A stretch of 64,000 bases of DNA from Nephromyces sp. MM_2019 (Eukaryota; Apicomplexa; Aconoidasida; Nephromycida): the NCBI GenBank assembly GCA_015657535.1, contig JADHZB010001199.1, positions 21,967-85,966 on the forward strand, read 5' to 3'. The position numbers and the translations under genes are program-made. The notes beneath the pieces are model-generated. The model was not told the DNA's origin, ran no database searches, and was given only the letters and a program-made list of their open reading frames with translations. Below are positions 1 through 64,000 of this stretch, in pieces. How positions within the stretch are numbered: position 1 is the stretch's first letter; each line of letters starts with the position of its first letter.

Positions 1-62
1 TCGGACATCGTGGAGCTACCAAAGCAATACTTACTATTGCCCTTGCTAAAATTGCTCTTGGT
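1..62 (+). CDS. Possible last codons of a plus-strand gene cut by the left edge
   Basis: One + frame reads G-H-R-G-A-T-K-A-I-L-T-I-A-L-A-K-I-A-L-G and then a TAA stop. The composition is protein-like, and the position is convergent with the 3' end of the rhomboid gene. A second + frame is also open here for slightly longer, so the assignment is a guess. No family is recognised. Confidence 0.15.
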
Positions 63-1408
63 TAAAGAAGTTGCCTTGTAGTGGCCAAAATTTCATATAG
101 GCCTTTTTTTGCTACATTGGAGAGGTAAGGCTCAGTTGTATTATCATTTAGACTTCTTCTATACAAGCGAAAAATCCATGATTATTAGGCTAAATACAAA
201 AAAATCATACAGCACCATAGGGCAGGGGAAGAATAGCCAACACCATACACATAATAGAATGCAAATTACCCCGGATATTGCGTTTTGAGTTCACCAGCTT
301 AATACGCTGGCTTGGGCGCAACCACATGCAAAGAATTAACTAAATACTACGTTGAACATCCAAAATTCTCAATCACCCAAATTAGCGCGCATAGACGAAC
401 AAGCGCACACGTCAAAGGAGGCAGAGATAAACACAATTAAGCAGTAGAGCAGAAAATCGCATAGATGAAACAGGCGAAAACCCCCTTAAAGGAAAAGTTT
501 CGGTAATATTTAATACACAAGCACTCAAGCTGGCAACCCAGCTATGCTCACTCGCCTCCGTACAAGATTCTCACTAAGGAAAACATTATACGCCTACACG
601 TCAGGCACTTCACGGCGCGAAAAATGCACTTCTGGCATTTAAAGAATTTATTATTCAGTGTTTAAGATTTTATCGCCTCGCAATTAAAACACGCCAATAT
701 CAGGGTTGATTTTTTAACAATTCTATATCGTAGGCTGGTGTTTTGGCACTACCATATCCTTTGTAAATTTTGGCTAGTTACTATCAGTGAGCGCTTATAC
801 AGTGTATTGCACGAAGATCTACTTTTAAGCGTAATATATTTACTCGAAAAATGAATCAAATATCGATTATACGCAGGAAAGGGCTGCGAGAGCCTGCAAA
901 GTACAGTGCTATCAACCTGAAACAAAAGACAAGCAAAAAGCATGAATAAACTCAGCCAATAACAAGAAAAGCCCTGAATGCTGTAAAAAGCAACGCATGA
1001 TAGGCTCGCTGGAAAGCACATTAAAATTGAAAAATCGAGCGAATTTGCAACCCTTTTGAAACTAAAAAACTTGAAGCTGCACTAACCCAAAAGCCACCAT
1101 ACATATACCGCTAACTGCCCATTAAATTAAAAAAAAATTGTGAAGATAGCCTGTTCGCATCGAAACAAATTTAAAGTTCATGGCTGGTGCACAATATATA
1201 AAGCTTTTACCAAATCAACACATTGTCAAAATAAAAAACAAGTGAGTCTTACAAGAAAACTGTGGAGCTTCTATCACATTTGATAATGCAAAAAATTTCT
1301 GAGAGCAATGAGAAAGCATGGCCATGTAGCTTTCACTCCTCTGACACCATATTAGACAGCTTGAAAAAAACTGAAGATTTATAATACCCTTCTTCCAGAT
1401 GTAATGAC
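63..1408. other. Spacer downstream of the rhomboid gene, no gene seen
   Basis: AT-rich sequence, A-rich on the + strand, consistent with the 3' flank or 3' UTR of the minus-strand rhomboid gene. The open frames here are short and lack good starts or splice sites. Confidence 0.5.
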
Positions 1409-4400
1409 CTAGTATCGAAATTTCATGAAATAAAGAGCGGCGCCGCTCAATATCCCTGTAATATGACCTTCATGGGCTGCAAATTAAACGAAAACAAAGA
1501 AAGTAACCTTAAGAAAGCAGTTTGTTCTTAAATTAGAGCAAATTTTATCTATCGGCAATACAATTCAATGCGAATTCCAAAATTTTTATCATCAGCAAAA
1601 CAGTACTCAATATAGTAAAATATGGTATTCGCCATAACATTATTTTTAGCATTTAACATAATGAAGCATCAATCACCTCGTAATTACCCCTAAAAATATT
1701 GAACTAACACAAAGGATGCCATAGCGAATGAATAAAGCCTGTGAGAGGAATAGCTATCCCTTTTTACAACACAAAGCGCAAGGTAAGCAGCAGCATTCCA
1801 CAAAGAGGGCATATATCACGCAGCAAAAACAAAGCCTAAAATACTATATTGAATAGCACTGGCAATAATACAGAGTATACAATATTCTTTATGCCATCTG
1901 AAAATAACCAGTCCAAAAAAACGTGAGAAATGCAAGGAAAACACAAAATAACCTTTTGAATCTTGGATCCCGCTAGATGCCATTACTTCGTACACAAAGA
2001 GGCAGCCAACCAGTATCGCCTAGAATAATTTCAAAATAACAGATTTGAAAGAAGCTCTATCTAGGCCCAGCTTGAATAAGCTAAACTTCACGTCATTTAA
2101 CCCTAGAATAACACAAAATTTTACACCTACTCGAAAGTAGATTAAAATATGCTCGAAATACATGGCTTGCGGTACCCACCATAGGAACTGGCAAAATTCC
2201 ATATATGTAAACATTGGACCAAGGATCTTTGAGGGCCACGATTGCCATGAGTCCATTCACTGCTCCACTTGCGCCTAATCTATATTACACCAAATTCATT
2301 TGAATGAAGGCAGTCACTTGATAGTATAACAAAGTAGAAACAAGCAAAAAAAAATTTAGTAGCAGCAAAAATAATATCCATAGAAGTAGCTAAAAGTTAT
2401 TAAAAGGTAAAAGAAACTAAGATTGCCAACGGATTAAACTAAAAGCTTTCAAAAGCGTAAGCCTAAACACTAGATTTTAAAGCATGAAAAGCTGAAGGAA
2501 GAATTTTTTTCTTAGTACTAGATTTTCTCGTACAATTACTACCCATGTGCATATGAACGAACTTTCTCGAAAGATTAAAATTCTATGAATCAAGCAGGCA
2601 TGAACTTTGCAGCTCAAACCACATAACCAGCAACACTACTGAGTCTCTTCAATTTCACAATAAAAATTAGTAGCATGACTGGAAACTTCAGAAAATGGAT
2701 ACATGCATCTGAAGGAACGAAGAAGCTATCTTGTTTTCCCACCATGAAAGACCAAAAAAAATTTCTTTTTCATTAGTGAGGTAAGCACGAATACCGAAAG
2801 CCTTACACGGGGGCATATGGTGCCTTCTGTTGCCTCAAAGTAATTGTTTGTACAAGCGTTCCAAGAAAGCCACAAAGCTGTAACAACATTCAGAAAGGAG
2901 AATTATTATTTTAGACTTATCGCAACAGGCATACCACAGGGAATTCCCAGTGAGATAATACAATCACTAAACAATGTAATGAGAAATAGGCGATAGTACA
3001 GTTCACTGTCTCGTCAAACACAGTATCAAGGGAGACACACTGCAGTAAATTGTAGTATAGCGGCAAAAGAGCCTCACTTTAAATAGCCATATCCTTGTTG
3101 AATTTTACGTATTTATTGGTCCTGGTCTAAGCTACCAGATGGGTTGGCAAGGCGGCTTCAATTCTGATAGAAAAGTCCCACTTTTAGTTCTTTAAGTACT
3201 TCACTCATAAAAAAAGAACTCTAAAAAGCTTAAATACGGCCCGTAGACAAAAAATTCAAATTAAACCTACATCAAGATCAAATCTCAAAGGTGTGTTGTT
3301 AGGTGCGTGTATGTGCGTGCTGGTTTGAAGTTTCTAGGGAATATATGAGATATTGTGTTGGTGCTTTGTATCGTGTGTGCGCTAGTTTGTACTATCTCTA
3401 TGCTATATTTTCCTCTCCATAACTATCATTGCATCCTCTTAATAATTTTTTCGATCAATAATGCACAAAAAAAAGTACTCCAGAGCACCCTTTCCTAAAA
3501 CATTTTAGGGACCGATTATGCGTCAATGGAACGCTCTTTCTTTCAAGACAAATCTCTTTACCATATCATAATGCCATTAAATTCAGAAAACAGCTATGCT
3601 TCACCTGGTCATTACTTCGTAAACTTTATTTATGCAATTTACGAAATTTTTAGTACACTAATAGTCTTGGGCTCTTTTCAGTTTTTTAATAGTTTTTAAA
3701 TCTTTCTTTGAGTATATAAGTTTAGAGTTAAAATCATACAATCAATCACACAAAGGGCTACCGAAACTACGCAAGTATAACAATTGATATCGTCCAAGCT
3801 TTTTGGATTCATGGAACCTTCTGTAAATACTTACCATATACGAAAGAACAAAAGCCCGGGCGCCAAGCATCATCTCCACCGCTCTTCCCATGAAGAATCC
3901 AGCACACATATTAAATAAGAAGTGCTGAAGAAGTTAGCATAACATACACATGAGTAAACTGTTTCAAGCAATATAAGGCTCAAGTGAAAATCTCCCCTTC
4001 GCTAAATTTTTAAAAGCAGCATTTTTTCCAAACTAACCGAAAAATCCCTATGACTAAAGTTTGCAGTAATCAGGGTATGAAATTTCCATCTTGCAACATC
4101 TTGCCATCGGCAAGTAAAATTCCTGTAGAAATAAAGAGATTTCACATTTATGTGCTATCCAATAGAATAGTTATACGTCTTATTCATTCTATTTATGGGA
4201 ACACCCCATGAAATGAGCTTTCTTAACTGGAAGAGGTCATAATAACCTTTAAAAGAGTCATTCCATAAAAAAATGAAATAAAGTATCATTCTTCACATCA
4301 GCTTTGCAGCACCGGTTTTTTCCTAATTCCAAAGCACACGCAAATTATAATACAGCTAATTTCGTATGGTAGAGCCTATAGGATGGAAAAATTAAACGGC

Positions 4401-5938
4401 AAAATCATAAAAATAAAGAATATGAAGTGCTTACCTCCACATAAAGTCGGTAGATATTAAACCATTATTCTGAACCTAAAAATTTGCCACACGCAAACGA
4501 TAGAGGGTACACTCTGATTATTAGCATATCGAAATGTTTATCAAAGATAAGGCGGTCCATAAATCACAAAGCATTACTTAAATACCAATAGAAAAAGGAT
4601 TCTAAATCCACAAACAACACTAAAAAAGGCTTGTACAAGCCAATAACGTCAAAATCACCAAGTGTCAGAGAGCAAGACTCTCATAGGCTCAAAAAACGCA
4701 TAGTACTTAAACAGGTGTTCAGCCTCATTTTTTGGGTAGTATAATTTCAGTGATAAGCCACAAGTGGAGTAAAATATATTGCAAATTCAGTGGCATAAAC
4801 TCAGGGAAGAAAACCGTACCTAAAAGCCAGAATTACGTGGCTGCAAGAAAAGAAGCACGCAAAAATAATGCAAACCCCTGTGTCTAAAAAGGCTTAGCCA
4901 ATCAGTTTCGCAATAATGCACTCCAACAAAACATGCCCGAAAACTGCTTACCCTACTAGTAAAATAATCATACCGACTCGGCTTGGAGATACTCCTGCGT
5001 AGAGAACAGCAATGTGGATAGGCATAGACACTACAAATTAGAAGCTTGATTCTTGGTCTATTATTCCAACACCTTAGAGAATCTAACCCGTAATAACCAC
5101 TCTAGTAGCACAGTCGGGGACAGCGCAAATCACAAAAAGTTAAAAGGTAGGAGCAAGAAGTAGTGGTCAGATCAAAATTCTTAAGGCCGATGATTCTATC
5201 GGTGCTATACTATAGGCTATTTATATTGAATAAGCTTTAGTATACAGAGGAAATTTTATGAATACACGCCCTTCTACTACAAAAAAGAATTCAAGACCAT
5301 ATGGATATCGTTCCTCAATCCAAGACTAGTAACACTTAAAAGCTACCTATAAAATTGCAGTATTGCGCAGACACCAACTTATCGAAATAATTTTTGGCTA
5401 ACCAGGCGAAAAAGGTAGCCGTGTTCACACCTAGGAAGATCCAGGTCATAGGGCAATTCGAATTCCTGTACAAGTTATGTATTGCACGATATGCTGGATG
5501 GTTCCACGCTCGCATACGCGTATCAACAAGAAATCCTTCAATTCTCCTACTCACCATTTTGTTCCACACTTCCCTACCCAGTCTCCTATATAATCTACGG
5601 TACCTTTCATCCAGTAGTTGAACCCTGGTGCTCCACGACTTAAGCATAGGTTGAGTTAATTTTTTCAGACTAGCATTACTGTTCTGCATATAAATCGGCG
5701 CCATATTCAAAGTTGATTTACCAGAGGATCTGAGTTTTGCAACTAATGATTTTATCAATTCTTGCTTTCTTTCCATGTCAATGAAGCGAAAGTAAGGGCT
5801 AAACAAGGAGTTAGGCAATGTCAGGTGCTTTAATTTCGTTCCAAGAGGAACGTTTAAATTCTTTGAGAACATGAGGAACTGAGAGCGTAGCACCTGGAAG
5901 CTCCTCCCCAAGCTGAAGCCCCCCCATGAGCTGCGCAT
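1409..5938 (-). CDS. Rhomboid-family intramembrane serine protease, mitochondrial (PARL/Pcp1/ROM6 type)
   Basis: Intramembrane serine protease, predicted for the mitochondrial inner membrane. Exons on the minus strand: 5938-5379 (end uncertain, could be 5347), 4122-4038, 3924-3835, 2877-2807, 2279-2180, 2019-1953, 1476-1409. All junctions are GT-AG and in phase, giving about 346 aa, the usual length for this subfamily. The start MRSSWGGFSLGRSFQVLRSQ is rich in Arg and Ser with no acidic residue, like a mitochondrial presequence. Motifs in order: first membrane segment TWIFLGVNTATFFAW; the loop and TM2 motif FSHRDFSHFLFNM (HxxxN); the catalytic serine in LGASGAVNG; and the catalytic histidine in AHEGHITGILSG. 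The stop follows directly after the last membrane segment. The family assignment is firm from the catalytic pair. The subfamily rests on the N-terminal extension and the extra first membrane segment (inference). The exon 1 donor is the weakest junction. Confidence 0.88.
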
Positions 5939-5957
5939 GGCCTTAATCTCCGAGAAG
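5939..5957. promoter_or_regulatory. 19-bp gap between two divergent start codons (shared promoter candidate)
   Basis: The rhomboid ATG (minus strand, 5938) and the proposed ATG of the plus-strand gene (5958) face away from each other 19 bp apart. If both are right, the 5' UTRs overlap and transcription must initiate inside or across the opposite gene. No TATA-like element is obvious. Confidence 0.3.
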
Positions 5958-7821
5958 ATGAAGTTGCACAAATCAAGGTGAGGGATGCGAGTACCCCCCT
6001 AAAGTTTTTGTTATCTCTCAACTTTATTTCTAAGAAGGTTCTTCTCTTTGGGTTGAAAGTGACAAATCTCTGGACGAGTCTACGGCTTGAAAACTGTTGT
6101 GGGCGGCCGTGTGAAGACGAGAAATTAATTAACATCTGTACTGGCTTTTATATCACGCACTTGACCAGGACCGAGAATGTTGATGAGCCATATAACCTCA
6201 AAACAACAGCCTCTTCATTGTTTGTCGTTGCCAAAGGTATTGTCATCCGACGGAGCTGGAAAAGCGAATCGAGCAGTGGTTGCTATCGTGCAAAAGTACC
6301 TGCCACAGGGAGATAGTGCCACCTGAATTTGCTTGGAGTAGTAATCTTCCACTGACCCCTTCGCTGCCTAAGGTCTCGTTCAGGTATGTCCAAAAATTAG
6401 CCTATCCCATTATTTTGATCCTGCAGTGAAACAGGATTGTGCTCATGTGAAGAGACTACGCATGCGAACTTAAAGTGTACAATGTGTGGTACGCACTATC
6501 AGTTGTGCCTACTGTATATCGGACTGTGTATGTGTAGGAAGAGGGCCACCTAGTTTGTGTACTATGCACCGTACTAACATTACAAGGTAATTGAATAGCA
6601 AGGTTACAGATGGTAGAGCTTTGCCACCTGAGTATGCATTGAGCACTGTGGAGTTGCACGAGTTCCTTTTGTGATGGCCTCAAATAGAAAATATATTCCC
6701 TGAATACTTTTAATCAACTTTCATGGCTGCTATGGTGCTCGTTCAAATGTCAAGCTTTTTTTGTGACTAGGGCAAGCGAGATGTGGCAGCGATTTCGTTC
6801 CAGTCAGCAACATAGACAACAGGTGTCCTTTTTGACTGAGAATACCTGAAGTTCAGGTATCCCAATAAGTAGGCGATAAAATAGGGATAACTTTAATGGC
6901 ACCACGCTAATTCAGTAACTATCAACTCTTTTATCCATTTGTGTGTTCATTGCGAATTTAGGCAAATTTACACGTGAAATCTAGAATTTCACAGACAGGG
7001 CTTCGCTATTTAGATTCACTTAGGCGGTTGGAAACATGCCGTGGCATCATTGGCATTGAGCTGTAGTAATCTACTCGACCCTTGGGCACTTCATGAACTT
7101 CATTGATGCTTGGCTTCATTCTCTAAGAAAAATCAATACTTACTTTAGAACAGCTCCTATGCAGTTACCGGATTCTTCGCCGCAAAAGGTATACTGAAAA
7201 GATGCTCAGTGACTTCAGGGTGTCTGATGCACGGTGAACTAAGTGTTATCCCCATAAGCTGGCATCTAATTACACTATGTTATATTCATCAAAAATGAAT
7301 TTTTCGCTAGTTTCACCTTTTATTTTTGAGTAAACTATTTGCCAACCTACAAGAGTACCCCATTAATATCCAGAATTTCTACTTAAACGTCGTGACTCAT
7401 TCAAAATCTGCGAGCTTCTAAGAGAGACACAGTGTTATCATATATCATAGTTTCTAAGATGCTTATTACTAGAAGAAATTTTGATTTCCCTTTGTCTTGG
7501 ACTTCTAGCTTCCTACCCTGGTGTTTACGTGATATAAACAAGCTAATCATATTTCATATTGTCGCTGTCACGATATAGTTCTTTGGGCTTTACACTAATG
7601 AATTGAATTCATGCTCATCAATAGGTTTACTTGCCGAGGTCCAAGGGTAATTTCTTTTGCGTAAAACCTAATACATAGAATGTCGTGCATGGATTCCATG
7701 TACCTTGCCTCTCTCATATTCATGTCATTGAAAAATAGTTGCATTACTTTTGTGTACTTTCACAGCGACGTTGAAACAAAGTCCTTACGGGGATACTAGC
7801 ATCGAAGCTCTCACTGATTAA
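5958..7821 (+). CDS. Uncharacterised 199-aa Cys-rich protein (candidate zinc-binding), 9 small exons
   Basis: I do not recognise a family. Proposed exons: 5958-5977, 6237-6383, 6427-6527, 6610-6670, 6771-6822, 6962-7062, 7149-7188, 7625-7646, 7766-7821. All introns are GT-AG and all junctions keep phase, for a total of 600 nt including the stop. Notable stretches are PTELEKRIEQWLLSC, a C-x-C...C-x-x-C pair in LCSCEETTHANLKCTMCGTH that could hold a metal, and a Leu/Arg-rich helix, LRYLDSLRRLE. The protein ends in SPYGDTSIEALTD. Introns of 43-140 bp predominate, shorter than in neighbouring genes. The first exon codes for only six full codons. Uncertain points are the choice of first exon and the GTGATG donor at 6671. 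A frame open over 5978-6316 competes with exon 2 but does not splice onward. Confidence 0.5.
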
Positions 7822-10800
7822 CTTAGGGTGTATGCTCGTGCCAAAACTCTGAACTTGTCCTGCATTTGCTGTTGTATTAATGCCTTGAGAAATAAAAGCT
7901 GATCAGGCTTCGGAAAAATGTGTTGCAGCAGATTGTACATACCAGGCATACATAACAAAAGAATGTACGGTTACCCTGCAGCTCCCACGATTTGTTTAAA
8001 AAGAAATGGTGAGCAACGATTTGGTATATTCTGAGAGGCACTACCGAGCATTGCTTATGGGGTTAAAAGCTTCCTGCCAGTTTAAAGGATACGCGGGGTA
8101 GCAAGCAGATGTATTTTCTGGCAGCATAGTTGGGTTGATACTTGCAAGCATTTCGGGTTGCTGCATGATGCATTCTTGTATATAAAAAGGGCGCACTTCT
8201 ACTTTTTATCTGCCATGCAATTCATAAAAATATTACGAACTCATAATTAGGTTATTTGTCAATCCCCTTTGAACAAGATATTTCCCAAGCGGACATAGAC
8301 CTCTGGACGTGCAGCTCAACTACTCCTTTACGTTTCCGTTCTGTTGCGATCTTGATATTACGGCTTGAATATTATTCTCAATTCATGCACTATAAGTCGA
8401 ATTTTCCTCATAGCACTTCAAAAGCACTGTGTTGTCATTGGCATGAAAACCATTGCTAGATATTGCTAACTTCAGCACAATTTTCACTCTTTAGAGCTTT
8501 AGTGCATATAAACGGTATCTGATTACATCTGAAGGCATCGACAGATGGTGTTTTTCCATTGAAAAAGTTTAATCTTTTATTACTATTTGAGTCTTAAAAA
8601 TGTCGTGCTTGTCGCTTAAATATTGGGATGTTACAATTGCATGTACAACTAGTTCCTTAATCTTGCAGGGACCCCTTATAACTTTGGTCAAAAAATTTTA
8701 TTTGAGGTGCCTATTACGATATTTTCTGCCGCGAGCCGACGCGGTACAAATCACTGCTTTGATAGTTAATGGACAGCCTTTTTCATACCTTCGGTAATAG
8801 CACTTTCATGAAAGGACACTCAACCTGCTTCACAACATTGCTTCGCCGCTAGAATCACAAGATTTTATTTTCAATGCTGATCACACGGATTCTGCTGTTA
8901 ATATCAACAAATTATCCTAACATCACTCTCTATAAATCCATATAATCTTCTGATTGCTGGGTTACACCAATGTGTTGCCTGAGGGATGTCATTGGTACCA
9001 GCCTTCTTTGAGTGGTCTAAAGATACCTGTTTGCACCGCTGCGCGGCGTATCGAAATGCGTGTAGCGCGGCTTTATGTACCACGAAGCAATGATCATTTA
9101 ATGAATCCATGTTTATACGCTCTCTATTCTCAGAGCAACTACTTATGGTCTCACAATCCTTGGGGCCAATTCATGGTAACTTGCTATTCTAGTCGCAGGC
9201 AAGGCTCTGCAAGCCTTGCTGCCTGCCTAAACGGATACATGCTGCAGGTTTGTTACTACGGTGATCACGGGCTACGGCGCTACAGACATTAATAAGGACA
9301 CTTTATACATTGTATTTAATCGCACAGGACTGAAAGAAATCTATTCTTGCACCGATTTCCTTGTTACCCAGACGTTCAGCTTGTCCACTCTTAGAAATTT
9401 ATATATAGGTCCATAATCGGAATCTGTCACCCCTCAATTTTTGAATGATCCATAAATAGCCTTAATTCGTCAATTGCGCCCTTGGCATATTCCATTCACC
9501 TTTCTTACGAGATTGTATCCTGTCTACTCTATGTCGTTGACCCATAAATATTAACCTCCGTTTACAAAGCTACCTATATGTTGTTGGGCCTGTAATCACA
9601 CATCTGTTGGAAGACTAAATGATGCCGGTTGCGAAAGCAAATGAAGCAGCGTGTTGCCCAGATTTGCTACACGAATATTTCGCAGCTCTCAGCAAGATTA
9701 GCGAGTTACTTCTCCGTCTGAAGTGCCTGCTCTCCCTGACTGCAGTGTCATGCAGCGACCTCATCCTCGTTGCTGCTTGAGCGCTGGCTCGTAATAGGTA
9801 AGGGGTACGTATCGCAAATGCGGAATGATGAAACCCCACTAGAAATGAAATGATCCTACTTCAGGATTTACCCTGCGGTTTCGAACTGCAGCAAATGTAT
9901 AATTACCTACGCTCTTGAATATCAGGTAAAAGCATTTATAAGTGCGAATTTTACGTATCATCGCAAAGTATCTGCCCAATCGCTGTTCTACCCATTACTA
10001 TGACAAGGCGCGAATAGGCCTCAGTTGTTCTAATACAATATCCATTGATCTAGATATTTAAGATCATTTTCTGAAAATACTGGCTGAGCTGCTTTAAATC
10101 GACTACACATGGCTGGAACAAACAAGGGAAATTTTTTTTCCACATTTTCAGTGTAACCTAGGCTAAAGCAAGCATAGTAGCCCGAAAAACCAGTGGCATT
10201 GTTGAAAGTGCTGCAACTTATTTTCACTTCCCAGCATATAAGCATTGACGCAGTGCACTGCTATGCATTTCATGCTTGTACATGTGGATGAAGGTATGCG
10301 ATACCCCTGGTAAAACGTGACATACGGGTATAGAAGTTACCGTCTTAACATAATTAACTTTTTATTTTATGCATGTGGCCCTCAGCTATTGCAGTATATG
10401 TGATGAATACGTGTCAAGGTAGAATACGCATGAGGCCGAAGTAATTTGTTTCCCGCTTAGTGGAAAGGAAGAAAGTAATTAGATGAAACTGAGCGTGCGC
10501 AGCCGAATGGGTGATATGAACTCAAACAGAATGTGAGGTTGCTTATTCCTGGCTCAGCATATTCATTGGTGATGTGTGTACGCTCAAGTTTGTTAATGAA
10601 GGAAATATTAGGACGCATGAAAACCCCAGCAGATCATATTAAGCAGGGTTCAAGGGTCGTGCAAAGTATAGGCAGACGATACAGGCTGCTGCTTAGAGTT
10701 TTTTGCTCACACTGCAGACACTCTCAGAACCTAGGGTAGCGTTGGCTACGATGAAATAGTAAACAGTAGTCTACCGAAACTGGCCAGCATGTGCTGGTAA

Positions 10801-12324
10801 CTTTAAAATTGTAGCTGTCGTTATAAAACGAACGAGATGCTGCACATGTGCTTATGCCATGAAAATGTAGGGGTATCAGCTTGACGGGAAGTGTCAGTAA
10901 GCTAGGGAGCATGCACATCCCATAAAATGACGCAGATATGCTTAGATTATCTGCTTCCCATGCTTGCGGCTACCTGGTGGCAGCCTGTACAGAAATATTG
11001 GTACATGTGACAAACATAAGCTCACTTGAAAACTGCGTGCCTTTTAGAGACACGTCCGCAACCTTCGAATTTGCAACTGCTGGAGAACTTATTTCTAGTG
11101 TCCTGCCATCTAGAGACACTTGGAGCACGCTCACAAGCGAAGTCTTTTGAACGGTCTGCAGCGCCGAAACCGGTAATTGCCAAGAGACAATAGCTTTCAC
11201 GATTTTTTGGCGTTGCAAGTGCCCCAGACAACTCTAATATTACAGCAATAGTCGTTAATATCGTTTTTTGTTCTGTTGATGCCTAGCGATGACGTTAATA
11301 CCCGGTTGCAACAGGAATCTTACAGGATGCAAGCATCATACATAGACTTCGCGAAGAAGCCTACTAAGCATGAAACGAGAACATCTCGCTCCTTCAGTGT
11401 TCGCTGAAAGCCGCTAGACCTCTCTGACTGTTGTTAGCGTATCCAGCGGTATGACTCGAGGCCTGATCTGACCAATTCTTGCAGATATATAGAGCGCAAT
11501 ATCGCTAATCGAAAAAAAACTAAAGCTAGCAGGTAAACATAAATTCAGCACAGGCGCGCCTTCTTAATCTTTAGTGATAAACATATAGATTATGACCCGC
11601 GTGATTCACGAAATTCTAGTAAACTTCGAATTAATGATATATTTCTAGGCACAAGTTTTTCAAGGGAGACTGAATTTACGCATTATGCTGTAGCTACACC
11701 TCATAGACGGGCCACCTTTAATTTTATGCACGTGCAGCACTCCATCTACCAAATATTCAAAATATAAATCTGGAAAGATTTTATGGCATTCCGCCTAAGC
11801 TGATATCAAGACAAGGAGTCAAAACTTCGCCCTCCTAGACAAAGCATTCTCAGCACTACTAGAACCCCGTAAAATTCGAAGCAGTGGAGTAAAGCTAAAA
11901 AGTGGGGCAACTACTGTAACGAAACGAAATTGCGTGCGAATTCTGTAGAAGCAATACATTTACCATAAAATTAAGCACAGCAGAATATAAAAATGCATTC
12001 AATGTTCCTAATGAAAAACAAAATAGTAAGATCAAAAAACCACACCTATGTTGCCATCATTATGCAAACTAGCTTGGGAGCAGGCAGTAACATGGATGTT
12101 GATATTGTGCAACAGCAGCGATGGGTAGCCTGAAGTAGCTTCCTGTTTTCACCACTTCAGAACCTCTATGTTTTTCAGCAACTAGCTATGCCAATCTATT
12201 CTTCCTGAGCTTACTCCGATGACGCAAAACAAGCGCTTCCTATTTAGCCGCAGCAAATCTGCACTTATCGATAAAAGCTGCAACGTAATATCATTCAAAT
12301 TGTCAACAATATATTCTCCTTAGG
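7822..12324. other. Gene-poor stretch with only ambiguous open frames
   Basis: The + strand is T-rich to about 9.5 kb, then composition is mixed. Short open frames occur at 8954-9292 (+), 8904-9110 (-), 9619-9777 (+), 9615-9839 (-), 10938-11150 (+) and 10970-11218 (-). At three loci both strands are open at once, so the strand cannot be chosen, and I found no chain of in-phase splice sites. This could be intergenic DNA or a gene with small exons that I failed to assemble. Confidence 0.4.
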
Positions 12325-13776
12325 ATGAAGCAATCTTCCGGGGCATACGGGGCTTTCAAAAAAACTGAGGTGGAGTATAACGCAGGCCATCGGATGAGGG
12401 TCGCTGTTCGATCAGTGCCAATGTCTGCGGTGCTCTATAACACACAAAGCACTAAGCTCCAGCAGCAGCTGAACACACAGATTAATCAAAGTTACGATAT
12501 CTGGGACAGCACAGCGGCTCCAAATGGCTTGTTTGACAAGCAGCTTCCTAGGTTTAGCATAAACCAAAAACCTACGTTACGACACTTTATGAGAGCCTCT
12601 TCCAGAAGTAGTCACATGATGAAAAATTCAGTTCCACATCACAACACCGTTTCACATCAATCCCGTGGCGTGGGCAGAAAATTCCTTACTTTTACCAGCC
12701 CACCGTGGTGCTATACAGAAGACGCACATCATTTTTGGCGAAACAAGCAGTTCATTAGGGAAAAAACTTACCTGGAGAGGACAAAGAATGTCCACATACC
12801 ATTAACGTCTCATCCTAATTTTTTTCGAGCCAAGCAGGTACTACTGCCCACATTTCCTGATACCCAATATGACTTTACAGCTGAAGATGTCTCCGATATT
12901 TCACCCTACCAGCAACACACATTGGGAGTCCCATATGACACTCCAAGCAGCTGCATATCACCCTTAGAAATCGGCGTATCCAACGGCAGTGAAGTGATCA
13001 TACAAAGTGCCTTGGCACAACATTCACACGATAGTAATGGAAACTGGAGAATACAAAGTGAAGGAAGGGGCGGCTTTGAAACTGGTTCAAGGCTCCCTTG
13101 CGGCAATGCCACCGGTTTCCTGAACAATCAACCACATTTTAAGAGACAAAAACTCCCGCCTCAGATAGTCCAGGAAAGAAAGCTCCAGGAAAGAAAGTAC
13201 CATCAAGAGAATCGCACTTCTGCAAGGTATAGAGGTGAGTATCAAAAACCTGATCAACGATTACTTGGTCAGCAGGAATCAGTGACGCATATCCCGCATG
13301 GCATCACAAAACTAAATCACAAGGTACGCAGCGAAGGAACAGGAAAGAGTGGCAACATAATACGACAAAAATTTACCCTTGCGCCCAAGCATCTCTCAGC
13401 AACTACTAAATCCAGCAATTATAACCATGGAACTAAACTTAACGGTATCCTAGATCTCCACGGTACTACGCCGTTAGAGACTAAGGCTGCAGCAGGATCT
13501 TTCAGGCTATCCGCTAAGAATTTCACTTCGAATGACCTACAAACATCACTTTACGAGGGAAGTCTGCAAGACGTGGCTATATCTTTGGAAATGAGTACTA
13601 AGCAGGGGAAGCAAAGTAACAAAAGTGACCCAACTCTTGGCAACTCCATTGAGGAGCTAACTGACAACCTGGTGGAAACCATAGCGAAATCCAGAGAACT
13701 TGAAGAGAAAGCTGAAATGGAACTCAAGAGAGTAACTTTAAGTCCAGACTGTACTGGTACAATCACAATAGAGTGA
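12325..13776 (+). CDS. Intronless 483-aa protein of unknown function
   Basis: No family recognised. The open frame of 1.45 kb is far longer than expected by chance in this AT-rich sequence, and it starts at a true ATG. A possible splice acceptor (CTCCTTAG) lies immediately upstream, so the ATG could also be an internal Met of a downstream exon. The product is hydrophilic, basic and rich in His, Gln, Asn, Ser and Thr, with no membrane segment, signal peptide or obvious catalytic motif. It looks largely disordered. A repeated motif, QERKLQERKYHQE, lies near the middle. The C-terminus contains a likely coiled coil (IEELTDNLVETIAKSRELEE). A scaffold, nuclear or cytoskeletal role would fit the composition, but this is speculation. 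Its flanks are A-rich on the + strand, unlike other plus-strand genes here. Confidence 0.7.
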   Translation: MKQSSGAYGAFKKTEVEYNAGHRMRVAVRSVPMSAVLYNTQSTKLQQQLNTQINQSYDIWDSTAAPNGLFDKQLPRFSINQKPTLRHFMRASSRSSHMMKNSVPHHNTVSHQSRGVGRKFLTFTSPPWCYTEDAHHFWRNKQFIREKTYLERTKNVHIPLTSHPNFFRAKQVLLPTFPDTQYDFTAEDVSDISPYQQHTLGVPYDTPSSCISPLEIGVSNGSEVIIQSALAQHSHDSNGNWRIQSEGRGGFETGSRLPCGNATGFLNNQPHFKRQKLPPQIVQERKLQERKYHQENRTSARYRGEYQKPDQRLLGQQESVTHIPHGITKLNHKVRSEGTGKSGNIIRQKFTLAPKHLSATTKSSNYNHGTKLNGILDLHGTTPLETKAAAGSFRLSAKNFTSNDLQTSLYEGSLQDVAISLEMSTKQGKQSNKSDPTLGNSIEELTDNLVETIAKSRELEEKAEMELKRVTLSPDCTGTITIE

Positions 13777-15151
13777 AGCCTAAAAAATGCGTGGATATCA
13801 ACCGAGCGTAAAAGCAGCTGCGTGCCGCGGTTGACTAGCAAAGAAATGATTACTAGTTCATTACAACTTACGCCATAAATTTCTGAGAGCTGCAACAGTA
13901 ACTCGAGAGATACAGTAGCGAGAGACTACAGCAGCGAAGTACGATCAACTCACATAGAGAGTGAGATGCCAACAAATTACCAAGCAGCCTCATTTTACTA
14001 AAATGATCAATTATATTTTTACTGGCCTCGATTATTTTTGTCAGCCATAGCTTAGTTTACAATTAAAACTGCAAATCAAAAGGTTAAGAGCCGCGGTTTA
14101 GTCACACCAAAAATCCCTAAAATATTTGAATAGGAAAGATGAGGGAGGCAAGATCTGTATCAAAAATCTTCCCTTTCCGTCTCATGAGACATAAATTTTC
14201 AAAAACATCATATAAATAATTTAGTGGCGCAGCAGTGAAAACCACAATTAAACTGACATACAAGAAGCTTCAAAGCTTACAATATGAATCCTAAAATATA
14301 CAAGCGCTGAAACAAAAAATACCCGCATTTCAGCAAAAATTATAAGGCAGTATATTCAAAGTTCAAAATACGCGCGATAGTTCCTTAAAGAATGCATCCC
14401 GGAAAGAAGTAGAAGAAACGCAAATTATTAAACAGCTCAATAGCAAAAAGCCATTGAAGTATTATTAGTTTCATTGCCATGGCTGCATGACTATTGCTAT
14501 AACTAATCTCATTACATAAAAGGCACAGCTGTTCACTAGCATACCACAGTGACGAGGAAGTAGCCCAAAAAACTCTCCACACTAAAGGCACAGTGTAGGG
14601 CTGGTATGCAAGGTTCCTGTTATAGTAGCTATCCAAGGCAGGGTGAAAGCCGTCGAGCGATTAAGGGATGCAACAAAAAAGTGGATTCCCTTCGCTAACA
14701 AGAAAGCTAATAGCTACAGACGACAATCCATCCAAAACACAAAGGTAGCAGTACCTGAACATCTTCATACGTGCGCATATTCAAAGTGGCTATTCCTTTA
14801 GCTTCTAACCTTTTCTAAAGAAGGACTGAAAGAAAAAAATTATCGTTGCAATTCGCTTTATCGAATACAAGTAAAGTCACAGAAATACATTCCTCACAAC
14901 AAAAAAATGCCTTTCAGCAGAAACTCAGAAGAAGGGCTCGTTCTACAGTCTAAAGCAGACTGTAGAAATCAGTTTGCTAGACTATTCTTGCTAAATATAC
15001 ACAAAGGATAAACATTTGAAAAAACACATACAAAGATTAATATATTTTCTGGCAATACCCTTGTTGCATGCAATATATCTTCATTGGGATGAGCATATAT
15101 AAAGATAAATATATATTTTCCTGCAAGACCTTTCTTGCCTGCGATATGTCT
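13777..15151. other. Spacer between the convergent 483-aa ORF and the RCC1 gene
   Basis: A-rich on the + strand, mostly 3' flank. One minus-strand frame (about 14652-14385) is open for about 91 codons and reads like a hydrophobic peptide, but no acceptor or start codon supports it. The imperfect duplication next to the RCC1 stop is listed separately. Confidence 0.4.
15005..15142. repeat. Imperfect tandem duplication, about 60-70 bp unit
   Basis: Two copies of a unit with the skeleton AAAGATwAATATAT...TTTyCTGsmA...CTTGyyTGC...ATATsTCTTCA lie side by side, just 3' of the RCC1 stop codon on the minus strand. They probably sit in the 3' UTR. Confidence 0.6.
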
Positions 15152-18100
15152 TCAAAAAATTTTATCAACTTTTTTTCGAGAAGCTATTAAAGCTGATGTT
15201 TCTACTTCCTGAGATATGGCGAGGTTATGATTCCCACCACAAGCTACTTGAATAACTTTTTTTCCTGCAAGTCTGAAATATTCTACTTCTAATGGTAAAC
15301 TGCAGCTAGCAATAGGGCTCTCGACATATCCTGCACGTCCCAGCTGACCATCTCGGCCTCGGCCAAACATAAAAAGCTTGCCATTATCGGCAATTACTGC
15401 GGTATGGCCACCGCCACAACATATTTTGTCAATCCTGCAGCAGCAAAAAACAAAAATTATGATGCCACCAAAATTTATACTGGAAAGTGATCCCTGACTG
15501 CTTCGAAGGTCTTCAATAGCTTAGAACTAGCGGTTTGTGTATAAAACTTAACCACTTTACACTCTTCACTTCCCCCTTTAAATGGCAATCCATATCTAAA
15601 TTCCAGATACCCACATTTTATCAAAATGGTAAATACGCATGGATATTCTATTTTTATACTAGAAAAAAGACAAAAAATGTTTCAAACATACCTATAGCCT
15701 CGCAACGCTTCTACTATCCTTGGAGCATATGTATCACTGAGGACACCGTGACCGCACTGCCCATAAACTCTGAAAATAAAAAAAAACGAAGTTCAAAACA
15801 GGCATCTACCACCTGCAACAGGTACGCATCAGTGGCAATTTCTTGTGATAAGCAGCCATATAAAAAGGTTGTCACACACATGAGCAAAGAGACCCCCAGG
15901 AGAATAATACAATGACAAAAAAATACCCCAGCTAGTTACCAGTGAGCTCGACATGAGAGGAAGTAGCTATTGAATAATGCTAGCAAGTAATTAAAAAAAA
16001 AAATGTAACTCTAAATAGGGGAAAAATTCAACTTTAAATATATCGAAAAGCATTCAAATTCCTCAATTAAGCGAGAGCACAGCAGTCAACACCAGAACCA
16101 GCATACAAATAGATCAAGACAAGTCAAAGTACGCAAAAAAACAAAAGCGGAATTATATAAATTGCCACAACGCAGGCTCCATATATTATACTAGTACAGA
16201 AAATATATGAAGCGCTGCATGCAAATAAACAGCATGCAGCATATTAAGCCCTGATAGCAAGCATGTACACTAATATATTTTACCCGGAACATCTTCCTAA
16301 TCAAAAAAATATAAAAAATATTTTAAACATCCAACCAAACATAGTATAGCGACTTTAACAAAGACTGAGTTCATGCTATCGAGCAAAAACAATGATAGCA
16401 AGACTTGACAGGATCAAAGTCGGCGAAAAAATCTTCAAAAAATACAAAAAGTGGCCGAACCAATAGCCCCAAGTCAAAACTTCGCCTCTATCCGTGATGG
16501 CCCCTAAATGATAGGAGCCGCAGGAAAAATCCTTCACTCGGCTAGAAGAGATTGATTTCATCAATTTAGGAAAGGCAACAGATCTGGACTGCTTCCCGTG
16601 CCCAAGCTGCCCGAAGTCATCAAGACCCCTGCAGAAAAAATGTGAAAATTTGAAGATACAAGCACAGCGCATAGAATTAGAGTGGAAGAGATATACATAT
16701 ATACACATGTAGATTAGATTGGACTAGACTGGAGAGATTGGATAGATTGGATAAACTAGGGAGGGTAGATTGGATAGATTAGATTATATAGCCTAGATCA
16801 GATTACATAGATTTTGATATATACATTTATACAGAGAGAGAGCCTGAGCTGTGCAAATAAAGCATTGACATCATGGACACACATGGGGATATAAACTAGC
16901 AACTTTCGCTCACTCGGCTTACTCAGCAAGAAGCTATACCGTAGTAGTTTAGCTTGAAAAAAAAAATTTTTTAGCGCTCAAGCTATTCTAAAAGAGACGT
17001 ACTTCCACCCCGTCACTCAAGTGACGAAAAGGAGGGTTGCACATCAACCCAACACACTCGTTTGAAACTTTGACTCCTGTAATAGTTCTTCAATGCGTGA
17101 AAACAAACAAAGGTTCTTGGCATTATTATAATCACAATACACGAGGAACATGCAACTAAGGATTAACACAAAGAGTAGTGAAAAAAAGACGAGCACACAC
17201 ACAAGCTACCATAGTAACAAAGACGTTCGGATATACCGATGACTATATGCTGTGCAAAAAGTAAACTGAAGAGAAAAGAAGCATAAAAAACACCAGAGAG
17301 ACGAATTCACTCCTGGCTTTAACTATAAAATTAAATTACTATGCATCATCAATGAACTCATTTTTGATAGGAAGTCATCGCAAAAACGTAAGTGAATACC
17401 ATGTGTAAAGCTGCCCTTCCACAGTCAGTGCAGCAGCAAACATATCACCGCATTCAATCTTGACGATCTTCTCATTGACCTCCGAAGTGTTGACCTTCTT
17501 AGGAATCTAACTTTCTAAGGGGGGCTCCTCTACAAAATAGACGTGCAAATATGTGTGTGCGTGTGCTTGCGTGTATGTGGGCGTATGCGCATATTTGCGT
17601 GCGTGCGCATGTGATTATATGTGTTTCTGCATATGCGTGTGTGATTATATGTGTTTGTGCGTGTGTCTGTGTATGATTATAGGTGTTTGTGCGTGTGTGA
17701 ATCTCATGACTACATGTGTGTGCGTATGTGTGCATCTCATGATTAGATGTGTGTGTTTGTGTGCATCTCATAATTATATGTGCGTGTGATTATCTGTGTT
17801 TTGTATGATTATGCGTTTGTGCGACAAAAATATAGCAACATATCCTGTAAACACTAATTCTTCAACTACAAAAATTATGAAAAAAAGAAACTTCACACAC
17901 TGAGAAAAAACTTTCCAAGTTGTTAAAGTATAACAGCATGAAGATGAAACCACCAAGCAATAGAAGCAGAGGCACATTCAAATAGCAAAGCCTAAATCTA
18001 AGCAATAGCAGCGATAAAAACATGTTCTCGATAACCTACCACAGGAAAAGAAAATAAAAACAAAGAAAGAATGGCACCTCAATAAAGAGCGAACAGAATA

Positions 18101-21100
18101 AATCATTTGGCAAACGCATTCAACTGAATATACCAGTGGAAGGATGTGAAGCCCCAAAAGTATGCATTTCATTCGGATATGGAACAAGTAATTGACAGTG
18201 CATACCCACACTTTTCTGCTATTTTCGCACACAAAAAAGTGCCAAGGCAAGAGCGACTGATAATCTGGCTATCAGGTAGAATTTTAGTCGAAATTGCTAT
18301 TGCTAATCTCTTCAGTGGCCAGCTCAAGAACAAGGCAAAGTCAAATCTTCAAAAGCCCACGACAAATGCACATGTTAAAGAGAGCTAATCGCAGGAGACA
18401 TCCGAAGCTTAGTATGGACGCACAAGTTACCAACAAGCTCTAATAAAAAACAAGATATCAGCACGAGAAAGCTTCCAAGCAGTTTCCAGAGTTGCTAAAG
18501 CAGCACGAAACTTGCATTAAAAACCTCAACACACACATAACTTAAAGCTATTAGAGCCTCAACTCATCACAAGTATAGGATATCATGCCTATCCAAAAAT
18601 AGGCTAGAAAAAAGGCAGAATTTCTGCTTTGAAGCTGCTGATTTCAGCAAATTATCTCATCGTATAACTACCTGAAGAAAGATGGTCGTGCACGATCCCC
18701 CAACTGTAGATTTCGCCAGACTCAGTCAAGGCTAAGGAGTGATTTTTGCAACATGCTACCTAAGGATAAAGAAAAAAGATTATGTATATCTTGGAAACTT
18801 GTGTAACATCGAAATGGCAAATAGAATAACTACTGCAGGGAAACAAAAAATTCGGGGAAAACTGCCTGCCAACTGTTGGAAAAATTACAGATACCTACAC
18901 ACACACGCTCAGTAGAGAAGGAGGATAAATTTATTTAAATTTTATTATTTAGGCTTTTGGCTACCTCTAATGCAGGGTATGAACAAACACTCGATGCACC
19001 AGATATTTTCACACACATGGCCACCATTTTGAGGTGAAAACAGCTTCTATCAGATTTATCAAGCATGAAGGATGCATCCTGATTGATAAGGAGGAACTAA
19101 ATTGCCAGTAAGAGGGAAATACATAGGAAAGCTACGAGCCTGTTTGTTCATGACTTTACGAAGCTGCTTCACTTCAAAAAATCACGCAAAAAGGTATTTT
19201 AACATGTATTCATGAGGAAATTATCAAACAGGGGGTGGGGAAACTGGAGATTACACATAGTTTTTTCGATATAAAATATATTCTAGCAACACATAACGCT
19301 TGATAAAAATCTATATAAAAAATATTGAAGACTTTTATTTCTATGCAAAAAATCATCTAAACTACAAAATATGAATGTTATCGTTGTTTCATTTATTACA
19401 GAATCATCATTAACGCGCAAAATCTTGCTCACGCATGCTCACGATATTCACTACAGCAGGAAAATACTCTGTAATTCAACGGTTAAGTAAAAGAGAGATA
19501 AACCACCACCCATATAATCATTAGCCTACCTGCACAACTCGCTTCCCTTGTAAAGGGCCACAAGCCTCACCGAGAGACAACCCGGTGGCAGGCTTTCTCC
19601 GAGCCCATAGGTCATCACTTTGCTCTTTGAAAGTAAAGAAGACAGGCATGTATAGAGAAAATCGCCAGTACTACATTTAATATGAAATTTCAAGTGAGAA
19701 GCTAATATTCCGAAACTTCACAATATATATAATATTGTTTTATTATCGAATAGATATTATTCAATGTATTATTCATTTGTAAATTATCAAAAATTCAACA
19801 TTTTTATATAAAATGTTAAGTACCTATAATACCCATTAAAGACACTCCATGAGACGTCCTAAATGATTGATATTACGGTGTACGTACACTACAAGGGGTA
19901 AAAATGGGAAAAGACTACAAGCATTGCAGCAGAGAAGCTACCTCATATCTTTTACATTGAAGTGCAATAGCTTAGCCATTTCAATACATCTGCCGAGGTA
20001 TTCAACACATCATTACATAGAGCTGATAATGGGCTTTAGTCAACACATGTACGGCCCAAAAGGCAAGTCTTGATAAATCACTGTACATTAATATAGGGAT
20101 AAAGACAAAAAATTTTAATTTCCTTCATTTTACATTTAGACTTGGAGAATACTTAACGTTATAAAAACTATGAAATCATGCCATATTGGAGGTACTCAGC
20201 TTCAAACAAAATGCAATATTCATCGCCTTCTCTGCAATAATATATATAAGGGAGTAGAGCTTTTACAACTATTTACGTAGATACTTAGAATATAGAATCA
20301 GGCAGATACAAAATAAATCATCAGCTGATTGTAAAATACACAGTGCAAGTCTACATTCGAAAATTTTCACTAAGAAAATTTTTTGAATTTGGGTTTAAAC
20401 TAACTTAAAGCACTAAAACCTAGATGATGAAACCCTAAACTCTAGAAGATGAAACCCTAAACCCCAAACTCTAGATGATGAAACCCTAAAACCTAAACCA
20501 TTTTTTAGGACATGTATTTAGAACAGGTACGGTACGCTGCAGAATTTCACTTAACAACTTATTGGAAAATCAATAAATAAATGCGGTATTAGCACCATAT
20601 ATCTAAGCTCAAATTAACTTTCATACTAACCTGTAGGATTCTGGCGACCACATTGTCCAGAGGTATTTTTACCATAAGAATAAACTACTCCATCTTTTGT
20701 CAAAAGTAGCATGTGGGATTCACCACAGCAAAACTGAAAAGAAAACACAACAACGAAAACTATTTACATCTTCAATAGCCAAGAATTTCAAGAAGAGAAA
20801 ATCAACGATACCTGAGAGCTAAGAGACATCTTCTAGAAAAAAAGCGCATTCATATAGACTTGAATTGACGTATATTTGCGGAGGTATCGCGGAATAAAAC
20901 AAAAGAATCATTAAAATGTTGATTTAACTATTGAGTTAAACATAAAAGTGCGTAAAGTTCAATTGAACTTGGTGCACCTTTTGTATCACCATGCAGAGAT
21001 GTGGCCACACAAACGGCTGATACAGTCAGAAAAAGATAAAATGGATGAAGGATCTTCATGATTTCAGTAAGCTTGCAAAGATACGCGAATAAACAATGAA

Positions 21101-23075
21101 CTAAGTTGGGATCCATCAACTGTCTGATATATCAAATCAAATAATATCCATAGGATGCCTTGATTTTAATAGTGAAGGAATATTAATAATAACTAACAAT
21201 GGAGATTTGGCCCTTTATTATCTATGGCAGGCTCTCATTTAGAAAATAGACGCAGCCTGCACGCCAAGCATGTTGCGTGCGTGTCTGTGTGTATGCGCCA
21301 AGCATATAAAGTAGCATAAACACATAGAAGAAGCTACTAGGACCAAGATCCTGCTAGTAATGGCAGATAGAGTGAGACTAGCGACGAGCCCCATACGACC
21401 TGTGCAATATTGAGCTTCCAAAGTTCACACAACCGTACTAGCTGAGGCACAGTTTGTACACCAGCCGATGAAAGCTCCGAAGCATTCTCTGCTAAGCCTA
21501 ACTGGTTATCTTGAAGGCGTCCCCAAGTGAATAGCTGCATTAATTACAAAATTTGTAAAATGTATTTAATCAACTGTGAATTCCTCAGAAAAGTAAATAT
21601 TCAATGCAAAAGTGTAGTTGCTGCTTCTATAGACGAAAAATGGAATACAGATAATATCAATTGCATCGCACAAGAGAGCGCCCTCCCAAAGTTCATCCAT
21701 ATTAGTCATGTATATTGCAAAAAAATTAACTAGAAAAAAAGCAAGTATAAAAAAAAGAAGCAAAAATTAACTAGAAAAAAAGCAAGTATAACGAAGAGAA
21801 GCAAAAATTAACTTTAAAAAATTCATGGAAATCTGCAACGGTCAAAATATAAGAGTGATGTCACATGATACCCTTCCCTTGGTCGTAAGGCAGGCCGAAT
21901 GAAAGAGATTTGCACCACAAGCTTCTACAATTTCGCTTGGTTCTAAGGCCATTCCCTTTATCGATGAAGGTGCGGCGTATGTTGCTGTGTCATTCTGGTA
22001 GATAAATTGCCAAAGAGGTTTTACAATCATTTAGTCCCGAGAGGACGAGAAAACTTAACGCAAATTTTGCAACATGAAGCGTAGCTTACACCGCAGGAAC
22101 AAGCATGATAGAAAAACCTGGAAAACTACCTCGTATCCCATAATAACGTGCCCGACCAAAAGCACTATGACAAAGGTAAACCGGCGAGTGCACGACTAAA
22201 GGCAAGCAAAGATGAGGCTTCTTCATCCAATTATACAAATATATACCGACAAAAAGCTAAGAGTATTAATAACTGCTATAGAAGTGCAGTAAGATGCTAC
22301 CAAAGCAATTGTGGGTTAGCAGATAGTGTGGGTCCTCGAAAAGAGCCGCATTGCAAAATTTGTCCGTAGAAAAAAGTGCTCCATATTTACGCACAATGAG
22401 GGACCTTTAAAACATAATACAAAAAACGAAAAAATGCTGATATCATGCTTAGATCAGTCGTTTTCCAGCAAAAAAAAAACCATGCCATCGACGCGTTAAG
22501 ATCAAGCATTTCTTCATAGACACAAAATTCCATATAATGCAAAACAAAGAATTTAGCGTGACCAGAAAAACATGAAATGCATCATGCAATTACAAAGTGT
22601 CAGCTGGTGAAATTTAGAGGCAATAACCTGTCCCAACTGTCCATAAGTTCCATCACCCCAGGAAAAATCCTCCGTCTTATTATGCTGGCTGAGTGAGTCT
22701 AGGAAAACAAGACCCGCTCCGCAATGGTCTTTTCCTGCAGCTCTACCAGTGCTAAGTTGAAGAGGGAGAGACCTGCTTAAGCGAAGTTTTTGCTGAGAAG
22801 TAGCGTAGCTCAGTAATATCCCAGTGGCCACAAGCTTCAAAATGCACGAACCCTTAAATGAATCGGAGGAGTGGGAATAATCAGTTGAGCCACCATAATA
22901 TGGGAATGGATTCGACGACAGATACAGCGCCCGTGAAGCAACCGTGGTATTGGTCTGATTCTTCGCTATTTTTGAGAAGCCGTGAAAATTGGGGTAGCTT
23001 ATCCCAATAGAAGCTATTCTGCAAGTGGAAATAGCCGGGGAACCTGGAACTGACGCAAAAGCTGCTTCATGACGC
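15152..23075 (-). CDS. RCC1-repeat (regulator of chromosome condensation-like) beta-propeller protein
   Basis: RCC1 repeats fold into a seven-bladed propeller, used in Ran guanine-nucleotide exchange and in other scaffolds. Exons on the minus strand: 23075-22628, 21994-21872, 21534-21400, 20733-20631, 19624-19530, 18759-18672, 17506-17400, 16628-16446, 15769-15692, 15434-15152. Nearly all joins are in phase. The join from 18672 to 17506 is not, so a small exon is missing there. Blade signatures recur: [53 protein letters not shown] and [11 protein letters not shown], each followed by a C-G-x-x-H segment such as [12 protein letters not shown] or [12 protein letters not shown]. The last blade runs to a stop at 15152. 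The first visible exon has a Ser/Asn-rich lead-in and no Met, so the start lies upstream. Ran-GEF function is possible but unproven, because RCC1-like proteins are diverse. Confidence 0.85.
16705..16815. repeat. Degenerate GATTA/GATTG microsatellite
   Basis: Many variants of AGATTGGATAGATT follow one another over about 110 bp inside an RCC1 intron. Simple slippage-type repeat. Confidence 0.7.
17545..17812. repeat. GT-rich minisatellite with GATTATATGTGTTT units
   Basis: On the + strand, about 270 bp of GTGTGCGTGTG-type sequence is punctuated by repeated GATTATATGTGTTTGTGCG and by CATCTCATGATTA variants. This gives a higher-order period of roughly 25-30 bp. It lies in the RCC1 gene between exons. 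Open frames on both strands here are products of the repeat, not genes. Confidence 0.8.
20400..20502. repeat. Interstitial telomere-like repeats (AAACCCTAAA)
   Basis: Three AAACCCTAAA words plus variants (AAAACCTAGA, AAACCCCAAA, AAAACCTAAACC) are embedded in repeated CTAGATGATG or CTAGAAGATG spacers. They lie in the RCC1 intron between exons 20733-20631 and 19624-19530. The word matches TTTAGGG-type telomeres, known from coccidia and many other protists and plants. It is flanked by gene on both sides, so it is internal, not a chromosome end. Confidence 0.7.
21728..21815. repeat. Short tandem duplication, about 42-bp unit
   Basis: The block ATTAACTAGAAAAAAAGCAA followed by GTATA and AGAAGC is present twice, with a partial third copy, inside an RCC1 intron. 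Confidence 0.65.
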
Positions 23076-26000
23076 CTAAATTTTGAAGACTATATCATGC
23101 TCACCATTGAATAGACTGTCCTTTACTATACCGAGCGGATGGTCTGGATGCTGCTAGAAGAAGTTTTAAAGGCTAGTAGCAACTACTTCTTGACAAAAGA
23201 GAAAGTCTGGCACCATCGAACATACTCGAACTAGAAGTGCTAGCAGTTGTAAGCAAATCCGAGCGCCCACTCTACGCATGACGTACTTGTGCAATGCAGA
23301 GTCGTCGGTTAGAAATTATTAGCGTGACATCGGTAATTTGATGAAGTGCCATGTTGCTTCTTGATACTTTTTCATGAGGAATGCAAGGCATAAACAAGTA
23401 CCGATTAGGGAACAAAATCCGGATGCCGGCCAGCGGCGTACACTTGGAACTTTTTCAGTAGGAAATGCAGTCTACTGCTTGTCAAACTTTGCCCTCATAT
23501 AACTTATCCTCAGTGTAGTGCCTCAATTTGAGACTGCCCATGGCGAATCATCGTAGTCACCGCTAGCACGGCCACTAAGAGCGCTTCGCGTACCTCAATG
23601 ACAACCTCTACCATACGGTTACGCGGTTGCACTCATGGAAGCTATGCCATTAGCTATAATGGCTCCGTACTGTTTTCCCCACACCTGGATAAAACTTGGC
23701 TGCCATAGAGTAAACCACTGCCCACGTTTCGGCTAACCAAGCTACTGGGAATTCCTAATATATCTTGGTCATATGTCGGGAAAACGAGCACTGCGTAGCA
23801 ATTTTGGTTTTTTTCTCTTCAAGCTATAAGATACGCTTCACAAAAGAAGTGCACTACATTAATTTTTCCTGAGGTTGTAAAATTTCTGCGTTCATGCTCG
23901 GATACGCCCGCTCCTCAACCAGTGTAACAGTAGGAACATGTCAAACGTTATGATTATTTTCTTCCATGAAATACCGTACATGCACCGAGAAGATTTGCTA
24001 TCCGCTGCTAATTTTACGCATGCCTAACCAACGAAAAAAACTTTGGAATAATAGATTCATTTGGTGTGCAATATTTAATGCTTGGAGGAAAGCCTAATCC
24101 AAACCGTCCTCGAAAATCAGAGCAGAGCTTTGCTTTAGTGAGTTAGCGTTAAGGGAAGAAGGCCACCTATAGCGCTACGTAAGGATGTGCTAACTCGTCA
24201 GTGTTTTTACTACGTACTTATCTTACCGATGCATGCTACGCAATTTATACATGCTGAGGCTAAGAAGAGCACTGAGCCCCTCAAAAAGCGGTGCAAAGGT
24301 GATTCGTTTTGGACTAAAATGGATGATTGTTTTAATTCTCCCTTGTAAACTGGCTAAGTCATATTCACTTTGCTGGTGCTAATTCACACTGCCATTTATG
24401 TTGCTTAACACTATGAAACATCGTTTTAGCTGTCAATAAATGTCTTGCCACTCCTCATACCTCAATGTCTGTGCTATTCACGCGGTTTTCTTCATATTGA
24501 CCTATTCAAGAGGATATGCGACCCATAGCACCAATCTCAAAGGAAGATGCTTTTTTTGCAGTAGATATTATCAGCACTAATTTCGATACTAGAAAATAAC
24601 CTTAGACGGATTGAATTGGAAGGTGTAGACTGTATCACGAAAGCAACTTGCCGCTTCGGAAGTCATGCATGTACGAACGTTAAGATTGCACCGCGCACAA
24701 AACAGTTGAGGCGAAATGGTTTTGCCAAAGTGCTTGATGAGGAAGAGTATATCCTGTAACAGCGCCTTTTTTAAAATGGGTACGAAGGCATTTGCGAGCT
24801 GGGATAAACTCCCAATGCATGATAATTATTGCTGGACTATTTACGGCGAGTTCATTCATTCGCATGACTAGGAATTTATTGAGAGGCCCTTATACACAAA
24901 AATAAGCGTTATTGCGCCCAAAAAGACTACTGCGCGAAGGTGGCTTGAAGAAAACATTTTTACAAATTCATGAAGCCAACATTCAGTTGGCTTCAATGGT
25001 CGTTCGCATTACGCTTTTGGTAATAGCTACATTAGTTACAGAACTGGAAAAGCTCCTACTACTACCGCCTGTCAACCCAGTTGTTGACCTTCCGGTTTAA
25101 AGTAAACACGGATAGCCTTACAATCGATTTACCGTACACTCACTTTCGTGCTCTATAGCGTCTTCCGAGCCATATCTCGTTCGCCCTCTGGGAGCTCAAA
25201 GCTCTCCAATATCCAGCTATGTACGCTGCCAGCACACTCAGTGGAGCCAGAGTATTCCAGCATGACATGTTGTGTACTAATCCGCTGCCTCTACCGAGGC
25301 ACACTTGTTTTCCTTAAGTGTTCTTTGAGCCACAAGGTCGTGACCTTGTATCATATTGAAGTAATTTGAGCAAGCAAAACTTATACGTGGTATACAGTCA
25401 AAATCAGTATCACTATTAACTCGGTGACTCATGCACAACCTAGATAGCGTTTGAATAATCTGAAGGTGTTCTTCTCACTGAAATAAAGGAATGAAATCGT
25501 TTGCCGATACGGCCTGAAGTAGGATGATGAGTCCGGAGACTTCCCAAGGGAAGAAACTTTTTAGAAAATTCTAAATCTGTGTATATCTCTCAGAAGAAAA
25601 GTTGTCAGAATATTTTAAGATGGGTGTTCTGCTTCCCCATGAAAAGTACGAAGATTGAGGAAACCCAAACGTACGGGATTCCTGTGGATGTAAAATTCTA
25701 AGCAGTTGTGCTAACGGATAGCGTGCTTAAGGTTGTATGTCCCCATCTATGCCTACGGTCTGGAAGCTTTAGTCACTATACTATATTTTAGGGAATTCCA
25801 ACCCATGACTAGGGCATATTAGTGAGTCTTGGAATTCGACCAATCCTGGCAGCTAAAGATGGAAAAATCGCCTATAAAAGTTGTATACCTTACTGCAGCT
25901 GCCTCTAAAATCCAACGGTAAACCTAAAATATTTTCAAATGCAGGGCTTTCAGGGCACTTTGTTGGCAGAACCGGCTAGGCTTCACCCTCATAAACCACA

Positions 26001-26141
26001 GACGCGGACTCCTCCTGCAGGAACATAGCGATGAGCACTGAATTATTACGGTCATAAGGTCCGCAAGAGCGGACAAAAATATATGACTTCGAACTACAGG
26101 AAGAATTACCTACGCAATGCCTACGTGATGGGCGAAGTTCT
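23076..26141. other. Spacer between the RCC1 and transporter genes; must hold the RCC1 start
   Basis: Composition is mixed and richer in G+C than the introns. The RCC1 5' exon should be here, since exon 23075-22628 begins at an acceptor and needs two upstream bases to complete its first codon. A minus-strand ATG frame at 23280-23164 reads like a signal peptide (MRRVGARICLQLLALLVRVC), but none of its donors has the right phase. The plus frames at 24912-25100 and 25148-25369 have no support beyond being open. Confidence 0.35.
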
Positions 26142-27269
26142 TCACCTATTCCCACATAGAATGTACTGTAGCAGTTCTCCTAAATTTACCTGCTGCTCCG
26201 GGGTATAGGAAGAGAGCAAAGCCATTTTATTTTCAGGCTGCTCCGCACCAGCTTTTGGCCTATGATTGGCCTCTTCTAGTAGCTGCATGTCTACTTCCTC
26301 GGCATTAGTAATGACATCCACAGCGCCGACTGCTCTACCACAGACCACCAATATAGTAGCCAAGAATCCTTGCCATGCTGGAGCTCCAAATGAGAGGCCG
26401 ATGAGAAACACGAGTATGATTGAAAGTATTTCCAAGAAGCGCCACGGATTCTGCCCAGTCTTGCGAATAAGTCGATTGGATACTACATTCTTCAAAAATG
26501 GAAGGGCTCCAACCGTAGCAAGGCATCCCCATAATTGCCAACTTCGCAATGAAAAGAAGTCATAGGGCAGGTGAAATAGCACCTTCCATTCGCCAGCTAT
26601 AACAAGTAGCACAGGCAGTATCAAAATGCCTATGGCATGTTGATGATTGTGAAGCGTGTTTCCTTTCCCTTGAACCAGGTGCATTATCCGCTGTAGGTAC
26701 CCGGCTCGGAAGGCTGCTGCTGCGGCCGCGTAGCATAACGCGTAAGGCAAGACGGCTAGCCCAACAGTTTTAGAATCACTTGTGCCAATGAGGAAAGCAA
26801 TGGTCAGTAACAAGATAGACTTCCAGCGCATCGGCATATACTCCTCGCCACAACCAACGAAACGAGCGATATGATGCAGAACTACGGTTATGCTGGCTAC
26901 CACTGGAAATGTAGCTGGTGATTGTATTTTTGAGAGCACTACATTTGCGAGCACTAGCATAGCACAGTACGATAACGTTGGTATGAAAAGGGTGCGCAGC
27001 AGGTTTTGATCTATTTCCACCGGGGGAAAATATGCCAATTTCGGAAACTCTTTGCCACATTCCCCCAGAACCTTAGCCATTACTAAGCCCTGCATAAGCT
27101 GCCACCATGTCACGAAAATAGGAAATGGGATGACATTATCAAGTAGCTGAAAAAGTACGAAAACATTGCTGAGAGTGAGTACTAAGAATAGGGCTTCTGT
27201 AGTCACAAGCTCCGGATTCTTAATATATCTATCTAAATCTGAAATCTTCGGAACTGTTAAGCTCCTCAT
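26142..27269 (-). CDS. Nucleotide-sugar transporter-like protein (DMT/SLC35 family, GDP-sugar type)
   Basis: Multi-pass membrane protein of 375 aa, single exon, ATG at 27269 (an in-frame TTG 24 nt upstream is not needed). About nine or ten hydrophobic segments are visible. The first half follows the SLC35C/Vrg4 pattern: an F-V-T-W-W-Q first-loop motif, then LGECGKEFPKLAYFPPVE, a second bundle starting with RTLFIPTLSYCAMLVLANVV, and SKIQSPATFPVVASITVVLH, where the related GDP-fucose transporters have a conserved substrate segment. The family exchanges cytosolic nucleotide sugars for the nucleoside monophosphate in the Golgi or ER. GDP-fucose or GDP-mannose is my best guess at the substrate (inference). 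The typical C-terminal G-x-x-K/N signature is not evident, and the tail is hydrophilic. It is intronless among intron-rich neighbours. Confidence 0.65.
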   Translation of the reverse strand: MRSLTVPKISDLDRYIKNPELVTTEALFLVLTLSNVFVLFQLLDNVIPFPIFVTWWQLMQGLVMAKVLGECGKEFPKLAYFPPVEIDQNLLRTLFIPTLSYCAMLVLANVVLSKIQSPATFPVVASITVVLHHIARFVGCGEEYMPMRWKSILLLTIAFLIGTSDSKTVGLAVLPYALCYAAAAAAFRAGYLQRIMHLVQGKGNTLHNHQHAIGILILPVLLVIAGEWKVLFHLPYDFFSLRSWQLWGCLATVGALPFLKNVVSNRLIRKTGQNPWRFLEILSIILVFLIGLSFGAPAWQGFLATILVVCGRAVGAVDVITNAEEVDMQLLEEANHRPKAGAEQPENKMALLSSYTPEQQVNLGELLQYILCGNR

Positions 27270-30200
27270 TTTTTCGCAATGGGAAAAAATCAACTAGAAT
27301 ATTACGGTAGATCTAACTCGTAACGCATTAAGTCAAGACTCGATCGAACGACGTAGAACTATCTGAAGGGTAAGCGATTAACTGTTAGTTTATATGACAG
27401 TATGTACTTGCCTGCAAGTGTCTTATTTCAGCCCTATTTTATTGCGTCATAACTAAGGAGCTCTGTAGCTTGAAAAAATTAATTGAAAATGACAAAGCAT
27501 TATTCACGATATCGCTACGGCAGCGTATATATATTGATAGTCAGAATGGCCAATTAAAAAGAGCTACTGTTGAATACATTGAAGGAAGTCTCAAGATAAC
27601 CTAAATGGGCCTGTACCATATATTAATTAACACTATAAGCATAAGTGAAGCTTAAAATAAAGCGGAGTAATTGCTTAATGCTGAAAAATATTTTGATAGT
27701 CAGCACCCCGCGTGCAACTTAATTTTAGCTATTAAACAGAGGGCTGACTGGATATGAAGTCCATGTGTGGTCTTTATTAATTTCCTGGTAGCCTGCCCCC
27801 TTCGAGCACCAAGTGATCAAGTTAAGCGAAAGCTCCAGCTAATGCTTGCATACATATCCTGGTGGAATTTACGTACACGCATTCGTTGACGAATGCCGAA
27901 GAATGGGATCCTAGATTAATCATCTGGCAGCTAAAAACTTATGAAAATGTTCGTACTACTCTATGTGAAGATATAAATGGCCAATATCTCGCTTTCAGGC
28001 TTGGGGGATAGGATATTCAGTTCTCCGCCTCATGTAATCGTTGGCAAACTAGTAAACTAAGTAGTGGTGAGATAGTTGGCGAAAATGAAGGAACCAAGGG
28101 ATAATATCGAACTTTGCTGCTGTTAGAACTTAATAGGAGCTCACTATGAAATGCAGGAGAGGGGTCGCCATTTTGAGTCAACGGGCCAGCTAGTGACTTG
28201 GCCTACTCGCATCCTTTCCTGATTTACAAGACTGGTGAGGGACCTCGCAACTCGTAGTTTGGGTATTCGGGCTTCTAAGCCAGGACTAACCAGGTGATTC
28301 GAGATGCATTTGCGCAAGGATTACGCTCGCTTTGGGCTTCAGAAGTAAGCAATGAAGACTCTCGGTGGTAGCTCGATAATAATTACGCGACAGAGCTAGG
28401 CAGGTTGCATTCTTGGCGAATTCTGCCACTTTTTGTGCTCTTGGGTTATTTAAAGGATACAACATAAATCTATTACCCTAAAATAGTCTGGATGCACTAT
28501 CCGTATATTAGCTAGTAACAGCCTAACTCGGTACTTCCCTATCATACATATGGCTTATCATGCAAGCCCATGGCAGTCTTGGTAGAAGTGACACCAGTGA
28601 CGTACAGTTAAGAAGCAAAAAATAAATACTAGCAGCCATTCATGCTGATGCTCGTACTTTAGCTCATCTATTCTCCTACCTACACACAAAGTATTTACTA
28701 TATCAGCTCTCTCATTACGGATTATCTCCTATGAAGGTATCTAGCCTCGAGATCTGCCTAACCAGGTAAAACCCTAATGGACAGCTTTGTGCTAAGGGTA
28801 CCACTTTTCTTGCCACACCTAAATATTCAAGAGTCACTTATTTGTACGGTATATCCTTTTTTATCTTTAATTCGATTCAATAGTCGCAAGCATAGCAAAG
28901 ATACGGCTTCTCCTCCAGTGTGCGACGGAGTACATGAAATTAATTTGCATAGAAAAGTCTGTTACTATAATTCTCAAAGGGAGAAACTGCATCTTGAAAC
29001 GGTTGCTTTACAGCTAGACCGATAAAGCAAGTTAAGTTGGTGTAAAAATTAAATTGGAGGGAACACGGATAGCGTACTTTCACAGGGCGTCTCAAGCCAT
29101 TTGCATACATTACCCTATAAAGCCTAACCCCACTTATTAAGCCTCGTAACATCACTTTAAAAGCTAAAAACGCCTCATATTTTCAAAGCATTCTCCAGAT
29201 TTGCAGCGGCAAGCCTTGGTAGCAGCTTATACTACCATTTCAGGACTTTTTTTCAATTTAGACAACGTGCAGCCTGAATGTACTTGAGGGGAACAACTTA
29301 ATTTACTAACTAGTTCTTGACTATGCAAAGACACCTTCAATTCTATTTTGAAATAAAACAAGCGTCAAGATTTGCTAAGCCTAAAAGGTTCGTGTGAGCA
29401 TATCTGCGAAGAGCGTAGCAGGTTTCCGTAGGAATTTAATGGCCTTCCATTACCAAAGAAGTTTCATAATATACAATCCGCAGCGCAGATTTCCTCATAA
29501 AAAAGATGAAGAAGTGGATCTAGCAATACAGACTCAACCAAAAATATTATTGAGTAAACTAGACATTTGTGAACACGCGCATGCACTAGGAGACTACCTC
29601 TGTAAAAGATGCCCAGAATTTAATCGAAAGTTTACAATTGCTATATTGTGATTTTATTGACTGCAAAGAAGAGCAGCACGAAGCATGATCGTTAATTTTG
29701 ATGCTGTAGTAGAGTAGTCAGCCCTCTCTAAATAAATTTAGCTGCTCACTTGCAGTTAGCGCAGACAGCAAATAAGATGTCGCAGTGAAAAGCCCATCTC
29801 ATCGAAAGAATACATTGGCGTAAAAGCTACCAGGAAAACTTTGGTTCCTTCGCGAGCTGAAGATAAAATCAGGACACAGAAAAAAATTTTCGCGTACTAA
29901 AACTTCAGCTCTTGTTTAAATTATCCATTGCTTACTGCGAATTGCAATAAAAGACTTAACCTTAATTGTAACGTTTCAAAAGCCTTGCGATCAATTTTAT
30001 AGTGGGCTATACATAATTAATTCCGGCAAATCTCAAATAACTGCGTAAACACTTAATGCACGACACCTTAGACCCAAATTTAATTCAGACCTCAATCTAG
30101 TTCCCTTGTAGCTTAATCCATAAAAGAGTAAATAAAAAAATTACAGTTACACAAAACTTCACTCACAGAAAGCGGCCCAAGGATATAACCGAACATTTAT

Positions 30201-30897
30201 TATACGAAAAGAAGTTTTTTGACAGCTTAGCATTCAAAAAAAAATAAAATTCATTCGCCAGCAGTGCTATAGCACAAAGTTTAGCCGTAGCAATAAGTGG
30301 ATAGCACAAACGAACGCACTTAATTTAAGCTTTCAGAAGTATAAAAAATGCACTAGAAAATTTTTTTTGGAACGGAATACAATGAAGATGAATAAGTTTT
30401 AAAACCTCAAAAACATCAACATGCTACTCATTATATACGGCCTTATTTTTCTTCAGAAGCTAGAAAAAGGCGCAAGCATGAATATGGATCACAACACATA
30501 CCAACGGGATTACATGATATGTTTGGTACACGCTCATTTCCCTTCATTATGCTTTATTTCAATTTTAGCGAATCGCTGGAAATAAATAAGGAATAGTAAA
30601 GAAAAAAGCCACGAAGCCGGAACAGAAACACGAAATTATGGAAGCTAGCAATTCACCAGCAAAGTAAAATAGACCATGTAAACTTACAAAAGCAGGACCG
30701 AAGCTTAAAAAATATGATACATCATCACGCATATAAGCTGACTTAAAAACATACTCATATTTCAGGAGTTATAAGGAGGCTTTTTCTACGCCTCATTGCT
30801 AGAAAACTGCAAAAAATAAAAATTCAGTCGTATAGCAAAAATTTTAAATATGGACAAAAAAAATTTCCTTATAAATAACAAAATTCAAAAAAACGAG
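27270..30897. other. Spacer between transporter and AP2 gene, with two weak plus-strand exon candidates
   Basis: Mostly non-coding. Two plus-strand frames stand out. One is 28777-29025 (true ATG, 82 codons). The other is 29390-29651, which follows an acceptor-like CTAAAAG and ends in a Cys/His-containing tail (ICEHAHALGDYLCKRCPEF). They may be exons of one small gene, but I could not join them. The stretch 29900-30890 is strongly A-rich on the + strand and looks like the 3' flank of the AP2 gene. Confidence 0.35.
29390..29651 (+). CDS. Candidate last exon of an unknown plus-strand gene
   Basis: Open for about 87 codons after an acceptor-like AAAAG, ending at a TGA. The sequence is basic, with QRRFPHKKDEEVD in the middle and a C-x(12)-C-x-x-C cluster near the end. 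No family is recognised and no upstream exon is assigned. Confidence 0.25.
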
Positions 30898-33800
30898 TTA
30901 ACCCACATCCATATTCAATACATTCATAGAGCTCATCGATAAGGAAACGGCTTCATTCCGATCCTCATACCAATAACCACTAAGATCACAACCGGTTATA
31001 CACTTGCTCGCATTGACATCGTTACAATTATGCGAGCGATCTTCAGTAGCATGCATCGCTGGATCTTCAGCAAAAAAATTTCCGGCTATTAATCCAGCTG
31101 GGTTCGAATTTACACCCTCCCTCAAAAAGATTGAGCTGTGATGCTGGAAATTAGGCCTAGGCCTTTGGGAAGGAAAATTATTTGAATGTAAAGGAGGACT
31201 GTACAAATTCTGTCGGGTTGAATTCGATTGCACAGCGAAAGGCAGAGAATATCTTGAATCGCATTGAAATTCTTCGTGCACAAGCGAAGCATATGAAATC
31301 GCATTAAAGGGGGCAGCCATGGGAGCATTGTTTCCAGGAAAAGCGTACACAGAATTCCCCGGCTCGGGAAATAGCAATCCATGTTGAAAAAAATCTGGCG
31401 CGTCGGGCACAGATTGCTGTATTTTTTTCAATAACGGAGAGCCTAATACAATATCACTGCTACTGGAAGGATTTTTAAAAATAATACTCACATTCTCCAT
31501 ACTCTGAAGTTGTGTACATTGTGTTTCAGTGCTTGGACGACATTGCAAAGAAAGCGCATTACAAAAATCTGACGCTGGACAACTCATTGCTGATGAGAAT
31601 CCCGGTTCACATTCTAAGTTTAATGTCTCCCATATTTTTATAGCCGATTTTTCATACTTTGAAGCCACAGAAGCACTTTCTGAGGGAGCAGATTGCAAGC
31701 TTGGCATGGTTGAATCCATAGGTGGCTCATTACTATATCGAAAATTTACCGCCCGCCTCAAAGCTTCGGAGTACCCAAACTTTGCCACAGAAAAAGCCTT
31801 CGTCTTGTGCTTTATTATTTTCCCACTACTATCCCTCAAAGTGTACTTTGCTAACCAGAGCTTTGAGCTAGGCCTATACACTACACCTGAGAGTTGCATA
31901 GGAACAGAGTAAGTTATTTAATAATCCAAGATATTGAAATAATTACAGAAAAACGGGGTAGGGTGATTTAAGACACTTTGGGTGAAAAAGTGGACAAGCT
32001 GCTTGAAAAGTAAAAAAAACCAAAACTCCGATTCATACCTCATTCAAAAATAATAGAGGGATAAATAACGCTAAGAAAATCAAAGAGAAATAAAGAAAAA
32101 ACATCCTCGACAAGTTAATTTTTTACTATCCAAATTTTCTGCCTTGGCGTAGCATTCAAGCAATATAGCGTCTAATTTATCAGAAAAGGATTAGAAAAAA
32201 CTTGAGTATTTATAACAAGTATATTACTTGCTAATGCAACAATAAAAATATAAAATTCCCAATATGTGCAATATTATCGGCATTAACGAGAAATATTAAA
32301 GGCAATCCAATCACTAGTACGCACTCATTCTTTGCTGCTGTACCAAATTCATGTGGCTATAGCGAATACTTAATAAGTGAAAATTGAGAAGCTTAAAGGA
32401 AGTAGCACACCTTGTATTCCTGAAGAACAAGGCATACTTGTCACGCCATCACCGTAGGTATTTCGAAAATTTTTCTTGCCTATTATCCCAGTGGAAGGTT
32501 CTGCAGAACTCAGTGAATTTTGGTTTTCATCAATAAATATACTTGGATCATCAGAAAGCCAATCTTCGCATAATTTTTGTTGTAATGCAGCAGGAGTTTC
32601 ATTCACAGCGTTAGTTGTCTCCCTTGATTCTAAGTTAGGGTCCTCTGAAGTCCAGATATTTAAGCGTGAATGCAGCCATTTTAAAAGCCTTGCTAATTGA
32701 AAAGATTCATCAACACATATCCATTTTCTTATTAAAAAAAGAGAAGCTTGAAGCCTTGCAGGAACAGTACCACCATAATCTGATATCTGAAAATATCGCA
32801 AATATCTCAATGACTCATTCTGGAATAATTTCTTGACTCCCATGAGAGAAGCATCTTCTCCATATTCCTCTGCACCCTTTATAAAATTAAACATTTCCGC
32901 TTGCGCGAAGGGAAAGCTGCGGTCAGAGATGCGAGTCGAATCATCTTTGCTGAACAAATTTTGATGAGCCGGGTTCGCACTATTGGATTCATAAGCGCCA
33001 TCTATATAATCACTATGCACATATTCAACTACCCAAGCTTGTAAATGCTGACTATATTGAACTTCTGACTGGAAATGATTTAGAAACTTGTATAAAAGCT
33101 TCTGTATCCTCAGAGCAGCATTATCAAGCAATTTTGAATCCCTGCAGATGATATTAGAGTTCATTCCAGGATCTGCCGATTTTCCACAAAGCGTTTGGGA
33201 ACCAGTCCCGTGCATTTTCCTATGGAATTCTTCTTTTTTGTCGCTGATGGGCTCATTTATATCAGGAAAAACAATGACTGCTAGACTTTTTAGCTTCTTC
33301 CAAAGAATTAAGCCTTGAATAAATATATTAAAGTATCTTTCGCTCTTCTTATCCGCTCCTGTATTGTCACATGCCGACTTTAAGGCTTTGTATCCAAATG
33401 ATGAAGTGCATGGGCCATATGAATCATCATACTGGCTGATTCCTCCCTCATCAATGTAAGCAGAATCAGATTTTTCTTCGGAAGAAAACGGGACTGATGA
33501 AATCCTTGATGCTCGAGTATGCTCTGAATCCTTTCTATCGATATCGCACGACTGAAAGCAACATGTTTCCACCTGAGATTCACTATAAACATTCTTGGGA
33601 AGGCTCAAAGCGCTTTCAAAGAATTCGTCCTGAAAATTAGGACAAGCTTCATTTACGCCATTGGAACTACAGAAATTTCGTCCCCGTGAATTAAAGCATA
33701 TGTCTCTTTGATGCTCTTTTTCAGTTCTTTGATTCGAAGAAATAACGCTTCGATCATCTAGATTCCTAACTGTAACGTCAGCCTTTCTATGCAATTTCGC

Positions 33801-34505
33801 AACACCACAATTCTCCACATCTTTTCTTATGTTTATTGCCATGTTCTTAGCGCGATTAACACCATACTTAACCGTTGAAAATGCCTTAGTCTTCCGTTTT
33901 CCCTGCTGGTACCACTGAGCCATCCATGCGGATCTTGTGGGATTGAAGAATACCCCAGCTATAGGGCTTGTAAAATATTCTGGGTTAGTTAATTTCAGTG
34001 CGCACAATGTCATATCAGCTCTGGAATTGCACTTTGAATCTTCTTCTTTAGCAGAAACACTAGCTAAGTTAAAATTTTCATCTGGAAAGGTATCATCGTG
34101 CAAGTCTTGCTTATCAGCTACCCCGTGCATATCTTCGAATATATTGGCAAATCTTGCAGAATTCTCATCAGCCCCTAGTGAGTGCTCATCTTGAGTTGAA
34201 GAACTATCCGGAAAAGAATCGGTAGTTACGTGAGGCTGCACTTCACCCGCCTTGTATGCTTTGTTAGATTTAATAAATTGACCACTACGTTGACAGCACT
34301 TGTTAAAAACATAAAGCAAACCTCCATCAGTATCTTCTCTGAAGCGTACGGCTAAACTCTTGGCCTCTAACAAGCCATTTATTGCAGGAAAAATCTTGTA
34401 TCCTTCAGCGCCTTCTCCAGATCCATATGGAGTCTTCCAAGCCCTAATATACCTATCATAAACTACGCTCTTAAATCTGGACGCCGAGAACTGCTCCTTG
34501 GACAT
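30898..34505 (-). CDS. AP2-domain transcription factor (ApiAP2-like), 2 exons, 1027 aa
   Basis: Sequence-specific DNA-binding protein, presumably nuclear. Exon 1 is 34505-32411 and exon 2 is 31886-30898. The donor (AAG|GTGTGC) and acceptor (CTCAG|GTGTAG) split a Gly codon in phase 1, joining GIQ directly to GVVYRPSSKLWLAKY. Two clear AP2 domains carry the G-V-x-x-x-P-x-x-x-W core: GVFFNPTRSAWMAQWYQQGK with KTKAFSTVKYGVNRAKNMAI in exon 1, and GVVYRPSSKLWLAKYTLRDS with KTKAFSVAKFGYSEALRRAV in exon 2. Two degenerate AP2-like stretches also appear, near the N-terminus (YIRAWKTPYGSGEGAEGYKI) and near residue 500 (VQYSQHLQAWVVEYVHSDYI). The rest is low-complexity and Ser/Asn-rich, as is usual for ApiAP2 proteins. 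Without the splice, exon 1 would end after a few extra residues and the second AP2 domain would be orphaned. Confidence 0.85.
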
Positions 34506-34682
34506 CCAATTAATAGACGCAGGCAGGGTGGGTAACGCAGTATTACAGAAACGATTTTTCTCTTCCCTACAAATTTTTCGTTCACAGAAAAAAGCTCATT
34601 TTGTTATACGTATACAGATTTTTAGGATTGAACAGGAAAAATACAATAAAAATAGCTTCATATTCACCTTCTAAGCAAGCAT

Positions 34683-36103
34683 TCAAGCACAGCTAAACGC
34701 GGAATACGCATTAGACACTTTCAAAATTTTGGATAGCAACAAGCGAAGCTTTACAGGACTCTGAAAGGGAGGATTTTTTACATGTTTCAGGGCATGCATC
34801 ACTGCAAGAGATGAAAAAATTTTATCATTTACTGAAGTCTCAAATTGCTGTTCCAGGCTAATTGAATGTAATATACTGGTAAGCTTCACATACCTATACT
34901 CTTAAATAATATATGCTTGTAAACTCCAACAGATTATCTCAATATTTTTCCCAATAACTAGAAATGATACAAAGCAAAAGTAAAAAATTAAAAAAACTTA
35001 AAAAGGTCCTTTTATTAAAATAATTTGTGTTACACGGAAATTACTAGGCGCCACACACATACACAAAAGTGACTATACTCTTTTGAAAATCCTTTAGGCT
35101 TAATAAATTGCTAGAATAATGAAGAAGCATAGCAAATGACCCGCAGTTCCATGGAGTTCAAGGACTTAGTCACCAGAGATTAGTGAGCAATGGTGAGCAT
35201 AGCAGCAGTGTATAGGAAATTGCGGGGAGTATTTAATTTTGGAAATTCTAGCCGTATTTTTCCCTATTATCACTGGGAAGATATATATCAGAACATTAAC
35301 ATCACAAAGTCACTACATAAGTAATGCTTTCAGTAATTATATATTCAGAAGTAATGGTTGGAGCAAATTCATGACCGCCAGACTGTTCTGGCTTCAAATG
35401 TGTTCCTAGGCTGGTAGAAAAAGCATGAAAAAATGCAGTAAAACTAACTGCATAAATTTTTTTGCTTCGTTAATCCGAGTCTTTTGCTGTAATTTAAATT
35501 AATGTACGTAACAGTAATTCCATGAAGAAAATGAGGAATCACTGATTTAGAATAAGCAATTCTTACTAAAAGCGCACACGTTGAAAAAAAGATATCCCAC
35601 TAATTGTTTTTTTCATCTCATGCTCAATTACCTTAGCTTACATGCCATTTCCCAGGCTTTTTCGTAACCAAGAGATCTACACTTGAAACGCTTACAATAT
35701 CGCTTTCCTGCTAATCGCCATTGAACTACCCAAGCATCATGGTATGGGCTATAAAAGCAACCTTCTTTGCTGGGTAACACTTCACTATGACCATTGTCAT
35801 ACTTTTTCTTAGAACCAGAGTTGTGGCAATATATATTAGAAGGATATTTAGATTTGGCGCGAATAAATCGCTCTGAAGGGTAATCAGCAGGAGAGGAATT
35901 AATTTCCAAACCTTTCCATAGCTTAGAGGATCTTTTTGTGTGACTAAACGCTCCAAAATGATGGCAGGAATCAAATTTAGTTTCCGACCTAGTACTCAAA
36001 GGTGAGCCGCTATTCCAGTGCTTAAACTTCTTGTTCTGAACTTTTGAGTCATCAGCAAAAGAATTAAGCTTCTTCCTTCTTTTTTCACAGAGAGTCTCGC
36101 CTT
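34683..36103 (-). CDS. Second AP2-domain protein, 3' two exons (5' end not found)
   Basis: Exons are 36103-35632 and 34875-34683, joined in phase by a GTAATT donor and a TACCAG acceptor. The AP2 domain is GCFYSPYHDAWVVQWRLAGK followed by RYCKRFKCRSLGYEKAWEMA. The intron cuts just after the C-terminal helix, as the last exon supplies SILHSISLEQQFETSVNDKI and a helical tail ending in a TGA. Upstream of the domain the protein is basic (EKRRKKLNSFADDSK, SGSKKKYDN), consistent with nuclear import. There is no Met before the AP2 domain, so a first exon between 36103 and about 36840 is required. It lies 178 bp upstream of the next AP2 gene's ATG, same strand. The two could be one transcript or a tandem pair. 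I favour two genes because this frame has a clean stop. Confidence 0.75.
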
Positions 36104-36841
36104 CTGATTAGACCAAATATTGTTTGATAATTTGAAAAATAAAAAGCGCGGCATCATCAACGGTAAAACATATAAAAAAACGACTAAGCGCCATGATGCA
36201 CTATTTGAGCACTTTTTGAAAAAGACTAAAAAAATTTAGGACCCCCCTAAAGAGTTCAAAGCATCCATGATATGTGTCAGTAACTAGTTCGTACTAAATT
36301 TTCCGTTGGAAACCCATACAAAGTAAAACTACATCTTCTCGTTCGGGTAAAATGGCCTTTATGAACACTCTAGAAAAAATTAAAGATACAGGGGTATCAC
36401 CAAGCTCCAAGCCAAAGAAAAACTTTAAAGGCAAAGCATTACATGCTCGAAACAAAGCTAAATTTTTTTCAATTCATTATCCTTGCGTTTAAACCAAAAA
36501 TTTATAGCTGCAAATAACGAAGTACGCCCTTAACTTTAGTAATAAGGTATGACGGCGAAAAAGCAGAAAAAAACATAATAAATAACTTTGGATAGAGCAG
36601 CAGTAGCAAATTGAGTTGGAACACAATCGAATAATGCTACCATACAACATAATATTAGCTTTGAAGCCTACAGAAAACTAATTGAAGCGTAAAAACAAGA
36701 TGCAATTATAAAGGCCTTGAGATTCCATCACATTTACAATTAAGCTAAAATTCTGTAAAAAGCTCATTGGAAATTATCAGGTCTTCATAAATAAGGCTAT
36801 TGATGAGCACTACATAGTATATGAAAAGATTCTTAAATTTT

Positions 36842-37771
36842 TTAAAACCAACCGGGGAGCCTGTCCCAGTAATTAAAAGCATTATTGGACCTCCTTAATT
36901 CGACTAATTCCGAGTTATCTGCGGCGGTAGAGTATGCCATCCTGGTGCTATTTTCGCCTGATTTCGAAGCGTTTTCGAAAAAAATAGCCCCATGATGCTC
37001 TGCTGCGTAAGCAGCAGCATCTTCCCTGGCATGAAAATTCCTGTAGTAGAATACAAGCAAGTAGTCTGCAGGGACATTGGACAATTTTGAAACAATCCAG
37101 CTCTTAAGAAACTTGATTCTAATGCAAAATTTCCATAGAAAGGTTTGCATAAAGCAAAAATGAAATGTTTCAAATTCGGCATTTTTTCATTCCCTGATTA
37201 TCACAAAAAATGACGGAGAAACAAGCCTCTAACATAACCTTATTTTCGACTGCTTATTTACATTTTTTCAATTGTTCACTAGAAAGCTAGTTCAATAATT
37301 TCATGCAAAAACAGCAGAGTGTACCGAATAAAACTTTATAATGAGATAGTACCTGCAACTTCCCAAAAATCCAAGTTCAGGTCCTACATCGCGATTACTT
37401 TCCAATAATTTCGCAGTACCTCTATCAATCGCAAAGAGCCTGGGTTCCTTCCAATGCTTTGAAAAGGTCGCAGAATTGTTGAACCTGGTCAGGCTAAGAT
37501 TTGCACCGGCAGAATACCTGGCCGGATCAGTTCCCCTTTTATCCTGTAGGGAGACTTTTGCAGGAAAAATGCAATTATTATCTTTAGCATTTGCCACCGA
37601 TAAACCTCCCAAACTGTGAGTATAGCCTCGAAAACCTTTAAAAATCCCTAATTTCGTTTTATCACAGCCTATATGAGTATACGTAGGCATTTCCACACTG
37701 TCCTCTAGATGATGCGAACTCACTTCTTGGTCACCACTGAGTCTCTCAAAAGATGCTAGGTCTTGTTTCAT
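36842..37771 (-). CDS. Two-exon 231-aa protein, possibly NDUFS4-like at the C-terminus
   Basis: Exon 1 is 37771-37353 (true ATG) and exon 2 is 37118-36842 (TAA). The TGCAG|GTACTA donor and GCATTAG acceptor join in phase 2. The N-terminal half is hydrophilic and unrecognised. The C-terminal half contains YYRNFHAREDAAAYAAEHHG, which resembles the F-x-x-x-E-D-A-x-x-Y-A-x-x-x-G helix of the NDUFS4/ETC complex I accessory family. The usual G-W-T-S-S-x-D segment before it is not conserved. If it is a real relative it would be mitochondrial, and unexpected in an apicomplexan, since those lack complex I. The alternative is an unrelated helix with coincidental similarity. The gene structure is well supported. 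The function is not. Confidence 0.6.
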
Positions 37772-40700
37772 GGTGAAAACATTGTTTCACAATAAACTCA
37801 GTCAGGATCCTTAGTAGCAGAAGGTTGGATGATTCGCTATACATTCACAACCATAAAAAAAAATCGAATTTTTAAAAGCTGGATATACAGGCGAAAAAGT
37901 TCGGTCATGAAAAAAATTTGAAGGCTCAAACAAGTCTTTTAAAAAGAATATCAAATAAAAAAAATTTAAACCAGCTGTAGATTAAATCATAATTTTTGCA
38001 GCTAATAATCAAATAATGAAGCAAATTCTATGCCACACAAAATATTCACGAAACATGCCATATATGTAAAAATTGATCTAGAAAATCTCTAGACTCTTCA
38101 AGAATATTCTGAAAATGCGCACAACCTAACTTTTTATATCATGCTGCTACCAATTTATTGGAGCAATGGATCTGCTACCAGCCATAATTTGTAGTCATCA
38201 GTGATAGATCAAAAAAGGTGTTTTTAAAAGCACCAACAGCTACACACCTGAAGAAATAGGAGACACAAGATCATTCTTATTTTTCAAGCATATTTGATGC
38301 AGATTTACCGGCTTCAGGACCAAAAACAGGGGCACAAATATCTACATTACTTAGCTATAAAGCACGTTATGAACACAAGCATAAAACCCAGGAACCTGCT
38401 TATATTACTTGAAGCATTGCTGCACGGCTACCACCATGGTAAAAAAGTTTAAACTCATTTTTTCCCGCAAAATTTTTTTTCCAAGAATGATCACAACAAT
38501 CTGCAGCCACTACTCACTAGAGGTAAGCATCCCTAAAAATCAAAAGTCCTAGTCGTATGAACTTAAATCATATACTTATTTAGAAAAATTTACCCAGTTC
38601 CTACAAAGATTTGGCAAAAGGTAAATAAGCAAGCAGTTACTGTGTACAGGAAAGATGAATTCCTGCATTTTGTCAGAATAATTAGCAAATGAACTTCTAT
38701 CACAGGGCATAAACCCAAAATTAATAATCATAAAAATAAAGTTAAAACTATGTAGCTCACTGTAACGAAGTTCAGTTGGAATATAAATTTTTATTAGCTC
38801 AAAAAAAGACAACTTATTGGGAAAGATGCTAGCTTTAAAGAAAAAAAGAAATACACTCATTAGGATGTCTTTAAAGACATGTACTAGGCGCTTCCATACA
38901 ACTTGAAACTACACAGCGTATGTTAATTCCACGAAAATTTATAGCCTGCGATTTTTTCCTTCAAAAATAAAAAGTATTTCATTTCTTAATAGTACATAAA
39001 AAACTATATGTACTTGCAATACTTTCGAAGAATAAAATGACATCGAAAGTAAGCAATAGAGAGAATTTAAATGCAATTCCTACCACGCTAAAAAAAATAA
39101 ACGTGGTACACCAACGCCAGAAAAAAATTCTGGTAGGCTTCGCACTACTCTAGATTAATAAATTTATCATAATAAATTGAACACACTAGTTTTACACAGT
39201 TTTAATAAAAGCTGTTAGGGGGTAAAAAAAGTTTCTCCAAGTTCCATTTTTTACTGTTTCCATGCAACTGGAATTCTATCTCACTATGCATCATTGAGCT
39301 ACGGTCTCCTTAGAATTAAGCATAAAGAATATCAAAGACATGATTAGCAGCATTGGGTTAGCCCACTATGATGACATCGCTATACAACACAAAAAAAAGT
39401 AAAGCTTCAGCAATGCCTTTCGTGAAGTGAACACTGTATCTGCATCTTAGCTGATAAACCTCTCCATCTGTAAAGTTATGCACGGGAGTCAAACCGCTTA
39501 ATATAAGGAACTCGATCAATTAAAAAAACTATGCTTCACAGTTAGACAAATAGCCATAAAAAGCTGTGATGTTGCGATATGCACAAAGATTAAAGATATA
39601 TCAAGAGGCCATTACCTACAAGAATGGCTTAGCTATAATACCTAATTCTCTGGCTTTAAATATACAGTGCATCCTGCACAAGACTATCAGTGACCATTAG
39701 ATAAATCACGTAAAAAAAATACTTATCAAGTTGCTATGCTATTCAACTGATGCAATGACCACTAAAAATTATCAAATAGGTCGCAGGCAGCTAAACCAGA
39801 TTACAAGCTGAGCTTTCAAATTTCTGATCGGCGCTTCTTTTTGTGAATTTATTATTTCTATCTAGCACTACTACTTAAAGATGGCCAAGCTTCCACAAAA
39901 GAAAATATACCTACCCAGCTACAGCAAATTTTACTGCAAAGAAAAATCTTTGCAATAACTACAAAAAACAGTTTTTTCGCGAAGCAATTAGTATGGAGCT
40001 TATTCATCCATGGCGAGACAAAAGCATTCAGGCAATCAAAACTAAACTAAGACAACAAAACGCTAATAAGGAAACCTAATCTTGCAATAAAAAGCAGTAC
40101 TTAAGGGATCGAGCTGTATTATACTCTTTATAACAATTAACTATAAAAACATCGCCAATACACTGTCAGGCAAAAATGAAATATTCTTGAATGTAACTTT
40201 TTCATGTTGCAAACATTTTCCCTAAGAATCTACAACTTTAGAGGCTTGAGGCCTTCCTCTATGATTTTAAATCAGTTAGCTTAATATGAGGATTAATTTT
40301 CTGGCTTCAGTAATTTCATAGCTATATATCAAGATTCTTTCTTATGATCCAATAAAAACTACATCACAAATCATCCCAACTAGAGTAGGATAGACAAGGA
40401 TGCAAATTTCCAGGGCTGTGTATTTTTTGCATAAAAATTTCAACAAATTACTAACGTATTCACTTTAAGAGGAAAATATACGACCCGTCCTAATATTCAA
40501 AAAAATAATCATATCCACGCAACACCTTATACAGCAGCCGATTCAAGCAGAGTTAGGCAGATTGCTTTGAAATTATTGCTTTAACATGAAATAGTCATGA
40601 AAGCAATTCATAATGACGGCTTCAGTATTTTAATTTGTTGCAGCAAATTCCCGTGGAAAAATAATCCTAGCCAACTTAACGCAGCCAGAGCAACCACTTT

Positions 40701-43337
40701 GCCAAGTTGTTGAAACAGCATAATTGAGACTTCATAAAACAAAAAAAAATTAAGCGAGAAATAGTGAGGGAATGCATTTTTACAATTTATAACAAGTTTT
40801 TTTGATGAAGTGAAGTATTTAATCAGGCTAAAGTTTAAGCGGAGTACTGTTTCAGGTAAGTAGCTGCAGTTATGCAAAAAAAAAGAGTGCAAGTCTAATT
40901 TTCAAGGCCAAATTTGTTCCCTTAAAGATCAAGCAAACTGAGATTGAATATTGATAACAGTAGGAATTAAATCAATTGCTTGTTTGAACGAAAGTATGCG
41001 GCATATTTTTGAAGATTTATAGGTAATGCAAACCAAATTTGGCTTATGACTAGAATCCTTAAGCCATATAAATAATTCCCACTCGATAATTAAAAGAGGT
41101 AACCCTTCTGCCCAGCCTCTTATTCATGCCTAGCATACTGCGCAAGCGCATTTACTCGAAAAGCCACTTCCTTAGAATATCCTTAATCGCTAAATCTCAA
41201 GTATAACCCTGCACAGGAAGTAATCGTAATTTCTAGAGGCAGAAGAGCAAAACATCAGGGATCAGCATTTTCTAAGCAGCTTCTTACACATCTGAAGTTG
41301 AAATTAGGCAGTCAATAACGGTAAACAGCAAGAGAATAGCCGAATAAAAGCCATTCGAACTAAAAAATATTTTGCTTTAGCGGGATCCAAGTAGCCAGTA
41401 ACACGTTTCATATTTCTTTAAAAAATTTTTTTACATTAAATACGGTCAGGTGGGGCCTTTTCCAACTTAACACCTGAGACATCTACTAGTTTCAAAACAA
41501 GCCGCATTTAAGAAAAGTACGCTAAATTCTTCCTTTCCATGTAAACAAACATTATTTTGTGGCTGTGGCCCTGCAAGGTTGAACTAGATACCATGATCAT
41601 TATAAGCGACGCCCGCAGTTACGTAACGGAAGATGTAGGCACGGAGGATCCCTGGCTTTTGGTGAAGTACCAAGTGATCGTGCTCAGGTTGCAAATCAGG
41701 CATCCTGTGTATAGCAGGATCCGCAGGAATAGCAAACTCATTGTAGGTCATAATAAGCTGCTGCCTCAGAAATCCCAGTTGAAATCAACACAGGAGCCTC
41801 CCAGATGGTGGCACAACCAAAGGTTTGCACATGCAGTTCCATCAAAATTATAATTGAAAATACTCCAGCGTAGTATACGTATTATGGCCCCCTGCTATGG
41901 TGATCTACTATCTCACGTTGAGTAGATCTTCAATTTCCATAAAGATAGGCTGCTCAGGCCACCTGGCACATTTGCATTCACACTGCAAGTACACGGGACT
42001 ACGAATATAGCGCTTCAAACAGATTTTAGACCTATGCATTATGCCATACTAAGGGGATAGCTACGAAAGGGCCTGAGTGCGAGCACTACCAGGATTAGTC
42101 TTAATGTGCATATATTAGAAACTGGCCAAGTGATGCTGCGCCGATGCACCACGATATTACGAATAAACTCCCCTACAATGATAATTGCTACAGCTAATAA
42201 CATACTTCATATTTCAGGACATTTTTTTTTAAGAAATTTAGTTGTAAAGTATTTTTATTAAGTTAACCCAAGCGCCCCAATCAAAATTTTGGAACAGCTA
42301 AGCCAGGCGTCGCAGTCTTCATCGTTGGTAAATACTCACCCTTGGTTTTTGTTTGATTCACCAGTCGTCACGAAAAATGAAATTTTTAAGGCTTAGTGGA
42401 ATGAATGAAGGATGCGAAAATTCCTAGCAAATTCCATTCCAAGCTTCCATCTTCTCTGACGTGATGTGATACACGTAAATATTGAAGGTATTCCTAGTAC
42501 TCAACAACAATCCATTCTTTGCTAGCAAATGCCTCGCGATGCACGTTAGCGATCCAAGCATTCTTAACGTTTTTAGACGCTCACTTCAAGCGTAAAATGC
42601 CGAGTAGTAAGAGCCGAGTACGAATTATAGGGTCGCAGAAGGTTTTTTAAGTTAAGCCCAGTTTAATTTTTTTGCGTGCATGTTATAACATGGTTGACTC
42701 CATCTTTTTTTATCGTACCTTCTGTGGAAATACATGCCGTAGCTACCTGATTGTTAATGACACCGTTGTATTTTTTTTCTAGCTCCAGGTGTAAGACATC
42801 AGAAACTTATTCTCTTTAACGAAAATAACTGGTTTAACCGATGTCGTTTTCGTGTTAAATAAACTCTTTATGGCACGTGAGAGAAGAGTCAAGTTTATTA
42901 TAACATAAAGTTGACTAAAAACAACGGCTGGTTATTGAAATAAACAGCGCATTGATTTGAATCCATATTCAGCCCTTATCTAGGTAACGCGAGCGTCATG
43001 CTAAGTTATTTCACGAAAAAATTTGACTGAGAAAGGGGTAAGATACAACCAAAAAAAACTTCAGAAATGTATGCATTAGGGCTACCGCTACACCCTATTA
43101 GCGCATTTAAAAGCCATACGTTACGTGGATATTTTCTGCCTTTAAAATCATACGAAATCCATTTTCAAGCTTAGCTTCTAGGTAATAATATTTTCATTCG
43201 CATTTCAAGTGGTGTAAAGCTGGTTAGAGCGTTCGTGTATACTTTATTGTAGGGTCTACTAAAAGTGATATAAAAGAAGTAAACGCAATTCTATATTGCG
43301 CAGTTTGATTATTAACTTAAGTCTATAGATATTAATT
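37772..43337. other. Long AT-rich stretch without a defensible gene
   Basis: A-rich on the + strand to about 41 kb, then more balanced. Only short T-rich minus frames (38860-38576, 40892-40608) are open, and they look like chance. Around 41545-41853 a plus frame is open for about 100 codons, and an antisense frame is also open and peptide-like. A plus-strand ATG at 41128 starts a short Arg/Ser-rich peptide (MPSILRKRIYSKSHFLRISL) ending at a GTATAA donor-like site. None of these could be joined into a model. Confidence 0.4.
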
Positions 43338-46300
43338 ATGCCACAGATTGATGGTGCAGCGATGAGAAAATTGCAGTTATGTTTTTTAATGGAAGAAATA
43401 GAAAACACATTCAACGCAGCGGTTCTTTTACAAGAAATGCAAAAACTTCTACCAACATGTTTGCTGAGGACCCATACATATTTAGCCATTACTTGGCTTC
43501 TTTTCTGTAATGATTCTTGAGCGCTTTTATATACTAGTCAATAGCTTGCTATCCTAGTATAGCATTGCAAATTACGTGAAAAAGAATTATTTTATCACAA
43601 AAAGATATTTGTCTTATTTTGAGCTTCCATTCAATTCTGGCTTTGAAAATTTTTTGACGAAGTTGTAATGAATACTCTCATTGTTCACCCAAAAATTATA
43701 ACCTAACAAGTGAAGCTACATTTTGCGCTTCAAAGTGTTACGTAGCTTCCATATCAACTGGATAGCAGTAATTGATAGCGTTGCACTAACACGTAAAATT
43801 ATCAGCGGGGATGCGGCATGACAAAATTCCTTGGTTTTCTTTGCTATAAAAAATTTTTGCTAGACCATAATGGAGTGCATTTTTAGAGGGCCTACGGACA
43901 GAAACAAAAAGCACCTTTTAAAAAATACATAGCCTAAATTATGCTATCTTCTGATCTCATGGCATAGATTTTAGTAACGACTAGCATCTCATTATGTTGC
44001 ATAAGGCAGAATGCTTCACAAGGTATCATGTACTGTTTCAATTTTTTCTTTGCCATTGTTGGCCTTTATACACAATTTCTTCATTACTTAGCAAGACTTC
44101 TATTTTAAAAATGGGTCTATGCTTATGATCAATGTCATAACATACTCACAACAAAATAAAAATATTTTTAGAGCTTTAGCTTAGCGTGTGAAGTAGGTGC
44201 TGATGCCGTAGAAATTAATTGAACAGTGCGTACTTTTATGCCCAAAAGCAACGTCTAAAAGGTAAAGAAATCTTTCACCTCCAACCTTAGTAGTATTCTA
44301 CCGTTTTTTTTCAACTTTGAAATCCTGCTCTCTAGACAAGATGGAGCAAGTGTAAAGATTTCATGAATTGAAGCCCAAAAACTTTTAAAAAGTAGTAGAG
44401 GTGGTTTAAAACTCGCATCATTCCCTTATTCGGATACTTTGGAAAATTCTTTTTGCAAAGTTTTCTTCTCAATGATTCCTAGAGACTTTAATTATTAATT
44501 AAATAATTTTTATCGCATCCTCGTTCGAAATGCAGTTAAAAAATATAAACCTCATAAGGCTCTCATTTTTTAAAGATTGTGTAAAATTCTATGATGCCAC
44601 ACATGGTGCACATTCTACTTATTTTGAAACCAGCATTTCCTTCTTTTTTTTGAAGCAGCAGAATGACGTAGTCTGGCTTCACCGGCACGTTAGCAAAGTC
44701 AACTACAAGCTTAACTCACTTGAAACTTTTCAACTTTTTGGTGCTCCCATTTAAAATAGAATACGTAACCATAAGGCCAGAGCGCTGGGGGCTTTTCCCC
44801 CATAGGTCGATTATATAGTTTGCTTCAATTTATACAAGATAGCTACGGCTCCACTACAGCTTGCAAACCTAAAATAAGTTACGCTGTTGCTATAGCTTAA
44901 TCTCTAGGTTTTTACTAATATTGTCCTCGCTGCATAATCTCATTGCTGAGTACTTGCGTAGTGTGACTAAATTTAGCTTCATCCTCCAGCTCAAGCCGTT
45001 TTACCTGCAGATTTCCAGTTAATGTCTGGGGAGATTAGTAGTCTGCAAATTTTAATATGCCAACATACCTTCTGAGATTTAGATTGCTTTAATTTCGTAT
45101 AACATACGCTTTACTAACTACTGAAGTAACTTACGTACTTTAGGCTATACGAGCAACGCTTCTGCTGCACTAAAAATTAGTGGTACACATCTACCGCTTT
45201 GCTAAGTAACTCAAGCTTTATGCGGCCCAGGTAACGGAAGTTTATCATAGGTGCTAATACCAATTAAGATAGCCGTGCAGTTACAGAAGAATGATAACTC
45301 CAATATGGCCATTTCACTCAGCAGCTACGTAGATTAATTTTTTTGCTTCGCAAATTCATCTACCACACTTGATATTAACTCTGCGTGAAAAAAACCAAAA
45401 GGTAGCATACGCGGTAGTTAAAAAAATTAAAATATAGCCTTTTCCACGTTATCTTTAGCAAAATTTTGGTAATAATTACTATTTTTATACAGTTTTGACG
45501 AAAATACAACTCCTATTACCGTGTTAAAAATATGCTGCATTGCTTTTTTAATCTAGAATTTTCTTTGTCCGGCCCTAAGAACGTTTTTAGGCATGGGTCC
45601 ATTGCTCTCTGAACTAAGGAACAAATTTTAATAAGTACTTCTGAAAAAGTTTAACTCTTTTCATAGGGCGATCACGTGATATGCTTTTTCTCCTTGCTGT
45701 TAATGGATGTCCTATTTAAGCCTCATTTCCAGTTGAAACATCGTTCTTTTACCGCTACTAAAAGGATAGATTTTTTTTGATAAGCAAAACAATACCATCT
45801 TGGAGAGCTTCGCATTTTCCTGTCATGAAGTAGCTCACAGCCAGTAACTAGCTTCATTCAAGCACTAGGAGCCACTGTTTTGCGCCAGTGCTCAAGTAAT
45901 GGGCACCACGAAGTTTTAGCTAGTTGTACAGCACGATTCACTCGGCATAATTGTGCTCTGTATCCTTCTCGCGGCAAAAATAGAGTCACGGCGATCATGT
46001 ACAAAATTTTTTTGCCATTTCAAACGAGACGAAAATATAGACAATTTTAAAGCAAAAAAGTTAGCCAGTCCTACCAACGGCAAGGGGGAAAACAAATACT
46101 ATAATGAACCGCCTAAAAAATGTGAACCCAGCGAGCATGCCTTCACTTACATCTCGTAACCTTCCATCTGAGAGTCACAAATGAAACTATGGAGCATTCG
46201 AAGTTGCTTGCCTTAGACAAAATGGCCACAAATAGTAAAGTGAAGTCCAAACGGCAGACACAGTCCTCACAACAAGTTTTAAAGTTTCCTAACGCTAATG

Positions 46301-47904
46301 AAGCCACAAAAATTAATACATATAACGCGAAAGATATTCAAAACCCTTTAGAGGATCAAACAAAGCAACCTTGCAAGCAAGTCTTGCATTATATCTGTGG
46401 TGAGCTCAGCTTGCTCGTTGCGAACACATTAATAGCAGGTAATCCAAAAGTATTATCGGTATGCTTGATTCCGAACCTTGTAGAAAATCGATTTTTAAGA
46501 AGCCGTAGTTCTCTGTCATATTTTCGTCGTTGCATCTTCAAGACACACCTCTCCAATCCGAATAAATGATTCAAAATGAATGGTTATAACTTTAAGTTTT
46601 TTTGTGAAGTGAACGATGAAAATGAAATTTTTGAAGTCTCCGGATTTTTTAAACTTTAAAATAAAAAGGATAAATATTGATATTTTGCAATATTTAATTG
46701 CACTATGAGAAGAGACTCAGGGATATAGCCTCGAAACTGTCAAAAAATTGATATTCAGGCTATGTATTAAGTCAACTATGGCAGCAGTGGACATTGGCTG
46801 CTATTCTCATAGCTCTACAGCTAGCAGCGTTCATTTGGATAGTTAATTTGAATTCTTCGAGAGAGTGCAGTGCCCCAGCTCTCAAGGGAGCAGCAGCTGC
46901 TTTACCCAGTACGATACTTCAAACAGGAATTTGCGGGGCGCTTGTTATTGCGCAGTTTATTTATGAGTATAGATGCATTGCTACAGTGGAAAAGCAAATT
47001 AGCCAAATACGTATGCCCTTCTCTAAATTGGGTAAGTGCTAATTATGATAAAAAACAGTTAATATATCCAAAGTGCTCAGGCTCACGAAGTATCTTTTCG
47101 TGCAGCATAGCAAAACTTTTTTCGCGGCCGAGAATTTCATGCTTGAATAGCTTACGGCAAAAAAAAAGTAGCCTTTCTGGCTTTCCAATTGCATGATTAT
47201 ATGCAGGGACTATCTGGAAAGTAATAGACTCAAGTTGGCTCTACAGAATTGTACTTCCACTGCAGCAACTTGACACTTGGAATCAGACAAGGCGCGTTGT
47301 ACCGCCAGCATTCATCCGAGAATTTTACGCAAATAACCTTGCTCTCCCCGTTTTCACCTGCGCACTAATCTGCTTTGTCCCCTGGGAAAAATTCTATCCG
47401 ACTAGCCGTAAAATATTTAATTGCCTGTTGATTACGGTGAAGCAAACTCCAGGGATATATCTAGCCTATAGACTAATCAACACCTCAGGCTCTTTAATAC
47501 TTGCGTACCTTGAGCCGATGTATGCAATGGAATATGACCTTGCTACTTTTAAATTTTGCTATGGCATCTCAACAAATGCAAATGCAGGATTCGGCTCAAC
47601 AGGTAATTCTTTTTAAAAGGATTTAAGATTTCATTTTAACCAGTCGGCATACTTCAAGAGGGTGCGTCTGCCGTAATATCTACTAAGTTTATTATTTAGC
47701 ATCATTAGGGAGGCCATGTTGACATTTCATAACCGCCAAAAATACTGCTAGCATTATCAAAACTTTTCAGGCTTGCTGCAGCATATAGCTCTCGTACTCG
47801 TTGGAGCAATCCTGTTGCTTAGCATTTTAAGAGGCTTTTTGAAGTGCTTAAAAGAGGAATTACAGCCACGCGGGTTGCGCTACTCTCGCGTTTATATAAA
47901 TTAA
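43338..47904 (+). CDS. Multi-pass membrane protein, tentatively Trk/Ktr-like cation transporter
   Basis: The best-supported exons are 46190-46458, 46788-47031, 47207-47602 and 47771-47904, all GT-AG and in phase, ending in TAA. Hydrophobic segments include AAILIALQLAAFIWIV, ILQTGICGALVIAQFI, LALPVFTCALICFVPW and HIALVLVGAILLLSIL. The segment YGISTNANAGFGSTG sits between two membrane helices and resembles the N-A-G-F selectivity loop of Trk/Ktr/HKT potassium transporters, which lie on the plasma membrane. Only one such pore loop is seen, while the family has four, so the upstream part must be in unassigned exons or the call is wrong. Exon 43338-43507 (true ATG, MPQIDGAAMRKLQLCFL, ending in a membrane-like helix before a GTAATG donor) is a plausible first exon. 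Two frames, 45930-46130 and 46130-46458, compete in the middle. The 5' part is therefore provisional. Confidence 0.4.
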
Positions 47905-49325
47905 CTAAAGCCTGCAAGTCTGAAGGAGATTACCATGCGGTAGCTTTGATAAAAGCAACTACAGTTTCCAAGGCACCATCTTATATTACAGCCCCTTGAA
48001 CAATATGTGCCGCAGAAATGGAGCGCCGTCGGTGCGCCATTTTTAACGCTTTTATGGTCTTAAATGATACCGTTCAGCTAAGTGACTTTACTAGAGGGAG
48101 CAAGCCTAGAATAATCTATATAGTATAAGCAAGAAAAGTTTTCCTAGTGCATAAAAGCCTATAGCCTTGATTGGTGCTAGTTTTAGGTTTTGAGTATTCA
48201 TCTTTGCGGAGGTAGCAAAGAAATGCATCACAGTAAGGAGAAATCAAGTGTATCAAACAGTGTGCTAAGAATATATTGGAGTGGCTTGTGGTATTTACCA
48301 CGTGTTCAGTAACGTATTAACGCTAGTCAAAAGAGCTTCTTTGCATAGAAATCCAGCCCGACCTTGTACGAGCAACTTCTCCCCAAGAAGAAATGGCCCT
48401 TAAATTTAAGAAAATCTATGGAAGTACGTGGCAACAAATGCGAGTCTTAAAAATAAAAGCGAAGTTAAGTGCAGCAAAGACGTTTTTTTTTCGATGCTCA
48501 TCCAAAAGTGAATACGTTGGTTGGACACAGCTAGTTGCTACACTGCTGCAATTACCACTGCACAATGGCGTGTGCTTTTTATGGCTTCCAACACACTAAT
48601 GTCAAACAGAAGGGATGCTTAAGCTGCCTTAAAACAATGTCTTCCAGCGATTCATAGATGTAATGCACTGTATCTAGATGACTTCTAAAGTGGGAAAAGA
48701 ATCAGTAAATGGCAGAGAATCGATGCAATTTAATAGTTAATTTTAATCTCTGTAATAATGAAGAAAAAATCCCACAGGAAAGAGGAATCCACAATGAGAA
48801 TTCAGATCAGCAGGTGCTACTTTTATTTTATGTAACTTGCCATAGTTTATGCGAGTCGGTTAGGAACTTTGAAGGTCTAGTGCTGTCCAAATGGGTTAGA
48901 CACACCTGACTTACGACGCAATTCCTGCGGGTACAAAAGAAGTAGTAATTGAAGAAGCACACTAACTGGAAGCTAGTGTCCGCGCATTATACGCTCAAGC
49001 GAGGCAATTTTTTCACTTGCAGCGGTGCGATCCATTACAAGTAGTAACACTTGAGGCACAGTATTAAAAAAACGCCGATATATTCATGGGAAGGTTTGTG
49101 GTGTTTGGACTTTCGATCACCTGTTATGATAAGATATGAAGTTCGCCGCTATAAAGTGATATGCGTAGTGGAGGCAGCTTTCCTTATCTAAGATGGACTT
49201 TCGTAGAGGTATGTGGCAAATCGACTAGTTGCTTAAACTTGCTTGCGTTTAAAAACGATTTAGGAGCTTGCGCAAAAAAAGAATTATCAAAGCACTGAGT
49301 AATGTATACTATTAACGAATTTGAG
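47905..49325. other. T-rich spacer between two plus-strand genes
   Basis: No gene found. The frame 48393-48599 (+) opens with a true ATG and a basic peptide (MALKFKKIYGSTWQQMRVLK) but no splice partner was found. The rest is broken in all frames. Confidence 0.4.
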
Positions 49326-49330
49326 TAGTC

Positions 49331-51133
49331 TTAACCGAAACATTGAATCTACGAGATTTCTACATAGGCGCCTCAACTATTACCTTTGAATTCCCACCCT
49401 GGAGTTCGCTCAGCGTCCTTTGCATCACTTGTAACTTTTAAAAAACAAAAAGTATGGTCATTAATTCATAGTCGTTCAATTCACTTGCTAAATTGCAGTT
49501 CATTGCCGTAGGTACGGTATCTCATATATGCTCGGTCATAATATCCCGGAGTATACCTTCAGGAGTTGCCTCATCGTTACGTCGCTAGTGGGGGTTCTCA
49601 ATTTTAGAATTAAGCAAGCGCAAGTGATACGCACTTCGCATGCGTGCACAGCCGTGAGTGCTTTGTGCGACCTCGTGGAAGCGGGATCACGTGTATGCAA
49701 TTCAGCGGCGGAAGACGCGTACTACCAGGCGAAGCACATTATGTGGTTTTTGGGCAGCGTTCGTGTAAGGCGAAGCGAGATTTTCATATCTATGGTAGTG
49801 CAATAGATTAAACTTTCAAAATAACTCCCTTTTGAAAAAAAATTTATCTGTTGCGCTTTGGGGCTGAATGGCTAGTCTAAAAGTTTATCTTAGCCTGAGT
49901 CTGGGAACCACGTTGTTTAATAATACAGCTGCTAAGAAACATACTATGTAAGCAGATCGATAACTTAATTTAGTAGCAAGTATGAGGAGCATCCAACCAC
50001 GTTTTACCTGAGCACGATTATATCATATCTGACGTGGTATCCTCGCGTTCTGTAAAGATCCACCACATCTCTTGAAAACCAGGGATCGAGAGTAGTAGTA
50101 TCATCACTGCCAGACGTCGCTCGCGACATACTTGGAAGACAGCCCTATCCAAGTGCAAGCCAGAAAAATACCTCTACGGCCAGACATTCTATTAGCAGTT
50201 TTAGCATGACATGAGGCCGAAGCCCATATCCTAAGGAACCTCACAGCATCCGGAGACTTTACAACGAATAGAGTTTACGTAAGCAAAGTTTATGGTGAGG
50301 CGCTTGAGCGCAAGCTAGCTAAAAAACATGGGCTCTACTATAACAAGTTCTTCAGTATTATTACATCCAACGCTGTAGACAGACAAGTAGTTCACTACAG
50401 ATACCGAATACATTCTGGAACCTCGGAATCGAAAACTTTATGACACTTTTCCCCCTCAATTCCTTTGATGTGTAAAGCCTGTAAAAAAGCTAGTTGATCG
50501 AACGCGGCACGACGCGGATGGCCACCAAGGATCATGGTGAAAGAATAGTCCACGTAAATAAATTTGCTGTTTGCTGTGAAAAGCACAAAAAAAAATCTTG
50601 AAAGGATTATAAAAAAGGGACTAAAACGGGGCACGGTTCCTTTACAGCAGCCTGTTCTATCCCAGATCTTTAAATTCTTCAATAATTATGAGCGGTTCAC
50701 CTAAAATTTTGCCCTGCCGGCGCCCCTGGAACGTAAGCGTAATGCCGCAGAATCAATTTGTAAAATTTTTTCACTGAATTGTAAAATTGTGCGAACCTGC
50801 TTTAGGGCAGGTGTATGGCTGCTGGCTACATACTTGGCATGATATAATGCCAGATATATTTCCCTTAGTTAAATTTTTGCTCAAATCCAGCCCTATTTAA
50901 CCGATGATCGGAAGTATAAGCATAGCCCTTCGGTGCCACTTAGGAGGAATCTATCTAGAATACCCAGGAATGGAAAACCAGAAGGTAGCTACAGCATAAA
51001 GCATTTAATTGCAACTTTTAACGCAGTGGCTGCACACAAAAATTTAAGGGTTCTAACAACGGTTACTCTCCATATCACACAAACCATGATAAAGGCAGTT
51101 TCAAATTCAGCATTCCATGGCCAATTAAAGTGA
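49331..51133 (+). CDS. Uncharacterised plus-strand gene, four in-phase 3' exons
   Basis: Proposed exons are about 49331-49430, 49499-49764, 50216-50386 and 50891-51133 (TGA). Junctions CACTT|GTAACT, TTCGT|GTAAGG and GACAA|GTAGTT pair in phase with the acceptors GCAG, TGAG and CCAG. The exons are noticeably richer in G+C than their introns, which supports them. No family is recognised. Visible pieces include CDLVEAGSRVCNSAAEDAYY followed by QAKHIMWFLGSVR, then VYGEALERKLAKKHGLYYNK, and a C-terminal helix-rich tail (AVAAHKNLRVLTTVTLHITQ). The segment around HIMWFLGSV loosely recalls the W-L helix of PEX11, but the remainder does not fit, so I make no call. The start is missing. The TGAG acceptor at 50215 is the weakest site. 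Confidence 0.38.
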
Positions 51134-53457
51134 TTGCTTGCTTGCTCAGCTGGCGTTGTCATCACACGACGCATGCTCAGAAATGCATAATATATAGGCT
51201 ATAATGAACACAATCCTCTAGCCATGCGCTGCACAAAATTTAACTATTTGAGCGGTACAAGTTATTACGGTTATTAACGAATTTTTTCGGATCCAATTTT
51301 TGAGAATGAAATCGAGCTGGACGGATATTTTTAACTCGGCTGGCGCTTTTATAACTACGCAGCTTCAAGCTATTTTAAACTAGGAAAAATTGCAGTTTGC
51401 AGCTTCCCTTGATTTTAGCAGTAGCCATTACGAAAATATCGCAACTCTTTACATTACAGGATATACCCGACACGATTAAGCTTATATCATATTAAAAAAA
51501 CGTAAATTTACCAAGTGATTAGAGTAGTAGAACAACAGTCACAAAGCAATTTTTTCTGCTGTATAATTATATGCAGCAAAGGCTGATATCTCAAATTTTA
51601 CACTAAGTATTTATAATCCGCTTATTGAAAAAAAATTATTGGGACAAAGACAACCGTAATTTCTATTCCTTAAGTAGGCCAGAAGCATACAATTCTTTAC
51701 CGGGTTGGTAAAAGCCGCAAAATACTAGATTCTATTAAATATGACATTTACAAGCAAAGGTGTACTATAAGAGACGACAGTTATATCTTAGTCCACCTGC
51801 CGAATAATATGCTGTATTTCTTCTAAGATTGATCGCCCAGCACGAGGACCAAAAAATTCATGAGTAAGCTAGCCACTGCCTGAATGGCCTTAAGCTGATT
51901 CGTAAATCACTGATATTTCAGAAAAATTCTACGCATTATGATACTAAAAAGTAAAAATAGAAGCTGAAAAAATCTGCCTTCAATCCCCCACGCTGGCACA
52001 CATGTTGGAGACAAAGCGAAATGAGTGAAAAAGATGAAAAGGGGTCCAAACCAATCATATCATAAAATATCATAAAAATTAATACGTTTCATGAATCCCA
52101 AACTGCCTTCAGTACCATAGTCTTCATACAGCAGTGGTGAATTATATGCTCAATAAGCAAATAGGCGCTATCTTACGCATAGGCATTCAACTGGGTCCAG
52201 AAAAGAAAAGGGAAAACTCTAAGAGAAAAGAAAAATCTGTGGGGGAAGAAATACATTTACTATCGCCAAAGCAACTTCCAAAAGTAACCAGCGCAGGCTC
52301 CGAGGACATAACTCGAAATCGGGCGAAGCTTATTGAAGTGGCAAGGAAAAACGGTATGCCATAATAAAAAAAATAATCAAAACAGAAGGGTAACGAACCA
52401 AAGCTTTTTGAATAGTACTGCCCAAAAAGAGTATTGCTTAAAACCTATCCTAAAAAAAAGACACCAAAAAATGAAAAACTGAAGAAGCGCCCAAACTTAT
52501 TATCGAATATGATTTGCAGAGAGAGGGTTCGAGTCATCTACGCAAAGATGTGTTATACTACCCGATAAAAACTCTAATTCAACGGATGTACAGCGGTAAG
52601 CAAACTATTCCGCAGGCTATTGCAGCTATTGTAGAACAAATATATACCCCAGAGACTTAACATTCTAAACATTTAGCATGGCAACAATAAATGCATTTGT
52701 TGCGCTTACATCAAAAATTAATAAAATTGAGGTAATCATTCCCAAAATAATATCACTACAAAAATATTCTAGGTAAAAATATCCCTTCATTCCAAGTGTT
52801 AATGAGCTGAATAAAAGTGATCAATCTTTGTTTTTCAGGGAACCAGCATATACCATAAAAAAAGGAATAAGTCTTTCTGATATTATCAAGTCTCACAAAT
52901 GGATGATCTTCGCTCTATCTACAGTTGAAAGATAACAGAAAGACTGCTAAAACATGACTTCTGTTGTGGCAGCAACAAGAAACAGCGGTCTTTATAATTA
53001 AAATAAATTTTGAAAAGCTGATAAATAATGCAAGCCAGCTTCTTGTGAATTACTCTTATAGACAAAATCTTTACATCAAAGTCAGTCATGCCCGCAAGAT
53101 TCATCAGTATTTCAGAGCTATTAATAGCAAGCTGTGCATAAACCTTTATTCCAGGAGAAAACGCAAAAAGCTCGCTTTCAAATAAATTTACTGTCCACGT
53201 GAGGATCCAGGAGAAAAATGCTCAACTACAGCAAGTATGATCGAGAAAAAAAGTCTGTTAAGCAATATGCATCTCCTTTGAGTGCCTAATAAAACACTCG
53301 TACTTTAAACAAGTGTAAAGAACCACAAAAGTTCAACCTGCGATAGTAAAGCATGTATCAAACGATTAGCCGCACATCAGGCATTGAGCTTCGAGGATGA
53401 TGATCATGAGGCACTATCAAACCGGGATACCAGCTCTAGTGTTCGCATCAAAATTAT
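51134..53457. other. A-rich spacer downstream of the PPR gene
   Basis: Mainly the 3' flank of the minus-strand PPR gene. One plus frame, 52143-52364 (ATG, 73 codons, Lys/Glu-rich, ending AKLIEVARKNGMP), is possible coding sequence but has no partner exon. A GGTTCGAGTC word at 52526 resembles a tRNA B box, but no cloverleaf surrounds it. Confidence 0.4.
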
Positions 53458-55477
53458 TCACTGGGATTTCGCCATTTCACAAGCAGAAAGAAACCTTTCA
53501 CCTAGCGGAAAAAAAACTATGCCTTTTTTCTCAGCCATGTTAAGCAATTCTTTCACCTCAGAATGCATATTCAAATTATGAAATGCTACTATTGCATAGC
53601 TTAATGTCAAGCTATCAGGGCGTACTCCAAGTTTCTCCGCTCGTAGAGTCAGTAGTTCTGAATAAATTGCAAGGGACTCATGCCATTTACCAGCATTTAT
53701 ACATGCACCGATTGCACAGTTATATGCTTCAGTGGTTACACCTGAGACAAGAGCAAGAACAGCTTTAAATTTGACTTTAGCAAAATTCGGGCCGATATAT
53801 AAATACAAAAAATGTAGGCTTACAAAGCTTGAACAATGTTCCACATAAGCAAAAAAAAACTTCAATGCAGAGTATACTATAGAGGTTACCTTTTACACGC
53901 GTCAGCATACGCCTCAAAACTCGCAGAGCAGGTAACCACTCTCCACACTCCTTACAAGAATAGAGCACCATAAGATATGCTCGAGGATTTTTTAATGCGA
54001 AAACAGAGGATTCAAGTTCATTGAGAATCTCTATTGCTTTTCTCCACTGACCACAATTACTATAGCCTTCAATGCAATGCATGTAGGAAACTTCGTTGGG
54101 TAGAACATGAGGAACTGCAGCAAGCATAGCCTTCCATGTTTTTTCCAATCTTTTTTTGTCTTTTAACCTCGCTGAAATTCCTAAGACGATATTGAATGTG
54201 TTTAAATCAGGAGAATTATCCTCGTCTGATATTAGGTCGTTGAAGATACTATTAGATTCGTTCCAAAGCCCTGCAAGATCGCAAGCAATCAACAACTGGT
54301 TCGTAATACATAGATTAGTGCCAAAACCCCGTGAACGCATTTCATGATAGTACTTCAGAGCTTCCACAGCAAAACATGATTTCGCACACGCAAGCACGAC
54401 GTTGGCATAAGCAGAGTATGGAATACGCTCGATTAAAATATCCTTTCTCATTTCCTCAAACGCTTCAATAGCACCATGAGCCATGCCAAGTTTTTCTAAT
54501 GCGCTCAACAATATACCATAAGCCGTTACATCAGGATGCAATCCGGACTCCTTTAAGCTCTCAAAAAGTTGTAGCACAGTCCGGCTCATGTAGGCCTTTT
54601 CGCATGCGGACATAACAGCATGGTAGGTTATCAAATCAGGGTAAATTTTGTTTTCTGTCATTTCATGAAAAACTTTCATCGCTGTCTCCCCGTCCCCATT
54701 GCGCTCGTAAGCATTAAGCGCAGCATTATAAACCGCAGTGGCAGCGTCAATACCTGTAGGTAATTTAGCAGAGCGTGATCAGTTTCCTGAATCATATCAA
54801 CACCATAGGCCGGAAAATGGCCAAAAAAAACTAAAAAGGAATGTTAGGTACATCAAGATGCATCGTGAAAAATAACACCATACACTCAAAAAAAATATCA
54901 AGCCTAAAAAATATACTTCAGCAAGATGGTACAAAAAAATTAATACGAATAGAAAGTCAACTAAATTGCATGGTATTTATTACCCAAAATGAAAAGTATC
55001 GATAAGGGGAGCGGAATATATAAAAATCAATTCATAAGCGCAATTGCTTTGTAATCCATTATCTAACATACCTCCTGATTCCTGAGCTTCCACCAAGAGA
55101 CTTATAGCCTTTTGCCAATCCAAACCCAGAGGTTTAACATCTGAGCTTTCGCTGCCATGCTTACTGCCTTGAGGTAATTTCACACCTACCGGATTATCTT
55201 GTGATGCAGGCGTCGCATCAATATTTTCCCTCGGGTTATTATTACCAAATTCCTGGGAAGCCTTCCTTAGTGACTTTTCGTGATATGCACGGGTCCTCGG
55301 TATTAGCAAGGGAAGAGGACCGATTGTGTCGTAAGCAAGCCTTTTTAGATAAAATGCCGCAGGTAAAGCATGGAATGCTGGTGATGAGCGAATTGATGCA
55401 TGACATAAATTTTGAGGTAAGAGATGGATAGAGAAAACCAGCACGAAAAGCGCCTTGCAAGAAAAAGCTATTGACAT
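53458..55477 (-). CDS. Pentatricopeptide repeat (PPR) protein with probable plastid-targeting leader
   Basis: PPR proteins bind organelle RNA in a base-specific manner for processing, stability or translation. Exons are 55477-55072, 54753-53890 and 53741-53458, with GT-AG junctions each splitting a Gly codon in phase 1 (517 aa). At least nine or ten repeats of about 35 residues follow the V-T-Y-N-x-x-I/L-x-A-C-x-x-x-G pattern, for example DLITYHAVMSACEKAYM, DVTAYGILLSALEKLGMAHG, NEVSYMHCIEGYSNCGQWRK and TEAYNCAIGACINAGKWHES. The Met at 55477 opens a classic hydrophobic signal peptide (MSIAFSCKALFVLVFSIHLL) followed by an acid-free, Ser/Arg/His-containing stretch, the layout of two-part apicoplast leaders. 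An in-frame ATG at 55666 would add 63 basic residues and hide this leader. No extra catalytic domain (DYW, SMR) is seen. RNA target unknown. Confidence 0.85.
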
Positions 55478-58319
55478 GCGCACTACGTTTTTCCTGCAAC
55501 GTGCAGGGCATTTACCAGGTTTTACTGTTGAGCGAAGTCGTGCTGCCGTTCTATCACCGTGACTGGAGAACAAGCAGGAGTTCCAAAAGCGTTTGTCTAG
55601 CACACTTCTTCGTTTATGCAAAAGCTCAAAAGGCCTTGAGCGGTGAGGTTCTATCCCGCAAGGCATTGCTGCCAATGTGTGACATAGTGGTCATAAAGCT
55701 GGTAATCTGCATGTTATACAAGACTCTGAATATGGATGTGGTAGTTTATTGATACGTTTTGAGCGGGCTGCTTCGGTGGTAGTATTAATTGAGGCTGCAG
55801 AACCGGGAGAGATCCACCAGAATTCCCGTCACCGTCGTGGAGTTACCTTGGAGATAGTGGTGGCTTAGCTATCTCCGGAGTAAACTAGGAGTATCTTGTG
55901 GTGTGGTTGGTTCTACCTGGGTGCTAACGGAATCCTCTGCCCGGTCGTGTACATTCAAATACTTTCTTGTATATCAGGCGTAGCATGGATTGCTTGTAGT
56001 TGCATGTCAAAAAAAAGAAGATAAAAGATCGTGGTGCATTGACTTCCTTGATCTCTGTGGTACGCAGCTTACTTCCAGGGATTTTTTCAGGCGTTTGCTA
56101 AAGGGATACTAAAATTTGAATGCTGGTTAACGGGGTAAGCAGTTTCTTAGTTTATTTGTAGCACAATACTGGCACAGCATCGACCAGCCCCAGAAAATGC
56201 GAGACAATTGGCTTTGCTGACGCATGTACTGGAAACATTGCTGAAACCACAGGTGGCTCGATATTCCGTCGCCATTTTCTTTTTATGAGTAAAAATTCTA
56301 CCATCATGCTAAATTACATTATATATCCGGTTTTGGTTCAGTTTGGACGCAAATGCTCACTTCACGGTGGGGCAAGCGTGCATAATATTTATTGCTCGAG
56401 GCAGAACGCATGAAGACATCTTGCCTGGGAACGTAGTTCAACCAGAAAGATCAAGTATATATCACACTGCATAAAAGTAAACGTAATAGGATATACTCAA
56501 TCGATTTCTTAACTACACAAAGGGAGCTTTTACACAGTTAAACGCTAGTGATTTTATAGGGCAGACAAGGTCTAAAATACGATGCCTATTATGTGTAGTG
56601 CCTCTAAAGTGGGATTTTCGTGTGCTGTACGCGTTCTGCAAGTCTCGCTAAAAGTGGAGAAGCAAATTTTTATGGCATTAAACACATGTATATAAATAAG
56701 AGCTATCTTTCGCTATATGATACAACGATCAAATTGGTAGTTTATCTGGGATTAAGGATATACATAATGGCATGAATATAAAGTGATACTGGTGACATGC
56801 TTAAAAACTAGACACTTTCGTCGTCAGGGCAGTTAGGTCTTAAGCACGCTGCACGGAGACATACGTGACCTGCGATTTGCTGAAATTTATTTTGTTCGCT
56901 CGTTTGGTATTAGCTGCCATTGCAGCAGAGAGAGAATACAGGAGCGGAGGTCAAACATACCATGAACAATGATGGGGGAATTCTAAATTTTGAGGTTCCC
57001 TTCGTTTTCTCATATTACAAGTCAGTTGCTTCTATAGCTTGTGAGGGAAGTTTGCCACGCACTACCATGGTTGGTTAGAAAGAAATGCACGATACAATGC
57101 ATTCAGCGTAAATTGTGAATTCTCTTCAATTGCAATGCATTCGTGTTAAAGTAATCGTACAGAGGGCCTTGTAGAGCTGGTCAATATTGCCTACAGGTGA
57201 ATTTGGGGTATGTTATTTTGAAATATCCTTCCTCAGTTTAAATAACCGAAAATTGTAAGCATGTTTTAATTCCACCGAAGCCGCTCACCTTGAGAAAGCT
57301 TCGTTGCGTTTAAAAGATTCTTGTAAATGACATGCAGCCAAACCTCTGGTTTGCATCAGTGCGCGCTAGCGCTGTGTCACGTTAATTCCTGCAATAAAAG
57401 GTTATTTACATATTTGAAGAGTTGCAACTTGTTCAACTGACACCGGTCATATCATTGCCTAGCCTAATACTCCGCGCAAAAGTTGCTGGTTAAGATTCTC
57501 AATGCGGCCTCACTTCGTACCCTAGATACTTGCAAAGATAATTGTGCGTCTTCATTTTGTGGAATCAACGTATATCATTCTTCAAGTAACTGGAGGGATC
57601 AATTTAAATTGCGTCTACGCGTCTGTAATTACAGTGAAGCCGGCAAGACATTTGCGCGGTTGAAGTTGGACAACAAAGTAACTTGCGTCCATCCGAAAGC
57701 TGTTCATGTCGTTCTCAACTTACTCACGTAACGTGTCAAAAGGACTTACTAATCATTGGTGATTATAAAATGCATGTAAAGCTGATACCGGGTTTTTGGG
57801 GTTGTTTTTCTGAATTAAAGGTAGCGCATCCTCTAAATACGGCATCTGGAATGAGTGCCACCCTTCTACCGGAATATGTCAAATCCCCGTGGAAAGTTAT
57901 GTGGGAATTATTGAGTAATCCATTCAGCTTAATCCCAAAACCCAAGTGGCTAAATAGGAAACGTAAGTTCAGGAAAGTACGCTGAGTGAGTATTCCGTGA
58001 AGGTTAATCCTGTTGGGCTACGCAGATGAGGTTTAAAGAGTATCAATAGGCTTGCATTGTAATAAGATAAAATGTTACTTGCGTAGCAGGTTGTTTTGGG
58101 ATATAACACATCCCCTCGCGAGAAATATACATTTTTCGACGTTGAATAATCGCTCTTATTCGAGTGATACGTAGGGTTGTTCGAGCCCACCGGCAGATAC
58201 AATAATGAAATATTGAAACGTAGATGAGGAGGCAGCACTCTGCAACAGGGTAATCTAAACAAGGCTTGAAAGTAGCTGCTAAGAAATTTAGTGTTCTTAA
58301 AAATAAAGCGCGGCCTTTC
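55478..58319. other. Spacer between the PPR gene and the small secreted-protein gene
   Basis: Mixed composition. A plus frame at 57463-57731 is open for about 90 codons (Cys-containing, ending VHVVLNLLT) and overlaps another, 57683-57985, with a basic tail (PKPKWLNRKRKFRKVR). They could be exons of an unknown gene but cannot be joined in phase. The rest, 55.7-57.4 kb, shows nothing. Confidence 0.35.
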
Positions 58320-58653
58320 ATGGCCTCTCGCTCTGCTTGCGCGTTAGCAGTTCAATTAATAGTTCTTCACGGAAGTGTAGCTTTCTTTGGTGTGCAGGTC
58401 CATGGCAGTCTAACAAATGGAGATGGTATCAAAGGCATGGATACTGGGCCACAAGAAAAAAATTACTCTCCTTTCAAACTTATCGGCCATTTAGGTAAAA
58501 AATTTCATGAGCGCACGCAGCTGCTACGTAATCTTGTAGGTTGATTTGTAACCTGAAAAATTAAATTTAATTTTCTTAGGTACCATGAGGTTAAAGGGAC
58601 AGGACCGGATCCTCCAAAACCCTGGCAGAATAGTAGCTACTACAAGCCGCTAA
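58320..58653 (+). CDS. Small predicted secreted protein, 97 aa, two exons
   Basis: Exon 1 is 58320-58539 and exon 2 is 58580-58653 (TAA). The GTAG|GTTGAT donor and TTCTTAG acceptor keep phase and give a 40-nt intron. If that intron is not used, the product ends in VG at 58544 with 74 aa. The N-terminus MASRSACALAVQLIVLHGSV followed by AFFGVQVHG is a convincing signal peptide. The mature part is short, basic and hydrophilic (PFKLIGHLGKKFHERTQLL), with no recognised domain or cysteine pattern. It converges on the 3' end of the synthase gene. A secreted effector-like or plastid-targeted role is possible, since a signal peptide also begins apicoplast leaders, but nothing in the sequence decides this. 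Confidence 0.45.
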
Positions 58654-59603
58654 AGAAGTCTGTGCGATTCTGGTGAATGCATGCATCTTTTCAAAGCCTA
58701 GCATGAGTAGTCCTTCGCTCCCCTTTTTTGAAGGGTGCTGGAGTGGTGGCTCGGTATAGCTTATTACTGCATAAAGCATTCCAGCAAACAACGCAGAGAA
58801 TTACAGCCGGAGTAGAATAGAAACTTGAGTTCTAGAAATTCAAAATCGAAGTTTTTTAGTGCTTGGTGTTACCTCCCTCATGTTCCGTAACAGGTTAAAA
58901 CTCTTAAACTATCTTCCACGAGTATTAAACTTGATGCTATCACAGAATACGTGTAATCTCTACGCCTGTCCCAAATAGAATTAAATTCAATGCTAAAAAA
59001 GCAACTAATACTCCAGGGGTATGCTCTTACTGGGTGGTCGATGTGACAGTTCGTTTGCTTGGGGCATATGGTGTTGCTTGAACCCTTTGGTATATACAAC
59101 ATTAGGAGCCATTTTAGTGATTCGAGTTGCCATGTCGGAACGTTTTTGGAAATATGTCTTCGCCTTTCCACCCAGCTCTGGCTGTTTAAACGCCAGCAAA
59201 AAATCCTAGGCAAGGTAGCGCACGTAACGAGGTAATGACAAGTTTAGCACCTTTTTTTCAACAAATTAAAGTACATATTCATGAAATATATGCATGCAGC
59301 TTCACAATGGAATACAGAAATATTCTGTGCTTTTGTAGAAATACAATTTTCTGGCTATAATAAGCGTATCTAGTTTGAGGGAGAGAGAAGCTGTCTTTAT
59401 TGTCACCATTCGTGGAGTAATTCAATAAAACTTGGCCTCATTGTGGAAGCCTTCGCACATACCATGTCTGTCTTTAGTTTGAGCCACTACTGTAAAACCT
59501 CACTCTAATGAAAATTCAGGGAAATAAAAATTCCTTGCATCTGGTGCTCTAAAAGTTATTGGAGGTCATTAAAAAAGAAAGGAGAATCGTATTATGCAGG
59601 GTG
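58654..59603. other. Convergent 3' spacer between secreted-protein gene and synthase gene
   Basis: No gene seen. The open minus frame 59213-58878 has no start, splice or protein signature. Likely 3' UTRs of the two converging genes. Confidence 0.4.
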
Positions 59604-62600
59604 TTAAGTTTCCAGACTGGACATAAATTCGTAGTAGTTTTTGAAGGCATCTTGGACTCTGTCTTCGTTTAGTCCTATATCGTTTAAAGAGTATGTATGT
59701 TTGATGTTCTTCGATCTTAGCTGTGTGCTTATTTCAACAAAGCTGGCCATTTTAGCAATTATATCACTATCTAAAGGAATATCAAAATGCTGATACACTT
59801 TTACGACAGTATTTATAGGGTTGCTAATTAAATCATTGTAATGGATATCGAGGAATTTCGTGGCCAGCTGAGGGTTCTCCTTCCTGAATTTCAAAGCTGA
59901 GTTTATCATGCTTGCCATTGCGCTTAGCTCGTCTCTCCCAATTTTTTCACAGTCCACATTGCTAAGTAAATTTTCTTGCGCCGTTCTGACTAGACTTCCC
60001 CAACTTCCTATTGTTTCCTTGGGGTCTCTGAACAAAAATAGAATTAATCTCATGTGGAAAAGGAAGCTTTCAGGAAAGTTTTAAGAGGATACCACTCTGC
60101 GACGCTAACTAGCACCTGGATTTAACTAGCGTGTAAAAAAATTCTTTACAATTTGTATAGCGGTACCTGTGAGTAAAGATAATCATGGCGTTTGGATAAG
60201 TCTCAAATAGCGCATCAAGCGTGAACAAGTGAAACGGCATTTTCAATAGCCACCTTCTCGTGCTTTTTTGCCATTGCAAGTGCTTGAGAAACCTCTCGTG
60301 AAATTTGTAGGCTTTTTTTAGTTCACTATAGTCATTTCGAAATAGCCATTCACGGTATGATGGTACCCCAAATTCAGCGCATATAGAATAAGAGCGACCG
60401 CAATGCTCCATTATAACAAAATCCTCTTCTGGGAGCTCTGCACTCTGCGCATGAATCCCTTCCCACGCATCTGAAAGGCCCATTTGGCTGTCAAGCACTT
60501 CTTGGGCCAAGGCGATTCTCGGATCCTGCACACAAATTAATCGCTTTGCAACTTGAATTCCATTGTGATATAATTTGGCTACAACGCATGTTAAATATGG
60601 TAGAGGCTTTTAGGCTTACCGCTTGGGGCGCTCCGACGGGAACAGTTGTGGAAATGAAGCTACTGTCAACTCCATATGGAGCCAGCATTTCGTAGTATGC
60701 TGCTGCACGATTATTGGCATCCTCGGCCAATAAACGCTGCAAGAAAGTCGTGCCGGAGCGATTAAGACCAACTATAATTATGGGATTTTTAACTGGGTTT
60801 TTTTCGATCTGTGGATGAATACGAGCCATTTCTTCCATATGCATTATATTCATGATATACTGTCTGAATGTACGATATATAGCGAGCTTTCCAGAAAAGG
60901 AAGGGTCACATTCTTGAGATAAGGAATTACTCAACAAGAGAATTGGCTCGAGAACAAAGTTTTCCTCGCCGATATAACTCAATCCAGTTAATCTTTTGGC
61001 ATCAGCCACTAAGTACTCAGCATCCATTTTTACCGACAGAGAGTCCTTAAAGAAAAAGTTCCTCTTTGTACTATATGGAAGAAAAGGTAAGAAATAAATT
61101 ATTGAGAAGGGATAAGCGATATCCTTTTTATTAATTTGACACGAATAATTAACTAACCTGTATAGCATGGTATTTTTAAAAATATCCCGTAGCGAGGGCC
61201 ACTCAATATCTGGAATCTCGTCGAATATATTTTGGTTTCTAATGGGGAATGCCTCAATGCTGTCTTCCCCAGTAGCTGCGTCAAACCAAAATTTTCTCCA
61301 ATATTGCATCAGAGGAATAAATTCAAATACAGGCGAAGAAGTACCCCGTTTCTTAATGGCAGCAATAAATTCGTCAAACGGCACTCCTTGATAGACAACT
61401 CCCAACTGTAAACTCCATGTCTCAATCATCTTCCTAAAAACACGAGTCGCGGAAAGCAGTTTATGCAAGCACAAAGGAACAACAAAAAAGATCTTACCTT
61501 TGAAGTACTCTTGGATCGAACAGGTGGTAAATATAATGGATTCTTTCTTCTTTCAGGGAAGCAGAAACCTGAAAGCAATAAACAGCAGGTGATATTTATC
61601 TAGGTTGCAGAGGCGATTATTAGTGCTCAACTCACCAGCATTTTGCAAACGACATCAATCGGGGTAAGAGGCGCTGAGGCAGTGCTGATCGGATATATCC
61701 CTTCTTGTACCGAGGACACTGTTAAAGCCGATGCATAATCACTAAAATTCGTATATCCGGTATCGTATGCCACATAAGTATTAGGTAGCCTATAAATAGT
61801 TAAAGGAAGCCCAAGTTCACGTGCATGCAGTAAAACCTGTTCTGCTGCCCATTTACTCCAAGGATAGCCTTGCAACTTGTAGTCAAAGATTTTTTCCATA
61901 TCAGATATCTCTGGGAAGCTATACTCATCTATTACATCATTTTCGTATCCACCGACGAATAACGCAAAAAAGGCAGGGAATTGACCTAGAGTGGAAACAA
62001 AATGAAGCCACTTCAGCTTCGAATTGGTGCAGAAATCTATTATGCTCATTACAGAGAGGGTGTTTGTTTGTCGAAGACGGCTGTAATTTTTCACTAGACT
62101 AACATCACCTCCTGTATGATAGACAATGTCTACTTCTTCAGCCAATTTTTGGTACTCTTCTTTTCCTATTCCAAAGTATGGAAGAGTCAAGTCTCCCACT
62201 AGAGGCACAATTCTATCCGTGAACGCGTCCTCCCAGCATTTAGCTACCTTGCACGCATCTACGATACGTTCCAAAGCATTTTCAACAGATTTAGCACGCA
62301 CGATGCAATACACCTTATCCAAGCGCGGATTTTCATGCCTTAACAAAGTTGCCAGTTGTACTCGCCCGACGAATCCAGTACATCCTGTTAGAAACGCATT
62401 TCTTATTTCACAAGCGCGAGCAGTTGGTAGAATTGAATCCAAATCAAATTTGATCGATTCCTTTAAGTTCTTGCAATCCTCAATAGGATGTGGTACAATC
62501 TCTTTTACTTTGCGAGGTAACTCTTGGCTGCCTCGGTTAGCATGAGCAAGTATGGCATTATCACTTTTCGCTGATTTAGCTTTAAGCTCCTCCCAAGCTT

Positions 62601-64000
62601 TCAAAAGAGCTTCATGGTCTTCACCGTAAATATGAAGCTTTTCAAGAGCACTTGGTATATCCTTTTCTGCAATCAGCGTGCTGAAAGTGGGATAAGCGTT
62701 ATTAAAGAAGTCAATATAAAATGTGAATTTTTCGGGTGGGTTTAATGAGCTCATAAGCCATCGATCCATAAAAAAGTCATTGCCTTCCTCCTGAGGTTTC
62801 TGTTCATGCGCCGACTTTCCATGGCATTCTGACACAACATACTTACAGATTTCATCTATACATGGATTCTCCATAAGCATCACTTGCGGAAGCTTAACAC
62901 CTGTGAGGTCCTCGATTGAATTTCTAAATTCTACAGCTCCCAAAGAATCTAAACCTAAATCAAGCATGGTCAACTTAACGTCTGGAGGGTCACGCAATCC
63001 ACTCACGCTTTGAGCCAGCTCAACAACGCGTGAAGTAATCTCCGATGGAGACATCGATGACACGTCACATCTTCTAGATACCTTCGCGAGACTACTCACC
63101 TTGATATTCGAAAAGAACGAAGGGATCTTTGAATATCGCTTAAAAAACGCTTTCCAAATAAACAGCTGGCAAGCAGAAATAGCAATATCGGGCGATGAAA
63201 AAATACCAGACGCCACTCTGAGCCCCAAATCATTACTTATTCCTCGAATTCCAAACTTTACTAGCTGTTGCTTTATATCTACTGCCATTCCCTGCTCTGT
63301 CCATGGTCCCCACTGGATACTCTGTCCTGCAAAACCCTGGGATCTTCTCCAATTTGCTAAAGCATCCAGACATGCATTTGCTGCTGCATAGTTCGATTGC
63401 CCGAAGTTACCTAGTAATGCTGACATAGATGAAAACATCATGAAGACATCAATTTGATTATTCAAATTCAATTCTTCACATACGCGGTGTAAGTTCCAAG
63501 CTCCTGATACCTTAGGCAGATACACCTCCTCTATTTTTTCCCTACTCTGATTCTCTATCGCTGCATCACTTGTTATTCCTGCAGCATGCAGGATTCCGCG
63601 CACTGGGGATAAATCAGAGCTTGTGATGTCTTTGAAGACCCTTAACACATCCTCATATTTCGATACATCACATTGTTTGTATACTATCTTCAAAGAGGAA
63701 TTTTCGCCATTTAACAACTTCCAAATATTGCTTTCCCTTACTTCCTCTGACGGTGCTGAACGACGAGACAGCAATACCAATGTCTTCACTCCTTCTTCAG
63801 CTAACCACTGTGTGAATACCAATCCAAGACCACCAGCACCTCCACTTACAACATAAGTTTTATCCTCCTCCATCTTTGTTACATCTTCATCCTGCATTAC
63901 TCCTCTTCGAGGCAAAAATGAAGGTATTTTTATCACCACTTTTCCAATATGTTGAGCGCGCTGCAAAAATCTAAATCCTGCAACACCACCCTCTTCTGCA
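59604..64000 (-). CDS. Type I polyketide/fatty acid synthase, C-terminal part: (ER)-KR-ACP-thioester reductase-sulfotransferase
   Basis: The gene enters from the right edge. Exons are 64000-61636, 61568-61498, 61433-61158, 61070-60620, 60525-60167 and 60027-59604, all GT-AG and in phase, for about 1,315 codons. Domain order: tail of an enoylreductase-like domain (AEEGGVAGFRF, QRAQHIGKVV); ketoreductase with SGGAGGLG cofactor site, LPKVSGAWN, FSSMSALLGNFGQ and SNYAAANACLDAL (Lys-Ser-Tyr-Asn); acyl carrier protein with DLGLDSLGAVEF (Ser near 62948); about 100 residues of linker; thioester reductase with TGCTGFVG (about 62385) and YPWSK; then a PAPS-dependent sulfotransferase with IIIVGLNRSGTTFLQRLL (5'-phosphosulfate loop), KMPFHLFTLDALF and THRDPKETIGSWGSL (3'-phosphate site). 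Terminal reductases release acyl-ACP as an aldehyde or alcohol. The sulfotransferase should then act on a hydroxyl (inference). There is no thioesterase. Upstream modules are outside the window. The fusion rests on five in-phase introns. Confidence 0.92.

Follow-up and report, generated by a model that had tools for sequence, protein, structure and literature searches.

A reductase-sulfotransferase ending on an apicomplexan type I synthase from Nephromyces, and a predicted route to long-chain alkyl sulfates

What would a sulfotransferase (ST) do at the very end of a type I synthase, behind a terminal reductase (R)? The question is raised by one end of the 64,000-nucleotide stretch of Nephromyces DNA analysed here (the window). 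An earlier note made from the sequence alone had read reductase exons that run in phase into an ST with both PAPS-binding motifs and then a stop, and had proposed a chain reduced to an alcohol and sulfated at its end.

The gene model bears out that first reading. On the minus strand from 63999 to 59604, six exons joined across five GT...AG introns give a single open frame of 1314 aa that closes on a TAA (59606-59604, minus strand), and the junctions proposed earlier (61433/61498, 61070/61158 and 60525/60620) are exact in the spliced model, which holds two further introns (Table 1). The contig (C616) stops at base 85966, where the window also ends, so the gene is truncated at its 5' side. A Pfam search of the spliced tail gave the order KR, ACP, R, ST, with Sulfotransfer_3 (PF13469) at residues 1000-1260 (E 3.7e-33) and no thioesterase (TE) match anywhere on the tail; the order is thus ACP-R-ST.

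Table 1. Features of the synthase tail, in window positions
Feature	Position	Strand	Basis
Exon 1: end of ER, KR, ACP, R Rossmann part; truncated by contig end	61636..63999	-	open frame, spliced model, Pfam
Exon 2	61498..61568	-	spliced model; intron positions match C224 copy
Exon 3	61158..61433	-	spliced model; C224 copy
Exon 4: ST N-terminal helices and 5'-PSB loop	60620..61070	-	spliced model; C224 copy
Exon 5: ST middle, KMPFH	60167..60525	-	spliced model; C224 copy
Exon 6: ST end and TAA stop	59604..60027	-	open frame, spliced model
Introns	61635-61569, 61497-61434, 61157-61071, 60619-60526, 60166-60028	-	all GT-AG
KR, PF08659 (residues 48-235 of tail)	63295..63858	-	Pfam E 3.2e-58
ACP, PF00550 PP-binding, LGLDSLGAVEF (residues 324-388)	62836..63030	-	Pfam E 1.4e-11
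R NAD(P)-binding part, PF07993 NAD_binding_4; GCTGFVGR, STLGQFP, GYPWSK (residues 537-787)	61639..62391	-	Pfam E 9.9e-54
R C-terminal part and R-ST linker, split by introns 61635-61569 and 61497-61434	61160..61638	-	spliced model; conserved in homologues
ST and N-terminal extension, 411 aa, with introns 61157-61071, 60619-60526 and 60166-60028	59607..61159	-	PF13469, PDB 2zq5
5'-PSB loop GLNRSGTT	60746..60769	-	alignment motif
KMPFH (KxPxH)	60229..60243	-	alignment motif
3'-PB motif HRDP, split by intron 60166-60028	60018..60168	-	alignment motif

By alignment the reductase conserves GxTGFxGR, the Ser motif and GYPWSK, and the SDR Tyr-Lys motif of MxaA-type reductases is present. The ST has the 5'-PSB loop, 3'-PB motif and KxPxH features of PAPS-dependent enzymes: we take GLNRSGTT to be the PAPS phosphosulfate loop and KMPFH, by analogy, to hold the proposed catalytic His/Lys, and HRDP presumably fills the 3'-PB role. 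Among PDB sequences the nearest solved relatives of the ST are STF1 (2zq5, E 7.3e-37) and STF9 (2z6v, E 4.3e-31), and a profile of 20 relatives, with the window protein excluded, found MxaA R and STF1 as nearest. The predicted model of a Cardiosporidium homologue (P0001) places its R part nearest to the solved MxaA R folds (4w4t/4u7w) and its ST part nearest to STF1/STF9, so that an MxaA-like fold is seen for relatives. Furthermore, the assembly has ATP-sulfurylase and APS-kinase matches, that is PAPS-synthesis domains, on two contigs (C700 and C437).

The assembly gave matches to just two R domains, one in the window and one on contig C224, with an ST behind each. When spliced, the C224 copy has its five introns at identical alignment columns and phases, among them the introns within the ST and the R-ST linker, at 56% identity to the window copy in R and 52% in ST. 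It reads GLNRSGTS in place of GLNRSGTT, and both copies retain KMPFH and HRDP; PF13469 picked up both STs, PF00685 the window ST alone.

Duplication of this kind extends beyond the tail. Six gene kinds are present twice, as one copy of higher and one of lower codon GC3: the R-ST tail (C616 0.39, C224 0.28), a KS-DH fragment (C739 0.38, C9 0.29), APS kinase (C700 0.39, C437 0.15), ATP sulfurylase (C700 0.43, C437 0.22), ribosomal protein L15e (C740 0.49, C222 0.32) and an AT-like gene (C788 0.39, C987 0.32). Two more KS matches are also unlike in GC3 (C1028 0.46, C715 0.34). Codon GC3 was chosen for pairing contigs because raw GC is unreliable for this purpose, C616 alone spanning 0.30 to 0.44. 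From these pairs we infer that two species were assembled together, or that the genome is duplicated, each set carrying one R-ST synthase. Elsewhere in the window, two of eight scanned ORFs encode AP2-domain proteins (30898-31899 and 32370-34505, minus strand), which we take to fit an apicomplexan origin of this DNA, and a PPR-repeat protein lies at 53777-54679 (minus strand).

The front of the synthase is found on C9 and C739, which run off contig ends and carry an AMP-binding acyl-ligase end, ACP, KS, AT and DH, with the ACP preceding the KS; the acyl-ligase-end matches lie under the Pfam cut-off (25.3 and 26.0 versus 29.9 bits). The start of the ER gives a Pfam match on C9, and its motif can also be read on C739. 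By likeness to a relative, P0005, the tails on C616 and C224 begin at the ER end; a PF13602 search of the assembly gave no ER middle part. By codon GC3 and gene order, C739 would pair with C616 and C9 with C224, the ER middle being missing, and the domain plan would be AL-ACP-KS-AT-DH-ER-KR-ACP-R-ST in one module. With one type I KS found per synthase half in an assembly that breaks within the ER, the synthase appears to be mono-modular.

The KS domains of C9 and C739 keep DTACSSS, HGTGT and NIGH, with DPQQR present, and the DH motif HxxxGxxxxP is retained in both translations. The AT active site GHSxGE is absent: the two type I ATs found read GVGVGE (C9, L021) and GVGIGE (C739, L022), so that the catalytic Ser is gone in both, and the GQGSQ motif is lost as well. 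For comparison, the relative P0015 reads GHSLGE. Because both motifs are lost, the AT should be dead in both copies. Together with a mono-modular plan, this means that malonyl supplied in trans, or no elongation at all, has to be considered; AT-like proteins encoded away from the synthases, on C987 and C788, could be candidates for loading malonyl in trans.

A large protein search matched the R-ST query to 36 proteins. Fifteen are alveolate-type proteins with both PF07993 and PF13469 that align over 95-99% of the query, the named species among them being Cardiosporidium cionae, Eimeria acervulina, E. maxima, Cyclospora cayetanensis, Vitrella brassicaformis and Gregarina niphandrodes; the others are four Cryptosporidium proteins without a called ST, two bacterial-type R-ST proteins and 15 R proteins without ST. 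Single ORFs span R and ST in, for instance, P0002, P0005 and P0010, relatives with accessions of a style that we take to be that of transcript assemblies. Since the C224 copy shares the introns and 15 relatives align over the R-ST query, the fusion is not due to chance; with the single spliced frame, this supports one gene rather than two, as the earlier note had it.

All four catalytic motif patterns are passed by 10 of the 15 relatives; P0007 misses one through a gap and P0012 has GF for GY. The loop and KxPFH patterns are failed by the remaining three, P0008 (Vitrella), P0014 and P0015, which have altered ST motifs (e.g. LNMPFQ for LKMPFH in P0008). Hence ST function is not universal among the relatives, and lineages such as these may be further cases of sulfation being lost.

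The earlier note was aware of no described R-ST fusion, which does not hold. In 2013 PMC3908369 described SwfB, from the swf operon of sponge symbionts, as R plus ST, mentioned the same ending in two type I FAS of coccidia, called multimodular, and proposed a primary sulfate, itself an inference for SwfB there too; no new metabolite appeared when the swf cluster was expressed in E. coli BAP1 (PMC3908369). Hence neither the R-ST ending nor the alkyl-sulfate reading is new. What may be new here is the R-ST ending in more of the group, the grouping of the reductases in a tree and an apparently decayed ST in Cryptosporidium, though reports later than 2013 may have been missed. In the accessible literature, which is incomplete after 2013, no enzyme or metabolite data were found for any R-ST protein.

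A SwfB-like protein (P0020) matches the window R-ST along its full length, R then ST, at 32% identity over 99% of the query, and in both the two domains are contiguous in one polypeptide. When P0020 was scanned against genome contigs it found 34 loci, all in records titled bacterial MAGs, with a same-strand KS ORF in the fetched stretch of 28; a contig end lies at most 1.7 kb from the R-ST start in five of the remaining six. Among the 120 bacterial-type proteins listed, from at least 588 matches, 96 pass all four motif patterns. The order swfA-swfB-swfC (radical SAM) was seen in one fetched locus, L047, and an opposite-strand radical SAM gene in L030; these proteins (L047:12494-14248 and L030:12686-14467), which adjoin the R-ST gene, have B12-binding and DUF4070 domains.

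The operon differs from the alveolate gene in that SwfB is a free-standing ORF beside swfA, whereas here R-ST is fused in frame behind KR-ACP. The synthases themselves differ too. In all four usable SwfA rows (L030 being ignored as an antisense ORF and L041 lost to the length filter) the KS reads HATGT and [DE]PQ[IV]R, against HGTGT and DPQQR in C9 and C739, and bacterial and alveolate KS share 32-36% identity. The same four rows have GHSSGE and hence an AT nucleophile, unlike C9 and C739, and a Pfam scan of one SwfA gave no acyl ligase. Since the KS differ, the R-ST pair travels with different synthases, and for the same reason we rejected the view of the alveolate gene as a mere fusion of the swf operon.

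The reductases nevertheless belong together. In a midpoint-rooted tree of 40 R rows, 17 alveolate-type and nine SwfB-like sequences fall on one side of a branch with support 100/100, against 14 other R (mostly NRPS-type, one fungal) that include several long branches; the tree took in 13 of the 15 R-ST relatives, two of the four Cryptosporidium proteins and nine of the 120 listed bacterial ones. The alveolate R form one group by themselves in 62% of bootstrap trees, and P0012 is left unplaced. Both assembly copies group with the Cardiosporidium R (99/94), and the C224 copy is its sister (98/83). The Cryptosporidium R lies within the alveolate group and adjoins two ST-bearing rows (98/94), and the missing ST in that genus is for this reason better read as a loss.

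CpFAS1 of C. parvum is described as loaded by an acyl ligase, with three modules and R at its C-terminus, and its R as preferring very-long-chain acyl thioesters, with products that were not detected (PMC2995488); the word 'sulfotransferase' is absent from the available text of that paper. Yet in FAS from four Cryptosporidium species other than C. parvum (P0016-P0019) the last 308-365 residues are apparently a decayed ST without the PAPS loop. Aligned with the alveolate ST profile in hhalign, this tail gave E 1.1e-10 and a score of 57.7, where the best of 40 column shuffles reached 9.9, a signal that hangs on the R-proximal columns (E 1.6e-4 with 40 cut; no signal, E 0.38, with 80 cut). There was no match to the bacterial SwfB ST profile (E 0.72). 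In block scans, which were designed after the likeness had been noticed by eye, the 3'-PB block was found in all four tails, with 0-1 of 2000 within-tail shuffles as good. The GK..RQ..N block is weaker (2, 10, 15 and 61 of 2000 shuffles as good; weak in P0016). The two blocks lie at offsets of 230-244 (3'-PB) and 63-69 (GK..RQ..N), close to the ST spacing, and neither block score was reached by any of 2000 stretches taken from other proteins (P0022-P0035). In none of the four tails was the 5'-PSB (PAPS loop) block above chance, 223-598 of 2000 shuffles scoring as well, and in KMPFH the Lys is altered. Foldseek/VIA matches of the Cryptosporidium model were filled by the R domain and are uninformative for the ST. 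If right, this gives an origin for the C-terminal stretch of Cryptosporidium FAS1, which the available text of PMC2995488 does not discuss.

Collectively, the tail is most likely where an apicomplexan type I fatty-acid or polyketide synthase releases and caps its chain. The chain would probably be a fatty acid loaded by an N-terminal acyl ligase, a view supported by the resemblance of the acyl-ligase end, ACP, KS, AT and DH of C9 and C739 to the CpFAS1 plan in the available part of PMC2995488. With the AT nucleophile lost, the single module would extend it little or not at all unless malonyl came in trans. R would then take the acyl chain off the ACP and, with NAD(P)H as reductant, convert it to a primary alcohol, most likely through two hydride transfers, and the adjoining ST would move sulfate from PAPS onto the new hydroxyl to give a long-chain 1-alkyl sulfate. 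MxaA R carries out four-electron chemistry; reduction to the alcohol is proposed because R is kin to MxaA and an ST needs a hydroxyl.

We put the conversion of acyl-ACP to the alcohol and on to a long-chain 1-alkyl sulfate at a probability of roughly 0.6. It is supported by the intact motifs, the C224 copy, the 15 relatives, the PAPS-synthesis domains and the lack of a thioesterase match on the tail, and by the grouping of R with that of SwfB, whose authors suggested the same product (PMC3908369, available part). The earlier note's domain order, single gene and alkyl sulfate as simplest product have thus stood; its claim of novelty has not, and it missed the apparently mono-modular plan and the AT loss.

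A wider proposal is tentative, with the odds against it: apicomplexans and chromerids may have alkyl sulfates as a lipid class that is ancestral to them and has gone unrecognised. Here a synthase of one module would make them by activating a fatty acid that already exists; unable to charge malonyl itself, as its AT has no nucleophile, it would free the chain as a reduced and sulfated lipid. Cryptosporidium would have lost sulfation and kept a dead ST. If this is right, much of the parasite phylum makes a lipid class that would escape standard lipid work-ups, a point raised for sponges in PMC3908369. A single step from acyl thioester, NAD(P)H and PAPS to alkyl sulfate would, if right, reveal the product of such synthases.

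An unlikely alternative, though the one to be taken most seriously, is that the ST sulfates another hydroxyl (e.g. beta- or omega-) on the ACP-bound chain and that R then frees an aldehyde or alcohol that is not 1-O-sulfated. Iterative synthases may skip reducing domains and curacin sulfation acts on a beta-hydroxyacyl-ACP (PMC3908369, available part), but here the ST comes after R and not between ACP and R, the nearest solved relatives, STF1 and STF9, stand alone, and the DH motif is kept. Slightly less likely is an ST that survives as a remnant with a structural or regulatory role and transfers no sulfate, the product being a free alcohol or aldehyde. The Cryptosporidium tails, with ST blocks but no PAPS loop, and the three relatives that fail the loop and KxPFH patterns are precedents for such decay; against this, every motif is kept in both assembly copies and in 10 of 15 relatives, and the PAPS-synthesis domains are present. 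An ST embedded in a synthase also recalls curacin and olefin synthase chemistry, with sulfate as the leaving group for a terminal alkene, which we rejected as highly improbable since there is no TE match on the tail, R stands where the TE would be in a different order, and R would take away the carboxyl needed for decarboxylation. Equally improbable, and rejected, is a separate ST gene mis-spliced to the synthase: introns do lie in and near the R-ST linker, but the C224 copy has the same junctions and phases, and R-ST is a single ORF in P0002, P0005, P0010 and the bacteria.

The R-ST ending can finally be set against the systems it resembles. CurM and the olefin synthases have the order ACP-ST-TE, coupled to decarboxylation. 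They share with the window a PAPS-type ST within a type I synthase, and differ from its ACP-R-ST order with no TE match. In MxaA (4u7w, 4w4t) R is terminal, whereas in the window an ST lies behind it; the mycobacterial STF1 and STF9 (2zq5, 2z6v) are like the window ST in sequence and differ as stand-alone enzymes. Cryptosporidium FAS1 shares a terminal R behind KR-ACP, with the R in the same tree group, and differs in the three modules described for CpFAS1 (PMC2995488, available part) and in an ST that looks decayed, whereas the window copy has intact ST motifs. The coccidian FAS (Eimeria and Cyclospora models P0003, P0004 and P0007) have the same ACP-R-ST ending at 50-55% identity; two coccidian type I FAS are called multimodular in PMC3908369, whereas each synthase half here yielded a single KS.
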